Assembly (NCBI RefSeq): GCF_030908245.1
Contig: NZ_JAVFJJ010000017.1
Span: 1 to 64,000 of the forward strand
DNA length: 64,000 bases
DNA from: Sinomonas sp. ASV322
Lineage (GTDB): Bacteria; Actinomycetota; Actinomycetes; Actinomycetales; Micrococcaceae
Reading direction: 5' to 3'
Shown: piece by piece, positions 1-64,000 of the stretch
Numbering within the stretch: position 1 is the first letter of the stretch
Layout of the letters: the number at the start of each line of letters is the position of its first letter
Position numbers and translations under genes: made by a program
The notes under the pieces: generated by a model
The model's input: only the letters and a program-made list of their open reading frames with translations
Databases searched by the model: none
Told to the model about the DNA's origin: nothing

Positions 1-11
1 TGGCGCGGGTC

Positions 12-1523
12 GTGGTGCCCCCAGCCGTGGACCCGTCGGTCTTCGAGGCCTTCGACGGGCTGGGCGCCGAGGCCTGCGAGATCGAGGCCCTGTGGGAGGC
101 GGCGCTTCCGGCGAGGGCGCTCATGGCTCGGGCGCGGGCCGAACGGGCCGAGGAGCTCGTCGCGGAGCTGGAGCGCATCGATGCGGCGCAGGCGCGGCTC
201 GAGGCGCGCAAGGCGATCACCCTCGCAGCGCTCGCCGCCGCCGTGGGAGGGTCCTCGGAGAACCCTGCCCACCGGCTGGACGCCCCCGCCGTGGCCGCGT
301 CGGAGCTGGCCGCGGCCCTGCGGATCTCCCAGCGCACGGCCTCCGCCGCCGTCGCCGAGGCCCTCACCATCACGAACCGCCCCTGGGCGCCGGTGCTCGA
401 GGGCATGTTGTCCGGTGCCCTGCCCCGCCGGCGTGCCGCCGCGATCCTGGACGCCGCCGTGCCCGTCCCCGTGGAACGGCTCGAATTGTTCGCCTCCGAG
501 GCGGTGGCCATCGCCAGCCCGCCCGACCCGGAGGCCATTCCCACCCAGGGGGCACTCAGGCGCCGCTTGCGCCGCCTGGCCGAGAAGCACGCCGAGGAGC
601 CGCTGGAGGTCCGGAAGGAGCGGGCGGGCGCCCACCGGCGGGTCGAGCTCGAGCCGGACCAGGACGGGATGTGCTGGCTGAGCGCCTACCTGCCGCTCGA
701 GGTCGGGGCCGCGATCGACACCCGGCTGCAGGCCATCGCCCGGTCCCTGCAGAGCCCCGAGGAGGAGCGCACAGTCAACCAGCTGCGGGCCGACGCCCTC
801 GCGGACCTCCTCACCGGCCACGGCCATTCCCCGCTCGGAGGGGTGCGCACCGAGCTGATCGTCACCGTCCCGGCCCGCACCCTCGCACGTGGGGCCGCCC
901 CACCGGGGGAGGACGCGCCGGGGGAGGACACACCGGGGGAGGACGCACCGGGGGAGGACGCCCCGGGGGAGATTGTCGGCTACGGGCCGATCGACGCCGA
1001 CGCGGTCAGGCTCCTCGCCGCCGAGGCCGCGACGTGGTCCCGGCTCTACGTCGAGCCGGGCACCGGCACGCCGCTCGCCCTCGGCAGGCGGCGCTACACG
1101 CCCACCCCCGCCATGCGCCGCTTCCTCGGGGCCCGCGACCGGACCTGCCGGTTCCCCGGCTGCGACAAGCCGGCGGCCGCGACGGAAGCTGACCACACCC
1201 GGGAATGGTCCGACGGCGGCGCCACAGCCACGGACAACCTCGCCCTCCTGTGCCCACAGCACCACCGGCTCAAGACACTCGGACACTGGCAGGTCCGCCA
1301 GATCGGCACCGCGAACGACACCCCCGGCGCTCGGGCCAATGCGGGAGTGGCGAGCACCGGCGCCGCGGCCAGTGGAGTGGCCGGTACCGGCGCTGCGGCC
1401 AGTGCCGGCGCTTCGCCCAGCAGCCGGGAGACCTCGCCGCCGCCCGGAACTCTCGAATGGACCGCGCCTTCCGGGCGGAGATACATCACCTATCCCGAAG
1501 GCGATGCGCCGCCGCCCTTCTGA
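12..1523 (+). CDS. DUF222 / HNH endonuclease-like protein (13E12 family), possibly 5'-partial
   Basis: Predicted HNH-type protein of the actinobacterial DUF222 (13E12 repeat) family. These are dispersed multicopy genes whose in vivo role is not settled. The N-terminal two thirds is Ala/Arg/Glu-rich and helical. The HNH module lies near residues 378-430, with two CxxC-type cysteines (CRFPGC), the DHTREW segment and the terminal CPQHHRLK. A 15-bp tandem repeat (903-975) encodes five P-G-E-D-A-like units in the central linker, and the C-terminal tail is Ala/Gly-rich. The reading frame has no stop between base 12 and the window edge, so the GTG at 12 may not be the true start. No link to the flagellar genes downstream. 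Confidence 0.8.
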   Translation: MVPPAVDPSVFEAFDGLGAEACEIEALWEAALPARALMARARAERAEELVAELERIDAAQARLEARKAITLAALAAAVGGSSENPAHRLDAPAVAASELAAALRISQRTASAAVAEALTITNRPWAPVLEGMLSGALPRRRAAAILDAAVPVPVERLELFASEAVAIASPPDPEAIPTQGALRRRLRRLAEKHAEEPLEVRKERAGAHRRVELEPDQDGMCWLSAYLPLEVGAAIDTRLQAIARSLQSPEEERTVNQLRADALADLLTGHGHSPLGGVRTELIVTVPARTLARGAAPPGEDAPGEDTPGEDAPGEDAPGEIVGYGPIDADAVRLLAAEAATWSRLYVEPGTGTPLALGRRRYTPTPAMRRFLGARDRTCRFPGCDKPAAATEADHTREWSDGGATATDNLALLCPQHHRLKTLGHWQVRQIGTANDTPGARANAGVASTGAAASGVAGTGAAASAGASPSSRETSPPPGTLEWTAPSGRRYITYPEGDAPPPF

Positions 1524-1813
1524 TGCGCCAACTTTGACGATGGCAGCTTGATTCAGCACAGGGATCCGTGCCCTGCTCGAAGCGTGGTGGGCAGGGACAC
1601 TGTTGGGCGGGGCACGGTTGGGCCGGGATATGGTGCGGACCGGACCCGCCCGCGCGGACCCGCCCCCGCGGAGGGACCTCGCTGTGGACTCTGACGAGGC
1701 TGACCCGCCGTCCCGGCACGCGGCGATCGACGTCAACGACGTCGCTGCGCGCCTCGCACCGTCGCTCGAACAGGCCCGCGCTGAGGCGCGTGGAGCGTCG
1801 CCCTGGGGCGCAG
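1524..1813. other. Intergenic stretch, no gene recognised
   Basis: About 290 bases lie between the DUF222 gene and the convergent VOC gene. Open frames here are shadows with unnatural composition. I see no clear hairpin terminator or promoter. Confidence 0.5.
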
Positions 1814-2206
1814 TCAGCTGGGCTGAGTGAGGCCGAGCAGATTGCCCTCAGAGTCGTGGAACCACGCAGAGCGTCGCCCACCCATATCGGCAATGCCATT
1901 CACGGTCTTGAGGCCGGGCAGGTCGTACTCCTCGAACCGGACTCCCCTTGAGCGGAGCTCCTCCACCGCAGCCTCGACGTCGTCAGCGGAGAAGGCGACC
2001 TGCGTGTGGTCTCCGCTAGGCTTGCCCGAACTCGGGAAGACGAGCAGCCGACTGCCTCGCCCCAGTTCGTACGTCAGGCCTTGCGCCGTATCCTCGACCG
2101 GGTCGAGGCCCAGCGTCTGAGAATAGAAACGCCGGTCCCGGTCAATGTCTTGAGCCGGCATGGTCGCGTACGCCAGTGCTTGTCCTAGCCTTGTGCTGTT
2201 GGCCAA
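1814..2206 (-). CDS. VOC family (glyoxalase/bleomycin-resistance fold) protein
   Basis: A single-domain vicinal oxygen chelate protein of about 130 residues, the usual size for this family. It has the paired beta-alpha-beta-beta-beta layout, with a D-x-x-R-x-x-x-F-Y helix start near the N-terminus and a terminal F-x-D-x-E-G-N strand carrying the Asp/Glu typical of the last metal-ligand position. Substrate is unknown. I chose the TTG at 2206 because a strong GAAGGAGG ribosome site lies about ten bases upstream. The longer open frame to 2365 adds residues unlike the family. It is transcribed away from the flagellar operon. Confidence 0.75.
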   Translation of the reverse strand: MANSTRLGQALAYATMPAQDIDRDRRFYSQTLGLDPVEDTAQGLTYELGRGSRLLVFPSSGKPSGDHTQVAFSADDVEAAVEELRSRGVRFEEYDLPGLKTVNGIADMGGRRSAWFHDSEGNLLGLTQPS

Positions 2207-2390
2207 GGTCGACTCGCCTCCTTCGGATGCCCCTCGACCAAGATCCCGGCTGCAGAGTAACGCCGCCCAGAAACCCCGACAAGACCGGGCGCACGGAATC
2301 CCGGTCACGTCGTCCGGCATGTGGTCGAAACGTGAGAATCTGTCGCATCCCGCGTCCCTGACCAACGAGATCTCACGCCTCGGGACGCCC

Positions 2391-2417
2391 TAACCGTTCG
2401 CGTCGCGGTGCCGATAG
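2391..2417 (+). promoter_or_regulatory. FliA/WhiG-type (sigma-28) promoter of the first flagellar operon
   Basis: TAAC at 2391-2394, then exactly 15 bases, then GCCGATAG at 2410-2417. This closely matches the WhiG/FliA consensus (TAAA-N15-GCCGATAA). The identical arrangement precedes flbD at 48897. It leaves a leader of roughly 70 bases before flgB. Confidence 0.8.
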
Positions 2418-2492
2418 TCCACTCTGAGCACGGAATGCTCGCCCACTTCTGGCCACGGATCGGCCGGCACGTTCGGACCCAGGCAGGATTGT

Positions 2493-2834
2493 GTGCTCGA
2501 TTCCGTGACCTCCGCTGCGCTCTCGAGCGCCCTCGACGGTCTCTCACTGCGCCAGCAGGCCATCGCGGACAACATCGCGAACGTCAACACGCCTGGCTAC
2601 CACGCCAAGCGGGTCCAGTTCGAGGCCGCCCTCGCCGCCTCGGTCCAGGACGGCAACGGGCACGCGGCCGCGACCACCGCGACGTCGCTCGAGCCCACGC
2701 GGCTCGACGGAAACAACGTGAACCTCGACACCGAGACGCTCTCGAACATCGACACGGTGTTGCGCTACCAGTTCGCGTCGCAGGCCGCGGGCGCCGAGTT
2801 CGCCGGGTTGCGCACGGCGATGCGGACGGCGTGA
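2493..2834 (+). CDS. flgB: Flagellar basal-body rod protein FlgB
   Basis: Proximal rod subunit, exported through the flagellar type III apparatus. The 113-residue protein has the rod/hook N-terminal signature NIANVNTPGYHAK near residues 28-40 and a short C-terminal helical segment, slightly shorter than proteobacterial FlgB. It starts with GTG, and the ribosome site (CAGGATT) is weak. First gene of the operon, downstream of a FliA-type promoter, followed 28 bases later by flgC. Confidence 0.93.
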   Translation: MLDSVTSAALSSALDGLSLRQQAIADNIANVNTPGYHAKRVQFEAALAASVQDGNGHAAATTATSLEPTRLDGNNVNLDTETLSNIDTVLRYQFASQAAGAEFAGLRTAMRTA

Positions 2835-2862
2835 GAGGGGCAATGAGGATGAGGAGCGCCGG

Positions 2863-3258
2863 ATGACCTTCGACACCATCGGCATCGCGGGGACCGCGCT
2901 CACGGTCCACCGCAAGTGGCTCGACGCGATCTCGGACAACCTCGCCAACGTCAACACGGCCGCCCCGACGAGCGGCCCCGCGTTCCAGGCCCGGTACATC
3001 GAGGCGCAGGCCGGGCCCGGCACGAGCGGCGTCTACGTCAAGAGCACCCCCGAGGGCGACGCGACCGGCAGGCTCGTCTACCAGCCGGACAGCCCGCTCG
3101 CCGACAAGGACGGCTACGTCCGCTACCCGGACATCGACCTCAACGAGCAGATGGGAGCGCTCATCATGGCCCAGCGGGGCTACCAGGCCAATGCGCAGGT
3201 CGTGGACCGCGCGCGGGACATCTATGAGGCGGCCCTCCAGATCGGGAAGCAGGCATGA
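2863..3258 (+). CDS. flgC: Flagellar basal-body rod protein FlgC
   Basis: Rod protein, 131 residues. It carries the N-terminal rod motif DNLANVNT near residues 24-31 and the C-terminal Flg_bbr segment MAQRGYQANAQVVDRARD that mediates axial subunit packing. Ribosome site GAGGAG precedes the ATG. The stop overlaps the fliE start (ATGA), implying translational coupling. Confidence 0.95.
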   Translation: MTFDTIGIAGTALTVHRKWLDAISDNLANVNTAAPTSGPAFQARYIEAQAGPGTSGVYVKSTPEGDATGRLVYQPDSPLADKDGYVRYPDIDLNEQMGALIMAQRGYQANAQVVDRARDIYEAALQIGKQA

Positions 3259-3572
3259 GCGTCGCACCCGTCGGCTCGATTGGCTCGGCCGTCGCCGGAG
3301 TCGCCGCGCCTACCGTGCAACAGACGACGACGGCGGGCGCCGGGGCTTCCAGCGGCGACTTCGCCGCGAGCCTCGCCGGCGCCGTCGACCACCTCCAGCA
3401 GCTCCAGTCGGCGTCGAACCAGCTCGCGGTCCAGGCCGTCACGGGCAACCTCGACGACATCCACCGGGCGACCCTCGCCGCGACACGCGCCCAGGTGACC
3501 TTCGAACTCGCGGCCGCCGTGCGCAACAAGGGCGTCGACGCGTTCAACGAGATCATGAGGATGCAGGGCTGA
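3255..3572 (+). CDS. fliE: Flagellar hook-basal body complex protein FliE
   Basis: Small exported protein that joins the MS ring to the rod. It has 105 residues, an Ala-rich N-terminus and the conserved C-terminal helix containing VRNKGVDAFNEIMRMQ. Overlaps flgC by four bases and fliF by one. Confidence 0.93.
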   Translation: MSVAPVGSIGSAVAGVAAPTVQQTTTAGAGASSGDFAASLAGAVDHLQQLQSASNQLAVQAVTGNLDDIHRATLAATRAQVTFELAAAVRNKGVDAFNEIMRMQG

Positions 3573-5206
3573 TGCCGCCGTTCGCAACCGCCGGGTTCCG
3601 CCGTTTCGCCGCAACCGTCAAGGGCTTCACGGTCGGCCAGCGGACCGTCGCGATCATCGGGCTCGCGGTTCTCGCCCTCGGCTCGGCCGCCCTCGTTTCG
3701 TGGCTCACGAAGCCGAACTACGTGCCGCTCTTCACGGGCCTTCAGAGCTCGGACGCGAGCGCGGTCGTGCAGCAGCTCGGCAAGGACAACGTGCCCTACG
3801 AGCTGGCCGACGGCGGCGCCACGGTCCTCGTCCCGCAGGACAAGGTGTACGACGAGCGGCTTAAGGCGGCCTCCGCTGGCCTTCCCGCGGCCCCGGCCAC
3901 AGGGTATTCGCTGCTTGACAAGATGGGCGTGACGTCCTCGGAGTTCCAGCAGAACGTCACGTACAAGCGGGCCATCGAGGGCGAGCTCGGCACGACCATC
4001 TCTCATCTCGACGGCGTCCGGGCTGCGACCGTGCAGCTCGCGATCCCCGAGAAGACGGTCTTCACGTCCCAGCAGCAGGACCCGACCGCGTCCGTCTTCG
4101 TCCAGACCCAGCCGGGCACGACTCTCGCGAGCGACAAGGTCGACGCGATCGTTCACCTCACGTCGGCGGCCGTCCACGGGCTCAAGCCGGCCAACGTCTC
4201 GGTCGTGGACTCGCAGGGGAACGTGCTCTCGGCGGTGGGGACCGGGACGTCCAGAAGCGGCACGAAGCAGGCCGCGGACTACCAGCAGCGGACGCAGGCC
4301 GCCGTCCAGGCCGTGCTCGATCGCGTGCTCGGCCCGGGCAACGCGACGGTCGCGGTGATTCCGGACATCAACCAGGAGTCCGCGCAGCAGAAGTCGGAGA
4401 CGTTCTCGAGCTCCAAGGACACGGCCCCGCTGAGCCAGTCGTCCAAGACCGAGAAGTACACGGGAAGCGGGGGCTCGGGGGCGTCGGGCGTGCTCGGGCC
4501 GGACAACATCGCGGTCCCGTCGGGTGGGGGACCGACGGCGGCGGGCGGCGTGGGTGGGACAGGGGGTGGCACCTACGACTCGACGACGGACACTCGCGAC
4601 AACGCGATCAACAAGGTGACCGAGGACCGTACGGTTCCCGCGGGCGCGCTCAAGCGCCAGTCGGTCTCGGTCGCGGTCAACCAGGCGGCTGCGAACGGCC
4701 TCAACCTCCAGAACCTCAACGCGCTCGTCTCCGCCGCGGCCGGCATCGACACGGCCCGCGGGGACGTCCTCTCGATGCAGGTCGTTCCGTTCAGCACGGC
4801 GTCCGCGGACCAGGCCAAGGCCGCGCTCGCCCAGGCCCAGGCCGACGACGCCGCGAAGGCGCAGGCAGCCATGTGGACGAACATCATGTGGGCGGCGATC
4901 GCGCTGCTCGCGATCCTCGCGGGGGCGCTGCTGATGTGGCTGCGATCCCGCCGCGGGACGGTCCGCGAGCCGCTCGACGTGGGGGCGAGCATCGTGTTCG
5001 ACGAGATCGAAGAGCCCATCGCGATCGAGGCTCCGGCCACGGCGGCGCTGCCGGTCGCGGAACACCTCCCCGCCCTCCCCGACCCCGCCGCCGAGGTGCT
5101 CGACGCCGAGCGGCGCCGTGCCCAGATCGACCGCCTCGGTGCGACGGATCCGCAGAAGACGGCCGAGTACCTACGCGGCCTCATGGACGAGAGGCAGCCG
5201 GTATGA
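3572..5206 (+). CDS. fliF: Flagellar MS-ring protein FliF
   Basis: Forms the membrane ring that houses the export gate and anchors the C ring. The start is the ATG at 3572 (TGATG junction with fliE), giving 544 residues; the longer open frame to 3191 lies over fliE. TM1 is near residues 24-45. The YscJ/FliF ring-building domain contains the LFTGLQ and LDKMG segments, followed by a Gly/Ser-rich periplasmic loop. TM2 is near 437-457. The C-terminal tail ending DPQKTAEYLRGLMDE is the FliG-binding region. Confidence 0.96.
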   Translation: MPPFATAGFRRFAATVKGFTVGQRTVAIIGLAVLALGSAALVSWLTKPNYVPLFTGLQSSDASAVVQQLGKDNVPYELADGGATVLVPQDKVYDERLKAASAGLPAAPATGYSLLDKMGVTSSEFQQNVTYKRAIEGELGTTISHLDGVRAATVQLAIPEKTVFTSQQQDPTASVFVQTQPGTTLASDKVDAIVHLTSAAVHGLKPANVSVVDSQGNVLSAVGTGTSRSGTKQAADYQQRTQAAVQAVLDRVLGPGNATVAVIPDINQESAQQKSETFSSSKDTAPLSQSSKTEKYTGSGGSGASGVLGPDNIAVPSGGGPTAAGGVGGTGGGTYDSTTDTRDNAINKVTEDRTVPAGALKRQSVSVAVNQAAANGLNLQNLNALVSAAAGIDTARGDVLSMQVVPFSTASADQAKAALAQAQADDAAKAQAAMWTNIMWAAIALLAILAGALLMWLRSRRGTVREPLDVGASIVFDEIEEPIAIEAPATAALPVAEHLPALPDPAAEVLDAERRRAQIDRLGATDPQKTAEYLRGLMDERQPV

Positions 5207-6222
5207 GCCCCGCGGCGACGCTCACGGGGACGCAGAAGGTCGCCATCGTCCTCATGCAGATGAGCCCTGCGAACGCGGCGAAGGTCATGGCGCAGTTCAG
5301 CGAGTCCGAGGCCGAGGATGTCGCGGCCGAGATCGTGCGGCTGAGCCGCGTCGATTCGGCCGTCTCCGAGGAGGTCATCGCGGAGTTCCACGAGATCGCG
5401 GTCGCGGGACGGCGCACGACGCGCGGCGGGCGCGAGCTTGCGGCGGGGCTCCTCGAGTCCTCGTTCGGGGCGGACCGCGCCGCCGGCGTCCTGGACCGTC
5501 TCGCCTCGACGATGGCGGGCAAGTCTTTCGAGTTCCTCGAGTCCGTGGACCCGTCCCAGCTGCTCACCCTCCTCGACGGCGAGCTCCCCGAGACGATCGC
5601 GCTCGTCCTCGCGCATCTGCGTCCGGACAGGGCCTCCGCCGTCATGGCGGGCCTCGGCGAAGGCCAGGCGATCGACGTCGCCCAGGCCCTCGCGACGATG
5701 GGCGCCGCGACCCCCGAGGCCGTGAGCATCGTCGCCGAGAGCCTCCGGGCGCGCACTGGCGTGGCGCTTGCGCCCGGGCGGCGTCAGGTCGAGGTCATGG
5801 GCGGCGTCCAGCCCCTCGTGGACATCATCAATCGCTCCGACATCTCGACCGAGCGGACGGTCCTCGACGGCCTCCACGAACGCGACCCCGAGCTCGCCGA
5901 GGAGGTCCGTTCGAAGATGCTCACATTCGCGGACATCGTCAAGCTCGAGCGGCGCGACATCCAGCAGATCCTCCGTGGGGTCGACGCCGGCGTCCTCGCC
6001 CGGGCGATGAAGGGGGCGGCGCAGCCGGTGCTCGACGCGATCAACGGCAACGTCTCCGATCGCAACCGCGAGATCCTCCAGTCCGAGATCGCCGCCGTCG
6101 GTCCGGTCCGCGCGTCCGAGGTGCAGGAGGCCCGCGCGTCGATCGTCCGGGCCATCCGCGAGCTGGAAGCGTCGGGCACGATCACCGTCCGCCGCGGGGA
6201 GGAGGACGACTTTGTCTACTGA
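5203..6222 (+). CDS. fliG: Flagellar motor switch protein FliG
   Basis: Torque-bearing C-ring protein between FliF and FliM. It has 339 residues from the ATG at 5203, which overlaps the fliF stop (ATGA). The N-terminal domain binds FliF. The middle domain contains an EHPQ-equivalent region near LPETIALVLAHLRPDRA. The C-terminal charged-helix domain includes MLTFADIVKLERRDIQQIL. Normal family length. Confidence 0.96.
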   Translation: MSPAATLTGTQKVAIVLMQMSPANAAKVMAQFSESEAEDVAAEIVRLSRVDSAVSEEVIAEFHEIAVAGRRTTRGGRELAAGLLESSFGADRAAGVLDRLASTMAGKSFEFLESVDPSQLLTLLDGELPETIALVLAHLRPDRASAVMAGLGEGQAIDVAQALATMGAATPEAVSIVAESLRARTGVALAPGRRQVEVMGGVQPLVDIINRSDISTERTVLDGLHERDPELAEEVRSKMLTFADIVKLERRDIQQILRGVDAGVLARAMKGAAQPVLDAINGNVSDRNREILQSEIAAVGPVRASEVQEARASIVRAIRELEASGTITVRRGEEDDFVY

Positions 6223-6847
6223 GCTTTTTTCCGCGCTTCGCACGGAGGTTCGGCCCGTCGTGTTTCCCGCGCTGCGTGCGCCTGGCGAGGCCGAGGGCTT
6301 CACGCGCGGCCATGCGGCCGGCTACGCAGCGGGGCTGCGCCGTGCCGAGGCCGAGGCGCGTGCGCGGCGCGACCAGCACGAGGCGGAGCTCGCCGGCGTC
6401 CTCGCGGCGGGTCGCGAGCGGGTTGAGCGGGCGGTCGCCGTCCTCGACACGGCGGCGGACGCCCTCGCGCGGCGCGTAACCCCGGTCCTCGCGGAGGCCG
6501 AAGCGCAGCTCGCCGCGGCCGCCGTCGCCCTCGCCGAAGCGGTCATCGCACATGAGCTGACCGACGCGCCGCGGGGCGCGAAGCTCGCGCTCGCCCGGGC
6601 GCTCTCGGGAGCCGATGCCGCAGACGTCGTCGGCGTGCGGCTGCACCCCGAGGACCTCGAGCTCCTTGCGAGTCTTGGGGGCGACGCCGAGGCGCGCCCC
6701 GGCGTCGCGCTCGTCGCGGACCCCACGCTCGCGCGCGGCGACGCCGTGGCCGCGTATCCCGACGGAGAGCTCGACGCGCGCATCGCGACCGCCCTCGCAC
6801 GCGCGGTCGAGGCGCTCACCGAAGAGTGCGCGGGGGAGCGCGCATGA
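6212..6847 (+). CDS. fliH: Flagellar assembly protein FliH (stator of the export ATPase)
   Basis: Peripheral export-apparatus protein that holds the ATPase FliI. The 211-residue protein is Ala/Glu/Arg-rich, with an early coiled-coil region (GFTRGHAAGYAAGLRRAEAEAR) and a C-terminal V-type ATPase E-subunit-like region. It starts with TTG, placed just after a GGAGGAGG ribosome site that lies inside fliG, and overlaps fliG by 11 bases. Identified mainly by position and composition. Confidence 0.82.
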   Translation: MSTELFSALRTEVRPVVFPALRAPGEAEGFTRGHAAGYAAGLRRAEAEARARRDQHEAELAGVLAAGRERVERAVAVLDTAADALARRVTPVLAEAEAQLAAAAVALAEAVIAHELTDAPRGAKLALARALSGADAADVVGVRLHPEDLELLASLGGDAEARPGVALVADPTLARGDAVAAYPDGELDARIATALARAVEALTEECAGERA

Positions 6848-6860
6848 GGGGGCTGGTCTC

Positions 6861-8171
6861 ATGAAAGGTCTGGCCGCCGCGATCGAGGCCGCGGCGCCCG
6901 AGCGCGCCGGGGTGGTCACGTCGGTGCTGGGGCTCGGGCTTGAGACGGCCGGGCTGCCGTGCGCGGTCGGCGACCTCGTCGTCGTGACGAACGACGACGG
7001 CGCCTTCACCGAGGCGGAGGTCGTCGCCTCCACGCGGGGCCGGGCCACGTGCATGCCGCTCGGCAGCATGGCCGGCCTCCGCCCGGGCGACCCCGTCCGC
7101 GCGCGGCGGGGTGGCGCCGTCGTCCCCACGGGGGCGGGCCTGCTCGGCCGGGTGCTCGACGGCCTGGGCCGGCCCATCGACGGGAAGGGGCCGCTCGCCG
7201 CCGTCGAACGCGTCCCGCTCGACCGCGAGGCGCCCCGCGCGATGGCCCGCGCCCGCATCGACTCCCCGCTCGAGACCGGGGTGCGCGCGATCGACGCCCT
7301 CGCGACCCTCGGCCGCGGCCAGCGGCTCGGCCTCTTCGCGGGGTCGGGCGTGGGCAAGTCGTCGCTCCTGTCGATGATCGCGCGCGGCACGGAGGCGGAG
7401 GTCTCCGTCATCGCGCTCGTGGGCGAGCGTGGACGCGAAGTCCGCGAATTCCTCGAGGACGACCTCGGCCCCGGGGGGCTCGCGCGCTCGGTCGTCGTCG
7501 TCGCGACGTCCGACGAGCCCGCCCTCATGCGCCGCCGCGCCGCGTTCACGGCGACCCGCATCGCCGAATCGTTCCGTGACCGCGGCGCCCACGCGCTGCT
7601 CATGATGGACTCGCTCACGCGCGTGGCGATGGCGCAGCGCGAGATCGGGCTGTCCGCCGGCGAGCCGCCCGCGACGCGCGGCTACCCGCCGTCGACCTTT
7701 GCTCTGCTCGCCCGGCTCCTCGAACGCGCGGGCACCGCCGAGGCTGGTTCCGTGACGGGCATCTACACCGTCCTCGTCGACGGCGACGACCACAACGAGC
7801 CGATCGCGGACGCCGCCCGCTCGATCCTCGACGGCCACGTGGTCCTCGACCGGAAGCTTGCCGTCATGGGCCATTACCCGCCGATCGACGTGCTCGGCTC
7901 GGTCTCGCGCGTCGCGTCGAAGGTCACTCCGCCCGAGCGTATCGAGCTCGCCGCGGCGCTTCGCCGCGTGCTCGCGGCACGCAAGGCCGCGCAGGACCTC
8001 ATCGACGTCGGCGCCTACCAGCGCGGGAGCAACCCGCTCGTCGACGCGGCCCTCGCCCACGAGGCCGAGATCGATGCCTTCCTCCGCCAGCGCCTCGACG
8101 ACCAGACGCCGGGTCCCGAGGCCTGGGAACGGCTCGCCCGGCTCACCACGATCCTTGGAGGTGCACGATGA
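6861..8171 (+). CDS. fliI: Flagellum-specific ATPase FliI
   Basis: Hexameric ATPase that energises and orders type III export. It has 436 residues from the ATG at 6861; a longer open frame upstream lies over fliH. Walker A GSGVGKSS is near residues 160-167 and the Walker B-type segment HALLMMDSLTR follows. The beta-barrel N-domain and the T3SS-specific GYPPSTF motif are present. Stop overlaps the fliJ start by four bases. Confidence 0.97.
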   Translation: MKGLAAAIEAAAPERAGVVTSVLGLGLETAGLPCAVGDLVVVTNDDGAFTEAEVVASTRGRATCMPLGSMAGLRPGDPVRARRGGAVVPTGAGLLGRVLDGLGRPIDGKGPLAAVERVPLDREAPRAMARARIDSPLETGVRAIDALATLGRGQRLGLFAGSGVGKSSLLSMIARGTEAEVSVIALVGERGREVREFLEDDLGPGGLARSVVVVATSDEPALMRRRAAFTATRIAESFRDRGAHALLMMDSLTRVAMAQREIGLSAGEPPATRGYPPSTFALLARLLERAGTAEAGSVTGIYTVLVDGDDHNEPIADAARSILDGHVVLDRKLAVMGHYPPIDVLGSVSRVASKVTPPERIELAAALRRVLAARKAAQDLIDVGAYQRGSNPLVDAALAHEAEIDAFLRQRLDDQTPGPEAWERLARLTTILGGAR

Positions 8172-8635
8172 CCCCCTCATTCCCCCTCGCGGGGCTACTG
8201 CGGCTGCGCCGCCTCGAGCAGGACCAGGCGGCCGCGCGCTTCGGCGCCGCCAACGCGCGGGTCCGGGCGCTGTCGACGCGCGAGGACGCGGCGAGGTCAG
8301 ACTCCGAGCGGATCGCGTCTGACGTCGACGGCGCGGCGGCGCTGCGTGCGATCGCCGCAGCGCGGGCCTCGTCGCTCGGCATGCTCGCCGAGCTTCATGC
8401 GCTCGCCGACGTCGCCGACGCCGAACGCGACGAGGCGCTCCTCGAGTTCGGGACGGCCCGCGCCCGCACGATCGGGCTCGAGAAGCTCGAGGCCCGGCAC
8501 GCCGCCGCCCTCGCCGCGGCAGACCTCGCGGCCGAACAGGGCGTCCTGGACGACCTCGGGTCCGGCGCGCTCCGGCGCGAGAGCCCCGATCCCCGCGGGC
8601 AGGACCTCAGCGGGCGCGGGATGGTGGCGCCGTGA
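8168..8635 (+). CDS. fliJ: Flagellar export protein FliJ-like
   Basis: Small coiled-coil protein between fliI and the NlpC/P60 gene, the usual place of fliJ, which forms the central stalk of the export ATPase. It has 155 residues, no membrane segment, and is rich in Ala, Arg, Glu and Leu with long predicted helices. Sequence conservation in this family is weak, so the call rests on position, length and coiled-coil character. Confidence 0.75.
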   Translation: MTPSFPLAGLLRLRRLEQDQAAARFGAANARVRALSTREDAARSDSERIASDVDGAAALRAIAAARASSLGMLAELHALADVADAERDEALLEFGTARARTIGLEKLEARHAAALAAADLAAEQGVLDDLGSGALRRESPDPRGQDLSGRGMVAP

Positions 8636-9696
8636 CGCTCGACGCCGCGATCGGACGGATCGGCGAGATCCAGTCGACCCTCAGCCAGCTCGATCCCGCG
8701 CTCGCGGCCGTGACGGCCCGCGCACAGGCCAGCGCAGGGGCCCGCACGTCGTCGGACGCCGTCGGCCGGGCCTCTCGCGCGTTCGGCGCCGCGCTCGCGG
8801 GTGCCGTGGGGGCGTCCGGTTCCGGGGGTCCGACCGGGGACGCCGTCGCCGCGGACGCTCAGCGCTACGTGGGCGTGCCCTACGCGTGGGGCGGAACGGA
8901 TCCCGCGACGGGCATGGATTGCTCCGGGTTCGTCCAGCGTGTCTATGCCGACCTCGGGGTCTCGCTACCGCGCGTCGTACACGACCAGATGACCCAGGGT
9001 ACTCCCGTGGCCTCGTTCGCGGACGCCCGCCCGGGCGACCTGCTCGTGAGCTTCGGCGGCGAACACGTGGCCATCTACCTGGGCAACGGCAAGGCGATCG
9101 ACGCACCCGAGCCGGGCAAGACCATCCAAGTCCGCGACGCGTGGGAGCGACACGCGAACCTCACGGCGATCCGGCGGATCGTGCCAGACGCCGGCTCCGG
9201 GCCGGGGGCTGGGTCGGTGTCAGGATCCGGATCGGGGGCGGGTACCAGCGGCCTCGACGCGACCCAGCTCGGCTACGCCCGGGCGATCGTGGGCGAGGTC
9301 CGCGCTCGCGGGCTCCCACCACAGGCCGCCGTCGCGGCCGTCTCGACCGCGCTGCAGGAGTCCTCGCTGCGGATGTACTGGAACCCGAAGGTCCCCGGAT
9401 CTCAGGCCCTCGCCCCCGACGCGTCCGCACGCGGCACCGACGGCTATTCCGTCGGGCTGTTCCAGCAGCAGGTCCATGGGACGGACTTCTCGTGGGGCAC
9501 GGTCGCGGACGCGATGGATCCCGTGCGGTCCACGGACGCCTTCCTCGACCGCCTCGCGGTGATCCCCGGCTGGCAGAGCCTTCCGGTCGCCGCCGCGGAC
9601 CAGGCCGTTCAGCGTTCGGCCTATCCGGACGCCTACGCGAAGTGGGAGCCCGCCGCGCGCCGGATCGTGGCCGAGCTTTCTGGGACGGGAGCCTGA
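8632..9696 (+). CDS. NlpC/P60 peptidoglycan hydrolase with C-terminal lysozyme-like domain, flagellar operon
   Basis: Two-domain protein of 354 residues. The NlpC/P60 cysteine peptidase domain has the catalytic Cys in MDCSGFV near residue 96 and His in GGEHVAIYLG near residue 145. A Gly/Ser-rich linker follows. The C-terminal domain (PPQAAVAAVSTALQESSLR, then VGLFQQ) resembles actinobacterial transglycosylase-like cores. No signal peptide is visible, which fits export by the flagellar machinery. It probably replaces FlgJ in opening the cell wall for the rod. That role is inferred from position. Confidence 0.82.
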   Translation: MTLDAAIGRIGEIQSTLSQLDPALAAVTARAQASAGARTSSDAVGRASRAFGAALAGAVGASGSGGPTGDAVAADAQRYVGVPYAWGGTDPATGMDCSGFVQRVYADLGVSLPRVVHDQMTQGTPVASFADARPGDLLVSFGGEHVAIYLGNGKAIDAPEPGKTIQVRDAWERHANLTAIRRIVPDAGSGPGAGSVSGSGSGAGTSGLDATQLGYARAIVGEVRARGLPPQAAVAAVSTALQESSLRMYWNPKVPGSQALAPDASARGTDGYSVGLFQQQVHGTDFSWGTVADAMDPVRSTDAFLDRLAVIPGWQSLPVAAADQAVQRSAYPDAYAKWEPAARRIVAELSGTGA

Positions 9697-11279
9697 TGCG
9701 CGCTCTTTCTGGCCTTGCGTCTCTCGGTGTGGGAGCGCCTGCCGCATCCCCGTCGCCCGCGCCTGCGGACTCCGGCGGGCAGTTCGCCGAGACTCTCGCG
9801 GGGCTGCAGCCTTCGTCCCGCCCGGGCGGGCTCGCTCCCGACGGGTCGCCCCACCCCCGTGGTCCCCGCGGGGTGAAGACGGACGACGACGGCGGGGCCG
9901 CCGCGTGCTCGTCCGGGTCCGACCCGCAGATGCTCGCCTCGTGCGCTGGGCTTCTCGCCTCTCAGAGTGTGGGGGGTCAGGGGCTCGGCGCGGCTGGGGC
10001 TGGGCTTGACGGGGGTGGGGTCGGCGGGCCGGGGCTCAGTGGGGTTGAGTTAGGCGCGGCGGGACTCGGCGGGGCGGGGCTCGACGTCGAGACCGCCGCT
10101 GGACCGCCGGGTGCGGGACCGGCGGGTGCGGGACCGAGGGGTGCGGGATCGGGGGGCGCAGGTTCGGGGTTGGCGCGATTCGGGTCGGACGGGCTCGTGG
10201 CCGGTGTGCCATCGTCGAGTCCTGCACAGTTGAGTCCTGCGCTGCCGGGTCTCGCGCCGGCGGTGCCCGGGGCCGATGCGTCCAACGTCGCCGCTGCGTC
10301 CAACGTCGCCGCGTCAATGACGGGCGCCCGCGCTGAAGCGCCCGGTCTCGGTTCGCCCGGTCTTGGCTCGCCCGGTCTCGGTTCGTCAGGTCTCGGTGCG
10401 GCGTCCGGGTCCCGGTCCGTGCTGGCTGGCGGTGTCGCGATCGGGGGAGTCGCGGTCGGAATCCCTGGCACTGCTGGCGTTCTTGGAGCCGTCGGGGCTT
10501 CCGGCGCCGACGGCGTCCGGGCGGCCGATCACGCGGCAAACCTGTCCGGCGCGGCCGCGGGCCCGGCCGGATCCCCCGTGGGCACCGCGGCGCTGTCCGC
10601 GGCTCTGGTCGGGGACGCTCAACAGGCCCCCGGACCGGGCGGCACGTTGGGGCGTCGCCCCGGCGCGGGCCCGACCGGGAAAGCGCTATCGGCCACGGCG
10701 TCCGCCGCGCTCCCGCCGTCGTTCGCTCCGCTCGGGCCGCACGCGACGGGAGGCGCCGTTGTTCCCGGAGCCACCGGCGCGCCGGGCGAATCCACGCCGG
10801 CGCCGCCGTCGTTCGGGTCGCAGCTCGCGAAGCCGCTCTTCACACTCGCCGCCGCGGCGCCCGGAGAGCACGTCATGACCGTGAAGGTCACACCGGAGGA
10901 CCTCGGGCCGGTCACCGTTCAGGCCCACATCGGTCCGGGCGGCACGCGGGTCGAGCTCTTCGCGCCCACGGAGGCGGGTCGCGCCGCCGTCCAGGCCGCC
11001 CTGCCCGAGCTCCGCCGGGAGCTCGCGGCTGCGGGGATCGGCGCGAGCCTTGATCTCTCGAGCCGCAGCGCGCCGCACGACGCCGGTCCCGGCCCGGGCG
11101 GCCACGGCGGCCCGGGCGGCAGCGGCCCGGGGGACGGGAGCGGCGCTCGCCAGCCGGACGCCGAGGCGCGGGGCGGGTCGGGGGAGGGGGCCCGCGCGTC
11201 GCCCGCCTTCCGTGGCCTCAGGGCAGGCACCCTCGGCAGCGGCCCCCTCGGCACCGCCGGCCTCGACATCCTCGCGTGA
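9696..11279 (+). CDS. fliK: Flagellar hook-length control protein FliK
   Basis: Exported molecular ruler that also triggers the export-specificity switch through FlhB. It has 527 residues from the ATG at 9696 (overlapping the previous stop). The N-terminal and middle parts are low-complexity Gly/Ala/Ser/Pro, including 12-bp tandem repeats near 10344-10395 encoding G-L-G-S-P units. The conserved Flg_hook core is near residues 390-450 (VKVTPEDLGPVTVQ and TEAGRAAVQAALPEL). A dispersed GGACGACGACGG element falls in the linker at 9880-9894. Confidence 0.88.
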   Translation: MRALSGLASLGVGAPAASPSPAPADSGGQFAETLAGLQPSSRPGGLAPDGSPHPRGPRGVKTDDDGGAAACSSGSDPQMLASCAGLLASQSVGGQGLGAAGAGLDGGGVGGPGLSGVELGAAGLGGAGLDVETAAGPPGAGPAGAGPRGAGSGGAGSGLARFGSDGLVAGVPSSSPAQLSPALPGLAPAVPGADASNVAAASNVAASMTGARAEAPGLGSPGLGSPGLGSSGLGAASGSRSVLAGGVAIGGVAVGIPGTAGVLGAVGASGADGVRAADHAANLSGAAAGPAGSPVGTAALSAALVGDAQQAPGPGGTLGRRPGAGPTGKALSATASAALPPSFAPLGPHATGGAVVPGATGAPGESTPAPPSFGSQLAKPLFTLAAAAPGEHVMTVKVTPEDLGPVTVQAHIGPGGTRVELFAPTEAGRAAVQAALPELRRELAAAGIGASLDLSSRSAPHDAGPGPGGHGGPGGSGPGDGSGARQPDAEARGGSGEGARASPAFRGLRAGTLGSGPLGTAGLDILA

Positions 11280-11293
11280 GAAAGCAGAAACCC

Positions 11294-11725
11294 ATGAGCA
11301 TCAGCCCACCGAACATCACCCCTTTGGCCGGCGCGGCCTCGACGAGTCTGACTTCCGCCGCGCCGACCCGCACGCCGCAGCAGACCATGGATTCCAGCGT
11401 GTTCATGTCCCTCCTCGTGACGCAGCTCAAGAACCAGGACCCGAGCTCGCCCATGGACACCAACGCGATGATCAATCAGACGACGCAGCTCTCGATGATG
11501 GAGAAGCTCACCCAGCTCACGGCCACCAGCGCCTCGGGCCTCTCGGTCCAGGAACGCGCCGCGGCCGCGGCGCTCATCGGGCGCTCGGTGACGTACCTGG
11601 GCGCGGATGGCGGCTCGGGGCGCGGGACCGTCGCCTCGGTCTCGTTCGGCGGGGTTGCGCCGTCGCTGTCCATCGGGGGCGCGTCGATTCCCCTGTCATC
11701 GATCACGGGCGTCGCAGGCGCCTGA
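11294..11725 (+). CDS. flgD: Flagellar hook assembly (capping) protein FlgD, short form
   Basis: Scaffold for hook polymerisation. It has 143 residues, with the N-terminal capping signature FMSLLVTQLKNQDPSSPMD and the NQTTQLSMMEKL helix. The C-terminal part is a short beta region; the FlgD Ig/tudor domains of enteric FlgD are largely absent. I prefer the ATG at 11294 over the GTG at 11276 that overlaps fliK, because the extra residues are not family-like. Confidence 0.9.
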   Translation: MSISPPNITPLAGAASTSLTSAAPTRTPQQTMDSSVFMSLLVTQLKNQDPSSPMDTNAMINQTTQLSMMEKLTQLTATSASGLSVQERAAAAALIGRSVTYLGADGGSGRGTVASVSFGGVAPSLSIGGASIPLSSITGVAGA

Positions 11726-11777
11726 CGCCGTCCCGGCAAGCCCCCAAGAACCTCGCCCACCGAAGAAAGGCAGCACC

Positions 11778-12953
11778 GTGCTCCGTTCCCTGTACTCCGG
11801 CATCTCGGGCCTCCGTGCCCACCAGACCATGCTCGACGTCACGGGCAACAACATCGCGAACGTCAACACCGTGGGCTTCAAGGGGTCCGCGACCGAGTTC
11901 GAGGACACGCTCTCGCAGCTCACGCAGGGCGCCTCGGGGCCGCAGGCCGCGACGGGCGGCACGAACCCCGCGCAGATCGGCCTCGGGGTCAAGGTGGCCG
12001 CCGTTGCGACGAACTTCAACCAAGGCTCTGCCCAGTCCACGGGCAAGGCCACGGACATGATGATCTCCGGCGACGGATTCTTCATCACGAGCCGCGGCGG
12101 GCAGCAGCTCTACACGCGCGCGGGGTCGTTCGGCTTCGACGCGTCGGGACAGCTCGTCACGCCCGACGGCGGCCTCCTCCAAGGGTGGACCGCGGATGCT
12201 TCCGGCGTGGTCAACTCGGGCGCACCGCTCGGGACCATCGCGCTCTCGCCCACCGCGACGATTCCTGCCGTCGCGACGAGCAAGGCCAGCGTCGACGGGA
12301 ACCTGCCCTCGGATGTGGCCGTGGGGACCACCCTCGAACGGGACCTCCGCGTGTTCGACGGCAACGGCGTCGCCCGGAATCTCGCGCTCACGTTCACGCG
12401 CACCGCGGCCGGCTGGGACGTCGCGGGAGCGGACGCCAACGGCAGCACGGGCGCGGGCTCGCTCGCGTTCACGAACGGCGCCCTCACGTCGGGCGGCTCG
12501 CTCACGGTCGGCGGGATTGCGGTGAACCTCGCGGCCGTGACGGGATACGCGGGCATGACGACGGTCGCCGCCGCGGGCCAGAACGGCTCGGCGGCCGGCA
12601 CCCTTGAGTCCTTCACCCTCGGCGGGGACGGCTCGCTCATCGGGGCGTTCAGCAACGGACTCAAGCAGATCGTCGGGCGGGTCGCGCTCGCCAAGTTCAC
12701 CAACCCCGCGGGCCTCGAGAAGACCGGCGACTCCTCCTACACGGTCACGGCGAACTCGGGCGCCCCCCAGATCGGGCAGGCCGGGGCGCCGGGGTTCGGG
12801 ACCCTCACGGGCGGGGCGCTCGAGATGTCCAACGTCGACCTCTCGCAGGAGTTCACGAACCTCATCGTCGCGCAGCGCGGCTTCCAGGCGAACGCCCGCA
12901 TCATCACGACGTCGGATCAGGTGCTGCAGGAGCTCGTGGACCTCAAGCACTAG
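11778..12953 (+). CDS. flgE: Flagellar hook protein FlgE
   Basis: Major hook subunit. It has 391 residues from GTG at 11778, preceded seven bases upstream by a GAAAGG site. The N-terminal motif is MLDVTGNNIANVNTVGFKG, the FlgE/F/G middle domain follows, and the C-terminal Flg_bbr region is NLIVAQRGFQANARIITTSDQ. Last gene of the first flagellar operon; a strong hairpin follows its stop. Confidence 0.95.
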   Translation: MLRSLYSGISGLRAHQTMLDVTGNNIANVNTVGFKGSATEFEDTLSQLTQGASGPQAATGGTNPAQIGLGVKVAAVATNFNQGSAQSTGKATDMMISGDGFFITSRGGQQLYTRAGSFGFDASGQLVTPDGGLLQGWTADASGVVNSGAPLGTIALSPTATIPAVATSKASVDGNLPSDVAVGTTLERDLRVFDGNGVARNLALTFTRTAAGWDVAGADANGSTGAGSLAFTNGALTSGGSLTVGGIAVNLAAVTGYAGMTTVAAAGQNGSAAGTLESFTLGGDGSLIGAFSNGLKQIVGRVALAKFTNPAGLEKTGDSSYTVTANSGAPQIGQAGAPGFGTLTGGALEMSNVDLSQEFTNLIVAQRGFQANARIITTSDQVLQELVDLKH

Positions 12954-12980
12954 CGCCCCGCGCTCCTGTCCGGCGGAGAC

Positions 12981-13037
12981 AGACGGCTTGTGGGCGAGAA
13001 GACGGACCGAGGGCGTCTTCCCTGCCACAAGCCGTCT
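12981..13037. terminator. Nested hairpin terminator after flgE (bidirectional)
   Basis: Perfect 13-bp inverted repeat (AGACGGCTTGTGG at 12981-12993 with its complement at 13025-13037) enclosing a second perfect 7-bp stem (GAAGACG at 12998, CGTCTTC ending 13020). It lies between the convergent flgE and condensation-domain genes and reaches the last codons of the latter. There is no U-tract, as usual for high-GC actinobacteria. Confidence 0.8.
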
Positions 13038-14386
13038 CAGGCGGTCGGGGCCGCGCGCCCGGGCCCCCCGTGCGTGGCCGCCGCGACCCGCGCCGTGAGC
13101 TCGTCGAGCCATGCACCAACCGTCGAGCGGGCGACGGCGTTGTCGGGGTAGCGGCAGCGGAGGTGCAGTCCGTCCTCGGCGACGATGAACCAGATCATGA
13201 TGTTGTCCGTCGGGAGAACGGCCGAAACGAACTGCGGTTCGAGCGAAGGGTCGATGCCCAAGGGCAGGCGGCGCATGTCGAGCCACGAGATGGCGAACAT
13301 CCCGGGGGGTTCTTTAGCACTGCCGATACGGTCGAAGATCGGAGCCAACGGGTGGGCCCCGAGGCGCACTGCCTCGGCGACCGCGGCAGCGCAGGACGAC
13401 GGGTCTGGATCCGCGATGTCCAGCACGGCGTTGGTGATGTACCACCCGACCGAGTCGCGCCACCGTGGCTCGTTGCGCGAGTGCACGGGGAATACCGCGC
13501 GCAGCGGCACGTTCGCGACGTCGCGGAAGAGCTGCGCGAGCTCGGAAAGTACTAAGGGCAGAATCCGGACTCCGTGCGCGTCGGCCCGCTCTTCGAGGCG
13601 TGCGAGCTGGCCGCTGTCGAGCACATCGCGCACCTCCACGACCGCCGGCGACGCTCGCGACACATCCCCCAAAGGCAGGGGGAACGCGGGCATCCCTCCT
13701 CCGCCTGCCCGCAGGATCTCCTGCCAGTGTTCGATGATCTCGGCCGGCGCCTCGGGCATCGCGGCGAGGGCGCGCGTGTGATCGACGAATGCTGCGGCGG
13801 GGAGCGGGTCGGCGGGCGCCCCGGGCTGCGAGGCGCCGTCTGCGCCGTCGTCCTCGACTCGTGTCCGCACCTCGTGGGCGAGGATCAGCAGTGACCACAT
13901 GTCAACGTGCGCGTGGTCGCTCGCGAGGACGACGACGGGTCGCGGGTCGGGTTCGGCCGGAGCGGGCACCACCACGGCGAGCAAGTACGACGGCGCCGCA
14001 CACGGACGGCACTCGGCGTCCAGGAGCGTACGAAGCGCGTCGCGCGACGATCCGCCGCCCATCGCATCGTGCTCTCGCCACATGCCGCCGTCGACCGCGG
14101 CCTCGTGCAGCCGGACGCGCGAGCCGTCGAACGAAAAGACGGTGCGCAGGGTTCCGTGGCGAGCGATCGCCTCTCGCCAGGCCTGTGCGAGCGCCGCGCG
14201 ATCGAGGGACTGGGCGAGCCGGAACGACACCGCCATCCATGACCCCGAACGGTCGCCGCGGCCGACGTGGCGGCCCTGATCAAACGAAACGGGCAGCTCG
14301 CGCGACGGATCGGGCGCAGCGCGAACAGCGAAGCTGTGGAGGGATCCCTCCGGCAGGGCCATCTGGGCCACCGTGGTAAGGCGCAT
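13037..14386 (-). CDS. Stand-alone condensation-domain (PapA/NRPS-C-like) acyltransferase
   Basis: About 449 residues resembling the condensation domain of peptide synthetases and the PapA acyltransferases. It has an HxxxD active-site stretch (SDHAHVDMWS) and, later, an NAVLDIADPDPSS region followed by SAVLPTDNIMIW near the C-terminus, in the order seen in such folds. No adenylation or carrier domain is nearby, so it may acylate a free or diffusible substrate. Start chosen as ATG at 14386; an upstream in-frame GTG at 14425 would nearly touch the divergent hydrolase. Converges on flgE. Confidence 0.7.
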   Translation of the reverse strand: MRLTTVAQMALPEGSLHSFAVRAAPDPSRELPVSFDQGRHVGRGDRSGSWMAVSFRLAQSLDRAALAQAWREAIARHGTLRTVFSFDGSRVRLHEAAVDGGMWREHDAMGGGSSRDALRTLLDAECRPCAAPSYLLAVVVPAPAEPDPRPVVVLASDHAHVDMWSLLILAHEVRTRVEDDGADGASQPGAPADPLPAAAFVDHTRALAAMPEAPAEIIEHWQEILRAGGGGMPAFPLPLGDVSRASPAVVEVRDVLDSGQLARLEERADAHGVRILPLVLSELAQLFRDVANVPLRAVFPVHSRNEPRWRDSVGWYITNAVLDIADPDPSSCAAAVAEAVRLGAHPLAPIFDRIGSAKEPPGMFAISWLDMRRLPLGIDPSLEPQFVSAVLPTDNIMIWFIVAEDGLHLRCRYPDNAVARSTVGAWLDELTARVAAATHGGPGRAAPTA

Positions 14387-14437
14387 GGTGCCGTAGTGTA
14401 GGGCCCAGATGTTTCGCGAAAGCACGCGGGAGGGCTC

Positions 14438-15226
14438 GTGGCCTCATTTCAGACGCGCGGCGCGACTCTTGACTACGATGTCGCCGGATCTGCCGGCCCC
14501 TTGGTCGTGCAACTGCACGGCCTGACATCCAGCCGCGAGCGCGACGGACAGCTCGGCCTCAACCTCGCCCGTGCCCTGCGCGACCACCGCATCCTCCGCT
14601 ACGACGCCCGCGGTCATGGCCGGTCCACGGGAACGCTCGACGAGGCCGACTACAGCTGGCCGCGCCTTGCCGACGACCTCCTGGCCCTCCTCGACCACGT
14701 CGCCCCGGGCGAACAGGTGCACGGGGTCGGGCCGTCCATGGGGACGGGGACTCTTCTGCATGCCGCGGTGAAGGATCCCGACCGATTCGAGTCGCTGACC
14801 CTTGTCACGCCCCCGACGGCGTGGAAGAGCAGGGGCGCCCAGCGCGAGACCTACCTCGCGAACGCCGCGATGGTCGAGCGGGAGGGCATCGCCGCGTTCG
14901 AGCAGCGAGGCTCCACGGCGCCCTCCCCGCCCGCGCTCGCCGATGCGCCCGAGACCGGCATCGCCGTGCCCGAAAGCCTCCTGCCGACCGTGATGCGCGG
15001 TGCGGCCGCGACTGACCTGCCGACGAAGAAGACCATTGCGACCATCGAGGCGCCAACGCTGGTCCTCGCGTGGAGCGGCGACCGCTCGCACCCCCTGACA
15101 ACGGCGAACAAGCTGCACGCCCGGATGCCTCAAAGCCGCATCGTGGTGGCCCGCACACCCTACGGGGTCATGGCGTGGCCGGGGCTCTTCGCGGAGTTCA
15201 TCACGACCGTCGACAAGGCTGGGTGA
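14438..15226 (+). CDS. Alpha/beta hydrolase
   Basis: A 262-residue alpha/beta-hydrolase fold protein. The oxyanion segment is VVQLHGLTSS near residue 26, the nucleophile elbow is GPSMG near residue 104, and an acidic residue lies in WSGDRSHP. The usual C-terminal catalytic His position reads TPYGVMAWP with no His, so activity is uncertain. GTG start with a GGGAGG site. Divergent from the condensation-domain gene across about 50 bases. Confidence 0.8.
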   Translation: MASFQTRGATLDYDVAGSAGPLVVQLHGLTSSRERDGQLGLNLARALRDHRILRYDARGHGRSTGTLDEADYSWPRLADDLLALLDHVAPGEQVHGVGPSMGTGTLLHAAVKDPDRFESLTLVTPPTAWKSRGAQRETYLANAAMVEREGIAAFEQRGSTAPSPPALADAPETGIAVPESLLPTVMRGAAATDLPTKKTIATIEAPTLVLAWSGDRSHPLTTANKLHARMPQSRIVVARTPYGVMAWPGLFAEFITTVDKAG

Positions 15227-15249
15227 GCGTCTTCGTCGTCGTCCGTTCG

Positions 15250-15341
15250 CGACCTTCTTTCACACACTTTCGCGGGATCTCAACGTTGCGTCCCGCGGAA
15301 TTCCGCGGGCGCAGCTTGCGGCGACTGCCGAAAGAAGGTCG
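15250..15341. terminator. Palindromic region between convergent genes
   Basis: A perfect 12-bp inverted repeat (CGACCTTCTTTC at 15250-15261 and its complement at 15330-15341) encloses an 18-bp perfect palindrome centred on GAATTC (15292-15309). It lies between the convergent hydrolase and pRiA4b genes, so a shared terminator is likely. Confidence 0.55.
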
Positions 15342-15355
15342 GAATGGGACGTGGG

Positions 15356-15865
15356 TTACTCTCGACCAGCGAGGCTGCGCCCGCCTGTCGGGGGCTCGGG
15401 GGGATCGCCCGTTCCGTCGTCGTCGTCCCACCGGCGTCCGTACTGGTCGGGGATGGAGCCCCAGCCCCAGTACGGGGTCGGGGATGCCGGGACGATCCCG
15501 AGGACGTCCAGTGGGTCGATCCGCCGGGGATCGATAGCGCATTGGTGGGTCCACTGGTCGCCGAAGTCGAACGTGTAGGTGAAGAGTTCCCCCGTGGTGA
15601 TCTTGCGCAGGCTGGTCCGTGCGGTGTCGATGTCCGCCAGCTCGGGAAAGTCTGGATCCGGGATGCCTGCCCGGGTCCCGTCCGCGAATTCGAATTCGTG
15701 CTGGTGTGCGTGGTCCCATCTGGCGAACGCGATGTCGATCGCGGTCGCCAGATCCAGCAGGGTGTGCGCTGTCGAGGCCGCGAAGATTCGCCCGGGCCTC
15801 GGCCACAGCTGTTCGCCGCGCCCGCCGATCAGTTCCACGCGTATCGACAGCCATGTTTTCGCCAC
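15356..15865 (-). CDS. Plasmid pRiA4b ORF-3 family protein
   Basis: A 169-residue member of the pRiA4b ORF-3 (IS1096 TnpR-like) family, often carried by plasmids or mobile elements, function unknown. Typical features are the opening WLSIRVELIGG, the central FARWDHAHQHEFEF segment and the later TYTFDFGDQWTHQ motif. The family's long C-terminal part is shortened here to an Asp/Gly/Pro-rich tail. No transposase or terminal repeats are recognisable beside it. Confidence 0.78.
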   Translation of the reverse strand: MAKTWLSIRVELIGGRGEQLWPRPGRIFAASTAHTLLDLATAIDIAFARWDHAHQHEFEFADGTRAGIPDPDFPELADIDTARTSLRKITTGELFTYTFDFGDQWTHQCAIDPRRIDPLDVLGIVPASPTPYWGWGSIPDQYGRRWDDDDGTGDPPEPPTGGRSLAGRE

Positions 15866-15929
15866 GCGCCGGTCCTCTCAGAATGAGCCAGGAGCCGTCG
15901 AGCCGCGACCGGGGCGACCAGCAGGCGGC

Positions 15930-16364
15930 TCAGCGGCTCTCGAGCCGATCGATGATAGTGGTCAGGAGGCCCTTGAGGACTTCCGCCTGCCCGACGTCGA
16001 TCCCCACCATGGCGCCGACCTCGGCGGGGATCTCTGCCGCCACGCCCCTGAGCGCCTCGCCTGAGCCGGTGAGGGCGATGAGCACGCGTCGCTCGTCGGC
16101 CGGGTCCCGGCGCCGGGTCACGTGCCCCGCGGTCTCGAGGCGCTTGAGCAGCGGCGTGAGGGTTCCCGAGTCCAAGTGCAGTCGCTCGCCGAGCTCGCCC
16201 ACCGAGAGCGGCGATTCGCTCGACCACAGCGCAAGCAGGACGAGGTACTGGGGGTACGTGAGCCCTGCATCGGCAAGCAGCTGGCTGTAGGCGCGCGTGA
16301 CGGCGCGCGCGGCCGCGTAGAGCGGGAAGCACAGTTGGTCGTCGAGCTCGAGGGGGCGATCCAT
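15930..16364 (-). CDS. ohrR: MarR-family regulator, OhrR type (organic hydroperoxide sensor)
   Basis: A 144-residue winged-helix repressor. The N-terminal LCFPLYAAARAV contains the redox-sensing Cys typical of OhrR (near residue 12), and the Tyr residues that commonly contact it are present (AYSQLL, LTYPQY). The wing carries DPADERRV. Divergent from ohr, with a perfect palindrome in between, so peroxide oxidation of the Cys should relieve repression of ohr and of itself. Confidence 0.9.
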   Translation of the reverse strand: MDRPLELDDQLCFPLYAAARAVTRAYSQLLADAGLTYPQYLVLLALWSSESPLSVGELGERLHLDSGTLTPLLKRLETAGHVTRRRDPADERRVLIALTGSGEALRGVAAEIPAEVGAMVGIDVGQAEVLKGLLTTIIDRLESR

Positions 16365-16385
16365 CCCTCTATCTTAGATTTGTTT

Positions 16386-16411
16386 CAATCATATTGTGCG
16401 CAATATGATTG
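16386..16411. promoter_or_regulatory. OhrR operator palindrome
   Basis: Perfect inverted repeat with 11-bp arms, CAATCATATTG at 16386-16396 and CAATATGATTG at 16401-16411, separated by four bases. This is an AT-rich island in a very GC-rich sequence. It ends five bases before the ohr ATG at 16417. Confidence 0.85.
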
Positions 16412-16416
16412 CGGAC

Positions 16417-16833
16417 ATGACAGCTCTCTACACGGCAACCGTCGCCGCCATGGGCGATGGCCGGAACGGCAGGATCCAGTCGACGGACGGGCACCTCGAT
16501 GCTCAGGTGCGGGTTCCGAGCGAGCTCGGCGGCCCGGGCGGGGCGACCAACCCCGAACAGCTCTTCGCGGCTGGCTACGCGGCGTGCTTCCACTCGGCGC
16601 TCAAGCGGGTCGCCGCGCAGGAGAAGGCGAACGCCGCTGATTCCGAGGTCGTCGCCGACGTGTCCCTCCACGCCCTGCCCGAGGGGGGCTATGGCCTCGC
16701 CGCGGCGCTCGAGATCACGCTCCCCGAACTCGATCGGGAGACCGCGGAAGACCTCGTCGCGAAGGCCCACCGGATCTGCCCCTACTCGAACGCGACGCGC
16801 GGCAATGTCGAGGTCACCCTCACTATTGTCTGA
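16417..16833 (+). CDS. ohr: Organic hydroperoxide resistance protein Ohr
   Basis: Thiol peroxidase that reduces fatty-acid and organic hydroperoxides. It has 138 residues, with the two catalytic Cys in GYAACFHSAL and HRICPYSNATRGN, plus the Glu of the NPEQLFAAGY helix. I take the ATG at 16417 rather than the upstream in-frame start inside the operator. Divergent from ohrR. Confidence 0.95.
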   Translation: MTALYTATVAAMGDGRNGRIQSTDGHLDAQVRVPSELGGPGGATNPEQLFAAGYAACFHSALKRVAAQEKANAADSEVVADVSLHALPEGGYGLAAALEITLPELDRETAEDLVAKAHRICPYSNATRGNVEVTLTIV

Positions 16834-16880
16834 ACTGATTCGTCGCAGCTAAGGTTCGTCGGAACAAAGGAGATCGCCTC

Positions 16881-17303
16881 GTGCTGGTCGTTGCTGGGCT
16901 TGTTCTCGCGGGAGTCGCCGCGCTCATCCACGTGTACATTTTCATCCTCGAGTCGCTGCTGTGGATGGGGCCGCGCGCCCGCGCCGTGTTCGGGCTCTCT
17001 CCCGAACAGGCCGGCGCGACCAGGGAGCTCGCCTTCAACCAGGGCTTCTACAACTTGTTGCTCGCCGTGATCGCGGGCCTGGGAATCGTGCTGATGGCCG
17101 TCGGCGCGACGCCGGTCGGCGCGACGCTGGTCTTTGCCGGGACGCCGGTCGGCGCGACGCTGGTCTTTGCCGGGACGGGATCCATGGTGGCCGCCGGGCT
17201 CGTCCTCCTGGTCTCGTCGCCGTCGAAATGGAGCGCGGCCCTGACGCAGCTCGCTGCGCCGCTGCTCGCCGTCGTGCTCCTCGCCGTCGGCCTCGCGCTC
17301 TGA
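16881..17303 (+). CDS. DUF1304 membrane protein with internal duplication
   Basis: Small integral membrane protein, 140 residues, with about four hydrophobic helices; the LIHVYIFILESLLW and ELAFNQGFYNL segments are characteristic of DUF1304. A 33-bp in-frame tandem duplication (17109-17174) repeats T-P-V-G-A-T-L-V-F-A-G and lengthens the third membrane region relative to the family. GTG start with an AAAGGAGAT site. It may be cotranscribed with ohr. Confidence 0.82.
   Translation: MLVVAGLVLAGVAALIHVYIFILESLLWMGPRARAVFGLSPEQAGATRELAFNQGFYNLLLAVIAGLGIVLMAVGATPVGATLVFAGTPVGATLVFAGTGSMVAAGLVLLVSSPSKWSAALTQLAAPLLAVVLLAVGLAL
17109..17174 (+). repeat. 33-bp exact tandem duplication inside the DUF1304 gene
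   Basis: Two adjacent identical 33-base units (17109-17141, 17142-17174), in frame. Complete identity implies a recent duplication. Confidence 0.95.
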
Positions 17304-17378
17304 CGGCGGCCGCGGCGGCGCCCTGCCGGCCGCGGCGGCGCCCCCGAAAGCCCGACACTGCGTGTGCTCCGCCGTGCC

Positions 17379-18152
17379 CTAGCCCATCCGCAGCGCAGGC
17401 CCGTGGCCCGGCAGCAGCACGTCCGGGTCGAGGGACAGGAGCCGGGCGAGGCTTGCCTCGGCCCCGGCGCGGTCGTGATGGAACATCGGCGGCAGCAGTC
17501 TGGCGCTCGACGAGCCGTCGGGGAGCGTCTCGTGCGACGTGACGGCGACGTCCCCGCACGCGACCACGCGCTTCCCGCCCGCGGTGAACACGAACGCCGT
17601 CGAGCCCGAGGTGTGCCCCGGGAAATGCAGGACCGTGGGCGAACCCGGGACGTCGAGCACGTCGCCGTCGCGGAACACGGCCGACGGCGTGATCGACACG
17701 GGCTCGAGGGCCCGCAGCCTGAGGGCGAGCCGCAGCCAGCGCCGCACCCTCCCGCGCCACAGCGACGGAAGGATCCGGGTGAGCGTGACCTGTTCGCGGT
17801 CCGGCCCGACGAGATTCGACGCCTCGTCGGCGTGGCACAGCACCGGCACGGCGTAGTCGGCCGCGAGCTGCTGGAGCCCGCCAATGTGGTCGACGTGTCC
17901 ATGAGTCACGAGCGCCGCCCGGCAGTCTCCGGGCCGCAGCCCGAGCAGGCCGATCGACGTCAGGAGCCGCCCGTAATCCCCCGGATAGCCCCCGTCGACG
18001 AGCGTGAACGACGGGCCACCGCCCGGATCCCGGACAATGACCCAGTTCGACGACCCGCCGCGGACAAGCCAGACGCACTCCGCGGCGCGGCTGACGGCGG
18101 GACCCTCGGTTTCGGCGCGCGACAGCTCGCTCGCCTGCTCGGCATGCTCCAT
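17379..18152 (-). CDS. MBL-fold metallohydrolase
   Basis: A 257-residue metallo-beta-lactamase fold protein with the metal motif THGHVDH near residue 85, further His in LHFPGHTSGS, Asp in ACGDVAV and the final LPGHG. The layout is glyoxalase-II/lactonase-like; substrate unknown. Start is the ATG at 18152 with GGGAGGA eight bases upstream; the longer open frame overlaps the divergent gene. Tail-to-tail with the DUF1304 gene. Confidence 0.85.
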   Translation of the reverse strand: MEHAEQASELSRAETEGPAVSRAAECVWLVRGGSSNWVIVRDPGGGPSFTLVDGGYPGDYGRLLTSIGLLGLRPGDCRAALVTHGHVDHIGGLQQLAADYAVPVLCHADEASNLVGPDREQVTLTRILPSLWRGRVRRWLRLALRLRALEPVSITPSAVFRDGDVLDVPGSPTVLHFPGHTSGSTAFVFTAGGKRVVACGDVAVTSHETLPDGSSSARLLPPMFHHDRAGAEASLARLLSLDPDVLLPGHGPALRMG

Positions 18153-18249
18153 GGCAGTTCCTCCCTGTCGAGAGGATCTTAGGTGCCGGTCCCTTGTTGG
18201 CGCCGCCCCGCCGTCGTCATACTGGGGCGGGCAAAGCAAGGGGGGTCCG

Positions 18250-18813
18250 ATGAGGTTGGCAGGAACCCGCTCGTGGGAATTTCGGGGCGACGTCGGCAGC
18301 GCGACCAACGCCGCGCTCTACGTCCGGGACGCGCTGGGGCTCGGCCCCTTCGCGGACGCCGACGTCCCGCCGGCACTGGCGGCCAGCGTCCCCGATCGCT
18401 CGGAGCAACTGGGCGACGCCGAGCGGGTTGGCGCGAGCCTCGAATGGCTCCAATCGTGGCGCGCGACCGCGGGCCATTCGCCCGGAGCCCCCGTGACGCC
18501 AGGTGGCCCGTTCCGTTCGGTGTGGAAGGAGGCCTACGGGTGGGTGGGGCCGGCGCGCTTCGAGATGGTGCGGGCAAATCCTGCGTTGATCCCCTGGGGA
18601 ATCCTCCGGGATGCCGTGCGGGCGGTGGCACGCGACCGGCACGTCGACGAGGGCGACCTCCGCGGGAGCCTCGACATCCTGCTGGTCCGCGGCGAGTGGT
18701 GGCATGTCATTCGCCCCGGATTCGTGCTCGCCTCGGCCGAAGCCGGTCGCAACCCTGAGACGGCGGCACGACTGGTCCGTGCCTGCCTCGAGTCGGGGTT
18801 GGGCGGCGCCTAG
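18250..18813 (+). CDS. Hypothetical protein
   Basis: A 187-residue protein I do not recognise. It is soluble, acidic to neutral, with Trp-rich segments (SLEWLQSWRAT, RGEWWHVIRPGFVLAS) and no membrane helix or known catalytic motif. ATG follows an AAGGGGGG site. Its last four bases overlap the end of the convergent IclR gene. Confidence 0.65.
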   Translation: MRLAGTRSWEFRGDVGSATNAALYVRDALGLGPFADADVPPALAASVPDRSEQLGDAERVGASLEWLQSWRATAGHSPGAPVTPGGPFRSVWKEAYGWVGPARFEMVRANPALIPWGILRDAVRAVARDRHVDEGDLRGSLDILLVRGEWWHVIRPGFVLASAEAGRNPETAARLVRACLESGLGGA

Positions 18814-19583
18814 CCTCGAGGCCCTTCCAGCCGCGCGCTGATCCGATACGCCTCCTCCAGCAGCAGCCGCCCGAGGAACTCCTGCCGTTCGGGCCGGAAC
18901 CGCGGCTCGATTCCGGTGATCGAGACGGCCCCCACGGGGGTTCCGTTGCGGTCGAAGACGGCCGCGCCCATGCCCCAGCTTCCCTCGAGGACGAGCCCGG
19001 GGTTCACGGAGTATCCCCGCAGCTTCGTCTCCGCGAGCTGCCTCCGCACGACAGCCTCGGTGTGCCCCGAGGCGAATTCGCCAGCGTGCTCGGCCCAGCG
19101 TGAGAGGAAGGCGTCCTGCTCGTCGTCGGGGAGGAAAGCCAGGATCGCGGTCCCCGCCGACGCGACGCCGAGCGGGAACCGCACGCCTTCGCGCAGCACG
19201 AACGATCGCACCGGGAAGCTCCCCTCCTCGCGGAGGAGGCAGACCGTCTCGGATCCTCGGCGGATGCTGTAGAACGCGCTCTCGCCCGATTCCTCGGCGA
19301 CCCGGCGCAGACTCGGCCGGGCCAGGTCCTCGAAAGGGAACCGCGTCGACGCCGCCGAGCCGAGGAGGAAGAGCTCGGTCCCGAGGACCCAGTTGCCATT
19401 CGAGGGGTCGGTGTCGAGGAGCCCTTCGGCGGCCAGCGCTGTCAGGATCCGGTGGGCGGTCGGGCGGGTGAGGCCGGACTCCCGGACGAGCCACGCCGTC
19501 GACGCACCCGCCGGTCTTCCCCCGATGAGCCGCAGAAGCTGCGCGACCCGTCCCACGACCTGCGTACCTTGAACCTGCATCAC
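18810..19583 (-). CDS. IclR-family transcriptional regulator
   Basis: A 257-residue regulator. The N-terminal winged helix-turn-helix (residues 10-65) includes LVRESGLTRPTAHRILTALAAEGLL. The IclR effector domain has the FPLGVASAGTAILAFLP and GAVSITG segments. Divergent from the CoA-transferase/thiolase genes with three CCACA-type boxes between, so it very likely controls them. GTG start at 19583; the ATG one codon later is equally possible. Confidence 0.9.
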   Translation of the reverse strand: MMQVQGTQVVGRVAQLLRLIGGRPAGASTAWLVRESGLTRPTAHRILTALAAEGLLDTDPSNGNWVLGTELFLLGSAASTRFPFEDLARPSLRRVAEESGESAFYSIRRGSETVCLLREEGSFPVRSFVLREGVRFPLGVASAGTAILAFLPDDEQDAFLSRWAEHAGEFASGHTEAVVRRQLAETKLRGYSVNPGLVLEGSWGMGAAVFDRNGTPVGAVSITGIEPRFRPERQEFLGRLLLEEAYRISARLEGPRG

Positions 19584-19618
19584 CTGATCTCAAGCTCCTC
19601 ACTTCACGCAGAAACTAG

Positions 19619-19739
19619 CCACATTGTGGACGACGTATCGCCGCGTGTCCACACTGTGCGCTGCGCGCTGGGTCGTCTATTGATGGCCTGCCACGCCTCT
19701 TTTAGTCTCGAAAGGACTTCAGACCCGTCCACAAAGTGG
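19619..19739. promoter_or_regulatory. Three CCACA-N-TGTGG-like boxes (probable IclR operators)
   Basis: Copies at 19619-19629 (CCACATTGTGG), 19649-19660 (CCACACTGTGC) and 19729-19739 (CCACAAAGTGG) in the divergent region. The first two are 30 bp apart and the third lies just before the scoA-like gene. Binding is inferred. Confidence 0.6.
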
Positions 19740-19757
19740 TGAACGAAAGGGCAGCGC

Positions 19758-20480
19758 ATGGGAAAGCTGAGAGAGGACGCCCACGCGATCCTCGCGGACG
19801 TCCTGCACGACGGCGCGACCGTAGCCGTCGGCGGCTTCGGCCTGAGCGGGATCCCCGCGGACCTCATCGAGGCCGTGCGGGACAGCGGCGCGAAGAAGCT
19901 CACGGTCGTCTCGAACAACATGGGCGTCGACGGGAAGGGCCTCGGGATCCTCCTTGAGTCGGGCCAGGTCCGCAAGGTCATCGCGTCCTACGTGGGGGAG
20001 AACCGGCTCTTCGCCGAGCAGTACCTTTCGGGGGACCTCGAGGTCGAGTTCGTGCCGCAGGGCACGCTCGCGGAGCGGCTGCGCGCGGGCGGCGCGGGCA
20101 TCCCCGCTTTCTACACGCGCACGGGGGTGGGCACGATTGTCGCGGACGGCAAGCCGCACGCCGAGTTCGACGGCAGGACCTACGTGCAGGAGCGCGGGAT
20201 CGTCGCCGACGTCGCGCTCGTCCACGCGCACACGGCCGACGTCGAAGGCAACCTCGTCTACCGGTACACGGCGCGGAACTTCAACCCGGTCGTCGCAACG
20301 GCGGGCCGCGTGACGATCGCGGAGGCCGAGGTAATCGTCGGGATCGGCGAGCTCGACCCGAACCACGTCGTCACCCCGGGCGTGTACGTGCAGTACCTCG
20401 TGCAAGCGCGACCGCGGGTCAAGGACATCGAGCAGCGGACCGTGCGCCCCCGACGCGAGGCCCTGGCCGCGCGCGTCTGA
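19758..20480 (+). CDS. 3-oxoacid CoA-transferase subunit A
   Basis: Alpha subunit of a succinyl-CoA:3-oxoacid (or 3-oxoadipate) CoA-transferase, 240 residues. It has the GGFGLSGIPADLI CoA-binding start and the VSNNMGVDGKG, GIPAFYTRTGVGT and NLVYRYTARNFNP motifs. GAAAGG ribosome site. With subunit B and a thiolase downstream it would activate a 3-oxoacid and cleave it to acyl-CoAs. Whether the substrate is acetoacetate or 3-oxoadipate cannot be told here. Confidence 0.9.
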   Translation: MGKLREDAHAILADVLHDGATVAVGGFGLSGIPADLIEAVRDSGAKKLTVVSNNMGVDGKGLGILLESGQVRKVIASYVGENRLFAEQYLSGDLEVEFVPQGTLAERLRAGGAGIPAFYTRTGVGTIVADGKPHAEFDGRTYVQERGIVADVALVHAHTADVEGNLVYRYTARNFNPVVATAGRVTIAEAEVIVGIGELDPNHVVTPGVYVQYLVQARPRVKDIEQRTVRPRREALAARV

Positions 20481-20496
20481 TTCCCTTGCACCGTCT

Positions 20497-20524
20497 CGTC
20501 CCGCGGGTGGACACCCGCGGGACG
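20497..20524 (+). other. Thirteen-bp hairpin between the CoA-transferase subunit genes
   Basis: Perfect inverted repeat (GTCCCGCGGGTG at 20498-20509 and complement at 20512-20523, plus one flanking C-G pair) with a two-base centre. It lies in a 75-base gap inside the operon, so it may be a partial terminator or an mRNA-stability element setting the A:B ratio. Confidence 0.6.
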
Positions 20525-20555
20525 TGACGGCGCAACCGAGAGAGAGGAGAGAACC

Positions 20556-21290
20556 ATGGCTTGGACGAGAAACGAGATGGCCGCGATCGCGGCCGAGGAA
20601 CTGCACGACGGCGACTACGTGAACCTCGGGATCGGCATCCCGACGCTCGTGGCGAACAACCTGCCTGACGGCGTGCGGGTGACGCTGCAGAGCGAGAACG
20701 GCCTGCTCGGCATGGGCCCGTTCCCATTCGAGGGCGACGAGGACGCCGACCTCATCAACGCCGGCAAGCAGACCGTGACGGTCCTGCCGGGCGGGAGCAT
20801 CTTCGACTCCTCTGTTTCCTTCAATATGATCCGCGGCGGGCACGTCAAGGTCGCCGTCCTGGGCGCGATGCAGGTCTCCGCGTCCGGGGACCTCGCGAAC
20901 TGGCAGATCCCCGGAAAGATGGTCAAGGGCATGGGCGGGGCGATGGACCTCGTCGCGGGCACCCCGCGGATCGTCGTCCTGACCGAGCACGTCGCGAAGG
21001 ACGGTTCCCCCAAGATCGTCGCCGAGTGCACGCTCCCGCTCACGGGGCGCGGCGTCGTCGACCGCATCGTGACCGACCTCGCGGTCTTCGACGTCGTGCG
21101 CGGATCAGCCGCCCCAAGGCCTGAAAAGACGGACGACGACGGTGCGCGCCACCTCGTGCTCCGCCGCCTCGCCCCCGGCGTCACCGCCGACGAGGTGCGC
21201 GGGAAAACTGGAGCCGATTTCGACGTCGTGATTGGCCTGGGCGCAGCGACCGCTGCGGCGAATGAAGAAAGCGAGGGAGTGCTCGCATGA
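20556..21290 (+). CDS. 3-oxoacid CoA-transferase subunit B
   Basis: Beta subunit, 244 residues, with the catalytic Glu in [11 protein letters not shown] near residue 47 and the [12 protein letters not shown] motif. A segment near residues 187-200 ([15 protein letters not shown]) looks like an insertion in a surface loop before the conserved [17 protein letters not shown]; it is encoded by a GGACGACGACGG element at 21130-21144 that recurs in other genes. GAGAGGAGAG ribosome site. Overlaps the thiolase start by four bases. Confidence 0.92.
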
Positions 21291-22474
21291 GCCTCAGAGA
21301 ACAATTCGGCAAGGACATCCTTATCACCGGCTGGGGCCACAGCCGCTTCGGGAAGCTCTCGGAGGAGACGCTCGAGTCCCTCATCGTGCAGGTCGCGGGG
21401 GAGGCCCTCGCGCACGCGGGTCTCGAGCCGGGGAAGATCGACGAGATCTACGTCGGCCAGTTCAACGCCGGGATGATGCCGCTCGCGTTCCCGTCCTCGC
21501 TCGCGCTCCAGCTCTCCCCGGACCTGCTCGGCGTCCCGGCGACGCGCGTCGAGAACGCGTGCGCGTCGGGTTCGGCCGCTGTTCAGCAGGGCGCGAAGGC
21601 GCTCCTGGCCGGGACGGCACGGAACGTGCTCGTGATCGGGGCCGAAATGATGACCCCGGCCGGGCCCGAGAAGGTCGGTGCGGCCCTCCTCGGCGCGGAT
21701 TACGACATGGCCGGCCAGCCGTCGTCGGCCGGTTTCACCGCCCTGTTCGCGGAGGTCGCGAAGCACTACGAGAAGCGGTACGGGCCGGTCTCGGATGTGC
21801 TCGGGAGCATCGCGGCGAAGAACCACCGCAACGGCGTCGACAACCCCTACGCGCAGCTGAGGAAGGACCTCGGCGAGGAGTTCTGCCGGACGGTCTCGGA
21901 CAAGAACCCGATGGTCGCCGATCCGCTGCGGCGCACCGACTGCTCGCCGGTGTCCGACGGCGCCGCGGCCCTCGTGCTGTCCGTCGCACCCCGCGCGGGG
22001 GCCGCCACGGCGCCCGTGCGGCTCGCCGGCTTCGGCCACGCCAACGACTTCCTGCCGGCCGCCCGCCGCGACCCGACCGCGTTCGAGGGCGTGCGCCTCT
22101 CGTGGGAGCGCGCCTTCGCGATGGCCGGAATCGGCCTTGGCGACCTCGACTTCGCCGAGGTCCACGACTGCTTCACGATCGCCGAACTCGTCATCTACGA
22201 GACGATGGGCCTCACTCCGGCCGGGCAGGGCGCCCGCGCGATCGAGGAAGGCTGGGTGTATCGCGACGGCCGCCTGCCGGTCAATGTCTCGGGCGGGCTC
22301 AAGGCCAAGGGCCACCCCGTCGGCGCGACGGGTGTCTCCCAGCACGTCCTCGCGGCGATGCAGCTCACGGGCACGGCGGGCGCGATGCAGCTCGCTTCGC
22401 CGCGGCGCGCCGCGGTGCAGAACATGGGCGGCGTCGGGATCGCGAACTACGTGAGCGTGCTCGAGGCGGTGTAG
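21287..22474 (+). CDS. Thiolase-family (SCP2-type) acetyl-CoA acyltransferase
   Basis: A 395-residue thiolase fold enzyme. The nucleophilic Cys is in [12 protein letters not shown] near residue 92, with later active-site segments [10 protein letters not shown] and [15 protein letters not shown]. The layout is closer to SCP-x/SCP2-type thiolases than to classic PhaA. Translationally coupled to the CoA-transferase, probably cleaving the 3-oxoacyl-CoA product. Confidence 0.88.
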
Positions 22475-22516
22475 CCGGCCCTTCCCCTCGGCCATGCGGT
22501 GCTCTACCGTGTCCGC

Positions 22517-22999
22517 ATGCCATCCCGCGGGCTGACTTCCCTTGCCGCCGACGCGCGCTGGACGGGTCACGCCGTCGGCATGGTGGGCGCCGCGGTCGCC
22601 GTCCTCGCGGCTGCCGCGGGTGCGGCGAGCGAGGTGGTGCTCGCCGGGCTGGCGGTCACGGTGTCCGGCGCGGCGACCGCGCTGCTCGCCCAATGGCGGA
22701 TCGACCGCGCGTGGATCCGGTCTCGGGTCCGGCAAGCGGCGCCAGCGGACGACGACGGCGCCGCGCCCTTGAGTGCCCCGCCCGCCCTTGCGCTCGCCGG
22801 GGCTGGCGCGGCCCGTGGCGAGGCCCGCGTTGCGTCGGCGTCGGGCGCTCGGCTGGCTCGGCTCGGCGGGCGGTCCCTCGCGCGCGTGAGGCCGGGGGAG
22901 CTGACTGCGGACGTGAGGGCGGCGCTGCGCTATGTACGGGGCGCCCTTCCCCGGCCGAGTTCGAGGCCGCGGCCGAAGCGTCTGCCCTGCTCGCCGTGA
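22517..22999 (+). CDS. Hypothetical membrane protein (possible N-terminal part of a frameshifted gene)
   Basis: A 160-residue product with two hydrophobic helices near residues 17-58, then an Ala/Arg-rich region. The last 25 residues are Arg/Pro-rich and look unnatural, while the +1 frame over the same bases reads protein-like (AEFEAAAEASALLAV) and continues into the next gene. Either two genes share a GTGA junction or one gene carries a frameshift near 22930. Confidence 0.5.
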   Translation: MPSRGLTSLAADARWTGHAVGMVGAAVAVLAAAAGAASEVVLAGLAVTVSGAATALLAQWRIDRAWIRSRVRQAAPADDDGAAPLSAPPALALAGAGAARGEARVASASGARLARLGGRSLARVRPGELTADVRAALRYVRGALPRPSSRPRPKRLPCSP

Positions 23000-23379
23000 C
23001 GGTCTTCGACGGCCACAGCGGCAGGGCGTGGGAACGGCTGATGCTCGCCATGCCGGACACGCTGGCACTGCTTCGCGATGAGGACCTGCGCCCCGGTGGG
23101 CTCCCCGGCCATCTGCCGCTCATGGTCGCGGCCCGAGAGTTCGAGAGCTGCGCCTTCTGGCTCCCCGAGGACCGCGGGCTGCGCGGCCCGTCGCCGCACG
23201 TCTCCTACACGACCTCTCCCGACGGCGATATCTACATGGCCCTCGGGATTTCGCACCGGGGCACAGTGCGATTCCGAATTCGCTCGTCGGAATGGAGCGA
23301 CGGGCCGGATCGGGTTCTGCGGTGGTTCGAGTTCGAGCGCCTCGCGAATCTCATGGCCGACGCCTTCCGGCAACGCTGA
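22996..23379 (+). CDS. Hypothetical protein
   Basis: A 127-residue soluble protein of unknown function, with Trp/Phe-rich segments (FESCAFWLPEDRG, RVLRWFEFERLANLM). GTG start overlapping the previous stop (GTGA). If the upstream gene is frameshifted, this is the C-terminal part of a protein of about 290 residues. Confidence 0.55.
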   Translation: MTVFDGHSGRAWERLMLAMPDTLALLRDEDLRPGGLPGHLPLMVAAREFESCAFWLPEDRGLRGPSPHVSYTTSPDGDIYMALGISHRGTVRFRIRSSEWSDGPDRVLRWFEFERLANLMADAFRQR

Positions 23380-23396
23380 TCCGGGGGCGCGCGCTC

Positions 23397-23477
23397 CTGT
23401 GCCGCTTCGCCGCAATTGTGCTGCTGGGCCGCGGCCCAATAGCGGGGAAGGGCGCCCGCTGCGGGGAAGCGGCACAG
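23397..23477. repeat. Left inverted repeat of the AbiEi/nuclease cassette
   Basis: An element of about 80 nt whose own ends form an 11-bp inverted repeat (CTGTGCCGCTT and complement). Its reverse complement recurs at 24543-24602 with two mismatches and one 19-nt indel. Sits 50 bases before the cassette gene. Confidence 0.85.
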
Positions 23478-23526
23478 AAGCGCGTGATGGGACCTCCGAG
23501 AGTTATCCACATACGGGACCTGTGGG

Positions 23527-24510
23527 GTGTCCTCGACGGATTCCGCCGAGCACGATGGCTCTGTGGACGCAGATTCAGCAGGACGACTCATCGCCGATCG
23601 ATGGCCCGCAGGGATCGTCGCCTCGACGCGCCAACTGCGTGACGGAGGCCTCGACGACAGGCTGATCACGTTCGGCGTTCGCGCGGGCGTCCTCGAACGA
23701 ATCCGTCGCGGGGCCTACACCCGGTCGGAACAGTGGCGCTCGCTCAGCCCGTGGGAGCGGGACGACTACCGCATCGATGCCCACGCCGCGGGCGCTCAGA
23801 GCCCCGCCACCTACAGCCACACCTCCGCCGCGCGGCTCCATGGTTTCGCGGTGTGGAACGCGGGGCCGGTGGTCCATGTGGTGAGTCGAGACAACTCCGG
23901 GTCGAGCCACGGGTCAGACACGGTGACGCATCGCGCCCCCGCGTCACCCGATGAGCCCGTCGGCGTTCGCACCCGCGACGGTCGGCACGTGCTCGCGACG
24001 TCGCCCGCGCGGACCGTGATTGATTGCGCGCGTTTTCTTGCACCGGAAGCGGCGGCGGTCATCGGCGACAGCGCATTGAACGCCGGCCTGACAATCGGCG
24101 AGCTCACTTCAACGCTTGAGTCGGCGGAGTTCGCGCGAGGGCGGGCGCGGGCCGCGCGACTCCTCGGAATGCTCGACGGCCGCGCAGAGTCGGCCGGCGA
24201 AACCCGCACTCGCCTGATGCTGGGCGGGCTTGGAATCGAGCGGCCCGAGGCCCAGTACTGCATCGAGACGGCTCACGGCCTCTTCCGTGCCGACTACGCA
24301 TGGCCCAGGCTCAGGGTCATCCTCGAATTCGACGGCCGGGGCAAGTACTTCGACTATCGGCCCACTCCCGAAGCCCTCATCCTCGAGCGACGGCGCGAGG
24401 CGGCACTCATCGAGCAGGGGTGGACGGTCATTCGGATCACCTGGGCCGACCTCGACCGGCCTGAAGTCGTGGCCGCGAGGCTGGGTGCGGCGTTCGCGAG
24501 GGCTGCGTGA
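23527..24510 (+). CDS. AbiEi-type antitoxin-like protein with C-terminal PD-(D/E)XK/DUF559-like domain
   Basis: A 327-residue protein. The N-terminal winged-helix region resembles type IV AbiEi antitoxins (QLRDGGLDDRLITFGVRAGVLERIRRGAY). A middle domain has TSPARTVIDCARF. The C-terminal DUF559-like nuclease fold has FRADYAWPRLRVILEFDGRGKYF (Asp, Glu-F-Asp) and the end strand QGWTVIRITWADL. No AbiEii toxin partner is adjacent. GTG start. The gene is enclosed by nearly identical inverted repeats of 79 and 60 nt. Confidence 0.8.
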   Translation: MSSTDSAEHDGSVDADSAGRLIADRWPAGIVASTRQLRDGGLDDRLITFGVRAGVLERIRRGAYTRSEQWRSLSPWERDDYRIDAHAAGAQSPATYSHTSAARLHGFAVWNAGPVVHVVSRDNSGSSHGSDTVTHRAPASPDEPVGVRTRDGRHVLATSPARTVIDCARFLAPEAAAVIGDSALNAGLTIGELTSTLESAEFARGRARAARLLGMLDGRAESAGETRTRLMLGGLGIERPEAQYCIETAHGLFRADYAWPRLRVILEFDGRGKYFDYRPTPEALILERRREAALIEQGWTVIRITWADLDRPEVVAARLGAAFARAA

Positions 24511-24542
24511 CGGACGGCTTCACCTCAGCGCGCCGACCCAGC

Positions 24543-24645
24543 TGTGCCGCTTCCCCGCTATTGGGCCGCGGCTCCGCAGCACAATTGCGGCGAAGCGGCA
24601 CAATTGCGGCGAAGGGCGCCCGGTGCGGGGAAGGGCGCCCGCTGC
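24543..24645. repeat. Right inverted repeat of the AbiEi/nuclease cassette, with extra modules
   Basis: The 60-nt core (24543-24602) has perfect 10-bp ends, TGTGCCGCTT and AAGCGGCACA, and is the reverse complement of the left element. A tail (24603-24645) repeats the GCGGGGAAGGGCGCCCG module that appears once in the left copy. It ends at the stop of the convergent gene. Confidence 0.85.
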
Positions 24646-24649
24646 GAGG

Positions 24650-25261
24650 TCATCTCCCGAACGCGAGCTCCGTCGTCGTGTCCCACGTGAACCTTCCCCG
24701 CTCGGTGTCCTGGTGCACCGCCAGGAAGTGGAGGCCGGCGACGGCGAGCGGCGGCACCGGCCCGCCGAGCGCGTCCGACGCGCGCTGGATGCGTTCGCCG
24801 CTGCCCTCGGCCACGCCGTAGCCGAGCGTGACGTGGGGAGCGAACGGCGGGTTGGGAATCGGGAGGCCCGCGTTGACGGTCTCCGCCGCGGCGGCCCGGA
24901 CTCCGTCGAGGAGGGCGCTCCATTCCGGCGTGGACGGGCCCCGGACGCCGAGCGAGAAGTCGTCGACGACGGGCGCGGCGAGCGGCACCGTGAACGGTTT
25001 CGTCGAGGCGGCGAGGTCGCCGAGGCGCCCAATGAAGCGTTCGACGGCGGCCGGGTCGGCCTCGTCGTTCGTGTGGGAGAGCTGCTGGACCGTCGCGTGG
25101 AGGTACTCGGCAGGCTGGACCGAGCAATAGTCGACGTCGTCGAGGGCCCGCTGCCGCTCGACGAGGGCGGACCTCAGCTCGTCGCCCGGCAGGACGTACA
25201 CGTGCAGGCGGTTCCGCATCGACGGCCAGAGAGTCGCGGGTTCCCCAAAGAAGCGCTTCAT
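24650..25261 (-). CDS. 2'-5' RNA ligase / cyclic phosphodiesterase (2H) family protein
   Basis: A 203-residue 2H phosphoesterase-superfamily protein with the two H-x-T motifs, LHATV and PHVTLGYG, roughly 85 residues apart. Likely hydrolyses or forms 2',5' or cyclic phosphodiester bonds; substrate unknown. ATG at 25261. Divergent from the RibA-like gene. Confidence 0.85.
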   Translation of the reverse strand: MKRFFGEPATLWPSMRNRLHVYVLPGDELRSALVERQRALDDVDYCSVQPAEYLHATVQQLSHTNDEADPAAVERFIGRLGDLAASTKPFTVPLAAPVVDDFSLGVRGPSTPEWSALLDGVRAAAAETVNAGLPIPNPPFAPHVTLGYGVAEGSGERIQRASDALGGPVPPLAVAGLHFLAVHQDTERGRFTWDTTTELAFGR

Positions 25262-25320
25262 GCGCAGCAAGGTATCCGCGGTTCGTGAACGGGAGGTGAA
25301 ACTTCCGCTCACCCGGAATA

Positions 25321-25336
25321 ACTTGAAACATCAAGT
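25321..25336. promoter_or_regulatory. Short inverted repeat in the RNA-ligase/RibA divergent region
   Basis: ACTTGA at 25321-25326 and TCAAGT at 25331-25336 with a four-base spacer, in an AT-richer patch 41 bases before the RibA-like start. Could be a regulator site. Confidence 0.4.
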
Positions 25337-25377
25337 GCGTTGGTTCCCGTAGTTGCCATCGACCATTGGAGCCGACC

Positions 25378-26070
25378 ATGACCCTCGAGCCCAGCGCGCT
25401 AGCCCAGCTGCCGACGGCGAACGTCCGCACTCGCGTCCGCGTCCCGCTCCGCTTCGCCGACGGCTTCGAGACCGTCGCCGACGTCTTCACGTTCCACGAT
25501 CTCGTCGACGGCCACGAACACCTGCTGCTGGGCCTCGGGGACTGGGCTGGCGCCGTCGAACGCTCGACGGCGGGAGGCGAGCCGCCGCTCGTCCGCCCGC
25601 ACAGCGAGTGCCTCACGGGCGACGTCTTCGGCTCCCAGCGCTGCGACTGCGGCCCTCAGCTTCGAGAGGCGGTCGAGCGGATCTCCGCCGCCGGCGGGTT
25701 CCTTCTGTATCTGCGCCAAGAAGGGCGCGGGATCGGGCTCTACGCGAAGCTCGACGCCTACGCGCTCCAGGACGACGGCCTCGACACGTACGAGGCGAAC
25801 CTCGCCCTCGGCCGCGGCGAGGACGAGCGAGACTACCGCGCCGCCGCACAGATGCTGCACGCCGTTGGCGCCGACCGGATCCGCCTCCTGAGCAACAACC
25901 CCGACAAGGCGGGGCAGCTCGAGGCACTCGGCGTCGAGGTCGCGGAGCATGTTCCCACGGGCGTGCACGTCTCGGCGTCGAACGTGCGGTATCTCGAGGC
26001 GAAGCGCGACCGCACGTCGCACACGCTCGACCTCGCGGGCATCGGCGAGCTCTTCGGCGTGACGGCCTGA
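25378..26070 (+). CDS. ribA: GTP cyclohydrolase II-like protein (RibA domain)
   Basis: A 230-residue protein with the zinc/active-site motif HSECLTGDVFGSQRCDCG (three Cys) and the following YLRQEGRGIGLYAKLDAYALQD, both diagnostic of GTP cyclohydrolase II, the first riboflavin step. It lacks the DHBP synthase half and no other rib gene is near, so it may be an accessory paralogue. ATG at 25378; a TTG four codons earlier is possible. Confidence 0.88.
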   Translation: MTLEPSALAQLPTANVRTRVRVPLRFADGFETVADVFTFHDLVDGHEHLLLGLGDWAGAVERSTAGGEPPLVRPHSECLTGDVFGSQRCDCGPQLREAVERISAAGGFLLYLRQEGRGIGLYAKLDAYALQDDGLDTYEANLALGRGEDERDYRAAAQMLHAVGADRIRLLSNNPDKAGQLEALGVEVAEHVPTGVHVSASNVRYLEAKRDRTSHTLDLAGIGELFGVTA

Positions 26071-26181
26071 TCTTCGGGGGCCCGGCGCGAGGCATGATGA
26101 AGGTGCGCCGGGCGCCCCGACGTGCGAAAAGTGAGACCCAACCCGCGTCATGATCCCCAGCCGCCGCGCTCAGAAAGGGTA

Positions 26182-26227
26182 GCGGGCCGCCCCGGGAGTG
26201 GGCAGCGAACCGGACCTGGCGGCCCGC
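26182..26227 (+). other. Ten-bp inverted repeat in the leader of the small-protein gene
   Basis: Perfect arms GCGGGCCGCC (26182-26191) and GGCGGCCCGC (26218-26227), 26 bases apart, in the 190-base gap after the RibA-like gene. Either its terminator or a structured leader. Confidence 0.5.
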
Positions 26228-26259
26228 CCCTAGGGGAACACCGGGAAAGGGGAACCCGC

Positions 26260-26463
26260 ATGGAAACCGAACGCGTCCATTCGAGTGCCGAGCTCGTGCG
26301 CGAGGACAAGATTGAGGCCCGCCGTCAGGGGGTGGTCCACTTCGCGGGGCACGTGCACGAGGTCATGCCCAAGCTGGACCTGTTCTGGGCCACGTCCGAT
26401 CTCGGCGAACGCCGCATCATCGAATTCTCCGAGTACTCGATCCACCGGCACCTCCTCCAGTAG
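26260..26463 (+). CDS. Small hypothetical protein
   Basis: A 67-residue soluble protein with no recognised domain, containing HFAGHVHEVMPKLDLFWATSD and ending in HRHLLQ. ATG at 26260 follows a GAAAGGGG site; the longer upstream frame is Pro/Gly/Arg-rich and improbable. Located 22 bases before a MerR-like gene, likely cotranscribed. Confidence 0.65.
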   Translation: METERVHSSAELVREDKIEARRQGVVHFAGHVHEVMPKLDLFWATSDLGERRIIEFSEYSIHRHLLQ

Positions 26464-26485
26464 GCACGCTCCTCGCCAGAAGGCG

Positions 26486-26947
26486 ATGACCATGCAGCTG
26501 AGCGAGCTCAGCGTCCTCGCGAACATGCCGATTGCGAGCATCAAGTTCAACCTCCGCGAGGGACTCCTTCCGTCTGGCGAGCTCCTGACGGCGAAGCGCG
26601 CGGACTACGGCGAGCGGCACCTGCGAAGGATCCACACGATCCAGACGCTGCGCGCCGTGAATGGGCTGCGCATCTCTCAGATCCGCCGGATCGTGGCGAT
26701 GATCGACAGCGGGGCGAGCCGCATCGAGATCCTCACGGCGCTCCAGCTTGAGATTCAGCTTCACGGCGATGTCGAGGCCGGGCACACGGAGGCGGGCGAC
26801 GTCGTCGTACGCCGCCGCGGGTGGCCCGATGTCCCGTCGGCGGCCCGGCGCGCCCTCGACGAGCACCTCGGTGAGATGGAGCGCCTCGGTGTGGCGCCCT
26901 CGCCCGAGGTCCTCGAGGTCTACAGCCGCGCGGTAGGGCAGAGGTGA
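26486..26947 (+). CDS. MerR-family transcriptional regulator
   Basis: A 153-residue protein. The N-terminal MerR helix-turn-helix (LSELSVLANMPIASIKFNLREGLLP) is followed by the wing/dimerisation helix RRIHTIQTLRAVNGLRISQIRRIV. The C-terminal sensor region is short and lacks metal-binding Cys. Start ATG 26486 or two codons later. Converges on the fucose-cluster aldo/keto reductase. Confidence 0.82.
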   Translation: MTMQLSELSVLANMPIASIKFNLREGLLPSGELLTAKRADYGERHLRRIHTIQTLRAVNGLRISQIRRIVAMIDSGASRIEILTALQLEIQLHGDVEAGHTEAGDVVVRRRGWPDVPSAARRALDEHLGEMERLGVAPSPEVLEVYSRAVGQR

Positions 26948-27057
26948 TCGCCGCCAACTTCCCCAACTCTTGACGCAACCCCTCGGCGCGTCGTGCCCGA
27001 CTCGCCGCGCCGAGCCCCGCCGGCGTCCGTGAAATTGGGGAGGCCGGCCGGCGACCC

Positions 27058-28020
27058 CTAAACGGACGACGGCGGAATGAGTCCCCGCCGCCGCAGCTCC
27101 TCCCACAGCTCGTCCGGAACCGGCTCCTCCATGCGGGCGACGTTCTGCTCGATCTGGGCCGGGTTCGAGGCGCCGACGACGACGGTCCGCACCGCCGGGT
27201 GCCGCAGGCCGAAGTGGAGCGCCGCCGTCGGCAGTTCGACGCCGAACTCGGCGCACGCCATGGCGAGCCGACGGGCACGCTCGAGGATTTCGGCGGGCGC
27301 CGGCGCGTAGTTGTAGTTCGCGCGGGCGCTCACGGTGGGCCGGGAGAGGAGCCCCGAGTTGTAGACGCCCACGTTGACCACCCCGACGCGGCGTTCGACG
27401 CACAGCGGCAGGAGGTCGTGGAGGGCGGGCTGCTCGAGGAGCGTGTAGCGCCCCGCCAGCATCACGAGGTCGAGGTCGGCGCGGGAGACGCATTCGGCCA
27501 GCGCCTTGCTCGAGTTCGCGCCGACGCCGATCGCCCGCACGAGGCCCTCGTCGCGGAGCCTCTCCATCGCGGGGAGGGCCTGCGTGATGCCGGCCTCGAG
27601 GTCGTACACGTCGGGGTCGTGCAGGTAGAGGACGTCGACCGCATCGAGGCCGAGCCTCGCGAGCGAGTCCTCGAGGCTGCGCCGGATGCCGGACTCGGAC
27701 GGATCCCACACGCGCCGGAAGTCGGCGGGGACGTCGAAGCCTTCGTCGTCCCGCGCGTCGTCCGGGTGCGCCGCCGGGTCGAGGAGCCGGCCCACCTTCG
27801 TCGAGACGAGGAACTCGCCGCGCGGTCTGCCCCGCAGGGACGCGCCGAGGCGCCGCTCGGACAGCCCCAAGCCGTAGTGCGGGGCCGTGTCGAAGTAGCG
27901 CACGCCGCCCTTCCACGCGGCCTCGACGGTCGCGGCCGCCGCATCGTCGTCGACCGCGCGGTAGAGGTTCCCGATGCCCGCGGCGCCGAACCCGAGCCGG
28001 CCGAAGTCGAGGGCGCTCAC
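27058..28020 (-). CDS. Aldo/keto reductase, probable L-fucose dehydrogenase
   Basis: A 320-residue AKR TIM-barrel enzyme with the catalytic Asp-Tyr context (FDTAPHYGLGLSERRLG), the Lys strand STKVGRL and the cofactor-binding end region VVVGASNPAQIEQN. As the only sugar oxidoreductase in the fucose cluster it is the likely first step, L-fucose to L-fuconolactone. GTG start overlaps the mutarotase stop (GTGA). The C-terminal P-P-S-S-V is encoded by a dispersed GGACGACGGCG element. Confidence 0.87.
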   Translation of the reverse strand: MSALDFGRLGFGAAGIGNLYRAVDDDAAAATVEAAWKGGVRYFDTAPHYGLGLSERRLGASLRGRPRGEFLVSTKVGRLLDPAAHPDDARDDEGFDVPADFRRVWDPSESGIRRSLEDSLARLGLDAVDVLYLHDPDVYDLEAGITQALPAMERLRDEGLVRAIGVGANSSKALAECVSRADLDLVMLAGRYTLLEQPALHDLLPLCVERRVGVVNVGVYNSGLLSRPTVSARANYNYAPAPAEILERARRLAMACAEFGVELPTAALHFGLRHPAVRTVVVGASNPAQIEQNVARMEEPVPDELWEELRRRGLIPPSSV

Positions 28021-28331
28021 GGAAGCCTCCAGACCCGCTCGATCCCGTGGTCGTCCCCGGAGTAGTCGTCCTCGACGGCGAGGAGCGCGGACATGCGCTC
28101 CTGCCACGCGACGTTGACGGGATCGTCCGCGAGGGCCCTGCGCATGGCCTGGTAGTCCTCGACCTCGACGAGGTGGAAGAGCTCCTCGCCGCTGCGCCAG
28201 ATCCGCCAATCGTGGACACCCGCCGCGCGGAGGGCGGCCACGAGTTCGGCCGGGATGTTCGCGTGGGCGTCGGCATAGTCGGCGGCCGCGCCCGGCTTGA
28301 GGCGGGTGTGGAGGGCGATCGTCTCCGTCAC
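28017..28331 (-). CDS. L-rhamnose/L-fucose mutarotase family protein
   Basis: A 104-residue RhaM/FucU-like mutarotase that interconverts sugar anomers. Typical features are the HTRLKPG opening, the internal IPAELVAALRAAGVHDWRIWRSG and the LFHLVEVEDY strand. GTG start, immediately downstream of the fucosidase stop. Confidence 0.88.
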   Translation of the reverse strand: MTETIALHTRLKPGAAADYADAHANIPAELVAALRAAGVHDWRIWRSGEELFHLVEVEDYQAMRRALADDPVNVAWQERMSALLAVEDDYSGDDHGIERVWRLP

Positions 28332-29621
28332 CTAGACCCCCGGCTTGAGGAAGAGCTCGACGACGGGAACCGCGACCTCCGGGCGCTGGACCGGGAGCTT
28401 GAGCGTGAGGGTGTCCTCGGGCTGCGCGCCCTGCGCCGTCGTCACGGCGTGCCGATCCCCGCTCAGCTCGAACAGCGCCACCTCGGAGGCGTCGTTGAGC
28501 AGCTGGGCGTACTCGACCTTCCCGGCGAGCTCGGGCAGGTGCACGTACTCGAACGGCCACGCGAAGAGGTGAAGGTACAGCCGGTCGCCGCGGCGCGTGT
28601 ACCGGGCGTCCGCCGGCGGAGTCCACGGGGCCTCGCCTGCGCCGTAGACCGAGCGCGAGTGCAGCTTCATCCAGTCTCCGATCCCGCGCAGCGAGGCGAC
28701 AGCGCGCGGGTCGAAGTTGCCGCGGCCCGTGGGACCGACGTTGAGGAGCAGGTTTCCGCCCTTCGAGACCCCGTCGACGAGCATCCGGACGAGCAGGTCC
28801 ACTGACTTGTAGTCGAGGTTGTCGCGATCGTAGCCCCAGCTCCCGTTGAGCGTCTGGCAGGCCTCCCACGGAACCTCGACCCCGTTGACGACCATCGGCC
28901 CGGACGGCTGGTACTGCTCCGGCGTCGCGAAGTCCCCAGGGATGTCCAAGCGGTCGTTGACGATGATCCCCGGCTGGAGCTCGCGGACTTGTCCGAGGAG
29001 CTCCTCGGACCCCCACGCCTCGCGGCCCTTCGCGCCCCAGATGGTCTTGTGGTGCTCGCTCCCGTCCGCGTAGGAGAAGTCGAAGAAGAGGTAGTCGATC
29101 GTGCCGTAATTCGTCAGGAGCTCGCGGACCTGGCCGTGCAGGTACTCGCGGTACCGGGCCATGTCGCGGCCCTCGTTGAGCCGTTCCGCCTCGGGATTGT
29201 CCCGCTCGGGGTGGAAGCCGTCGATCGTGAAGTCCGGGTGATGCCAGTCGATGAGCGAATGGTAGAAGCCGACCCTGAGGCCCTCCTCCCGCAGCGCCTC
29301 GACGTAGGCGGCCACGAGGTCTTGGCCGCACGGGGTCTTCGTGGACTTGTAGTCGGTGAGTGCCGAGTCCCAGAGGCAGAAGCCCTCGTGGTGCTTTGTG
29401 GTCAACACGACGTACTTCATGCCGGCGTCCTTGGCCGCGCGGGCCCATTCGCGGGGATCGTAGAGATCCGGATCGAAGTGCTCGAAGTACCTCTCGTAGT
29501 CGAGCGCGCTGATGCGCTCGCGGTTCATGACCCATTCGTGGCGGGCCGGGAGCGCGTAGAGCCCCCAGTGGACGAACATGCCGAAGCGGGACTCGGTGAA
29601 CCACGGGGCGTGCGGGATCAT
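28332..29621 (-). CDS. Alpha-L-fucosidase (GH29)
   Basis: A 429-residue glycoside hydrolase of family 29 that releases L-fucose from glycans. The N-terminal FGMFVHWGLYALPARHEW and TTKHHEGFCLWDS are diagnostic. The nucleophile is the Asp of YLFFDFSYADG near residue 181. NLLLNVGPTGRG lies late in the barrel, followed by a short beta domain. No signal peptide, so probably cytoplasmic and acting on imported fucosides. ATG 29621 with AAGGAG seven bases upstream. Confidence 0.94.
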   Translation of the reverse strand: MIPHAPWFTESRFGMFVHWGLYALPARHEWVMNRERISALDYERYFEHFDPDLYDPREWARAAKDAGMKYVVLTTKHHEGFCLWDSALTDYKSTKTPCGQDLVAAYVEALREEGLRVGFYHSLIDWHHPDFTIDGFHPERDNPEAERLNEGRDMARYREYLHGQVRELLTNYGTIDYLFFDFSYADGSEHHKTIWGAKGREAWGSEELLGQVRELQPGIIVNDRLDIPGDFATPEQYQPSGPMVVNGVEVPWEACQTLNGSWGYDRDNLDYKSVDLLVRMLVDGVSKGGNLLLNVGPTGRGNFDPRAVASLRGIGDWMKLHSRSVYGAGEAPWTPPADARYTRRGDRLYLHLFAWPFEYVHLPELAGKVEYAQLLNDASEVALFELSGDRHAVTTAQGAQPEDTLTLKLPVQRPEVAVPVVELFLKPGV

Positions 29622-29671
29622 GCGTAACTCCTTGAGGGTGGGTGGGCAGGCGGGGCAGGTGACGAGCGGGG

Positions 29672-30562
29672 TCAGCGGCCGCCGAGGCCGCTCGTGACGA
29701 TCCCTTTGATGAGGTGGCGCTGGAGCAGGACCAGCAGGACGAGAGTGGGCACCATCGAGACGACCGAGGCGGCCATGACGAGATGCCACTGCTCGCCCTG
29801 CTGCCCGAAGAACATCTGGAGTCCCAGCGGGATGGTGCCGAGGTTGTTGACGTCGTTGATCACGACGAGCGGCCAGAGGAAGGAATTCCAATAGTTGATG
29901 AAGCTGAACACGGCCAGGACTGCGAGTGTGGGCCGTGCGAGCGGAAGCATGACGAGCAGGAACGTCCGCACGGTCCCCGCACCGTCAACCCGCGCGGCGT
30001 CGTCGAGCTCTTGGGGCACGCCGAGGAAGAACTGCCGCAGCATGAACGCCCCGAATGCCGTGAAGGCCCACGGGACGATGAGCGCCTGGAACGTATTGAC
30101 CCATTTGACCTGCTGCATCATGACGAACATCGGCACGATGAGGACTTCCTGCGGGATCATGAGCGTCGCGAGGAACACCATGAACGTGAGGTTCCGGCCG
30201 CGCCAGCGCAGCCGGGAGAAGGCGTAGCCCGAGAGCGACGAGACCACGAGGGAGAGTGCGGTCCCGGCGGCCGAGACGAGCACCCCGTTGCCCATGAACC
30301 GCAGGAACGGCATGTAGTTGAGCGCCTCTTGGTAGTTCTGCCAGCGGAACTCGCTCCCGAGGAGGGTCGGCGGGATGCTGAAGATGTCCGCGGGAGGCTT
30401 GAACGATGTCGCGAGCATGTACACGAGCGGGGAGAGGAACGCGAGGGCCACAAGGCACAGGAGCGCATAGCCGACGGCGCTGCGAACCCGGGCGGTCCAC
30501 GGCCTGTCCTTGCGCGCGGCGGGCTCGCGCACACTCCGGGTTCGCACGGCGGAATCAAGCAT
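29672..30562 (-). CDS. Carbohydrate ABC transporter permease (MalG/LacG type)
   Basis: A 296-residue inner-membrane permease with about six helices and the EAA-loop region DDAARVDGAGTVRTFLLVMLPLARP that docks the ATPase. Partner of the permease just upstream, which it overlaps by eight bases. No ATP-binding subunit is encoded here, so a shared MsiK-type ATPase elsewhere is likely. Confidence 0.92.
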   Translation of the reverse strand: MLDSAVRTRSVREPAARKDRPWTARVRSAVGYALLCLVALAFLSPLVYMLATSFKPPADIFSIPPTLLGSEFRWQNYQEALNYMPFLRFMGNGVLVSAAGTALSLVVSSLSGYAFSRLRWRGRNLTFMVFLATLMIPQEVLIVPMFVMMQQVKWVNTFQALIVPWAFTAFGAFMLRQFFLGVPQELDDAARVDGAGTVRTFLLVMLPLARPTLAVLAVFSFINYWNSFLWPLVVINDVNNLGTIPLGLQMFFGQQGEQWHLVMAASVVSMVPTLVLLVLLQRHLIKGIVTSGLGGR

Positions 30563-31514
30563 CGTAGTGCACCCACCTCTTCTGCCCGATGAACTGGACG
30601 GCCGTGACGCCGAGGATGATCACGAAGAGGACCCAGGCCGCCGCCGAGGCGAGGCCGAGCTGGTGGAACTGGAAGCCCTGATTGTAGATGTACAGGACGA
30701 TCGTGGACGTCGAGGAGCCAGGCCCGCCCTTGGTGAGAATGAACGGCTGCGCGAAGACCTGGAACGAGGTGATGAGCGTCATCATCGTGGCGAAGAAGAT
30801 CGACGGCGAGATGAGCTTGAGCTTGATCCGCCAGAAGACGGTCCACGCGTTCGCGCCGTCGATCGCCGCGGCCTCGGCAAGGTTCTCGGGGACGGCGTCG
30901 AGCGCCGCGGAGAACACGAGCATGTTGTAGCCGAACCCCTGCCATACGCTCATCGCGACGATCGCGAGCATCGCCCAGTGCTCGTCGCCGAGGAAGTTCG
31001 GGGCGTGGATTCCTGTGGCGGCCTGCGAGATGCCGTCGATGAATCCGCTGGGCTGGTACAGCATGCGCCAGACGACGACGTTGGCCACGATCGGCGTGAT
31101 CGACGGGATGAAGAAGATCACCCTGAAGATGTGACGGCCCTTGATCCTCGGCGTGAGCCACGCGGCGAGCCCGAGAGAGACGACGAGGTTGAGCGGGACG
31201 TACAGGACCACGAACAGCACCGTGTTCCACACGACCTGGCCGAAGATCGGGTCGCTGAACAGCCTCTGATAGTTGCCGAGGCCCAGGAACGTCGGCGCCC
31301 CCAGGAGCGGCCACCGGTAGAGGCTGATGGCGAGGGAGAACGCGATGGGCGCGAGGGTGAAGATCGCGAGGCCCACCCCGTGCGGGGCGGCGAAGGCGGG
31401 GCCCCAGAAGGTCTTCCGGGCCCGCACGGGCGCGGCGGCGGACGACGACGACGACGCCCTCCCCGCCGCGCTGCGCGGCGCCTTCGCTGCTTGGGAGCTC
31501 TTCAGCAAGGTCAT
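30555..31514 (-). CDS. Carbohydrate ABC transporter permease (MalF/UgpA type)
   Basis: A 319-residue permease with a cytoplasmic Ser/Ala/Arg-rich N-terminus, six helices and the EAA loop NLAEAAAIDGANAWTVFWRIKLKL. It is ten bases downstream of the binding-protein gene. Together they should import fucose or fuco-oligosaccharides. Confidence 0.92.
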   Translation of the reverse strand: MTLLKSSQAAKAPRSAAGRASSSSSAAAPVRARKTFWGPAFAAPHGVGLAIFTLAPIAFSLAISLYRWPLLGAPTFLGLGNYQRLFSDPIFGQVVWNTVLFVVLYVPLNLVVSLGLAAWLTPRIKGRHIFRVIFFIPSITPIVANVVVWRMLYQPSGFIDGISQAATGIHAPNFLGDEHWAMLAIVAMSVWQGFGYNMLVFSAALDAVPENLAEAAAIDGANAWTVFWRIKLKLISPSIFFATMMTLITSFQVFAQPFILTKGGPGSSTSTIVLYIYNQGFQFHQLGLASAAAWVLFVIILGVTAVQFIGQKRWVHYDA

Positions 31515-31524
31515 CTCAACATCC

Positions 31525-32766
31525 TCAGTGCGGAAGCTGCGCCGCGATGTCCTTCATGACGCTGGCCGCGCTCTGCTGCCCGTTGAGCGCCTTCGGGAGG
31601 TACTGGCTGAAGAGCGTGCCGAGCTGGTCGCTGTTCGTGTTGGACGGCATCGGCACCGCCGTCGTCTCGGCAGCCTTGAGTGCTTCCTGGACCCCGGGAA
31701 TGCCGGCGTTGTCGATCCACACCTTCTGGTCCGCGGTGCGGGCCGGGAGGGCGCGTCCGGCCGCCCCGAGTTCACTCAGGACCTTGTCCCCGGTCATCTC
31801 CTTGAGGGCTGCGAAGGCCTTGTCCGGCGTGGGGCACTGCTTCGAGATGCCCCAGCCCGAGCCGGCGCTGAACGTCTTTCCGCCGCCCGGCCCTGCCGGG
31901 AGCGTCGTGACGCCGACCTTGAACTTGGCCTTGGATTTGGTGTCGATGAGCGACCACGGACCGTCGATGGACATGGCCGTGTTGCCCGAGAGGAACTGGT
32001 TGCTCGCGAAGGAGCCGTCGCTGCCCGGCAGCTGCGGCGCGACCTTCTCCTTGCCGATGAGGTCCGCGACCCACTGGAGGCCGGTGGCGAAGGCGGAGTT
32101 CGAGGCGTCGATGCTCGCGTCTTCCTGGGTCACGCGGCCGCCGTTGTACGCGAGGACCTGCGACTCGATGTTGAGGTCGCCGATCGACGTCGCGAAGGCG
32201 GGCTTCCCGCTCGAGGCGGTGATCTTCTTCGCAGCCGCGACGAAATCGTCCGCCGTCCAGCCCGCCGTGGGCTCGGCGACGCCCGCCGCCGCGAACTTGT
32301 CCTTGTTGTAGAACATCATGAGGGGGCCGACGTCGTAGGGCAGCGCATACAGCTTGCCGTCCGCGCTGAGGCCCTTGATCATCGACTGGTCGAAGGCCCC
32401 CAGGTCCATCCCGTCCTTCTTCACGAGGTCGTCGAGGGGCAGCATGCCGTCCTTGAGCTGCGCCGTCCTCAAGCTTTGCACAGCGACGAGGCAGGGCGCG
32501 GTGTTGGAGCTGAGCTGGGTGCTCATCTTCGTGAAGTAGTCCTGGAACGTCGATCCCTGAAGGGTGATCTTGACGTCGCCGAGCTTGGCGCTCACTTCGT
32601 CGGCAACCTTCTGCCAGCCGTTCTGGTCCTCCGTGCCGCCGACCCACATGGCCCACGTCATCGCGGTCTTGCCGTCCGCCGTCGTGGGTGACGAGCTTCC
32701 GCCGCAGCCGGACAGCCCGATCAGGCCGAGGGCCAGGGCACCTGCTACCAACGCTTCTTTGCGCAT
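31525..32766 (-). CDS. Extracellular sugar-binding lipoprotein of the ABC importer
   Basis: A 413-residue family-1 solute-binding protein. The signal peptide and lipobox LSGC near residue 20 anchor it to the membrane. Recognisable sequences include MTWAMWVGG, YALPYDVGPLMMFYNKDKF and MSIDGPWSLID. ATG 32766 gives a normal signal peptide; an in-frame GTG lies three codons upstream. Confidence 0.93.
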   Translation of the reverse strand: MRKEALVAGALALGLIGLSGCGGSSSPTTADGKTAMTWAMWVGGTEDQNGWQKVADEVSAKLGDVKITLQGSTFQDYFTKMSTQLSSNTAPCLVAVQSLRTAQLKDGMLPLDDLVKKDGMDLGAFDQSMIKGLSADGKLYALPYDVGPLMMFYNKDKFAAAGVAEPTAGWTADDFVAAAKKITASSGKPAFATSIGDLNIESQVLAYNGGRVTQEDASIDASNSAFATGLQWVADLIGKEKVAPQLPGSDGSFASNQFLSGNTAMSIDGPWSLIDTKSKAKFKVGVTTLPAGPGGGKTFSAGSGWGISKQCPTPDKAFAALKEMTGDKVLSELGAAGRALPARTADQKVWIDNAGIPGVQEALKAAETTAVPMPSNTNSDQLGTLFSQYLPKALNGQQSAASVMKDIAAQLPH

Positions 32767-32771
32767 GACTT

Positions 32772-34130
32772 TCACCTTGTGCTTTCGGTTGGGGATGGGT
32801 TGCTGTTAGTGCTGTGATGTGAGGCTGACGGGGCAGAGGCCCAGACGGGACCGTCTGGGAAGCTGTAGTCCACGAGCGTCTGGCCGAGGATCTCGCTGCC
32901 CGCGCCGGGGGCCGACGGCGGCCAGTAGCGGCCGTCGTGCACGTCGACGGGGATCACGAAGTGCTCGTGGAGGTGGTCGACGAACTCGATCATGCGGCCC
33001 TCGATGGCGCCGGAGACCGCGACGAAGTCGAACATCGAGAGGTGCTGGACCGCCTCGCACAGGCCCACGCCGCCCGCATGCGGGCAGACACGGACGCCGA
33101 ACTGTGCGGCCAGGAGCAGGATCGCGATGTTCTCGTTGATTCCGGCCACCCGCGTGGCGTCGAGCTGGAGGACGTCGATCGCCCCGGCCTGCAGAAGCTG
33201 CTTGAACACAATGCGGTTTTGCACGTGCTCGCCCGTGGCGACGGGGATCGGTGCGAGCCGCTTCGCGATCTCGGCGTGGCCCAAGATGTCGTCCGGGCTC
33301 GTGGGCTCCTCGATCCACGCGATGTCGAACCGCGCGAGCTGGCGCACCCACGTGATCGCCTGCTCGACGTCCCAGCGCTGATTTGCATCGACGGCGATTC
33401 GGATGTCCGGGCCTACGGTCTCGCGGGCGAGCCGCACACGGCGGATGTCGTCCTCGAGCGAGGCCCCGACCTTGAGCTTGATCTGCGTGTAGCCGTCGGC
33501 CACGGCCTCCTTCGCGAGCAAGGCGAGCTTCTCGTCGCTGTACCCGAGCCAGCCGGGGGTCGTCGTGTAGGCGGGGTAGCCGTCGGCGACGAGCCGGGCA
33601 CGCCGGGAGGCGCGGCCGGGTTCGGCGCGGCGCAGGATCCCGAGTGCCTGGTCTGGGGTGAGGGCGTCGGTCAGATAGCGGAAGTCGACGAGCGAGACGA
33701 TCTCTTCAGGGCTCATGCGGGAGAGCAGGTCCCATAGGGGGAGCCCCGCGCGCTTGGCCTTGAGGTCCCACAGCGCGTTGATGACGGCGCCGACCGCCAT
33801 GTGCACGACTCCCTTCTCGGGCCCGAGCCAGCGGAGCTGGGAATCGTGCACGAGCATCTTCCACGTGGCACCCATATCGTCGAGGAGCTCTTCGGCGTCC
33901 CGGCCGACGATCCGGTCGCGCAAGGCCTCGATCGCCGCGGCCTCAACCTCGTTGCCCCGACCGATCGTGAAGACGAAGCCGTGGCCTTCGTGGCCGTCCA
34001 GGGCGTCGGTGCGGACGATGAGATACGCGGCCGAATAGTCGGGATCAGGATTCATGGCATCCGAGCCGTCGAGCTCGAGCGAGGTCGGGAATCGGATGTC
34101 GAACGTATCGAGCGCGGTGATGGTGCTCAT
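32772..34130 (-). CDS. L-fuconate dehydratase (enolase superfamily)
   Basis: A 452-residue mandelate-racemase/enolase-type enzyme converting L-fuconate to 2-keto-3-deoxy-L-fuconate. The catalytic K-x-K is in QIKLKVGAS. Metal ligands are in [20 protein letters not shown] and ATGEHVQNR, and the late His is in [16 protein letters not shown]. The N-terminal [18 protein letters not shown] is a fuconate-dehydratase hallmark. ATG 34130 with AAGGAG. Read from the promoter at 34213-34242. Confidence 0.94.
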
Positions 34131-34212
34131 GGTGCTCCTTGCGGGTCGCCTCCGCAGGCCGCGTCCTGCATCAGCGAAGCGGCGGCGGGATCGTGACGTG
34201 AAGTCTGCACCG

Positions 34213-34242
34213 ACGATATACATCGGATGTTTAGCTTGTCAA
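34213..34242 (-). promoter_or_regulatory. Fucose operon promoter with operator (site 1)
   Basis: On the minus strand TTGACA (34242-34237) and a TATATC-like -10 (34220-34215), with ACATC-C-GATGT lying between them (34230-34220). The same 24-base block, with three to four differences, recurs at 36062-36085. Confidence 0.7.
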
Positions 34243-34319
34243 CGGGGTCTTTGGGGGGATTTTCCGGCGATTGCCCGCCCAAAGCTCGGATGTCACGGTG
34301 GCTTGTCTGCTCCTTCCGA

Positions 34320-34363
34320 CGGACGACGGCGCAGCACGCCCAGGTGCGCGCCGCCGTCGTCCG
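34320..34363. other. GGACGACGGCG hairpin in the fucD/GntR divergent region
   Basis: Perfect 12-bp inverted repeat CGGACGACGGCG (34320-34331) with its complement (34352-34363), 20-base loop. A terminator is unexpected between divergent genes; the same core recurs at 46581 and inside several coding sequences. Confidence 0.65.
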
Positions 34364-34414
34364 CTCTGGGCCGGCGCGCCCGACGACAAGGCGACGCTCC
34401 GCGCCTCCCCAGAT

Positions 34415-34425
34415 TCATCCGATGT
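34415..34425. promoter_or_regulatory. Fucose operator (site 2), upstream of the GntR gene
   Basis: TCATCCGATGT matches 10 of 11 bases of the operator at 34220 and 36062, here in the other orientation. It suggests autoregulation of the GntR gene. Confidence 0.6.
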
Positions 34426-34470
34426 ATTAGGATGTGGACACTTTCATGCCCGACACTCTGGGAGCCAGCC

Positions 34471-35199
34471 TTGGCATTGACCGATGACGCGATCGACAAG
34501 ATCAAGGAGATGCTCCTCGCCGGCGAGCTCCGGCCGGGGGACCGGCTCCCCCCGGAGAAGGATCTCGCGGACCGTTTGGGCCTCTCCCGCAGCTCGCTGC
34601 GGGAGGCCGTCAAGGCGCTCGAACTCATCCGCGTGCTCGACGTGCGGCGCGGGGACGGCACCTATGTGACCACGCTCGAGCCGAAGCTGCTCAATGAGGC
34701 CCTCGGCTTCATCGTCGAGCTCCATCAGGCGCGCGGCGTCGTCGAACTGCTTGAGGTGCGCCGCATGCTCGAGCCGGCGGCCGCGGCCCAGGCGGCCCAT
34801 CGGATGGGGCCGGACGGATTCGCCGCTCTGCGGGCCTCGATGGCCGGGATCACCGAGGAGACGAGCGTCGAAGAGCTCGTCGAGCACGACGCCGAGTTCC
34901 ATCGGATCATCGCCGCCCAGGCCGGCAACAGCTACCTCTCGAGCCTCCTCGAGGCGCTCTCGTCGCAGACCCTGCGCGCGCGGATCTGGCGTGGCCTCAC
35001 GGAAGAGCAGGCCGTCGCGAGGACCCTGGCTGAGCACGACGCGATCGCCCGCGCCCTTGAGCAGCGGGACACCGAGCTCGTCCGGGCGCTCGTGACCGTG
35101 CACGTGAGCGGCGTCGAGGCGTGGCTGAGGCGGGCCATGGAGGAATCGCCCACCGGGGACGTGGATTTCTCCGCGCCGGGTCAGCGCCCGAGCCGGTAG
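34471..35199 (+). CDS. GntR-family (FadR/FCD) regulator of the fucose genes
   Basis: A 242-residue regulator. The winged helix (DLADRLGLSRSSLREAVKALE) is followed by an all-helical FCD effector domain with Asp/His metal-type positions (EHDAEFHRIIAAQAGN, and a late TVHVSG). TTG start at 34471 with GGGAG six bases upstream. Sits between the two fucose transcription units, whose promoters share a palindrome, so it probably represses both. Its 3' end overlaps the convergent lactonase by 19 bases. Confidence 0.88.
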   Translation: MALTDDAIDKIKEMLLAGELRPGDRLPPEKDLADRLGLSRSSLREAVKALELIRVLDVRRGDGTYVTTLEPKLLNEALGFIVELHQARGVVELLEVRRMLEPAAAAQAAHRMGPDGFAALRASMAGITEETSVEELVEHDAEFHRIIAAQAGNSYLSSLLEALSSQTLRARIWRGLTEEQAVARTLAEHDAIARALEQRDTELVRALVTVHVSGVEAWLRRAMEESPTGDVDFSAPGQRPSR

Positions 35200-36023
35200 G
35201 CCGCGGCGGCGGAGCGCTCGCGGAGCCATGCCTGCTCGTCCGGCGAGAGCTCGGAGACGAGGGCATCGAGGACGCCGAGGGTTTCGCGGTACGGGCCCCC
35301 GAGCGTGCTCACGGGCCAGTCGCTCCCGAGCATGAGCCGCTCGGGGCCGAACGCCTCGAGAGCCGTGTCCCACGCGCGGCGCAGGCCGTCCGGCGTGTAC
35401 GGCACGCCTCCGATCCGGAGGCCGGAGATCTTCGCCGCGGTGTTCGGCAGCGCTCCGAGAGCCTGCACGCAGCGGGTCCACTCGGCCACGTCCTCGGCGG
35501 AGCCGGAGAGGGGAGGCTTGCCGAGGTGGTCGAGGACCGCAGTGAGGTCGGGCAGCGCTCCGGCGAGGTCGACGGCGGCGCGGAGGTGCCGCGGCCACGC
35601 GTCGGGGACGTCGAAGGCCAGGCCCGCGCGGGCGGCCCTCCGCAGGGAGGCTCGCACGGCGGGGAGCGCGAGGAAGTCGTCGCGCGGATCGTCGTGGACG
35701 AGGTGCCGGAGCCCGCACACGAGCGGGTCGGCGCCGAGGCGGTCGATGGCGTCGACCGCGGCCTCGGGGGAGTCGAGGGGAGCCCAGCCGACGACGCCGG
35801 CGACCCACGGGCTGGCGCGGGCGACGGCGAGCATCGCGTCCGTGTCGTCGAGCGTGTCGTCCGCTTGGACGAGGACGGCCGCGGTCACGCCCGCGGCGTC
35901 GAGCTCGGCGCGCGCTTCGTCCGCGGCGAAACTGCGGAAGAGGGGGCCGTGCTGAGGGCCGAGCCAGCTGTAGCCGCCCCGGGAGAGGTCCCATAGGTGC
36001 AGGTGCGCGTCGATGCGACCCAT
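35181..36023 (-). CDS. Amidohydrolase-family L-fuconolactonase
   Basis: A 280-residue metal-dependent hydrolase of the COG3618 type, opening L-fuconolactone to L-fuconate. It shows DAHLHLWD at the N-terminus, GLRHLVH, VLDHLGKPPLSG and the terminal MLGSDWPV with the catalytic Asp. ATG 36023; the longer frame reaches into the operator. Confidence 0.9.
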   Translation of the reverse strand: MGRIDAHLHLWDLSRGGYSWLGPQHGPLFRSFAADEARAELDAAGVTAAVLVQADDTLDDTDAMLAVARASPWVAGVVGWAPLDSPEAAVDAIDRLGADPLVCGLRHLVHDDPRDDFLALPAVRASLRRAARAGLAFDVPDAWPRHLRAAVDLAGALPDLTAVLDHLGKPPLSGSAEDVAEWTRCVQALGALPNTAAKISGLRIGGVPYTPDGLRRAWDTALEAFGPERLMLGSDWPVSTLGGPYRETLGVLDALVSELSPDEQAWLRERSAAAAYRLGR

Positions 36024-36056
36024 GCGTACTCCGATCGCTGCAGGTCCGCTTTCGAC

Positions 36057-36106
36057 CCTAGACATCGGATGTATTGCTTGTCAATTCGCCATTGAGGCCC
36101 AATACT
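36057..36106. promoter_or_regulatory. Overlapping divergent fucose promoters with operator (site 3)
   Basis: ACATC-G-GATGT at 36062-36072. Minus strand: TTGACA at 36084-36079 and TCTAGG at 36062-36057, toward the lactonase. Plus strand: TTGTCA at 36078-36083 and AATACT at 36101-36106, 17 bases apart, toward the hydrolase/SDR genes. One bound repressor could block both. Confidence 0.6.
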
Positions 36107-36146
36107 GGGGAACAATCACCCCAAACCTCGGATGACAGGATCCCTC

Positions 36147-37082
36147 ATGAAGTTCACCAGGCTCGGCGCCCCAGGAGCCGAGGAGCCCGCCGTCCTCGCG
36201 GCCGGGGCTGACGGCGTCGAACGCTGCTACCTCTTGGATTCGCTCACCCCGGACATCGACGGCGAGTTCCTCGCGGGCCAGGGCATTGCTCGCACGAGGG
36301 CCGCCCTCGCCGCTGGTGAGCTCGAGGAGTTCGAGGGCTTCGCCGAGCTCAGGGTGGGCGCGCCGATCGCCCGGCCCTCCGCGCTCGTGTGCATCGGCAT
36401 GAACTACGCGCTCCACGCGGCGGAATCCGGCGCCGAGCCGCCGTCGGTGCCCGTGGTCTTCCTCAAGCCCTCGAACACCGTGGCCGGTCCGAACGATCGG
36501 GCTCCCATCCCGCCCCGCAGCTCGCAGTACGACTGGGAGGTCGAGCTCGGCATCGTCATCGGCCGCCGCGCGAGCTATCTCGAATCCCTCGACGAGGCGC
36601 GGGAGTGCATCGCGGGCTACGTGGCCGCGAACGACCTCTCGGAGCGCGAGTACCAGCTCCCGGGGGCCGCGGGGCAGTGGACGAAGGGCAAGTCCCTCCC
36701 GGCCTCGACGCCACTCGGCCCGTGGCTCGTTCCCGCGGATTGCGTCGATGCGAGCGCGCTCAGGCTCCGCAGCTGGGTCAACGGAGAACCCCGCCAGGAC
36801 TCGTCCACCGCGGACCTGATCTTCGATCCCGTCACGCTCGTCCACCACTGCAGCCAGTACATGCTGCTCGAGCCCGGGGACGTGATCCTGACCGGCACGC
36901 CCGCGGGCGTGGGGCTCTCGGGCCGTTTCCCGTACCTCGCCGAGGGCGACGTCGTCGAGATCGAGATCGAGGGCCTCGGGCGCCAACGCCAAGAGTTCTA
37001 CCGGGCCGGCTCGGGCCGCGAAGGTGCAGCGCGCGAACGCGCAGTGCCTGAAGGCTCCGTCCGGGAAGGAGCGAGCGCATGA
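36147..37082 (+). CDS. Fumarylacetoacetate-hydrolase family protein, probable 2,4-diketo-3-deoxy-L-fuconate hydrolase
   Basis: A 311-residue FAH-fold enzyme with GMNYALHAAESG, the KPSNT segment and the metal-binding WEVELGIVIGR, plus DVILTGTPAGVG. In this context it should cleave the diketo-deoxy acid to pyruvate and L-lactate. The C-terminal 24 residues are a charged R-E-G-A-like tail not usual for the family. ATG 36147. Overlaps the SDR start by four bases. Confidence 0.88.
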   Translation: MKFTRLGAPGAEEPAVLAAGADGVERCYLLDSLTPDIDGEFLAGQGIARTRAALAAGELEEFEGFAELRVGAPIARPSALVCIGMNYALHAAESGAEPPSVPVVFLKPSNTVAGPNDRAPIPPRSSQYDWEVELGIVIGRRASYLESLDEARECIAGYVAANDLSEREYQLPGAAGQWTKGKSLPASTPLGPWLVPADCVDASALRLRSWVNGEPRQDSSTADLIFDPVTLVHHCSQYMLLEPGDVILTGTPAGVGLSGRFPYLAEGDVVEIEIEGLGRQRQEFYRAGSGREGAARERAVPEGSVREGASA

Positions 37083-37837
37083 CGCGCGAGTTCGACGGCC
37101 TCAAGGCTCTCGTCACCGGCGGTGCGTCCGGCATCGGCGACGCTGTGGTCCGTCGGCTCCACGAGTCCGGAGCCGACGTCGCCGTCCTCGATCTCAACCC
37201 GGACGGCGCGGCGCCCGGCACGGTGGCCTTCCGATGCGACGTGTCCGACGCCGGCTCCGTCGCCGGCGCGGTGCGGGCCGCCGCCGAGCGCCTCGGCGGG
37301 ATCGACGTCGTCGTCAACAATGCCGGCATCGGCGCGCAGGGGACCATCGAAGCCAACCCGGACGCGGAATGGCACCGCGTCCTCGACATCAACGTGCTCG
37401 GGATCGTGCGCGTCTCCCGGGCTGCCCTTCCGTATCTCCGGGAGTCGGCGTCGGCCTCGATCGTCAACACGTGCTCGATCGCGGCCACGGCCGGGCTGCC
37501 GAATCGCGCGCTCTACTCGGCCTCCAAGGGGGCCGTCCTCTCGCTCACCCTCGCGATGGCGGCGGACCACGTCCGGGAGGGGATCCGCGTCAACTGCGTC
37601 AACCCGGGAACCGTGGACACGCCATGGGTCGCCCGGCTGCTGGATTCCGCCCCGGACCCGGCCGCCGAGCGCCGTGCGCTCAGCGGGCGGCAGCCGCACG
37701 GCCGGCTCGTGAGCCCGGAGGAGGTCGCCGCGGCGGTCGCCTACCTTGCGAGCCCGCTGTCGGGTTCGACGACGGGGGCCTCGCTCGCGGTCGACGGCGG
37801 CATGCAGGGGCTGCGGCTGCGCCCGCCGGGCAGCTGA
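37079..37837 (+). CDS. SDR, probable 2-keto-3-deoxy-L-fuconate dehydrogenase
   Basis: A 252-residue classical short-chain dehydrogenase with the cofactor motif TGGASGIG, NNAGIG and the catalytic Ser and YSASK. Gene order next to the FAH hydrolase and fuconate dehydratase fits the NAD-dependent oxidation of 2-keto-3-deoxy-L-fuconate. Last gene of its short operon. Confidence 0.88.
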   Translation: MTREFDGLKALVTGGASGIGDAVVRRLHESGADVAVLDLNPDGAAPGTVAFRCDVSDAGSVAGAVRAAAERLGGIDVVVNNAGIGAQGTIEANPDAEWHRVLDINVLGIVRVSRAALPYLRESASASIVNTCSIAATAGLPNRALYSASKGAVLSLTLAMAADHVREGIRVNCVNPGTVDTPWVARLLDSAPDPAAERRALSGRQPHGRLVSPEEVAAAVAYLASPLSGSTTGASLAVDGGMQGLRLRPPGS

Positions 37838-37851
37838 GAGCGAGGAACTTG

Positions 37852-38652
37852 TCAGAGGCCCTTCGCCGCGAGCCAGTCGAGCACGGCGTCGGCGACGTCG
37901 GTCCACCCGTGGTCAATGGTCAGTGAATGCCCGCGGCCTTCGAACTGCTTCAGCTCTGTCACGGCCATCGAGTCGCGGTATTGCTTCAGGGTTGAGCGGG
38001 TGACGACGTCGGGAACGGTGTGATCGGCTGTTCCGGACATGAGCAGAAGTGGCCCGCGAGGGGATCTCTTCGTGTCGACGGCTGCGGGCGAGTGCATGAC
38101 GAAGTTCGCCGCGGCCGCTTGGAAAAGCGGTCGCGCTGGCGAGGGAATCGTCCACTGCTCGTACAGGGCGTCGGATTCATCCGGTTCGAGGGCATTGCCG
38201 AAGCCGAATCGGAACTCCGATGACGTGAGGGACACCGCGCGGTGCAGATTGGCGGGGTTGCCGAGCGCAGGAAGGCCCGCGCGCAGTTGCGCCAATGGGA
38301 GCGGCAGGACGCCCTTGATCTGCGCGGGGTCGATCGCGACGGCGCCGGCGCCCACGCCCTCCCCGAGCAGCTTTTCGGCGATGAGTCCACCGAAGGAGTG
38401 GCCGACCAGAACCGTGTCCGGTCCGAGCTGCTGGGCAATCTCGGCGAAGTGGTCTGAGGCCTCGTCGATTCCGACGTCTGCGACGTCGTCCGGAGTGGCG
38501 CGAGCGGCATCGACGCTGGACGGCTCGTTCGGCCACCCCGGAGCGACCGGTGCATACCCGGCTGCCTGGAAGCGGTCGACCCACCGCTGCCAACTGCTTG
38601 CGTGGAGCCACAGGCCGTGGATGAAGACGACGGGTCTCGGTGAATCAGCCAT
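37852..38652 (-). CDS. Alpha/beta hydrolase
   Basis: A 266-residue alpha/beta hydrolase with a complete triad: oxyanion region FIHGLWLHASSW, nucleophile GHSFGG near residue 89, Asp in MSGTADHTVPD and His in GRGHSLT. Related to plant-esterase-like lipases of unknown substrate. ATG 38652. Divergent from a LysR gene that may control it; converges on the fucose SDR. Confidence 0.85.
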   Translation of the reverse strand: MADSPRPVVFIHGLWLHASSWQRWVDRFQAAGYAPVAPGWPNEPSSVDAARATPDDVADVGIDEASDHFAEIAQQLGPDTVLVGHSFGGLIAEKLLGEGVGAGAVAIDPAQIKGVLPLPLAQLRAGLPALGNPANLHRAVSLTSSEFRFGFGNALEPDESDALYEQWTIPSPARPLFQAAAANFVMHSPAAVDTKRSPRGPLLLMSGTADHTVPDVVTRSTLKQYRDSMAVTELKQFEGRGHSLTIDHGWTDVADAVLDWLAAKGL

Positions 38653-38764
38653 GACAAGAGCACACACCTGCGGGGGAGCTGGTGTCCAAGACACGTTCGC
38701 AGCGGATCGATATCCGATCTTGCATCGATTGACAGGTTGCGGGAGCCTTCGTGGAGGAGGTGCG

Positions 38765-39715
38765 ATGGATCTCGACCTGCGTCTAGTCCGGTATTTCGTC
38801 GCGATCGCCGACGAGCTCCACTTCGGCAGGGCCGCGGCAGGGCTGCACATCAGCCAGCCGGCTCTTTCCAAGCAGCTGCGCCGACTCGAGTCAGATCTGG
38901 GATTCCGCCTTCTGGCCCGGGACAGCCGCCACGTGACGCTCACCCCCGAAGGCGACCGGTTCCTCCGCGAGGCGAGAACGCTCCTCGCCCACGCGGCGCG
39001 CATGACCCATCCGGGGGAGCCCGGGCTGAGGATGGCCCACATCTTCGATCTGGACACGAGCAGACGCGTTGCGGACGCGTTCGCCACCCGATATCCAGAT
39101 GTTCCGGTCATCGAGAGCTCGATGGACAGCCGCCGTCAGTTCGCCGCGCTCATGGCGGGGCTTCTCGACGTGGCCATCATCCGACTCACCCCGGCGATGC
39201 GCGCCGAGCATCCCAGCGGCTGGCGCCACCGGCTCCTGCGGTTGGAACCGTTCTGGCTCATCGGGCGGGCCGACGACGCGCCGGGGGAAACGGCGTCCCT
39301 TCACGAGAGGCCCATCGACGTTTTCGGCGACCCCCCAGGGTCCGCGCTCTTCAACGCCCACGGCGAGTACCTGTCCGCGCTCGAGGAGCAAATCGGCGTC
39401 GCGTTCAGGTGGCTCGGCAATCCTGGCACCTTCGACCAATGCCGGGTCCGCGTGCTGCGGCCGGCCAGCGTGGGATATCTCCTCGAATTCGAGTCCTACG
39501 CTCTCAGATATGAGGCATTGGGGCTCCCGCTCTATCGACCAATAGAGATCCAGCCGGTCTACCCGTGGTCTCTGGTCTGGCGGACGGAGTCCCCCAACCG
39601 GAACATTGCCAAGTTCATCGAGATCGCCGAGGAGCAAGCCGGTCTGCTGACATGGCTCACGCCAGAACGAGCGGCACCGCTGTGGTCCCCACGGCTGCCC
39701 GATCGGGCTGGCTAG
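38765..39715 (+). CDS. LysR-family transcriptional regulator
   Basis: A 316-residue regulator with the N-terminal LysR helix-turn-helix (YFVAIADELHFGRAAAGLHISQPALSKQ has the classic pattern) and a substrate-binding domain from about residue 90. ATG 38765 with a strong GGAGGAGG site. Divergent from the alpha/beta hydrolase over 112 bases, which suggests it as target. Confidence 0.9.
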   Translation: MDLDLRLVRYFVAIADELHFGRAAAGLHISQPALSKQLRRLESDLGFRLLARDSRHVTLTPEGDRFLREARTLLAHAARMTHPGEPGLRMAHIFDLDTSRRVADAFATRYPDVPVIESSMDSRRQFAALMAGLLDVAIIRLTPAMRAEHPSGWRHRLLRLEPFWLIGRADDAPGETASLHERPIDVFGDPPGSALFNAHGEYLSALEEQIGVAFRWLGNPGTFDQCRVRVLRPASVGYLLEFESYALRYEALGLPLYRPIEIQPVYPWSLVWRTESPNRNIAKFIEIAEEQAGLLTWLTPERAAPLWSPRLPDRAG

Positions 39716-39831
39716 CTGAGGTGGAGCTGGAGCGGACGCCGGTCGGACCGGGCCCACGACCTGCAATGTTCCACAGGGACCTCGCCCTCGCCGGGGTGCG
39801 AGTCTTCCAATCCTGTAATGGGTAAATGTCT

Positions 39832-39851
39832 AAAGTCAGGCCATTGACTTT
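39832..39851. promoter_or_regulatory. Inverted repeat over a likely -35 before the permease
   Basis: AAAGTCA (39832-39838) and TGACTTT (39845-39851), perfect 7-bp arms. The right arm overlaps a TTGACT -35-like hexamer at 39844. A candidate site for the GntR regulator encoded downstream. Confidence 0.5.
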
Positions 39852-39916
39852 CTGATGTGACGCAGGCAACAATCGCTCATCACGTTCTGCTCCTCCCCAA
39901 GACAGGCAGTACATCC

Positions 39917-41461
39917 ATGAGTGAAGAAACCACCAAGATCCCCGACGCGCCCGTGGACGACGACGCGGCCGTCCTCGCCGAGCTCGGCTACAAGCAGGAA
40001 CTCCGGCGCGGCATGTCCGGGTTCTCGAACTTCGCAGTCTCCTTCTCGATCATCTCGATCCTCGCGGGCTGCTTCACGTCATATTCCATCGCCCTGACCT
40101 CAGGCGGCCCGGCCGCCATCAACCTCGGCTGGCCGCTCGCCGGCGCCTTCGTGCTCTGCGTCGCGTTCGCGATGGCCGAAGTGTGCTCGAAGTATCCGAC
40201 GGCGGGCGGCCTCTACTTCTGGGCCGGGCGCCTCGCCAAGCGGAACAAGCGCCAGTGGGCTTGGTTCGTCGGCTGGTTCAACTTCCTCGGCGAGGTCGCG
40301 GTGACCGCCGCGATCGACTACGGCGCCGCCGTCACCATGATGGCGTTCGCGAATCTCACGTGGGGCGTCGAGCCCAATCCGGTCAGCACGTTCGTCCTGT
40401 TCGTCGTCCTCATCGTCGTGCACGGCCTGCTCAACGCATTCGGCGTCAAGATCGTCAGCCTCCTCTCGAACGTCTCGGCGTGGTGGCACATCGTCGGCGT
40501 CGCGATCATCGTGGGCGCGCTGTGGATCATGCCGACCGCCCACCAGTCCGCGGCCTGGACGTTCACGGCCTGGCACAACCAGACCGGCTGGTCCTTTGCC
40601 CCGTACGTGTTCTTCGTGGGCCTCCTCATGGCCCAGTACACCTACACGGGATATGACGCCTCCGCCCACGTTGCCGAGGAGACGAAGAACGCCTCGATCG
40701 CGGCCCCCCGCGGCATCGTGATGAGCGTTGTCATCTCGATCATCGGCGGCTGGATTCTTCTCTACTCGATCACGGCGGCCATCCAGGACGGGAGCGACGA
40801 CGGGCTCACGACCCTCGCCGGGACGTCGACCGGGCTCCCGCCGGCGCAGGTCTTCCTCGACGCGCTCAACAACCCGACCGTCGCGAAGTTCCTGCTCTTC
40901 ATCGTGTGCGGCGCCCAGTTCTTCTGCGGCATGGCTTCGGTGACCGCGAACTCGCGCATGAGCTACGCGTTCTCTCGCGACAACGCGATCCCGGGCTCGC
41001 GCCTCTGGGCGCAGGTCAACCCGCGCACGGGCACGCCGACCAACTCGATCTGGCTGTGCGTCGTGGTCTCGATCGTCCTCGCGGCACCGGCACTGTTCAA
41101 CTACACGGCCTACCTCGCGGTGACCTCGATCGCCGTCATCGGCCTCTACATCGCCTATGTGACACCCGTCTTGCTGCGCCGCCTCGACACGAACTTCAAG
41201 CCCGGGCCGTGGCACCTCGGGAAATGGAGCCCGCTCGTCGGCTGGATCGCCGTCGTCTGGGTCGTGTTCATCGTCGTGCTGTTCGTCCTTCCGCCCGTTA
41301 CGCCGATCACGGTCGACACGTTCAACTACGCGCCGATCGCCGTCGTCGTCGTCGCCCTGCTCGCCACGGTGCTCTGGTTCGCGAAGGGCCGGAAGCACTT
41401 CATGACGGCGGAAGAGGCCTCCCACCTGACCATTCAGGCCGAAAAGCTCCTCGAGGAATAG
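39917..41461 (+). CDS. APC-superfamily amino acid/amine permease
   Basis: A 514-residue permease with about 12 membrane helices. The N-terminal LGYKQELRRGMSGFSNFAVSFSIISILAG and ASAHVAEETKNAS are typical of GABA/choline/ethanolamine-type APC carriers. First gene of the gamma-glutamyl operon, so its substrate is probably the amine degraded by the following enzymes. Confidence 0.9.
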   Translation: MSEETTKIPDAPVDDDAAVLAELGYKQELRRGMSGFSNFAVSFSIISILAGCFTSYSIALTSGGPAAINLGWPLAGAFVLCVAFAMAEVCSKYPTAGGLYFWAGRLAKRNKRQWAWFVGWFNFLGEVAVTAAIDYGAAVTMMAFANLTWGVEPNPVSTFVLFVVLIVVHGLLNAFGVKIVSLLSNVSAWWHIVGVAIIVGALWIMPTAHQSAAWTFTAWHNQTGWSFAPYVFFVGLLMAQYTYTGYDASAHVAEETKNASIAAPRGIVMSVVISIIGGWILLYSITAAIQDGSDDGLTTLAGTSTGLPPAQVFLDALNNPTVAKFLLFIVCGAQFFCGMASVTANSRMSYAFSRDNAIPGSRLWAQVNPRTGTPTNSIWLCVVVSIVLAAPALFNYTAYLAVTSIAVIGLYIAYVTPVLLRRLDTNFKPGPWHLGKWSPLVGWIAVVWVVFIVVLFVLPPVTPITVDTFNYAPIAVVVVALLATVLWFAKGRKHFMTAEEASHLTIQAEKLLEE

Positions 41462-41470
41462 CCTGACGCC

Positions 41471-42199
41471 ATGACCAGCACGATGGATTCGCCTCTCGTC
41501 GACGCCATGCTCCACCCCGTCCGGGGCCACATGGCCTTCGAATCCTGCGTCGAGCAGCTCGGCTCGGCCATTCAGCTCGGGATCTTCCGGCCGGGGTCGA
41601 AGCTGCCGAACGAGCGCGAGCTCGCCGAGCGGCTGAACGTCTCCCGCGCGACGCTTCGGGAAGCCATCAGCGCCCTGCGCGCCGCCGGGTTCGTCTCGAC
41701 GACGCGCGGGCGCGGCGGCGGGACGATCGTCGAGCCGCTCGCGGGCGAGTGGCCCGGGGAGGCGCATCCATCGCCCCATCGCCAGGCCGAGATAGAGGAC
41801 ATCGTGGTGTTCCGCTCCGTCATCGAGCCGGGCGCGGCCTACCGGGCCGCCAAGACCGTCCTCGGACCCGCTCAGCGCGCGCTCCTCGCGGAATGCCTCG
41901 CGGACCTCGGCAAGGCGAGCACTCCCGCCGACTACCGGCAGGCTGACGCGCGGCTGCACCTAGCGATCGCCTCGGTGTGCGGCTCCGACGAGCTCTCCAA
42001 GGCCTGCAGCCTCGTCCAGGCCAAGGTCCATCAGTTCCTCGCCGAGATCCCCTTCCTCCCCGCGAATATCGCCAATTCGGATGAGCAGCACTACACGATC
42101 GTGCACGCGATTCTCGAGGGCGACGCCGAACGCGCTCGCTTCGTCATGCATGAGCATTGCGACGCGACCGCAGCTCTTCTCAAGGGTCTATTGAAATGA
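41471..42199 (+). CDS. GntR-family (FadR/FCD) regulator of the gamma-glutamyl operon
   Basis: A 242-residue regulator. The winged helix (ELAERLNVSRATLREAISALRAAGFV) with a Gly-rich wing is followed by an FCD domain containing metal-type residues (ADARLHLAIASVCG, late MHEHCDATA). Sits nine bases after the permease and eleven before the synthetase. Confidence 0.9.
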   Translation: MTSTMDSPLVDAMLHPVRGHMAFESCVEQLGSAIQLGIFRPGSKLPNERELAERLNVSRATLREAISALRAAGFVSTTRGRGGGTIVEPLAGEWPGEAHPSPHRQAEIEDIVVFRSVIEPGAAYRAAKTVLGPAQRALLAECLADLGKASTPADYRQADARLHLAIASVCGSDELSKACSLVQAKVHQFLAEIPFLPANIANSDEQHYTIVHAILEGDAERARFVMHEHCDATAALLKGLLK

Positions 42200-42209
42200 G
42201 TTCACCAGC

Positions 42210-43616
42210 ATGAACCTTTCCGCTGCGTCACTTAGCCATATGTCACTCGGCCAAACATCACCTCGCAACGACCGCATGCTCACCGTCGAGCAGCTCCGCT
42301 CCGCGATCGAGATCGGCGAGATCGACACCGTGATCCTCGCCTTCACGGATATGCAGGGCCGCCTCCAGGGCAAGCTCCTGCACGGGCAGTTCTTCCTCGA
42401 CTCCGTCCTCGAGCACGGAACGGAGGGCTGCAATTACCTTCTCGCGGTCGACGTCGAGATGAATACCGTCGACGGGTACGAGATCTCGTCGTGGGACAAG
42501 GGCTATGGGGACATGGTCTTCGAGCTCGACCTCGGCACGATCCGGCGCCTCCCGCACCGCCCGGGCAGCGCGATGATCCAATGCGACCTCGCGCTCGAGG
42601 GCGGCGGTCCTGTCCGCGTCTCGCCGCGCCAGATCCTCCGGGCCCAGGTCGAGCGGGCCGCCTCCCACGGCTGGAAGGCCCTCGCGGGCACCGAGCTCGA
42701 GTTCGTGGTCTACGACACGAGCTACGAGGACGCGTGGGCGAGCGGCTACCGCAGCCTCAACCCCGCGAACCAGTACAACGTGGACTATTCGATCCTCGGC
42801 TCGGCCCGTGTCGAGCCGCTCCTGCGCGAAATCCGAAACGTCATGTATGGGGCGGGCCTCAACGTCGAATCGGCCAAGGGCGAATGCAACCTCGGCCAGC
42901 ATGAGATCGCCTTCAAGTACGACGACGTCATCACCACGGGCGACAACCATTCCGTCTACAAGACGGCGGCGAAGGACATCGCGCAGCAATTCGGGAAGTC
43001 CATCACGTTCATGGCGAAGCCCAATGAGCGCGAAGGCAATTCCTGCCATATCCACATGTCGCTGCGCGGACTCGACGATTCGCTCGTGTTCTGGGATCAG
43101 GGCCGCCGGACGGCGGTCTACGACCACTTCATCGCGGGCATCCTTGCGACCATGCGCGATTTCACGCTCTTCTACGCGCCGAACATCAATTCGTACAAGC
43201 GCTTCGTGAAAGGCTCGTTCGCGCCCACCGCGATCGCGTGGGGCCTCGACAACCGCACGTGCTCGATCCGGCTCGTCGGCCACGGCCAGAGCGCGCGCCT
43301 CGAGAACCGCCTGCCCGGCGGCGACGTGAACCCGTACCTCTCGCTCGCCGCGATGCTCGCGGGCGGCCTCTACGGCATCGAGCACGAGCTCCCGCTCGAG
43401 CCGCAGACGCTCGGGAGCGCGTACGACTCCGGCGCCCCGACCGTCCCGACCAATCTGCGCGAGGCACGCGAGGCCTTCGCCCGGTCGGCGATCGCGGCCG
43501 AGGTGTTCGGCGAAGACGTCGTCAAGCACTACCTCAACTACGCCGACATCGAGCTTGCGGCCTTCGATGCGGCCATCACCGACTGGGAACTCCGCCGCGG
43601 ATTCGAGAGGCTCTGA
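42210..43616 (+). CDS. Glutamine synthetase-like gamma-glutamylamide synthetase
   Basis: A 468-residue GS-fold ligase that should couple glutamate to an amine, using ATP. It has FTDMQGRLQGK, the metal residues in GTELEFVVYD and ESAKGECNLGQHEI, HIHMSL and the RLENRLPGGDVNPYL segment. It lacks the adenylylation loop of GlnA. Closest in design to PuuA/GlnA3/GlnA4-type enzymes. An internal ATG at 42276 is an alternative start. Confidence 0.9.
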   Translation: MNLSAASLSHMSLGQTSPRNDRMLTVEQLRSAIEIGEIDTVILAFTDMQGRLQGKLLHGQFFLDSVLEHGTEGCNYLLAVDVEMNTVDGYEISSWDKGYGDMVFELDLGTIRRLPHRPGSAMIQCDLALEGGGPVRVSPRQILRAQVERAASHGWKALAGTELEFVVYDTSYEDAWASGYRSLNPANQYNVDYSILGSARVEPLLREIRNVMYGAGLNVESAKGECNLGQHEIAFKYDDVITTGDNHSVYKTAAKDIAQQFGKSITFMAKPNEREGNSCHIHMSLRGLDDSLVFWDQGRRTAVYDHFIAGILATMRDFTLFYAPNINSYKRFVKGSFAPTAIAWGLDNRTCSIRLVGHGQSARLENRLPGGDVNPYLSLAAMLAGGLYGIEHELPLEPQTLGSAYDSGAPTVPTNLREAREAFARSAIAAEVFGEDVVKHYLNYADIELAAFDAAITDWELRRGFERL

Positions 43617-43617
43617 C

Positions 43618-45009
43618 ATGCGCATCCCCACGTCCCCCTTCGGCGCGGGCGGCGACGTCACCGTCCTGAACCCGGCGACGGCGGAACCTGTCGCCGTCGT
43701 GCCCCTCGCCGACCTCGCCGAGACCGACGCCGCAATCGAGCGCGCGCACCGCGCCTTCCCCGCGTGGCGCGCCGTCGCCCCCGCGGACCGGGCGCGGCTC
43801 CTGCGGAACTTCGCCGCCGTCGTCGACTCCCACCTCGAGGAACTCGCGTGGCTCGAGGTCGCCAACGCGGGGCACACGATCGGCAACGCCCGCTGGGAGG
43901 CCGGGAACGTCCGCGACGTCCTCACGTACTACTCGGCCTCGCCCGAGCGGCACTTCGGACGGCAGATTCCCGTGGCGGGCGGGCTCGACGTGACGTTCCA
44001 CGAGCCGCTCGGCGTCGTCGGGGTCATCGTGCCGTGGAACTTCCCCATGCCGATCGCGGGCTGGGGCTTCGCTCCCGCGCTCGCGGCCGGCAACACCGTG
44101 GTGCTCAAGCCCGCGGAGCTCACGCCGCTCACCGCGATGCGGCTCGGCGAACTCGCGCTCGAGGCGGGGCTCCCTGAGGGCGTGTTCACGGTCATCCCGG
44201 GCAAGGGCAGCATTGTGGGGGAGCGCTTTGTGACGCATCCCCACGTGCGGAAGGTGTGCTTCACGGGCTCGACGTCCGTGGGCAAGGGGATCATGCGCGG
44301 CTGCGCGGACCAGGTCAAACGGGTCACGCTCGAGCTCGGCGGCAAGAGCGCCAACATCGTGTTCGCCGACGCCGACCTCGAGAAGGCCGCCGCGAGCGCG
44401 CCCGGCGGGGCCTTCGACAACGCAGGCCAGGACTGCTGCGCGCGTTCGCGGATCCTCGTCGAGCACACCGTGTACGAGCGCTTCCTCGAACTCCTCCAGC
44501 CGGCGGTCGAGGGCTTCCGGGTCGCTGACCCGTCGCAGCCAGACGCCGAGATGGGGCCCTTGATCTCCGCCCGCCAGCGCGACTCGGTCGCCGCGTACCT
44601 CGACGGGGCCGACGTCGCCATGACGGGACAAACCGTGACGCGTTCGGGCTTCTGGCTCGCCCCGCGCGTCGTCCTCCCCCGGGGCGTCGAGGACCCGGTG
44701 TGGCGGCACGAGCTGTTCGGGCCCGTCGTCGCCGTCCTGCCGTTCACGGACGAAGCCGACGCAATCGCGAAGGCCAACGACACCGAGTACGGGCTCTCGG
44801 GCTCGATCTTCACGCGGGACGTCGGGCGCGCGCTGCGCGTGGCGCGCGGCGTCGAATCCGGCAACCTCTCGGTGAACTCGCACTCCTCGGTGCGGTATTG
44901 GACCCCCTTCGGCGGGTTCAAGCAGTCGGGCCTCGGGCGCGAGCTCGGCCCGGACGCCCCCAACTCCTTCTCCGAGGTGAAGAACGTCTTCATCTCCACG
45001 GACAGCTGA
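43618..45009 (+). CDS. Aldehyde dehydrogenase of the gamma-glutamyl pathway
   Basis: A 463-residue NAD(P)-dependent aldehyde dehydrogenase with the VPWNFPMP cofactor region, FTGSTSVGK, catalytic Glu in LELGGKSAN and catalytic Cys in GQDCCARS near residue 273. Expected to oxidise the gamma-glutamyl-amino aldehyde. ATG 43618, one base past the synthetase stop. Confidence 0.93.
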   Translation: MRIPTSPFGAGGDVTVLNPATAEPVAVVPLADLAETDAAIERAHRAFPAWRAVAPADRARLLRNFAAVVDSHLEELAWLEVANAGHTIGNARWEAGNVRDVLTYYSASPERHFGRQIPVAGGLDVTFHEPLGVVGVIVPWNFPMPIAGWGFAPALAAGNTVVLKPAELTPLTAMRLGELALEAGLPEGVFTVIPGKGSIVGERFVTHPHVRKVCFTGSTSVGKGIMRGCADQVKRVTLELGGKSANIVFADADLEKAAASAPGGAFDNAGQDCCARSRILVEHTVYERFLELLQPAVEGFRVADPSQPDAEMGPLISARQRDSVAAYLDGADVAMTGQTVTRSGFWLAPRVVLPRGVEDPVWRHELFGPVVAVLPFTDEADAIAKANDTEYGLSGSIFTRDVGRALRVARGVESGNLSVNSHSSVRYWTPFGGFKQSGLGRELGPDAPNSFSEVKNVFISTDS

Positions 45010-45056
45010 CTTTTACGAATACCGCACAACGCACCTACACGAAAGGCATCAGAAAC

Positions 45057-45836
45057 ATGGGAAAGCTCGACGGCAAGGTTGGCGTCATCACGGGCGGCTG
45101 CAGCGGGATCGGCCTCGCGACCGTGCGGAAATTCGCGGCTGAGGGCGCGAAGGTCGTCATCGCGGACCTCGACGAGGTGCGCGGCAAGGAGATCGCCGAC
45201 GAGGTCGACGGCTCGTTCGTGCGGGCCGACGTGACGGACGCGGACGACGTCGCGGCGATGTTCGCGCACGCGAAGGAGACCTACGGGCGCATCGACATCG
45301 CGTTCAACAACGCGGGGATATCGCCCGCGGACGACGACTCGATCCTCAAGACCGGCATCGACGCCTGGGATCGCGTCCAGAACGTCAACCTCACGAGCGT
45401 GTACCTGTGCTGCAAGGCGGTGCTGCCGTACATGCTCGAGCAGGGGAGCGGCTCGATCATCAACACGGCCTCCTTCGTGGCCATCATGGGCGCCGCGACG
45501 TCGCAGATCTCCTACACCGCCTCGAAGGGCGGCGTGCTCGCGATGACGCGCGAGCTGGGAGTGCAGTTCGCGCGCAAGGGCATCCGGGTCAACTCGCTCT
45601 GCCCCGGCCCGGTCAACACGCCGCTGCTCCAGGAACTGTTCGCGAAGGACCCCGAGCGCGCCGCGCGGCGCCTCGTCCACGTCCCGATGGGTCGCTTCGC
45701 CGAGCCCGAGGAGATCGCGAACGCCGTCGCCTTCCTCGGGAGCGACGAGTCGAGCTTCATCACGGCGACGGACTTCCTCGTGGACGGCGGGCTCTCGAAC
45801 GCGTACGTCACGCCGCTGGAGTCCGACTTTGAGTGA
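45057..45836 (+). CDS. SDR-family alcohol dehydrogenase of the gamma-glutamyl pathway
   Basis: A 259-residue short-chain dehydrogenase with TGGCSGIG, NNAGIS, Ser and YTASK. It occupies the step that PuuB (an FAD amine oxidase) fills in putrescine degradation. An alcohol dehydrogenase here implies an amino-alcohol substrate such as ethanolamine. Overlaps the amidase start by eight bases. Confidence 0.88.
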   Translation: MGKLDGKVGVITGGCSGIGLATVRKFAAEGAKVVIADLDEVRGKEIADEVDGSFVRADVTDADDVAAMFAHAKETYGRIDIAFNNAGISPADDDSILKTGIDAWDRVQNVNLTSVYLCCKAVLPYMLEQGSGSIINTASFVAIMGAATSQISYTASKGGVLAMTRELGVQFARKGIRVNSLCPGPVNTPLLQELFAKDPERAARRLVHVPMGRFAEPEEIANAVAFLGSDESSFITATDFLVDGGLSNAYVTPLESDFE

Positions 45837-46551
45837 CACTCCCGTCATCGGCCTCACGACCTACCGCCAGCCGGCCGATTGGTCGACCTGGCGGCGGGTC
45901 GAGGCCGACCTCCTGCCGTCCGACTACGCACGCTCCGTCGAGCGCGCGGGCGGCATCCCCGTGCTCCTGCCGGCGTTCGCGACGGCGGACGCCGCGGCGG
46001 CCGCCGTCGACCGCCTCGACGGGCTGCTCCTCGCGGGAGGCGCGGACATCAACCCGGCCCGCTACGGCCAGGCGCCGCACGAGAGCATTGCCGGCTGGTA
46101 CGACGAGCGCGACGCCTCGGAGCTGTGGCTCCTCGCGGCGGCCGACGCGCGGGAACTCCCCGTGCTCGGCATCTGCCGGGGCATGCAGCTCATGGCTGTC
46201 GCGGCCGGGGGGACGCTCGTGCAGCACCTGCCCGACGTCGTCGGCCATGCGCGGCACGCGGGGGGCGACAGCGAGTATTCCGCCGTGCCCGTCTCGGTGG
46301 GGCCCGGGCACCGCATCTCCGAGCTCATCGGAGGGGCCGTGCTCGCGCCCTGCCACCACCACCAGGCCGTCGCGACGCACCCCGCGTACGTCGCGACGGC
46401 GCGCGACGGCGACGGCGTGCTCCAGGCGATGGAGGCGCTCGGCTCGCGTTTTGCTGTCGGCGTCCAGTGGCACCCCGAGACTGCGGACGATCCGGGTCTG
46501 TTCAAGGGGCTCGTCGCGGCCGCGCGGGAGTACGCGGAGCGGCGGGCGTAG
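45829..46551 (+). CDS. Gamma-glutamyl hydrolase, class I glutamine amidotransferase fold (PuuD-like)
   Basis: A 240-residue peptidase C26 enzyme that releases glutamate from the gamma-glutamyl product. Nucleophile Cys in LGICRGMQLM near residue 116, His in VQWHPE near residue 214, and the GGADINPARYG loop of the PuuD group. TTG start inside the SDR end. Followed by a hairpin. Confidence 0.9.
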   Translation: MSDTPVIGLTTYRQPADWSTWRRVEADLLPSDYARSVERAGGIPVLLPAFATADAAAAAVDRLDGLLLAGGADINPARYGQAPHESIAGWYDERDASELWLLAAADARELPVLGICRGMQLMAVAAGGTLVQHLPDVVGHARHAGGDSEYSAVPVSVGPGHRISELIGGAVLAPCHHHQAVATHPAYVATARDGDGVLQAMEALGSRFAVGVQWHPETADDPGLFKGLVAAAREYAERRA

Positions 46552-46580
46552 GCACGCGAGCTCGGTGACACGCTGGCCGC

Positions 46581-46613
46581 GGCGGACGACGGCGTGTCGC
46601 GCCGTCGTCCGCC
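46581..46613. terminator. Hairpin terminator after the gamma-glutamyl operon
   Basis: Perfect 14-bp stem, GGCGGACGACGGCG (46581-46594) and complement (46600-46613), five-base loop. Thirty bases past the amidase stop. Confidence 0.8.
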
Positions 46614-46620
46614 TCAATGA

Positions 46621-46678
46621 TGGGGAGGTTGGCGCAGAAGCTGGGGAGGTCGGCGCAGAAGCTGGGGAGGTCGGCGGA
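46621..46678 (+). repeat. 21-bp intergenic tandem repeat (two full units and one partial)
   Basis: Units TGGGGAGGTTGGCGCAGAAGC (46621-46641) and a copy with one change (46642-46662), then 16 bases of a third. Related units occur at 60179-60262 (inverted) and 60342-60404. Confidence 0.9.
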
Positions 46679-46700
46679 GGGCCGGCCGGCCGCCGGCGCC

Positions 46701-48893
46701 CTAGCCCCCCAGTGCCCCCCGCACCGTCGCCGTGAGCGAGGCGAAGCGGGGGTTCGCCGCGAGTTCGTCCAGCAGGACCGCCTGGCCATCCGGGCCCGCG
46801 AGCGGGATCCGCCAGTTGGGGTATTCGAGATGCGTACCGGGCTGATTCTGGGTGCGGGTCTCGCCGACGGCGTCGACGAGCGCGACGCCGAGCAGGGACG
46901 ACGGCGTGAGCGCCGTGAACGCGTACAGCGCCTCGACGGTGCGCTGCACCTCCTCAGGCGAACGACGGCGGCCTGGCCCACCGCCGTCGCCGTGGTCGCC
47001 GTCGCCGTGGTCGCCGTCGCCGTGGTCGCGGTCGCGCGGAGACAGGAGCCCCCTCTCCCGCACGCGCTCGAGGACGGCCTCCTGCTCCGTGGCGTCGGCG
47101 GCGAGTTCCTCCTCGACCGGCCGGCGCAGGAGCCCGAGCGACTCGCGCAGGGTCACGTGCTCGCCCGCGAGGTAGCCGGCCGTGGGCGGGAGGTCGTGCG
47201 TGTTGACGCTCGTGAGGCACTGCTGCCGGTACCGTTCGGGCGCAAGGGGGCCGCCGCCGTCGTGCTCGAACCACAGGATCGAGGTGCCGAAGATCCCACG
47301 CTCGGCGAGGTAGTCGCGCACCCACGGCTCGAAGACGCCGAGGTCCTCGCCGATCACGATCGCGTCCGCGCGCTGCGCCTCGAGCGCAAGGATGCCGACG
47401 AGCGCCTCGTGGTCGTAGTAGACGTACGTGCCCTCCTCCGGCCCGGCGCCTTCGGGGATCCACCAGAGCCGGAAGAGGCCGAGGACGTGGTCCACGCGGA
47501 TCCCGCCGGCGTGGCGCAGGATCGTGCGCAGCATGTCCCGGAAGGCCGCATAGCCGGAGGCCTCGAGGCGGCCTGGGTGCCACGGGGGCTGGCTCCAGTT
47601 CTGACCCTGCTGGTTGAAGACGTCCGGCGGGGCGCCGACTGTGACCCCCTGGGCGAGGACGTCGGACAGGATCCACGCATCGGCTCCGTGCGGTTCGACG
47701 CCGACGGCGAGGTCGTGAACCACGCCGATCCCCATGCCGGCGCGCGTCGCGGCGCGCTGGGCCGCCTCGAGCTGCTCGTCGCAGATCCATTGGAGCCAGC
47801 GGTAGAACTCGATGCGCCCGGCCAGCGCGTCGCGCTGCTGGTCGGCGCCGGCCCACTCGGGTGCGTCCGGCGATAGCTTCTCTCTGAGCGCGCACCACAG
47901 CGCGAAATCGTCCAACCCGGAACCGTGCTCGGCGCAGAACCGACGGAACTGGAGCTCGCGCGCGGGGCTTCGGGGCACGCGCGAGAGGAGTTCGAGCGCG
48001 GCCAGCTTGGCGGCGAAGCTCGTGTTCCGGTCCAGGAGGCCCGCCGAGTGGTTCGCGGGCTGCGTCCGCGCGGCGAGCCCTTCGACCTGGTCGCGGGCCG
48101 CCGCAGCGAGATAGCCGTACTCGTCGATCTCCTCGACGCGGACGTACAGGGGGTTGAAGAACCGGCGGGTCGCGGGCAGATAGGGCGAATCTTCGATGGG
48201 CGGCGTCGGCGCGGCCGCGTGGAGGGGATTGACCAGGACGAAGCTGGCGCCCTCGGACCCGGCGATCGCGGCGAGGTCGGCCAGGTCGGCGAAGTCCCCA
48301 ATGCCCCACGAGCGCGACGAACGCACCGAATACAACTGCGCCATGAGACCCCAGTGGCGCCGCTCGAGGAGCCGCTCCGTCGTGTGGAGCCGTGCGGGGG
48401 TGACGACGAGCGGGCACTCGGCCGATCCGCCCAGGGCCTCGGCGTGCAGCGAGTGCCAGCCGAGCGGGAGGTCGCGGGGGAGCGCGAAGGTCGCGCGGCC
48501 GGTGAGGACGCCGTCGACGACGCGTGGCTCCTCCCAGTCCTCCTCCTGCGTGACCTCGTGGCGGCTCCCGTCCTCGGCCGTGATCCAGACCTCGACTTGG
48601 CTCCCGTGGCTCACATGGACGTGCACCGAGCGGTCCCCGCCCTCGCGCTGCACGACGATGGGCGGCAGGAGCCGTCGCCACGGCGCGAGCTCGGCGTCGC
48701 GGAGGCCCCGTTCGAGGTCGTCGGGGCTGTCTGCGGGGACCCCGAGCGCCGTGAGGACCTTGCGGAGCGTTTCGTGGGAGACCGGACGGTCGACGCCGTC
48801 CCAGCCGTAGAAGGACGTCGCGACGCCATGGCGCCGCGCGAGGTCGAGGAGGAGTTCGGTTCCGTCCGCCATGGGTTCACTGTATGGGGCCAT
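46701..48893 (-). CDS. malQ: 4-alpha-glucanotransferase (GH77)
   Basis: Amylomaltase of about 730 residues with the actinobacterial N-terminal extension. Family-77 motifs are IRVDHVLGLFRLWWIP (nucleophile Asp), VIGEDLG (acid Glu) and NTHDLPP. A 15-bp tandem repeat (46986-47029) encodes H-G-D-G-D units in a loop of the C-terminal part. Start ATG 48893, or 48872 seven codons later. Divergent from flbD. Confidence 0.92.
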   Translation of the reverse strand: MAPYSEPMADGTELLLDLARRHGVATSFYGWDGVDRPVSHETLRKVLTALGVPADSPDDLERGLRDAELAPWRRLLPPIVVQREGGDRSVHVHVSHGSQVEVWITAEDGSRHEVTQEEDWEEPRVVDGVLTGRATFALPRDLPLGWHSLHAEALGGSAECPLVVTPARLHTTERLLERRHWGLMAQLYSVRSSRSWGIGDFADLADLAAIAGSEGASFVLVNPLHAAAPTPPIEDSPYLPATRRFFNPLYVRVEEIDEYGYLAAAARDQVEGLAARTQPANHSAGLLDRNTSFAAKLAALELLSRVPRSPARELQFRRFCAEHGSGLDDFALWCALREKLSPDAPEWAGADQQRDALAGRIEFYRWLQWICDEQLEAAQRAATRAGMGIGVVHDLAVGVEPHGADAWILSDVLAQGVTVGAPPDVFNQQGQNWSQPPWHPGRLEASGYAAFRDMLRTILRHAGGIRVDHVLGLFRLWWIPEGAGPEEGTYVYYDHEALVGILALEAQRADAIVIGEDLGVFEPWVRDYLAERGIFGTSILWFEHDGGGPLAPERYRQQCLTSVNTHDLPPTAGYLAGEHVTLRESLGLLRRPVEEELAADATEQEAVLERVRERGLLSPRDRDHGDGDHGDGDHGDGGGPGRRRSPEEVQRTVEALYAFTALTPSSLLGVALVDAVGETRTQNQPGTHLEYPNWRIPLAGPDGQAVLLDELAANPRFASLTATVRGALGG

Positions 48894-48896
48894 GCC

Positions 48897-48923
48897 TAAC
48901 TTCGTCTCCCGGCCCGCCGATAG
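48897..48923 (+). promoter_or_regulatory. FliA/WhiG-type (sigma-28) promoter of the second flagellar operon
   Basis: TAAC at 48897-48900, exactly 15 bases, GCCGATAG at 48916-48923. Same boxes and spacing as at 2391-2417. It leaves a leader of about 55 bases before flbD. Confidence 0.8.
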
Positions 48924-48982
48924 TGGTCTGCGACAGCACCCAGCTGCCATCCCGCCACGAGCCCTCGACCAGAAACGGTTCC

Positions 48983-49276
48983 ATGATCGTCGTCACCCGC
49001 CTCAACGGGTCCCGCTTCGCGGTCAACCCGGATCTCATCGAGCGCATCCAGGAGAACCCTGACACGACGCTCGTGATGATCGAGGGCACCACGTACGTGG
49101 TGCGGGAGACGCTTGCCGAGGTCATCGAGCTCATCGCGGGCTACCGCGCGCGCGTCCTCGCGACCGCCCGCGGCCTCCCGGCGGTGGAGGGCCAGCGGCT
49201 CAGCGTCGTCCGGAGCCCAGCGGACGACGACGGAGCCCGCCCGGGTGCCACACCCCTGCGGCCGGCGCAGCGCTAA
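48983..49276 (+). CDS. flbD: Flagellar protein FlbD
   Basis: A 97-residue FlbD-family protein (MIVVTRLNGSRFAVNPDLIERI, then TYVVRETLAEVIELI), a small conserved companion of Gram-positive and spirochaete flagellar operons, distinct from Caulobacter FlbD. The C-terminal 25-residue tail is atypical and carries a P-A-D-D-D-G-A segment encoded by a dispersed repeat (49221-49233). ATG 48983. Confidence 0.88.
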   Translation: MIVVTRLNGSRFAVNPDLIERIQENPDTTLVMIEGTTYVVRETLAEVIELIAGYRARVLATARGLPAVEGQRLSVVRSPADDDGARPGATPLRPAQR

Positions 49277-49288
49277 GGAGGACAGCTC

Positions 49289-50089
49289 GTGGATCCCTCG
49301 GTCGTCATCGGCCTTCTTCTCGCGTTCGGTTCGGTCGTCGCCATTGTGACGATGGAGGGCGCGAGCATTTCGGCGCTCCTCCTGCCGCCGCCCATGATCC
49401 TCGTGTTCGGCGCGACGCTCGCCGTCGGCCTCGCCGGGAACACGCTCAGGGACACGGTCCAGGCGTTCAAGGCCGTCCCCAAGGCCCTGCTCGGCAAGGC
49501 GCCGAGGCCGCAGGAGAGCATCGACAAGATCATCCAGCTCGCCGAGAAGGCTCGCGCTGAGGGCCTTCTCGCCCTCGAGTCCGAGGCCACGGACACGAAG
49601 GATCCGTTCCTCTCGCGTGCGCTCCAAAACGTCGCAGACGGCACCGACGCCGAGGAGCTGCGCATCATGATGGAGGACGAGATCGGCACGAAGGCCCGGG
49701 CCGACCACGCAAGCTCGAAGTTCTTCGCGGCGCTCGGCGGCTACGCCCCGACGATCGGCATCATCGGCACGGTTGTCTCGCTCACCCACGTCCTCGAGAA
49801 CCTCTCCGATCCCGGAAAGCTCGGCCCCATGATCGCGAGCGCGTTCGTCGCGACGCTGTGGGGCCTCCTCTCGGCCAACTTCATCTGGCACCCGTTCTCG
49901 TCCCGCATCGCGCGCCTCTCCGAGCTCGAGGTCGAGCGGATGACGCTCATCATGGAGGGCGTCCTCGCCGTCCAGGAGGGCGCGCAGCCCATGCTCCTCG
50001 CCGACCGCCTCCGGGCGATGGTCCCGGACCACCATTTCAAGGGGAACGGGAAGGCGGACGCGAAGGAGAATGCGCGGGCCGCGGCGTGA
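49289..50089 (+). CDS. motA: Flagellar motor stator protein MotA
   Basis: Proton-channel subunit of the stator, 266 residues, four membrane helices. MotA/ExbB features are the first helix VIGLLLAFGSVVAIVTMEG, the large cytoplasmic loop with charged residues for FliG contact, and GYAPTIGIIGTVVSLTHVL with conserved Pro/Gly. GTG start with an AAGGAGG site. Confidence 0.95.
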   Translation: MDPSVVIGLLLAFGSVVAIVTMEGASISALLLPPPMILVFGATLAVGLAGNTLRDTVQAFKAVPKALLGKAPRPQESIDKIIQLAEKARAEGLLALESEATDTKDPFLSRALQNVADGTDAEELRIMMEDEIGTKARADHASSKFFAALGGYAPTIGIIGTVVSLTHVLENLSDPGKLGPMIASAFVATLWGLLSANFIWHPFSSRIARLSELEVERMTLIMEGVLAVQEGAQPMLLADRLRAMVPDHHFKGNGKADAKENARAAA

Positions 50090-50120
50090 GGGTGACGTCA
50101 GGTCGGCGCCGTGCGGGGGG

Positions 50121-50162
50121 ACAGCGTGAGAGGTACAGCGTGAGGGGGACAGCGTGAGCCGG
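50121..50162 (+). repeat. Three 14-bp tandem repeats forming a GTGA start/stop ladder before motB
   Basis: Units ACAGCGTGAGNNNN begin at 50121, 50135 and 50149. Each contains a GTG (50126, 50140, 50154). The first two GTGs each open a five-codon frame (M-R-G-T-A) whose TGA overlaps the next GTG; the third GTG is the motB start. Confidence 0.85.
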
Positions 50163-50954
50163 CGCCGCCGCAAGCCACAGAGGAAGCCCGAGGCCTTTCA
50201 CGTCGACGAGCGATGGGCCGTCTCCTACATGGACATGATCACGGTCCTGTTCTGCCTCTTTGTCGTGCTCTTCGCGATGTCCGCCGTCGACCAGAACAAG
50301 TTTGAGAAGCTCCGCAATTCGCTCGCGACGGGCTTCGGCACGACCATCTCGGACAAGATCGACACCGCGTCCGGCACGGTGGTCCCGCCGGACAAGGCGA
50401 AGGACGGCGCCGAGGGCTTCGCGAGCCTCGATCTCGCCCTCAAGGAGGTCGACCGGCTGACGGGACTCATGAACCAGATGAACGCGCGGCTCACCGCAGC
50501 GGGCCTCGCGCAGGACGTCCAGTTCCAGATCGACCAGCGCGGCCTCACCGTCAAGCTCGTGGGATCCCAGACGTTCTTCGAGCCGGACCAATCGAGCCTC
50601 ACATGGCGCGCGGATCAAGTGCTCGACGCCGTGACCCCAGCCATCGTGCCGACGCCCCTCGACGTCTCCGTCGAAGGCCACGCCGCCAACCTCATCACTG
50701 CCTACCCGTCGGTGTGGGAGCTCTCGTCGGAACGCGCGACCAAGGTGCTGCGATACATGGTCGAACGCGACGGTCTCCCGGGCGCACGCATCGGCGCGAC
50801 GGGCTTCGGGGCGTCCCGCCCCGCGAACTCGGACCAGACCGAGGCGGACCACGAGCAGAACCGGCGTGTCGACGTCGTCGTCCTCTCCGACCAGCCCGAA
50901 GCGGTACGGGCGCTCATCCCGGAGGCGCTCAAGGCGCGGCTGGCGGGGAAATAG
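50154..50954 (+). CDS. motB: Flagellar motor stator protein MotB
   Basis: Peptidoglycan-anchored stator subunit, 266 residues. Basic N-terminus, one membrane helix with the proton-carrying Asp27 in SYMDMITVLFCLFVVLFAM, a plug/linker, then an OmpA-like domain with SVEGHAAN, LSSERATKVLRYMVE and ATGFGASRPA and NRRVDVVV. GTG start reached through the 14-bp repeat ladder. Confidence 0.95.
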   Translation: MSRRRRKPQRKPEAFHVDERWAVSYMDMITVLFCLFVVLFAMSAVDQNKFEKLRNSLATGFGTTISDKIDTASGTVVPPDKAKDGAEGFASLDLALKEVDRLTGLMNQMNARLTAAGLAQDVQFQIDQRGLTVKLVGSQTFFEPDQSSLTWRADQVLDAVTPAIVPTPLDVSVEGHAANLITAYPSVWELSSERATKVLRYMVERDGLPGARIGATGFGASRPANSDQTEADHEQNRRVDVVVLSDQPEAVRALIPEALKARLAGK

Positions 50955-50968
50955 CGGGCTGCGATCAG

Positions 50969-51571
50969 TCAGTTCTGTGAATCAGCCCGGAGATATCGCC
51001 GCAGGCCGGGAATGGCGAAATCGACTTTGCCGTATCCTGCTGATTCGATGAGGCCGGCATCCAAGAGCCTCGTCCGGTAATTGGAGACGAGGTTTGATTT
51101 GGCTCCGAGGCGGTGGCCGATGTCGCCGACTGCCGATGGGCCGACGTCTTCGGCCATCGCGCGCAGGAATTCAAGGTCTTTGGCTGAAGCCGCGGCGAGG
51201 GCGGCTTCGATGACCGTGCGCACATGACGGCGGTTGGCGGCTTCGAACGCCCGGTGCGCCGTTGCCGGGTCGACTGATCCACCACTGTTCTCAGCCTCTT
51301 TCCAGAGGAAATAGCCGACGAGTTGGATGAGGAACGGATATCCGCCAGTCGCTTCTGCGGCCTGGCGCATTAGCTTGGGCTCGATTGTGAAGCCTGCCGC
51401 GGAGAACGTCTCAGTGAATGATGCCTCAACGTCTCGGACCGCAGCGGCGTGAAGGTCGATTTTGTCGGCCCGCCGAAGGAATGTTGCAACACCCTCGTTG
51501 AGGAGATCCGATACTGTGCGGGCTCCTTGTGAATGCCTGTGTATCTTGTGTATCTTGTGTATCTTGTGAGT
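50969..51571 (-). pseudogene. 5'-truncated AAA/ATP-binding protein remnant at the fliL position
   Basis: An antisense open frame whose product (VSDLLNEGVATFLRRADK, AAEATGGYPFLIQLVGYFLW, later AMAEDVGPSAVGDIGHRLG) matches the C-terminal sensor and winged-helix part of actinobacterial AAA ATPases. The Walker region is missing and no start codon exists upstream of the internal ATG at 51370. The frame runs out in a 9-bp repeat tract. It occupies the interval where fliL normally sits. Confidence 0.8.
51540..51566 (+). repeat. 9-bp tandem repeat, three units
   Basis: TGTATCTTG repeated exactly three times (51540, 51549, 51558), at the broken 5' end of the ATPase remnant and just before the fliM promoter. 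Possibly a scar of the event that removed upstream sequence. Confidence 0.9.
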
Positions 51572-51586
51572 CTAGCGTCAGCGACC

Positions 51587-51613
51587 TTACGCCCGCCCGC
51601 CGCCTGCCGATAG
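51587..51613 (+). promoter_or_regulatory. FliA-like promoter abutting fliM
   Basis: TTAC at 51587-51590, exactly 15 bases, GCCGATAG at 51606-51613. The -10 box and spacing equal the two operon-head promoters; the -35 differs by one base. A start about seven bases downstream would fall at the fliM GTG, giving a leaderless message. Confidence 0.65.
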
Positions 51614-51621
51614 TCGCCGCT

Positions 51622-52539
51622 GTGACCGTGCAGGACCTCGAAGCGCCAGCCCCGAAGACCGTCGAGGCCTACGATTTTCGGCGCCCCACGACCCTCGCGC
51701 GCGAGCACAGCCGCACCCTCGAGGTCGGCTTCGAGACGTTCGCGCGCCAGTGGGGCACGCAGCTCACGGCGAAGGTGCGCGTGAAGTCCACGGTCTCAAC
51801 CGAGTCGGTCATCATGCAGACCTACGACGAATACGTGGCCTCGCTCCCCTCAACCACCGCGATGGTCCTGTGCGCCGCGGACCGGATCTCAGCCAGCTCC
51901 GGCAAGATGGTCATCCAGTTCCCGACGACGGCGGCGCTCGGCTGGGTCGCGAGGATGCTCGGCGGCCACGGCGACAAGTCGGGCCTCGACCGCAAGTTCA
52001 CGCCTCTCGAGCACGCGCTCATCAAGAGCCTCATGGACGAGGCCCTCGAAGACCTCTCGTATTCCCTCGGGGGCCTCCTCGAGGGCGATGCTCGCGTCGA
52101 GGCGATCCAATACAACTCCCAGTTCGCGCAGGCCGCCGCGACGACGGACCTCATGATCGTCGTCGCGTTCATGGTCCGCGTCGGCGATTCGGCCTCGGAC
52201 GCGACGCTCGCGATCCCCGCCGACGCGCTCCTGCCGCAGCTCGGCGCCGTCAACCCCATGGCGAGCAGCGCGAACGCCTTCGAACTCGTGGGCGGGCAGA
52301 TCGCCCAGGTCCCCGTCGATGTCGCGGTTCGCCTCGCGCCCGCCGCGGTGACCCCGGCCCAGATCCTCAAGCTCGCCGTCGGGGACTTGCTGTTCCTCCC
52401 GCACGCCGAGCATGAGCCGTTCGACGTCTCGGTGGGCGGCAAGAACCTCGCGCAGGCGATGGTCGTCCGCAAGGGCTCCCGCGTCGCCGCCCGCATCGTC
52501 GCCTCGACTCCGACCCCCACCGAGGAGAACCACCCGTGA
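51622..52539 (+). CDS. fliM: Flagellar motor switch protein FliM
   Basis: C-ring protein. I take the GTG at 51622 (306 residues); the longer frame to 51529 would translate the 9-bp repeats into C-V-S units. CheC-like middle domain and C-terminal SpoA domain (PVDVAVRLAPAAVTPAQILKLAVGDLLFL). The N-terminal CheY-binding motif (LSQxEIDxLL) of enteric FliM is not present. No good ribosome site. Four-base overlap with fliN. Confidence 0.92.
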   Translation: MTVQDLEAPAPKTVEAYDFRRPTTLAREHSRTLEVGFETFARQWGTQLTAKVRVKSTVSTESVIMQTYDEYVASLPSTTAMVLCAADRISASSGKMVIQFPTTAALGWVARMLGGHGDKSGLDRKFTPLEHALIKSLMDEALEDLSYSLGGLLEGDARVEAIQYNSQFAQAAATTDLMIVVAFMVRVGDSASDATLAIPADALLPQLGAVNPMASSANAFELVGGQIAQVPVDVAVRLAPAAVTPAQILKLAVGDLLFLPHAEHEPFDVSVGGKNLAQAMVVRKGSRVAARIVASTPTPTEENHP

Positions 52540-53216
52540 GCAGTCTGGCCCTCCACGCCTCCGCCGCCGATCGCCTCGCGGCGTCCCTCCCGGTCCCGGG
52601 CCTCGCCGTCACCGGGACGGTCGGAGCGGGTGCCGCGCCTGAGTACGCGGCCCTCGTTTCGGCCTCCTTCGTGGGAGCGCTCACTGCTGACTTCGCGCTC
52701 GCGCTCGCCGACGCGGGCTTCGTCGCCGGGGCTGGCGGCGGCCCGGGGGCGAGGGCGACGGCGGTGCTGCGGCCCGCCTTCGAGCGCGCCGCCGAGGCGC
52801 TGCGAGACGGCGTCCTGTCCGACCTTGCCGACGGCGACCCGGCGGGCGTCTTCGCGGATCCCGACGCCGCCGTCTTCGAGATCTCGGACGGCGCCGCGCC
52901 GTTCGGCTGGTTCGCCGTGCGCGTTCGGGAGCACGTGAACTCAGCCGCGACCCCGGACGCGTTCGCCGGCCGCCTGGGCCGGATCCACGACGTCGAGATG
53001 GCACTCACGGTCGAGATCGGCCGGACGCGCATGAGCGTCCGCGACGCGCTCTCGATGGAGCCGGGCAAGGTCATCGAGCTCGACCGCTCGGCCGGCGCGC
53101 CCGTCGACGTGCTGCTCAACGGGCGGAAGATCGCGCTCGGCGAGGTCGTCGTCGTCGACCAGGACTATGGCGTGCGCATCACGCGGATCCTGGACGTGGC
53201 CGAGGCGCCACGCTGA
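52536..53216 (+). CDS. fliN: Flagellar motor switch protein FliN with N-terminal extension
   Basis: A 226-residue protein, about twice the size of enteric FliN. The C-terminal SpoA domain is complete (VEMALTVEIGRTRMSVRDALSM, VDVLLNGRKIALGEVVVVDQDYGVRI). The first 140 residues form an Ala/Asp-rich CheC/FliY-like region without clear phosphatase motifs. Ends directly before fliO. Confidence 0.92.
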   Translation: MSSLALHASAADRLAASLPVPGLAVTGTVGAGAAPEYAALVSASFVGALTADFALALADAGFVAGAGGGPGARATAVLRPAFERAAEALRDGVLSDLADGDPAGVFADPDAAVFEISDGAAPFGWFAVRVREHVNSAATPDAFAGRLGRIHDVEMALTVEIGRTRMSVRDALSMEPGKVIELDRSAGAPVDVLLNGRKIALGEVVVVDQDYGVRITRILDVAEAPR

Positions 53217-53720
53217 ATGGACTCACTTCTCCTGGGCCTGCGGGTCCTCGTCTCCCTCGCGGCGGTGCTCGGCCTCATGTGGCTCCTGCACCGCCGCCTC
53301 CGCCGTGGCGCGGCGCCCGCGCGCGCGAAGGCCCTCGCGGTCGTGTCCCGGCAGGCGGTGGGGTCGAAGGCCTCCGTGGTTCTCGTCGAGGCCGACGGCC
53401 GACGCTTCCTGCTCGGCGTGACGGAGCACGGGATCAGCGTGCTGCACACTGCTGAGGCGCCCTCCCCGTGTGACGCGCCCGATTTCGCGGGCGCCGCGAC
53501 GGCCCCGGAAACCCGGGCGACGGCGGTGCTGCCGCTCCCGACCGCGTCGGGGCGGCGTGCGGCGCGGCTCGCGGAAGGCGGGGCCGCAGCCTTCGGCGAC
53601 GCGCTCGACACCGAGCTCGAGCGGCAGCCGCGAGTCCAGCAGCCGATGGCTGGCTCCATCCTTGACCTCGGCACGTGGCGGCAGGCCGCGGATGCCCTGC
53701 GGACCGGTCGGCGGAAGTGA
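53217..53720 (+). CDS. fliO: Flagellar biosynthesis protein FliO
   Basis: Export-gate assembly factor, 167 residues. A single N-terminal membrane helix (residues 5-25) is followed by LHRRLRR, then the conserved small beta domain VVSRQAVGSKASVVLVEADGRRFLLGVTEHGI and a long variable cytoplasmic tail. Confidence 0.85.
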   Translation: MDSLLLGLRVLVSLAAVLGLMWLLHRRLRRGAAPARAKALAVVSRQAVGSKASVVLVEADGRRFLLGVTEHGISVLHTAEAPSPCDAPDFAGAATAPETRATAVLPLPTASGRRAARLAEGGAAAFGDALDTELERQPRVQQPMAGSILDLGTWRQAADALRTGRRK

Positions 53721-53727
53721 CCCGGCC

Positions 53728-54585
53728 GTGAGCCTGGCCGGGGCCCGCCCCCGCGCCGCGAACGCGACGGCGCGGATCGCCGTCGTCGTCCTTGGTGCCC
53801 TCGCGGCCGCCTGCGTGCTTGTGCTGCTCGCGGCGGCCGCCAGTCACGCCGCCCCCGGCGGGCCGACGCTCCCGGCCGGCCCCGCGACGCCGTCGCCCGC
53901 CCCCGCGCCGTCGAACGGGCCCCCGAGCATCCAGCTCAACGCGCCGGACAACGGCCCGTCGGCCGCCGTCGTCACCCTCATCGGCATCACGCTGTTCTCG
54001 GTCGCGCCCGCCCTCCTGCTCATGATGACGTCGTTTACGAAGGTCTTCGTCGTGCTCGCGATGACGCGCAACGCGCTCGGGCTGCAGAACGTCCCGCCCA
54101 ACCAGGTGATCGCGGGGCTCGCGCTCTTCCTCTCGCTGTTCATCATGTGGCCGGTCGTCAACGACATCAACAACGGCGCCGTCCAGCCCTACCTCAACGG
54201 GCACCTCGACTTCGGGGGCGCGTTCAACGCCGCGACGGGGCCGCTCTCGAAGTTCATGCTCGCGCACACGCGGCAGGAGGACATCGCGCTCATGCAGCGC
54301 GCGGCGGGCCTGCCGAACCCCGCGACCCCGGACGCGACGCCGCTCCAGACGCTCATCCCCGCGTTCATGATCTCGGAGCTCCGCGCCGCGTTCATCATCG
54401 GCTTCGTCGTGTTCGTGCCGTTCCTCATCATCGACCTCGTCGTCTCCGCGGCGCTCATGTCGATGGGCATGATGATGCTCCCGCCCGTCATGATCTCGCT
54501 CCCGTTCAAGATCCTCCTGTTCGTGCTCGTGGACGGCTGGGACCTCGTCATCACGTCGCTCATCCAGAGCTATCGGGGAGGCTGA
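53728..54585 (+). CDS. fliP: Flagellar export-gate protein FliP
   Basis: Core subunit of the type III export gate, 285 residues. N-terminal signal-like helix and a Pro/Ala-rich segment, then the FliP domain with MMTSFTKVFVVLAMTRNALG, NQVIAGLALFLSLFIMWP and the C-terminal MMLPPVMISLPFKILLFVLVDGW. GTG start at 53728. Confidence 0.95.
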   Translation: MSLAGARPRAANATARIAVVVLGALAAACVLVLLAAAASHAAPGGPTLPAGPATPSPAPAPSNGPPSIQLNAPDNGPSAAVVTLIGITLFSVAPALLLMMTSFTKVFVVLAMTRNALGLQNVPPNQVIAGLALFLSLFIMWPVVNDINNGAVQPYLNGHLDFGGAFNAATGPLSKFMLAHTRQEDIALMQRAAGLPNPATPDATPLQTLIPAFMISELRAAFIIGFVVFVPFLIIDLVVSAALMSMGMMMLPPVMISLPFKILLFVLVDGWDLVITSLIQSYRGG

Positions 54586-54587
54586 GC

Positions 54588-54863
54588 GTGAACTCGTCCG
54601 CCGTCCTCGACATCTGCCTCCAGGCACTCATCGCCGCCGCGAAGCTGTCCGCGCCGGTCCTCGTCACGAGCCTCGTGGTCGGCCTCGCGATCTCGCTCGT
54701 CCAGTCCGTCACCCAGCTTCAGGAAGCCACGCTTTCCTTCGTGCCGAAGGCCGTCGCGGTCGCGATCGCGCTCGTCGTGTGCGGGAACTGGATGATCTCC
54801 GAGATGGTCGGCTTCACGAACGACCTCTTCGCCCGCATCCCCTCGCTCCTGAGCTCGCCGTGA
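54588..54863 (+). CDS. fliQ: Flagellar export-gate protein FliQ
   Basis: A 91-residue two-helix export-gate subunit with SAPVLVTSLVVGLAISLVQSVTQLQEATL and FVPKAVAVAIAL. GTG start two bases after fliP; overlaps fliR by four bases. Confidence 0.95.
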   Translation: MNSSAVLDICLQALIAAAKLSAPVLVTSLVVGLAISLVQSVTQLQEATLSFVPKAVAVAIALVVCGNWMISEMVGFTNDLFARIPSLLSSP

Positions 54864-55633
54864 ATACCCCGGTCTTCAATGTTCCGATTGACCAGGCCTT
54901 CATCGAGGCCGTCATCCTCGCGGCCGTCCGCGTGACCGCCTTCCTCTTCGTCGCGCCGCCCTTCGCCCACAACGCGTTCCCGGCCCGCATCAAGGCGATG
55001 CTCGGCGTGGGCCTCGGACTCGCCGTCGCGAATCGCGCGGGGGCCGGGTACGGCGCGCGGGATGCGGCCGGGTTCGTGACCGGCCTCGTCCTCGAGCTCG
55101 TGACCGGGCTCGCGCTCGGCTTCCTCGTGTACCTCGTGTTCGCGGCCGTCCAGTCCGCGGGATCCCTCATCGATCTCTCGGGCGGCTTCCAGCTGGCCCA
55201 GGGCTACGATCCGCTCAACATGGTCAACGGCGCCCAGTTCACGCGCCTGACCCACATGGCCGCACTCGCGCTGCTCATCTCGTCCGACGGCTACCAGCTC
55301 GTGATCGGCGGACTCGCGGGCACGTTCGGGTCGCTTCCGCTCGCGGGCGGCCTCGACCTCGCCCACCCCGTGCAGGCCATGACGACGGCGGTGAGCGGCC
55401 TCGTCGTCGACGCACTCCAGATCGCGGGGCCGCTCATGGTCGTCCTGTTCCTCGCCGATCTCGGCCTCGGCCTCCTCACCCGGGTTGCGCCGGCGCTCAA
55501 CGCGTTCCAGCTCGGCTTCCCGCTCAAGGTCCTCATGACGCTCATGCTCGCGGGCGTCCTCTTCCTCGCGCTCCCGCGCATCGTGTCCTCGCTCGCGCAA
55601 CAGTCCGCTCGGCTGCTGCTGGGGGTGGGGTGA
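54860..55633 (+). CDS. fliR: Flagellar export-gate protein FliR
   Basis: A 257-residue membrane protein with about six helices. FliR hallmarks are RVTAFLFVAPPF, GSLIDLSGGFQLAQGYDPLN and the late LGLLTRVAPALNAFQLGFPLKVL. GTG start in the fliQ stop. Confidence 0.95.
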   Translation: MNTPVFNVPIDQAFIEAVILAAVRVTAFLFVAPPFAHNAFPARIKAMLGVGLGLAVANRAGAGYGARDAAGFVTGLVLELVTGLALGFLVYLVFAAVQSAGSLIDLSGGFQLAQGYDPLNMVNGAQFTRLTHMAALALLISSDGYQLVIGGLAGTFGSLPLAGGLDLAHPVQAMTTAVSGLVVDALQIAGPLMVVLFLADLGLGLLTRVAPALNAFQLGFPLKVLMTLMLAGVLFLALPRIVSSLAQQSARLLLGVG

Positions 55634-55634
55634 A

Positions 55635-56765
55635 ATGGCGGACACACAGGAGCGCACCGAGCGAGCCACCGAGAAGCGCCTACGCGAGGTCCGGTCGAAA
55701 GGCCAGCTATCGCGCTCGCAGGACCTCACGGCGTGGCTCGCCGTCGGGGCAGGCGCCCTCATGCTCCCGTCGACGATCGCCGCCGCCTCGAACGCGGGCG
55801 CCGCGCAGCTCTTCCGCGTGCGCTCGGTCGTCGCGAGCCCCGACCCCGGGACGGCGATGACGGCGCTCGGGGACGGATTCGGCTCGCTGGCCGGGACCGT
55901 CGGGCCGCTCGCCGCCGTCGTCTTCCTCACGGTGCTCGTGGGCGCCGCGGCCCAGGGCGGCGTGCACGCGCGGCGATTCGCGCCGTCGTTCGAGCATTTC
56001 AACCCGGTCGCGGGGTTCAAGCGGATGTTCGGCGTCCAGGCGCTCTGGGGCGGGGCCAAGGCGCTCGCGAAGACCGCCGTCGTCGGCCTCGTGCTGTGGG
56101 GCGTCGCGCAGGGGCTTATGCCCGTGCTCCTGTCGGCGGGCGCGTTGCCGCTCGCCGGGGTGCTCGCGGCCGCGAACGACGGCGCGGCCTCGCTCATCCG
56201 CTTCGCCGTCGCCGCGGGGCTCGTGCTCGCCGGCGCGGACGTGTTCGTCGTCCTCCGTCGCAACCGGGCGAAGACCCGCATGACGAAGCGTGAGCTCAAG
56301 GACGAGTCCAAGAGCTCGGACGGGGATCCGCTCATTCGCGCGCAGCGCCGCTCGCGCCAGCTCGCGATGTCGCGGAACCGCATGATCGCCGCGATCGCGG
56401 GGGCCGACGTCGTCCTCGTCAACCCAACGCACGTCGCCGTCGCCCTCGCATACGAGCCGGGGAAGTCGGCGCCGCGCATCGTCGCGAAGGGGGCAGGCGT
56501 GGTCGCGGCCCGCATCCGCGAGGAGGCCGAGGCGAAGCGCGTGCCGATGGTCCAGGACGTCCCGCTCGCACGGGCGCTGCACGCTGCGTGCGAGCTCGGC
56601 CAGGAGATCCCTGTTGAGTTCTACACCGCCGTCGCGGGCGTGCTCGCGTTCGTCATGGCGCTCAAGGCGCGCGGCGCGGCCGCGGGGCTGCACACACTGC
56701 CGGCCCGCCCGTCCCTCCCGAACTCCCGGCCCGCGCCAACCCAACCCCCAGGAGCCCGCGCATGA
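55635..56765 (+). CDS. flhB: Flagellar export switch protein FlhB
   Basis: Export-gate protein and substrate-specificity switch, 376 residues. N-terminal ERATEKRLREVRSKGQLSRSQDL, four membrane helices, then the cytoplasmic domain with the self-cleaving N-P-T-H at about residues 263-266. FliK is expected to act on it. Extended Pro-rich C-terminus. Overlaps flhA by four bases. Confidence 0.97.
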   Translation: MADTQERTERATEKRLREVRSKGQLSRSQDLTAWLAVGAGALMLPSTIAAASNAGAAQLFRVRSVVASPDPGTAMTALGDGFGSLAGTVGPLAAVVFLTVLVGAAAQGGVHARRFAPSFEHFNPVAGFKRMFGVQALWGGAKALAKTAVVGLVLWGVAQGLMPVLLSAGALPLAGVLAAANDGAASLIRFAVAAGLVLAGADVFVVLRRNRAKTRMTKRELKDESKSSDGDPLIRAQRRSRQLAMSRNRMIAAIAGADVVLVNPTHVAVALAYEPGKSAPRIVAKGAGVVAARIREEAEAKRVPMVQDVPLARALHAACELGQEIPVEFYTAVAGVLAFVMALKARGAAAGLHTLPARPSLPNSRPAPTQPPGARA

Positions 56766-58804
56766 ACCGGAACCTCGCCCGCCTCGCCGTCCCCGTCGGC
56801 ATCGTGGGGATCGTGCTCCTGCTCGTCGTGCCGGTGCCGGCACCGGTCCTCGACGTGCTCATTGTGTGCAACATCCTGCTCGCGCTCGTGATCCTCCTGA
56901 CGAGCATGTTCGTGAAGAAGCCCCTCGACTTCTCGGTCTTCCCGTCCCTCCTGCTCGTCGCGACGCTCTTCCGGCTCGGCCTCAACGTGGCCTCGACCCG
57001 GCTCGTCCTCGGGCAGGGCTACGCGGGGCAGGTCATCGACGCGTTCGGCAAGGTCACGGTGGGCGGATCGATGATCATCGGCGCGGTCGTGTTCGTGATC
57101 CTCGTGGTGATCCAGTTCGTCGTGGTCACAAAGGGTGCCGAGCGTGTGGCCGAGGTTGGGGCACGCTTCACGCTCGACGCGATGCCCGGCAAGCAGATGG
57201 CGATCGACGCCGACCTCAACGCGGGACTCATCACCGACGTCGTCGCGCGGCGGCGGCGCGCCGAGGTCTCCGCGGAGGCCGACTTCTACGGCGCGATGGA
57301 CGGCGCGTCCAAGTTCGTCAAGGGCGACGCGATCGCGGGGATCGTCATCATCATCGTCAACATCGTGGGCGGCCTCGGCGTCGGCATGGCCCAGCGCGGG
57401 CTCTCGATCACGGACGCCCTCAACACGTACTCCCTCCTCACGATGGGCGACGGCCTCGTCTCCCAGATCCCTGCCCTGCTCATGGCCGTCTCGACGGGCA
57501 TGATCGTCACGCGCTCGAACGCGGAGGCGGACCTCGGCCAGGCCGCGTCCTCCCAGCTCGCGCAGTCCCGCACGGCGCTCCTCATCGCGGGGATCGCCGC
57601 CGTCGTCATGGCGCTCATCCCGGGCATGCCGCCCCTGCCGTTCCTCGGCGTGGGGGGCGCCTTGATCTTTGCGTCGCGCCGGATCAGGCCGGCGGACGAC
57701 GGCGCCGCCTCCTCTGAGGGGGGCGGCACCCCGGGCGCGGGGGAGCCCGATCCGAACCAGCGGCTCCTGGAAGAGATGCGCGTTCACCCCCTTGAAATCC
57801 TGCTCGCGCCAGATCTCGTCGACCTCGTGGGCGGCTCGGCCGACGATCTGCTCGCGCGCGTGAAGTCGCTCCGGCACAAGATCGCGATGGACCTCGGCGT
57901 CGTCATCCCGCCCGTCCGCACCCGCGACTCCGTCGAGCTCCCGCCGTCGACCTACGCGATCCGCATCGCCGGCGTCGAAGCGGGCCGCGGCACGGCACCG
58001 CCGGGCAAGCTCCTCGCCCTCGGCGACTTCCTCGACGCGCTCCCGGGCGCGGCCGTCGTCGAACCCGTTTTCGGGCTCGCCGGGAAGTGGGTGCCCGCGG
58101 AGATGCGGCACAGCGCCGAAATGACGGGCGCGACCGTGATCGACCGCGCGAGCGTGCTCGTCACGCATCTCTCCTCGATCGTGACGGCCAATGCGTCGCG
58201 CCTGCTCTCGCGGGAGGACGTGCGGGTGCTGGCCGAGGGCGTCAAAGCGGGGAGCCCGGCCGCCGTCGAGGAGCTCACCCCGGGGCTGCTCTCGCTCGCG
58301 GAGATTCACCGCGTGCTCCAGGGCCTCCTCGCCGAGCAGGTGCCGATCAACGACCTCACGCGCATCTACGAGGCGCTCACGCTCCGCGCGAAGGCCTCGA
58401 CCGAGCCGGAGGGTCTCATCGAGGCCGCCCGGCTCGCGCTCGGCCCGGCGCTCGTGGGGCGGCACCTGGACGGGGGCAGGCTCACGGTCATCACGATCGA
58501 ACCCGTCCTCGAACAGAGCCTCGTCCAGGACCTCCGCCCCGCGGACACCGGGACGCAGCTTGTGATGGAGCAGCCGAAGCTGGACGCGATCATGACGTCC
58601 CTCAGCTCCGCCGTCGCCGCGGCCGAGTCCGCGGGAAGGAGTGCCGTCCTCGTGTGCGCGCCGGTGCTCCGGCCTGCCGTCCGGAAGCTCGTGCCGCTGC
58701 CGCCGGGCGGCGTGCCGGTGCTCTCATACGCCGAGGTCACGTCGACAAACGTGAACATCGAGACGATCGGGGTGGTGCGCCTTGCCTCAGCAGTACCGGC
58801 TTAG
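56762..58804 (+). CDS. flhA: Flagellar export-gate protein FlhA
   Basis: A 680-residue export-gate ring protein. Eight helices in the first 310 residues with the conserved FHIPEP region (ARFTLDAMPGKQMAIDADLNAG and EADFYGAMDGASKFVKGDAIAG), then a linker carrying a repeat-encoded P-A-D-D-G-A-A, then the cytoplasmic docking domain ending VPVLSYAEV. Runs 23 bases into the next gene. Confidence 0.97.
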   Translation: MNRNLARLAVPVGIVGIVLLLVVPVPAPVLDVLIVCNILLALVILLTSMFVKKPLDFSVFPSLLLVATLFRLGLNVASTRLVLGQGYAGQVIDAFGKVTVGGSMIIGAVVFVILVVIQFVVVTKGAERVAEVGARFTLDAMPGKQMAIDADLNAGLITDVVARRRRAEVSAEADFYGAMDGASKFVKGDAIAGIVIIIVNIVGGLGVGMAQRGLSITDALNTYSLLTMGDGLVSQIPALLMAVSTGMIVTRSNAEADLGQAASSQLAQSRTALLIAGIAAVVMALIPGMPPLPFLGVGGALIFASRRIRPADDGAASSEGGGTPGAGEPDPNQRLLEEMRVHPLEILLAPDLVDLVGGSADDLLARVKSLRHKIAMDLGVVIPPVRTRDSVELPPSTYAIRIAGVEAGRGTAPPGKLLALGDFLDALPGAAVVEPVFGLAGKWVPAEMRHSAEMTGATVIDRASVLVTHLSSIVTANASRLLSREDVRVLAEGVKAGSPAAVEELTPGLLSLAEIHRVLQGLLAEQVPINDLTRIYEALTLRAKASTEPEGLIEAARLALGPALVGRHLDGGRLTVITIEPVLEQSLVQDLRPADTGTQLVMEQPKLDAIMTSLSSAVAAAESAGRSAVLVCAPVLRPAVRKLVPLPPGGVPVLSYAEVTSTNVNIETIGVVRLASAVPA

Positions 58805-59876
58805 CGGCGGATCGCTCGAGGCCGTGGCCCGCACGGCGTCCGAGCTGTACGGGCCGAAGGCGCGAATCGTGAGCGCCGAGCGGGTGCTCGACCCGGGATT
58901 CGGCGGGCTCCTCGGCCGGCGCCACGTCGAGGCGATGGTGCTCGTGCCGGACGACCACGGCGGGCAGCACGCGCCGGACGGCGATGGCGGGCGGCTCGAG
59001 CCGCCGTCGTCCGCGCCGTCGTCCGGGCCGCACACATTCCTCGCAGCCCGCGGCGGGATCGCGGCGCTCCTCGAGGAGGCTGAGCGCGCCGAGGACGTCC
59101 TTCAGAGCGAGACGGCTGAGCCCGCCGACGGCCGGCCTGCGGATGACAGGCCTGCCGACGCTCAGCGCGCCGAGGCCCGGCGCGCTGATCCTTGGTCTGC
59201 CGACGTCGGGCCCGCCGAGTCCCGGCGCGCCGTCGCCGGGCCCGCCGAGTCCCCGCGCGCCGTCCCCGGGCGCGCCGCTGGCCAGGCCGCCGTCTCGACG
59301 CAGACGGAGGGCTTCGACGTCGTCCTTGCGCGCTTGCGAGAAGAGACCTCCGTTGTCGATGAGCCCGTACCGGCCCTGCTCGGCGAGCCCGGGGACCTCG
59401 TGCTCGTCCTCGGACCGAGCCCGGCCGTGTTCGACGTGGCCAGCTCGATGGCGCGCAGCGCGCCGCAGTGGGTATGTGCCGCCGTCGGTCCCGCCGTCGG
59501 TCCCGCCGTCGCTTCGGGCGCGGCACCCGACTGGCCCGCGCTCACCGGGCCTCGTGATGCCACCGCGGCCCGCGCCCGAGCCGTCGAGGCGGGAGTGGCC
59601 GTGCTCGCGGTCGGCACGCTGACTCCGCTCGAGCCCATCACGGCCCAGCTCCGCGAGGCTCTCGCGCTCCACCCCGATCAGGTGTGGCTCGCCATCGACG
59701 CTCGCCACAAGCCCGACGAGACGGCAGACTGGGTCGACGCCGTTGCGGAGCGACTCCCGGTCGACGCGCTCGCCGTCGTCGGCGCTCGCGAGACCCGCAC
59801 GGCGTACACGGTCAACGGGCTGGGAATCCCCGTAGGCTGGGTGGATGGCCACGCGGCACCACGGACGGTGCTCTGA
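58782..59876 (+). CDS. FlhF-like protein lacking the GTPase P-loop
   Basis: A 364-residue protein in the flhF position. The N-terminus (EAVARTASELYGPKARIVSAERV) resembles the FlhF N-domain. The centre is a low-complexity P-A-D/A-E-R tract with degenerate repeats. The C-terminal region follows the SRP-GTPase strand order (LVLVLGPSPAVFDVASSMARS, WVCAAV, VWLAIDARHKPDET), but the P-loop lysine and the GKT motif are absent. TTG start within flhA. Confidence 0.7.
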   Translation: MPQQYRLSGGSLEAVARTASELYGPKARIVSAERVLDPGFGGLLGRRHVEAMVLVPDDHGGQHAPDGDGGRLEPPSSAPSSGPHTFLAARGGIAALLEEAERAEDVLQSETAEPADGRPADDRPADAQRAEARRADPWSADVGPAESRRAVAGPAESPRAVPGRAAGQAAVSTQTEGFDVVLARLREETSVVDEPVPALLGEPGDLVLVLGPSPAVFDVASSMARSAPQWVCAAVGPAVGPAVASGAAPDWPALTGPRDATAARARAVEAGVAVLAVGTLTPLEPITAQLREALALHPDQVWLAIDARHKPDETADWVDAVAERLPVDALAVVGARETRTAYTVNGLGIPVGWVDGHAAPRTVL

Positions 59877-59899
59877 CAGCGCTCCACGGAAGGGAAGCC

Positions 59900-60130
59900 A
59901 TGCTCGTTCTCACACGCAAGCCCGGCGAGAAGATCATGATCGGGGACGAGATCGTCATTACGTTCCTCGAGAGCCGCGGAAACGAAGGCATCCGGATCGG
60001 CATCGACGCGCCGCGCCACCTTGCGATCAAGCGGGAGGAGATCTTCGAGGCCGTGGCCGGCTCCAACCTCGAGGCCGCACAGGCTGAGGCCGAGGACATT
60101 CTCCGAGGGCTCCCCGGGGTGGGGGCCTAG
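59900..60130 (+). CDS. csrA: Carbon storage/flagellar translational regulator CsrA
   Basis: A 76-residue RNA-binding repressor, with MLVLTRKPGEKIMIGD and the RNA-contact Arg region GIDAPRHLAIKREEI. In Gram-positives CsrA controls flagellin translation with FliW as antagonist; no fliW is in this window. ATG with GGGAAG. End of the second flagellar operon before a 600-base gap. Confidence 0.95.
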   Translation: MLVLTRKPGEKIMIGDEIVITFLESRGNEGIRIGIDAPRHLAIKREEIFEAVAGSNLEAAQAEAEDILRGLPGVGA

Positions 60131-60178
60131 GGCCGCCCGGGACGACTTCTCCGGTTCCACCGCCCGGTTCCACGGCCG

Positions 60179-60262
60179 ACCGCCCCAACTTCTGCGCCAA
60201 CCTCCCCGCGTTCTGCGCCAACCTCCCCAACTCCTGCGCCGACCTCCCCGACTCCTGCGCCA
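60179..60262 (-). repeat. Four 21-bp repeat units, inverted orientation
   Basis: Units at 60179, 60200, 60221 and 60242, each of the form ACCTCCCCNNNTYCTGCGCCR, the reverse complement of the 46621 module. They face the direct units at 60342-60404. Confidence 0.9.
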
Positions 60263-60341
60263 ATCGCTCTCCCTCTCGGCGGTTCTCGCCCCGGTATCCC
60301 GCGGATTTCGGGGTCGGCGAGCCCCGCCGTCAGCCGTAGAG

Positions 60342-60404
60342 CTGGGGCGGTTGGAACAGAAACTGGGGCGGTTGGAACAAGAACTGGGGAGGTCGGCGGA
60401 GAAA
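60342..60404 (+). repeat. Three 21-bp repeat units, direct orientation
   Basis: Units at 60342, 60363 and 60384 (CTGGGGNGGTYGG core). With the inverted units 80 bases upstream they can form a long imperfect hairpin between csrA and fliA. The rest of the 60131-60600 gap is Pro/Arg-codon-like GC-rich sequence with no credible gene. Confidence 0.85.
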
Positions 60405-60615
60405 GTGGAGCTTCGCCGCCGCGGCCCTGACCCGACCGCGGCCCTGACCCGACCGACTCCCGCACCCGACCGCCCGCCCCGCGCCCCCAATCCACCCGCC
60501 CGCCCCGCCCCCCCATCCACCCGCCCGCCCCGCCCCCCTCCCGAAACCGCAACCACACGCTCGCAACCCCGCCCGCAGTCGTGACGCCGTCTGTCAAGTC
60601 CGCGACACGCAGCGA

Positions 60616-60664
60616 TTAGACATGTACAACCTCGTCTTAGACATGTACAAATGGACATGTCCAA
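60616..60664. promoter_or_regulatory. Operator-like array upstream of fliA
   Basis: TTAGACATGTACAA occurs exactly at 60616-60629 and 60637-60650 (21 bp apart, two helical turns), followed by the palindromic relative TGGACATGTCCAA at 60652-60664. AT-rich against its surroundings, 70-115 bases before fliA. Confidence 0.75.
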
Positions 60665-60732
60665 CGGGATGGTCGGTTTGAGCTGCCCAATCCTGCGGGC
60701 TCCAGTTCGCGCAGGCTATGGAGGGGGCGCAC

Positions 60733-61569
60733 ATGAACATCGACGAGCGGAACCGTCTCGTGGTGGAGAATCTGCCGCTGGTCGGCTACCTCGTCTCCGA
60801 CCTCTGCGCGCGCGCCACGCACCTCTCGCGAGAGGAGATGGCCTCGGCGGGGTCGCTGGGCCTCGTCCTCGCGGCCGACTCCTTCGATCCCACGGCCGGC
60901 GTCCCGTTCGGGGCCTTCGCGCGCCGGCGCATCACGGGAGCGCTCATGGACGAGCTCCGCTCGATCGACTGGGCCGGACGCGGCGCCCGCAAGCGCATCA
61001 AGGCCGTCCAGGCGGTCGTCGAGACGCTCACGGGGGCTCTCGGTCGCCGCCCGTCGAATGACGAGATCGCGGCGGCCCTCGGCGTCTCGCGCAGCGACGT
61101 CGAGACGGCGGCCGCGGACGCCGCCCGGACGGTCGGCCAGCTCGACGAGGCCGTTGCGGAGACGCTTGTCGCGGAGACGGTCAGCCCCGAAGACGCGGCC
61201 CTAGCGGGCGAGCAGACCCGCTACGTGCGGGCCGCCGTCGCCTCCCTCCCCGAACGGCTCCGCCACGTCATCACGGCCATCTACCTCGAGGGGCTCAGCG
61301 TCAAGGAGGTGGCCGACACGCTCGGCGTCACGTCGTCGGCCGTGTCCCAGCAGCGCAGCGAGGCGATCCGCCTCCTCCGCGACGGCCTCACGCTCCACTA
61401 TGCCGACGCGCCGGCGTCCGCGCTCGACGTGCCGGGTGCAATGCCCGGCTCCGAGCGGCAGCCGTCCGCCCGGCACGCCGCCTATCTGCAGGCCTTCGCC
61501 GACTCGGTCCACGAGATCAAGCGGATGGGCGTGCCCGCGGCCGCGCTCGTGGCCCGCGCGGCGTCCTGA
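60733..61569 (+). CDS. fliA: RNA polymerase sigma factor FliA (sigma-28/WhiG type)
   Basis: A 278-residue flagellar sigma factor. Region 2 includes NLPLVGYLVSDL, AGSLGLVLAADSFDP and FGAFARRRITGALMDELRSIDW. Region 3 is GRRPSNDEIAAALGVS. Region 4 is the LSVKEVADTLGVTSSAVSQQRSEAIRLL helix-turn-helix. A C-terminal extension of about 55 residues follows. ATG 60733 with GGAGGGGG. It should read the TAAC-N15-GCCGATAG promoters in this window. Confidence 0.95.
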   Translation: MNIDERNRLVVENLPLVGYLVSDLCARATHLSREEMASAGSLGLVLAADSFDPTAGVPFGAFARRRITGALMDELRSIDWAGRGARKRIKAVQAVVETLTGALGRRPSNDEIAAALGVSRSDVETAAADAARTVGQLDEAVAETLVAETVSPEDAALAGEQTRYVRAAVASLPERLRHVITAIYLEGLSVKEVADTLGVTSSAVSQQRSEAIRLLRDGLTLHYADAPASALDVPGAMPGSERQPSARHAAYLQAFADSVHEIKRMGVPAAALVARAAS

Positions 61570-61681
61570 GCGCCGCGGCCCGAGGGCCCGCGTGCGAGCG
61601 ATGCGCGCGGGACAACCCGGGCGAATGTCTGTGACCCGCAATACACTTCACCCGTAGGCTCAGTGTCGAGGGGAGACTCTT

Positions 61682-62908
61682 GTGGACGTCGGCATCGCGA
61701 GGGAACGGATCGAAGGGGAGAGGCGCGTCGCCGCGACCCCGGAATCCGTGCGGCAGCTCGTCGGGCTCGGCCTCGGGGTGAGGATTGAGGCCGGCGCGGG
61801 CGCCTCCGCGGGCCATGCCGACGCCGACTACGAGGCCGCCGGTGCGCGCATCGTGCCGGTTCTCGACGTCGGCGCGGTCGACGTCGTCGCCCACGTCCGC
61901 CCGCTCGACCCGACGACGGCGGCCCGCCTCAAGCCCGGTGCCGTCACCGTTGGCCTCGCCTCGCCGTCGACCGAGCTCCCCACGGTCCGCGCGCTCGCCG
62001 CGGCGCACGCCGCGGCCTTCGCGCTCGAGCTCGTGCCCCGCATCTCGCGCGCACAGTCGATGGACGCGCTCACGTCCCAGGCCCTCGTGACCGGGTACCG
62101 CTGCGTGCTCGAGGCCGCGATCCGCTTCCCGCGCTTCTTCCCGCTCTACATGACGGCGGCAGGCACGGTCCCGCCGGCGCGAGTGCTCGTGCTGGGGGCG
62201 GGCGTTGCGGGCCTCCAGGCCATTGGCACGGCCAAGCGGCTCGGCGCGCGCGTCTCCGCGAACGACATTCGCCCCGCCTCCGCTGACGAGGTCGCGTCGA
62301 TGGGCGGAACGTTCATCCGCCTCGACCTCGAGACGGCCGAGGCCTCCGGCGGCTACGCGCGCGAGCTCACGGCGGACCGCGGCGCGCTCCAGCGCCAGCT
62401 CCTCGCGCCCCACGTCGCGGAGGCGGACGTCCTCATCACGACGGCGGCCGTCCCCGGGCGCCGGGCTCCGCTCCTCGTCACGAAGGACATGGTCGCGGCG
62501 ATGCGGCCGGGGTCCGTCGTCGTCGACATGGCGGCGGAGTCGGGAGGGAACGTCGAGGGCTCGGTCCCCGGCGAGGACGTCGCCGTCCCGACGGCCGACG
62601 GCGACGGCGAGGTCATCGTCGTCGGCCTCAAGGACGCCGCGTCCGACATGGCCGCGGACGCCTCGCGGCTCTACGCGAAGAACGTCGCGAACTTCATCGC
62701 CCTCATGACGTCCGAGGGCGAGGTGGTGCCGGACTTCTCCGACGAGGTCGTTGCCGGGGCGTGCCTGACGTACGACGGCGAGGTGCGGCACGAGCCGACG
62801 GCGGAGGCCCTCGCGGCGCTCGCCTCGGCGACGGCGGGCCCCGGAGGGCCTGGCCAGGGCGGGCTGGGTGGACGGTTGGACGAAGAGATCGAGGGAGGAG
62901 CCGGCTGA
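61682..62908 (+). CDS. pntAA: NAD(P) transhydrogenase subunit alpha, part 1 (PntAA)
   Basis: NAD(H)-binding domain I of the proton-translocating transhydrogenase, 408 residues, alanine-dehydrogenase-like. It shows RVAATPESVRQL, the VLVLGAGVAGLQAIGTAKRLGA nucleotide fold and MAAESGGNVEGS. The membrane part is a separate gene, as in many actinobacteria. GTG start. Confidence 0.95.
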   Translation: MDVGIARERIEGERRVAATPESVRQLVGLGLGVRIEAGAGASAGHADADYEAAGARIVPVLDVGAVDVVAHVRPLDPTTAARLKPGAVTVGLASPSTELPTVRALAAAHAAAFALELVPRISRAQSMDALTSQALVTGYRCVLEAAIRFPRFFPLYMTAAGTVPPARVLVLGAGVAGLQAIGTAKRLGARVSANDIRPASADEVASMGGTFIRLDLETAEASGGYARELTADRGALQRQLLAPHVAEADVLITTAAVPGRRAPLLVTKDMVAAMRPGSVVVDMAAESGGNVEGSVPGEDVAVPTADGDGEVIVVGLKDAASDMAADASRLYAKNVANFIALMTSEGEVVPDFSDEVVAGACLTYDGEVRHEPTAEALAALASATAGPGGPGQGGLGGRLDEEIEGGAG

Positions 62909-63222
62909 TGGGCGGGATCGAACTGCTCACGATCACGGTGCTGGCCGTGTTCGTGGGCTTCGAAGTGGTTTCGAAGGTGTCGAGCATCCTGCACACGCCG
63001 CTCATGTCGGGGGCGAACGCGATCCACGGCATCATCCTCGTCGGGGCCATCACTGTTGCCGGGCAAGCCACAGACGGGTGGGTGCTCGCGGTGGCGCTGC
63101 TCGCCGTCGTCCTCGCCACGGCGAACCTCGTCGGCGGGTTCGTCGTGACGGACCGGATGCTCGAGATGTTCCGGGGACGGAAGCCCGCAGGGCAGGACGC
63201 GTCGAAGGAGGGAGCCAAGTGA
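62908..63222 (+). CDS. pntAB: NAD(P) transhydrogenase subunit alpha, part 2 (PntAB)
   Basis: A 104-residue membrane segment with three helices (LLTITVLAVFVGFEVVSKVS, THTPLMSGANAIHGI-like region, LLAVVLATANLVGGFVVT). One-base overlap with pntAA and GTGA overlap with pntB. Confidence 0.93.
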   Translation: MGGIELLTITVLAVFVGFEVVSKVSSILHTPLMSGANAIHGIILVGAITVAGQATDGWVLAVALLAVVLATANLVGGFVVTDRMLEMFRGRKPAGQDASKEGAK

Positions 63223-64000
63223 CCCTCGCGTTGACCATCCTTGACCCCACATGGACCGCGCTGCTCTACCTCCTTGCAGCGGTCTCCTTCATCCTCGCCC
63301 TCAAGGGCCTCAGCTCGCCCAAGCACGCGCGGCGCGGCAATCTCGTCGGCGCATTCGGCGCGCTCGTTGCCCTCGTGACGGTGTTCCTCGCGAGCCGGCT
63401 CGAGAACATCCCGTGGATCCTCGGGGCGATCGTGGTCGGATCGGCCATTGCGGCCCCCGTCGCGCGGCGCGTCAAGATGACCCAGATGCCCCAGCTCGTC
63501 GCGATGTTCAACGGCGTGGGCGGCGGCGCCGCGGCGCTCGTGGCGCTGCTCGAGCTCCCGCACGCCGAGGACGGCTGGCTGCGGCTCGCGATCGTGTTCA
63601 CGCTGTTCGTCGGGGCGGTCTCGTTCGCGGGCTCCGCCGTGACGTTCGCGAAACTCCAGGAGCTCATGACGACTCGCCCCGTCGTGTTCCCCGGTCTGCC
63701 CGTGCTCATGGGCGTCGTGCTCGTCACGGCGGTGGGCACGGCGGCGGCCGTCGTCATGGGCGGCTCGGTGGGCCTCGCCGTCGTCCTTCTCGCGGTGGGG
63801 CTCGTTACCGGAGTGTTCCTCGTGCTCCCGGTGGGCGGCGCGGACGTGCCGATCGTCATCTCGCTGCTCAACGCGTTCACGGGTCTCGCCGTGGCCGCCT
63901 CGGGGCTCGTGCTCGGCAACGTGCTGCTCGTCGTCGCCGGCACGCTCGTGGGGGCCTCCGGTACGATCCTCACCCGGCTCATGGCCGCCGCGATGGGCCG
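63219..64000 (+). CDS. pntB: NAD(P) transhydrogenase subunit beta PntB, 3'-partial
   Basis: N-terminal membrane domain of PntB, about 260 residues before the window ends. Eight or so hydrophobic helices with LSSPKHARRGN, QLVAMFNGVGGGAAAL and GADVPIVISLLNAFTGLAVAASG, the proton-channel region. The NADP-binding domain lies beyond the edge. GTG start after a GGAGGGAG site. Confidence 0.95.
   Translation, partial: MTLALTILDPTWTALLYLLAAVSFILALKGLSSPKHARRGNLVGAFGALVALVTVFLASRLENIPWILGAIVVGSAIAAPVARRVKMTQMPQLVAMFNGVGGGAAALVALLELPHAEDGWLRLAIVFTLFVGAVSFAGSAVTFAKLQELMTTRPVVFPGLPVLMGVVLVTAVGTAAAVVMGGSVGLAVVLLAVGLVTGVFLVLPVGGADVPIVISLLNAFTGLAVAASGLVLGNVLLVVAGTLVGASGTILTRLMAAAMG

Follow-up and report, generated by a model that had tools for sequence, protein, structure and literature searches.

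The only enzymes with which REPIN-type repeats are known to be associated are the RAYT tyrosine transposases. As the available sections of the REPtron papers describe them (PMC2817692, PMC3733652, PMC8049555), RAYTs are tyrosine transposases with the PF01797 domain, a GT(A/G)G head is found on their REPs, and a 2010 survey identified RAYTs meeting its criteria in gammaproteobacteria only. A different nuclease fold is known from I-Bth0305I, an EDxHD (Vsr-like) homing endonuclease that, according to excerpts of PMC3943268, dimerises on a target of nearly 60 bp, and the roles given or proposed for Vsr, DUF559 and MTES_1575 nucleases in the sections available of two further papers are mismatch repair (PMC12907096) and conflict or restriction-type systems (PMC3710099). 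The AbiEi protein of S. agalactiae, per the excerpted text of PMC3985639, binds its own promoter at two inverted repeats. Our search of the open-access literature returned nothing linking DUF559/AbiEi-nuclease genes to REP-like repeats. The 5,512 REPs that RepRanger gives for an Arthrobacter (PMC12306157, in part) were set aside as a comparison, as what that tool tallies are short palindromes, most of them 10-30 nt long in E. coli, and not one-repeat families.

We describe a locus in a 64,000-nt stretch of the Sinomonas sp. ASV322 genome (the window, to which coordinates refer unless a genome is named) where a palindromic repeat, present in two copies, encloses a single gene. The upstream element (23398..23476, 79 nt) is separated by 18 bases from the end of the preceding reading frame (stop codon 23377-23379); the downstream element (24543..24602, 60 nt) is its inverted copy and is directly followed by two more 19-nt units of the same repeat (listed as families D1 and D2; 24603..24643), none of these features having an assigned strand. 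Both elements start with TGTGCCGCTT and end with AAGCGGCACA, and the alignment of element 1 with the reverse complement of element 2 spans 56-57 nt and contains two mismatches and a gap of one base. Relative to element 2, element 1 has one additional 19-nt unit, and this 19-nt period, which the first-pass annotation missed, underlies the whole element. The flank-to-flank score is 97, against a maximum of 42 in 1000 first-order Markov shuffles of both flanks, and the inverted pair that the first-pass annotation reported around an AbiEi-like nuclease gene is thus real. The repeats are GC-rich without T-runs and self-fold with RNA energies of -52.6 (element 1) and -40.2 kcal/mol (element 2), given as raw values with no shuffled control. 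The five neighboring frames that we scanned correspond to a LigT-like phosphoesterase, two fragments of an uncharacterised frame, a thiolase and GTP cyclohydrolase II; they include no transposase, in agreement with the earlier description, and no adjacent AbiEii (DUF1814) toxin gene. Rfam gives no match up to E 1 at 22400-25600, to a group I intron or any other known RNA, and the gene is intergenic, sitting in neither a self-splicing intron nor a target gene. The frame before the upstream repeat (22499-23379) seems to switch near 22940, between 22499-22999 and a stretch ending at 23379, by a frameshift or a sequencing error.

The enclosed gene (23563..24510, + strand) encodes an AbiEi-like protein with a Vsr/EDxHD-type nuclease domain. 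The listed open reading frame starts at GTG 23527; the in-frame GTG at 23563 is probably the true start, given that homologues start there and that a TTATCCACA box lies exactly 60 nt ahead. The AbiEi DNA-binding part and the EDxHD/Vsr-type nuclease fold are both present in the gene family: Pfam searches of 22 aligned members and the window protein return AbiEi_4, MTES_1575, DUF559 and AbiEi_3_N matches, and PADLOC AbiEi models match all 22 members. MTES_1575 is found in 15 and DUF559 in 8 of the 22 (E 0.01 or less), with the window protein itself under the Pfam cut-offs. Residues E225, D256, E267, D269 and R290 are invariant in 22/22 members and are candidates for the EDxHD active-site residues of I-Bth0305I. 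The structure model has a middling mean pLDDT of 68.8, and a PDB sequence search with the 22-member profile gives weak matches only (best 3hrl, E 0.028). NCBIfam matches none of the 22 members, and of three proteins searched against PHROGs one gave a single weak match of unknown function. PF01797, the HUH/Y1 transposase domain, is matched by neither the window protein nor any of the 22 (0/22), which sets the family apart from RAYTs. The locus also differs from the other systems as far as the cited excerpts describe them: unlike EDxHD homing endonuclease genes, it lies outside introns and target genes, is accompanied by scattered short repeats and encodes an N-terminal part that is AbiEi-like; unlike AbiEi of type IV AbiE, its protein has a C-terminal nuclease domain and no AbiEii neighbor among the five frames; and unlike the Vsr, DUF559 and MTES_1575 nucleases of PMC12907096 and PMC3710099, for which those excerpts describe no repeat partner, it is bracketed by repeats. 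A class-wide search finds a homologue in 207 of 394 sampled Actinomycetes genomes, and the gene evolves under purifying selection (dN/dS about 0.1-0.2); it seems to be kept while the repeats multiply.

Inspection by eye of the first homologues, from other species of the genus, Arthrobacter silviterrae and Rothia nasimurium, reveals two-sided repeats of quite different sequences. We scored homologues from genus-, family- and class-wide searches by local alignment of the 400 nt before the start with the 400 nt after the stop, at a threshold score of 42, which 77 of 110 loci reach in the first set (L156, the same locus as L040, is within the 110-locus counts and dropped from the co-divergence test onward). 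Overall, 93 of 132 homologues reach 42 (75/107 from the first set, 2/3 further same-family loci and 16/22 class-wide loci outside the family), whereas 45 of 3000 mismatched flank pairings do so; the shared stretches span 36-138 nt (median 74), and the remaining 39 homologues have no flank repeat over threshold. Whether homologues are also bracketed, a check proposed by the first-pass annotation, is thus answered strongly in the affirmative. The 132 exclude the duplicate L156, L042 (a sister strain of L041 left out of this count only) and five loci with a flank under 300 nt (L099, L323, L340, L343, L346), one of these short-flank loci accounting for the third removal between the 110 and the 107; they include both L130 and L320, which are the same place and both negative. 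Three of the 25 class-wide loci (L319, L320, L324) are members of the same family as the window. Among 203 control genes of 200-500 codons, drawn from the window and from twenty stretches of 20 kb in related genomes, 6 reach the threshold: one with a weak DUF559 match (E 0.0034, under the Pfam cut-off) and the look of a family member by eye, a transposase with rve and HTH_38 domains that is presumably of the IS30 type, an Abi_2 gene (score 44), two neighbors in L353 that look like one duplicated stretch (scores 474 and 486), and one gene with no domain match. Most repeats of the first set are palindromes (49/67 loci at z >3 against base shuffles, median 73 nt). The paralogue L033 has flank scores of 70 inverted and 107 direct, and L032 falls under the threshold (35/39). 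We also observe a 27% identical homologue in an uncultured Acidimicrobiales MAG (L043, gene 392-1360) whose two flanks again hold related repeats (direct score 94), not palindromic by eye, and tandem repeats (GCGGGTGCCGCCCCATCCAAGGGTCACCACC) immediately before the distant paralogue L038.

The repeats are specific to their genes. Within genomes sampled for several paralogues, the two flanks of one gene match each other in 50 of 71 cases; pairing a paralogue's upstream flank with another's downstream flank gives a match in 1 of 158 (L146 with L143). The more identical two proteins are, the more similar their repeats (Mantel r 0.52, reached in 0 of 2000 permutations, 83 loci), in a test of co-divergence that is inflated insofar as the flank likeness of close relatives reflects plain descent. 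Most of the repeat families that we tested are scattered through the genome, the number of further copies ranging from 2 to over 40. Further places in the gene's own genome number at least 6 (L102) and at least 5 (L113) in G269, at least 2 each (L140, L156) in G222, and at least 10 (L108) and at least 6 (L114) in G196; two of the eight families searched, L128 and L144 of G269, have no copy away from the gene among the matches listed. Copies resembling those of L108 and L156 also occur in other genomes of the three searched. Of 13 copies examined for context in G269, G196 and G222, 7 lie between convergent genes, 3 between codirectional and 1 between divergent genes, and 2 inside a called frame. 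The first-pass annotation offered as one reading that selfish repeats merely bracket a defence gene, a claim left unsupported by the finding that each paralogue has its own repeat; we dropped it after the flank-repeat survey, the own-versus-cross test and the control genes. Its other phrase, a cassette with its own nuclease, comes close to our preferred reading. Like REP/REPIN-RAYT systems, the family combines one gene between two inverted palindromic copies, a dispersed intergenic repeat, inverted doublets and repeat-specific genes, although a GT(A/G)G head at the repeat foot is not enriched (6/83, shuffled mean 9.9). We consider it likely that the locus represents a REPIN/RAYT-like unit in which an AbiEi-Vsr nuclease takes the place of an HUH transposase as the cognate enzyme and would itself confer the mobility.

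BLAST of the window element against its own genome reveals many further copies that the first-pass annotation missed. A consensus query finds the repeat at 18 places or more, two beside the gene and at least 16 elsewhere; copy numbers from these genome searches are lower bounds because the searches score limited numbers of candidates. Repeats at many loci without the gene were what that annotation had expected to count against its proposal; that they are found points to a REP/REPIN-type family with a cognate gene. The dispersed copies are 79-94% like the consensus, which argues against a recent burst, and are not seen as inverted doublets in this genome. Among the matches listed, 2 of 14 other genomes of the genus match the window repeat, at one place each. 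In two short tandem arrays of the window genome (G000:C2:8472-8614, L018, and G000:C31:181313-181430, L015), repeat units are multiplied. The window species also has a lone repeat (L003) where three sister species have repeat-gene-repeat, with flanks aligning at 83-84% and 76-77%; this would fit relocation or loss of the gene via its repeats, or independent histories of both loci. At 15 of the 16 dispersed places (C3:111230 was left out), simple gene calls made here give a context of 8 convergent, 5 codirectional, 1 divergent and 1 undecided, and this bears on a model without mobility, in which the AbiEi-like protein is an autorepressor, the repeats are its binding sites and the dispersed copies its regulon. 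The S. agalactiae precedent for promoter binding (PMC3985639, in excerpt), the repeat upstream of the gene and the PADLOC matches of all 22 members speak for such an operator function, but a second copy lies behind the gene and the dispersed copies are mostly behind genes, a regulator has no use for the conserved nuclease site, and the inverted doublets and between-species presence/absence described below resemble mobile DNA. We therefore regard it as unlikely.

Our preferred REPIN/RAYT-like reading also draws on genomes where the repeats take another form. In several genomes of one other family (f27), the gene's flanks are true terminal inverted repeats, about 80 nt long and with the outer end AATGATCA(C/T)GTT, and the repeat gives at least 59 matches in G354, at least 51 in G370 and at least 46 in G385 (the G385 matches listed falling at 44 places), many of them inverted pairs. 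REPIN-type inverted doublets are present in G354, where 13 of 20 fetched stretches, 11 of the 20 preselected for showing a pair, have both outer-end motifs in inverted orientation 166-208 nt apart. Four of the 13 doublets (L404, L405, L407, L408) have their flanks in common, being copies of a longer repeat; L405, L407 and L408 were left out as near-copies of L404, and the joined flanks of the remaining ten were searched in 12 genomes of the genus, G354 included. Among the matches listed (L402, L404 and L406 gave nothing usable), the flanks occur with nothing or less between them at L411 in G429 (0 extra bases), G469, G487, G530 and G449, at L398 in G469, G429, G408 and G419, at L399 in G439 and G487, at L400 in G469, at L401 in G487, at L417 in G370 and at L403 in G439. 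Other relatives have 166-197 extra bases, about one doublet, at the same sites: G336 at L399, L400, L401 and L417, and G370, G439 and G487 at L400. Such filled sites were judged by length, and at L400 in G370 a family repeat does lie between the flanks (C407:2684-2758). Some relatives have 38-121 or over 500 extra bases. The search for empty sites and target duplications suggested by the first-pass annotation thus yields G354-genus flanks without the doublet in some relatives, and no readable duplication: none is visible at the terminal-repeat ends compared, and the empty-site junctions are too diverged to read. In their short inverted doublets, terminal repeats and tens of copies, these families resemble MITEs of DDE insertion sequences; what sets them apart is a bracketed gene that encodes no DDE transposase and, at these diverged junctions, the lack of a visible target duplication.

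The TTATCCACA box (23503..23511, + strand; 60 nt upstream of the probable start), a DnaA-box-like motif overlooked by the first-pass annotation, recurs ahead of most homologues scanned. The consensus TTRTCCACA, which we take to be the DnaA box of high-GC actinobacteria, is found on the coding strand within 200 nt upstream of 63 of 109 homologues and of 0 of 299 control genes; on either strand it occurs in 66 of 110 upstream windows and in 0 of 110 downstream or distant upstream windows. With any base allowed at position three, 82 of 109 loci carry the box between -250 and +60, and 77 of these 82 have an in-frame start codon 57-64 nt after it (42 as called, 35 at an alternative in-frame start). 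The box is present at 63 of 76 homologues with repeats and at 19 of 33 without detectable repeats, which assigns it to the gene and not to the repeat. Our guess is that expression might be tied to DnaA or replication initiation, and the fixed-distance box offers a direct way to approach a possible timing of such elements to replication.

Taken as observed, the gene is bracketed, copies of its repeat are scattered mainly in intergenic positions, the layout recurs with gene-specific repeats in most homologues sampled across Actinomycetes, and presence varies between related species. A bracketed nuclease gene with a scattered repeat, together with other repeats arranged likewise in relatives, suggests an unrecognised kind of bacterial mobile DNA. 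In the mechanism we envisage, the AbiEi-like part, probably as a dimer, would recognise the palindromic or terminal repeat, the EDxHD/Vsr-type domain would nick or cut there, perhaps on an extruded hairpin or on single-stranded DNA during replication, and repair would copy the repeat into new intergenic places or swap repeat families at an occupied one. We infer binding and cutting from AbiEi kin that bind inverted repeats and from a nuclease fold known in homing endonucleases, in the excerpts available of the papers cited above. We lean slightly towards a broader proposal, that the AbiEi-Vsr nucleases widespread in Actinomycetes form a new class of DNA-mobility enzyme, each driving a private palindromic or terminal-inverted repeat family as parasite or partner, with DnaA-tied expression, and that they represent a second, independent REPIN-type origin. 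If the gene family does drive its repeats, a second and unrelated enzyme would do so in actinobacteria, the Vsr/homing-endonuclease fold would gain a role in moving short repeats, the common 'AbiEi/DUF559' annotation, currently interpreted as an antitoxin or a defence function, would change its meaning, and repeats and enzyme could be tested together in vitro.

The Rothia repeats allow two further alternatives to be weighed. A 68-nt repeat (family A) is present at 16 or more and 21 or more places in two Rothia genomes, and of the 14 stretches taken from one genome, 13 can be paired with one of the 18 from the other, in two cases on one side only (L263, at a contig end, was left out). Six places with the 68-nt repeat in one genome only were traced; in the other, five of these carry a second palindrome of about 63 nt (family B) and one is without 107 bp. 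Family B occupies 24 or more places in G295 and 16 or more in G296, with no homologous nuclease gene in the fetched Rothia loci, from which it follows that some repeats live without a nearby gene. A roughly 950-bp cassette of an HTH regulator and a membrane protein (G295:C4 104359-105303, L279) is bracketed by family B palindromes, and its counterpart in G296 (C2 182682, L252) is a single family A palindrome. An unrelated transposase elsewhere could spread the repeats, with a defence or repair gene caught between two copies as a passenger, as would agree with repeats that are common without the gene, with family B and with this second bracketed cassette in one strain; an own-versus-cross specificity of 50/71 against 1/158, co-divergence and control bracketing of 6/203 are nevertheless unlike a bystander, making this the least probable of the alternatives. 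Families A and B resemble A5-stem-T5 bidirectional terminators, and 18 of 34 Rothia loci, some places being counted in both genomes, lie between convergent genes. The repeats could accordingly be terminators or otherwise useful hairpins that the protein processes or guards, for example by resolving cruciforms, with duplication a rare by-product. Replacement of one Rothia family by the other at the same places and the purifying selection on the gene fit such a host function; bracketing of the gene itself and the doublets are left unexplained, however, and the GC-rich window repeats have no T-runs, and we judge it quite improbable. Apart from these comparisons, the two Rothia genomes cease to align at the repeat in the pairs L233/L247 and L238/L257, and the right flank of L247 lies about 4 kb further along in the other genome; strain-specific segments therefore seem to begin at repeats.
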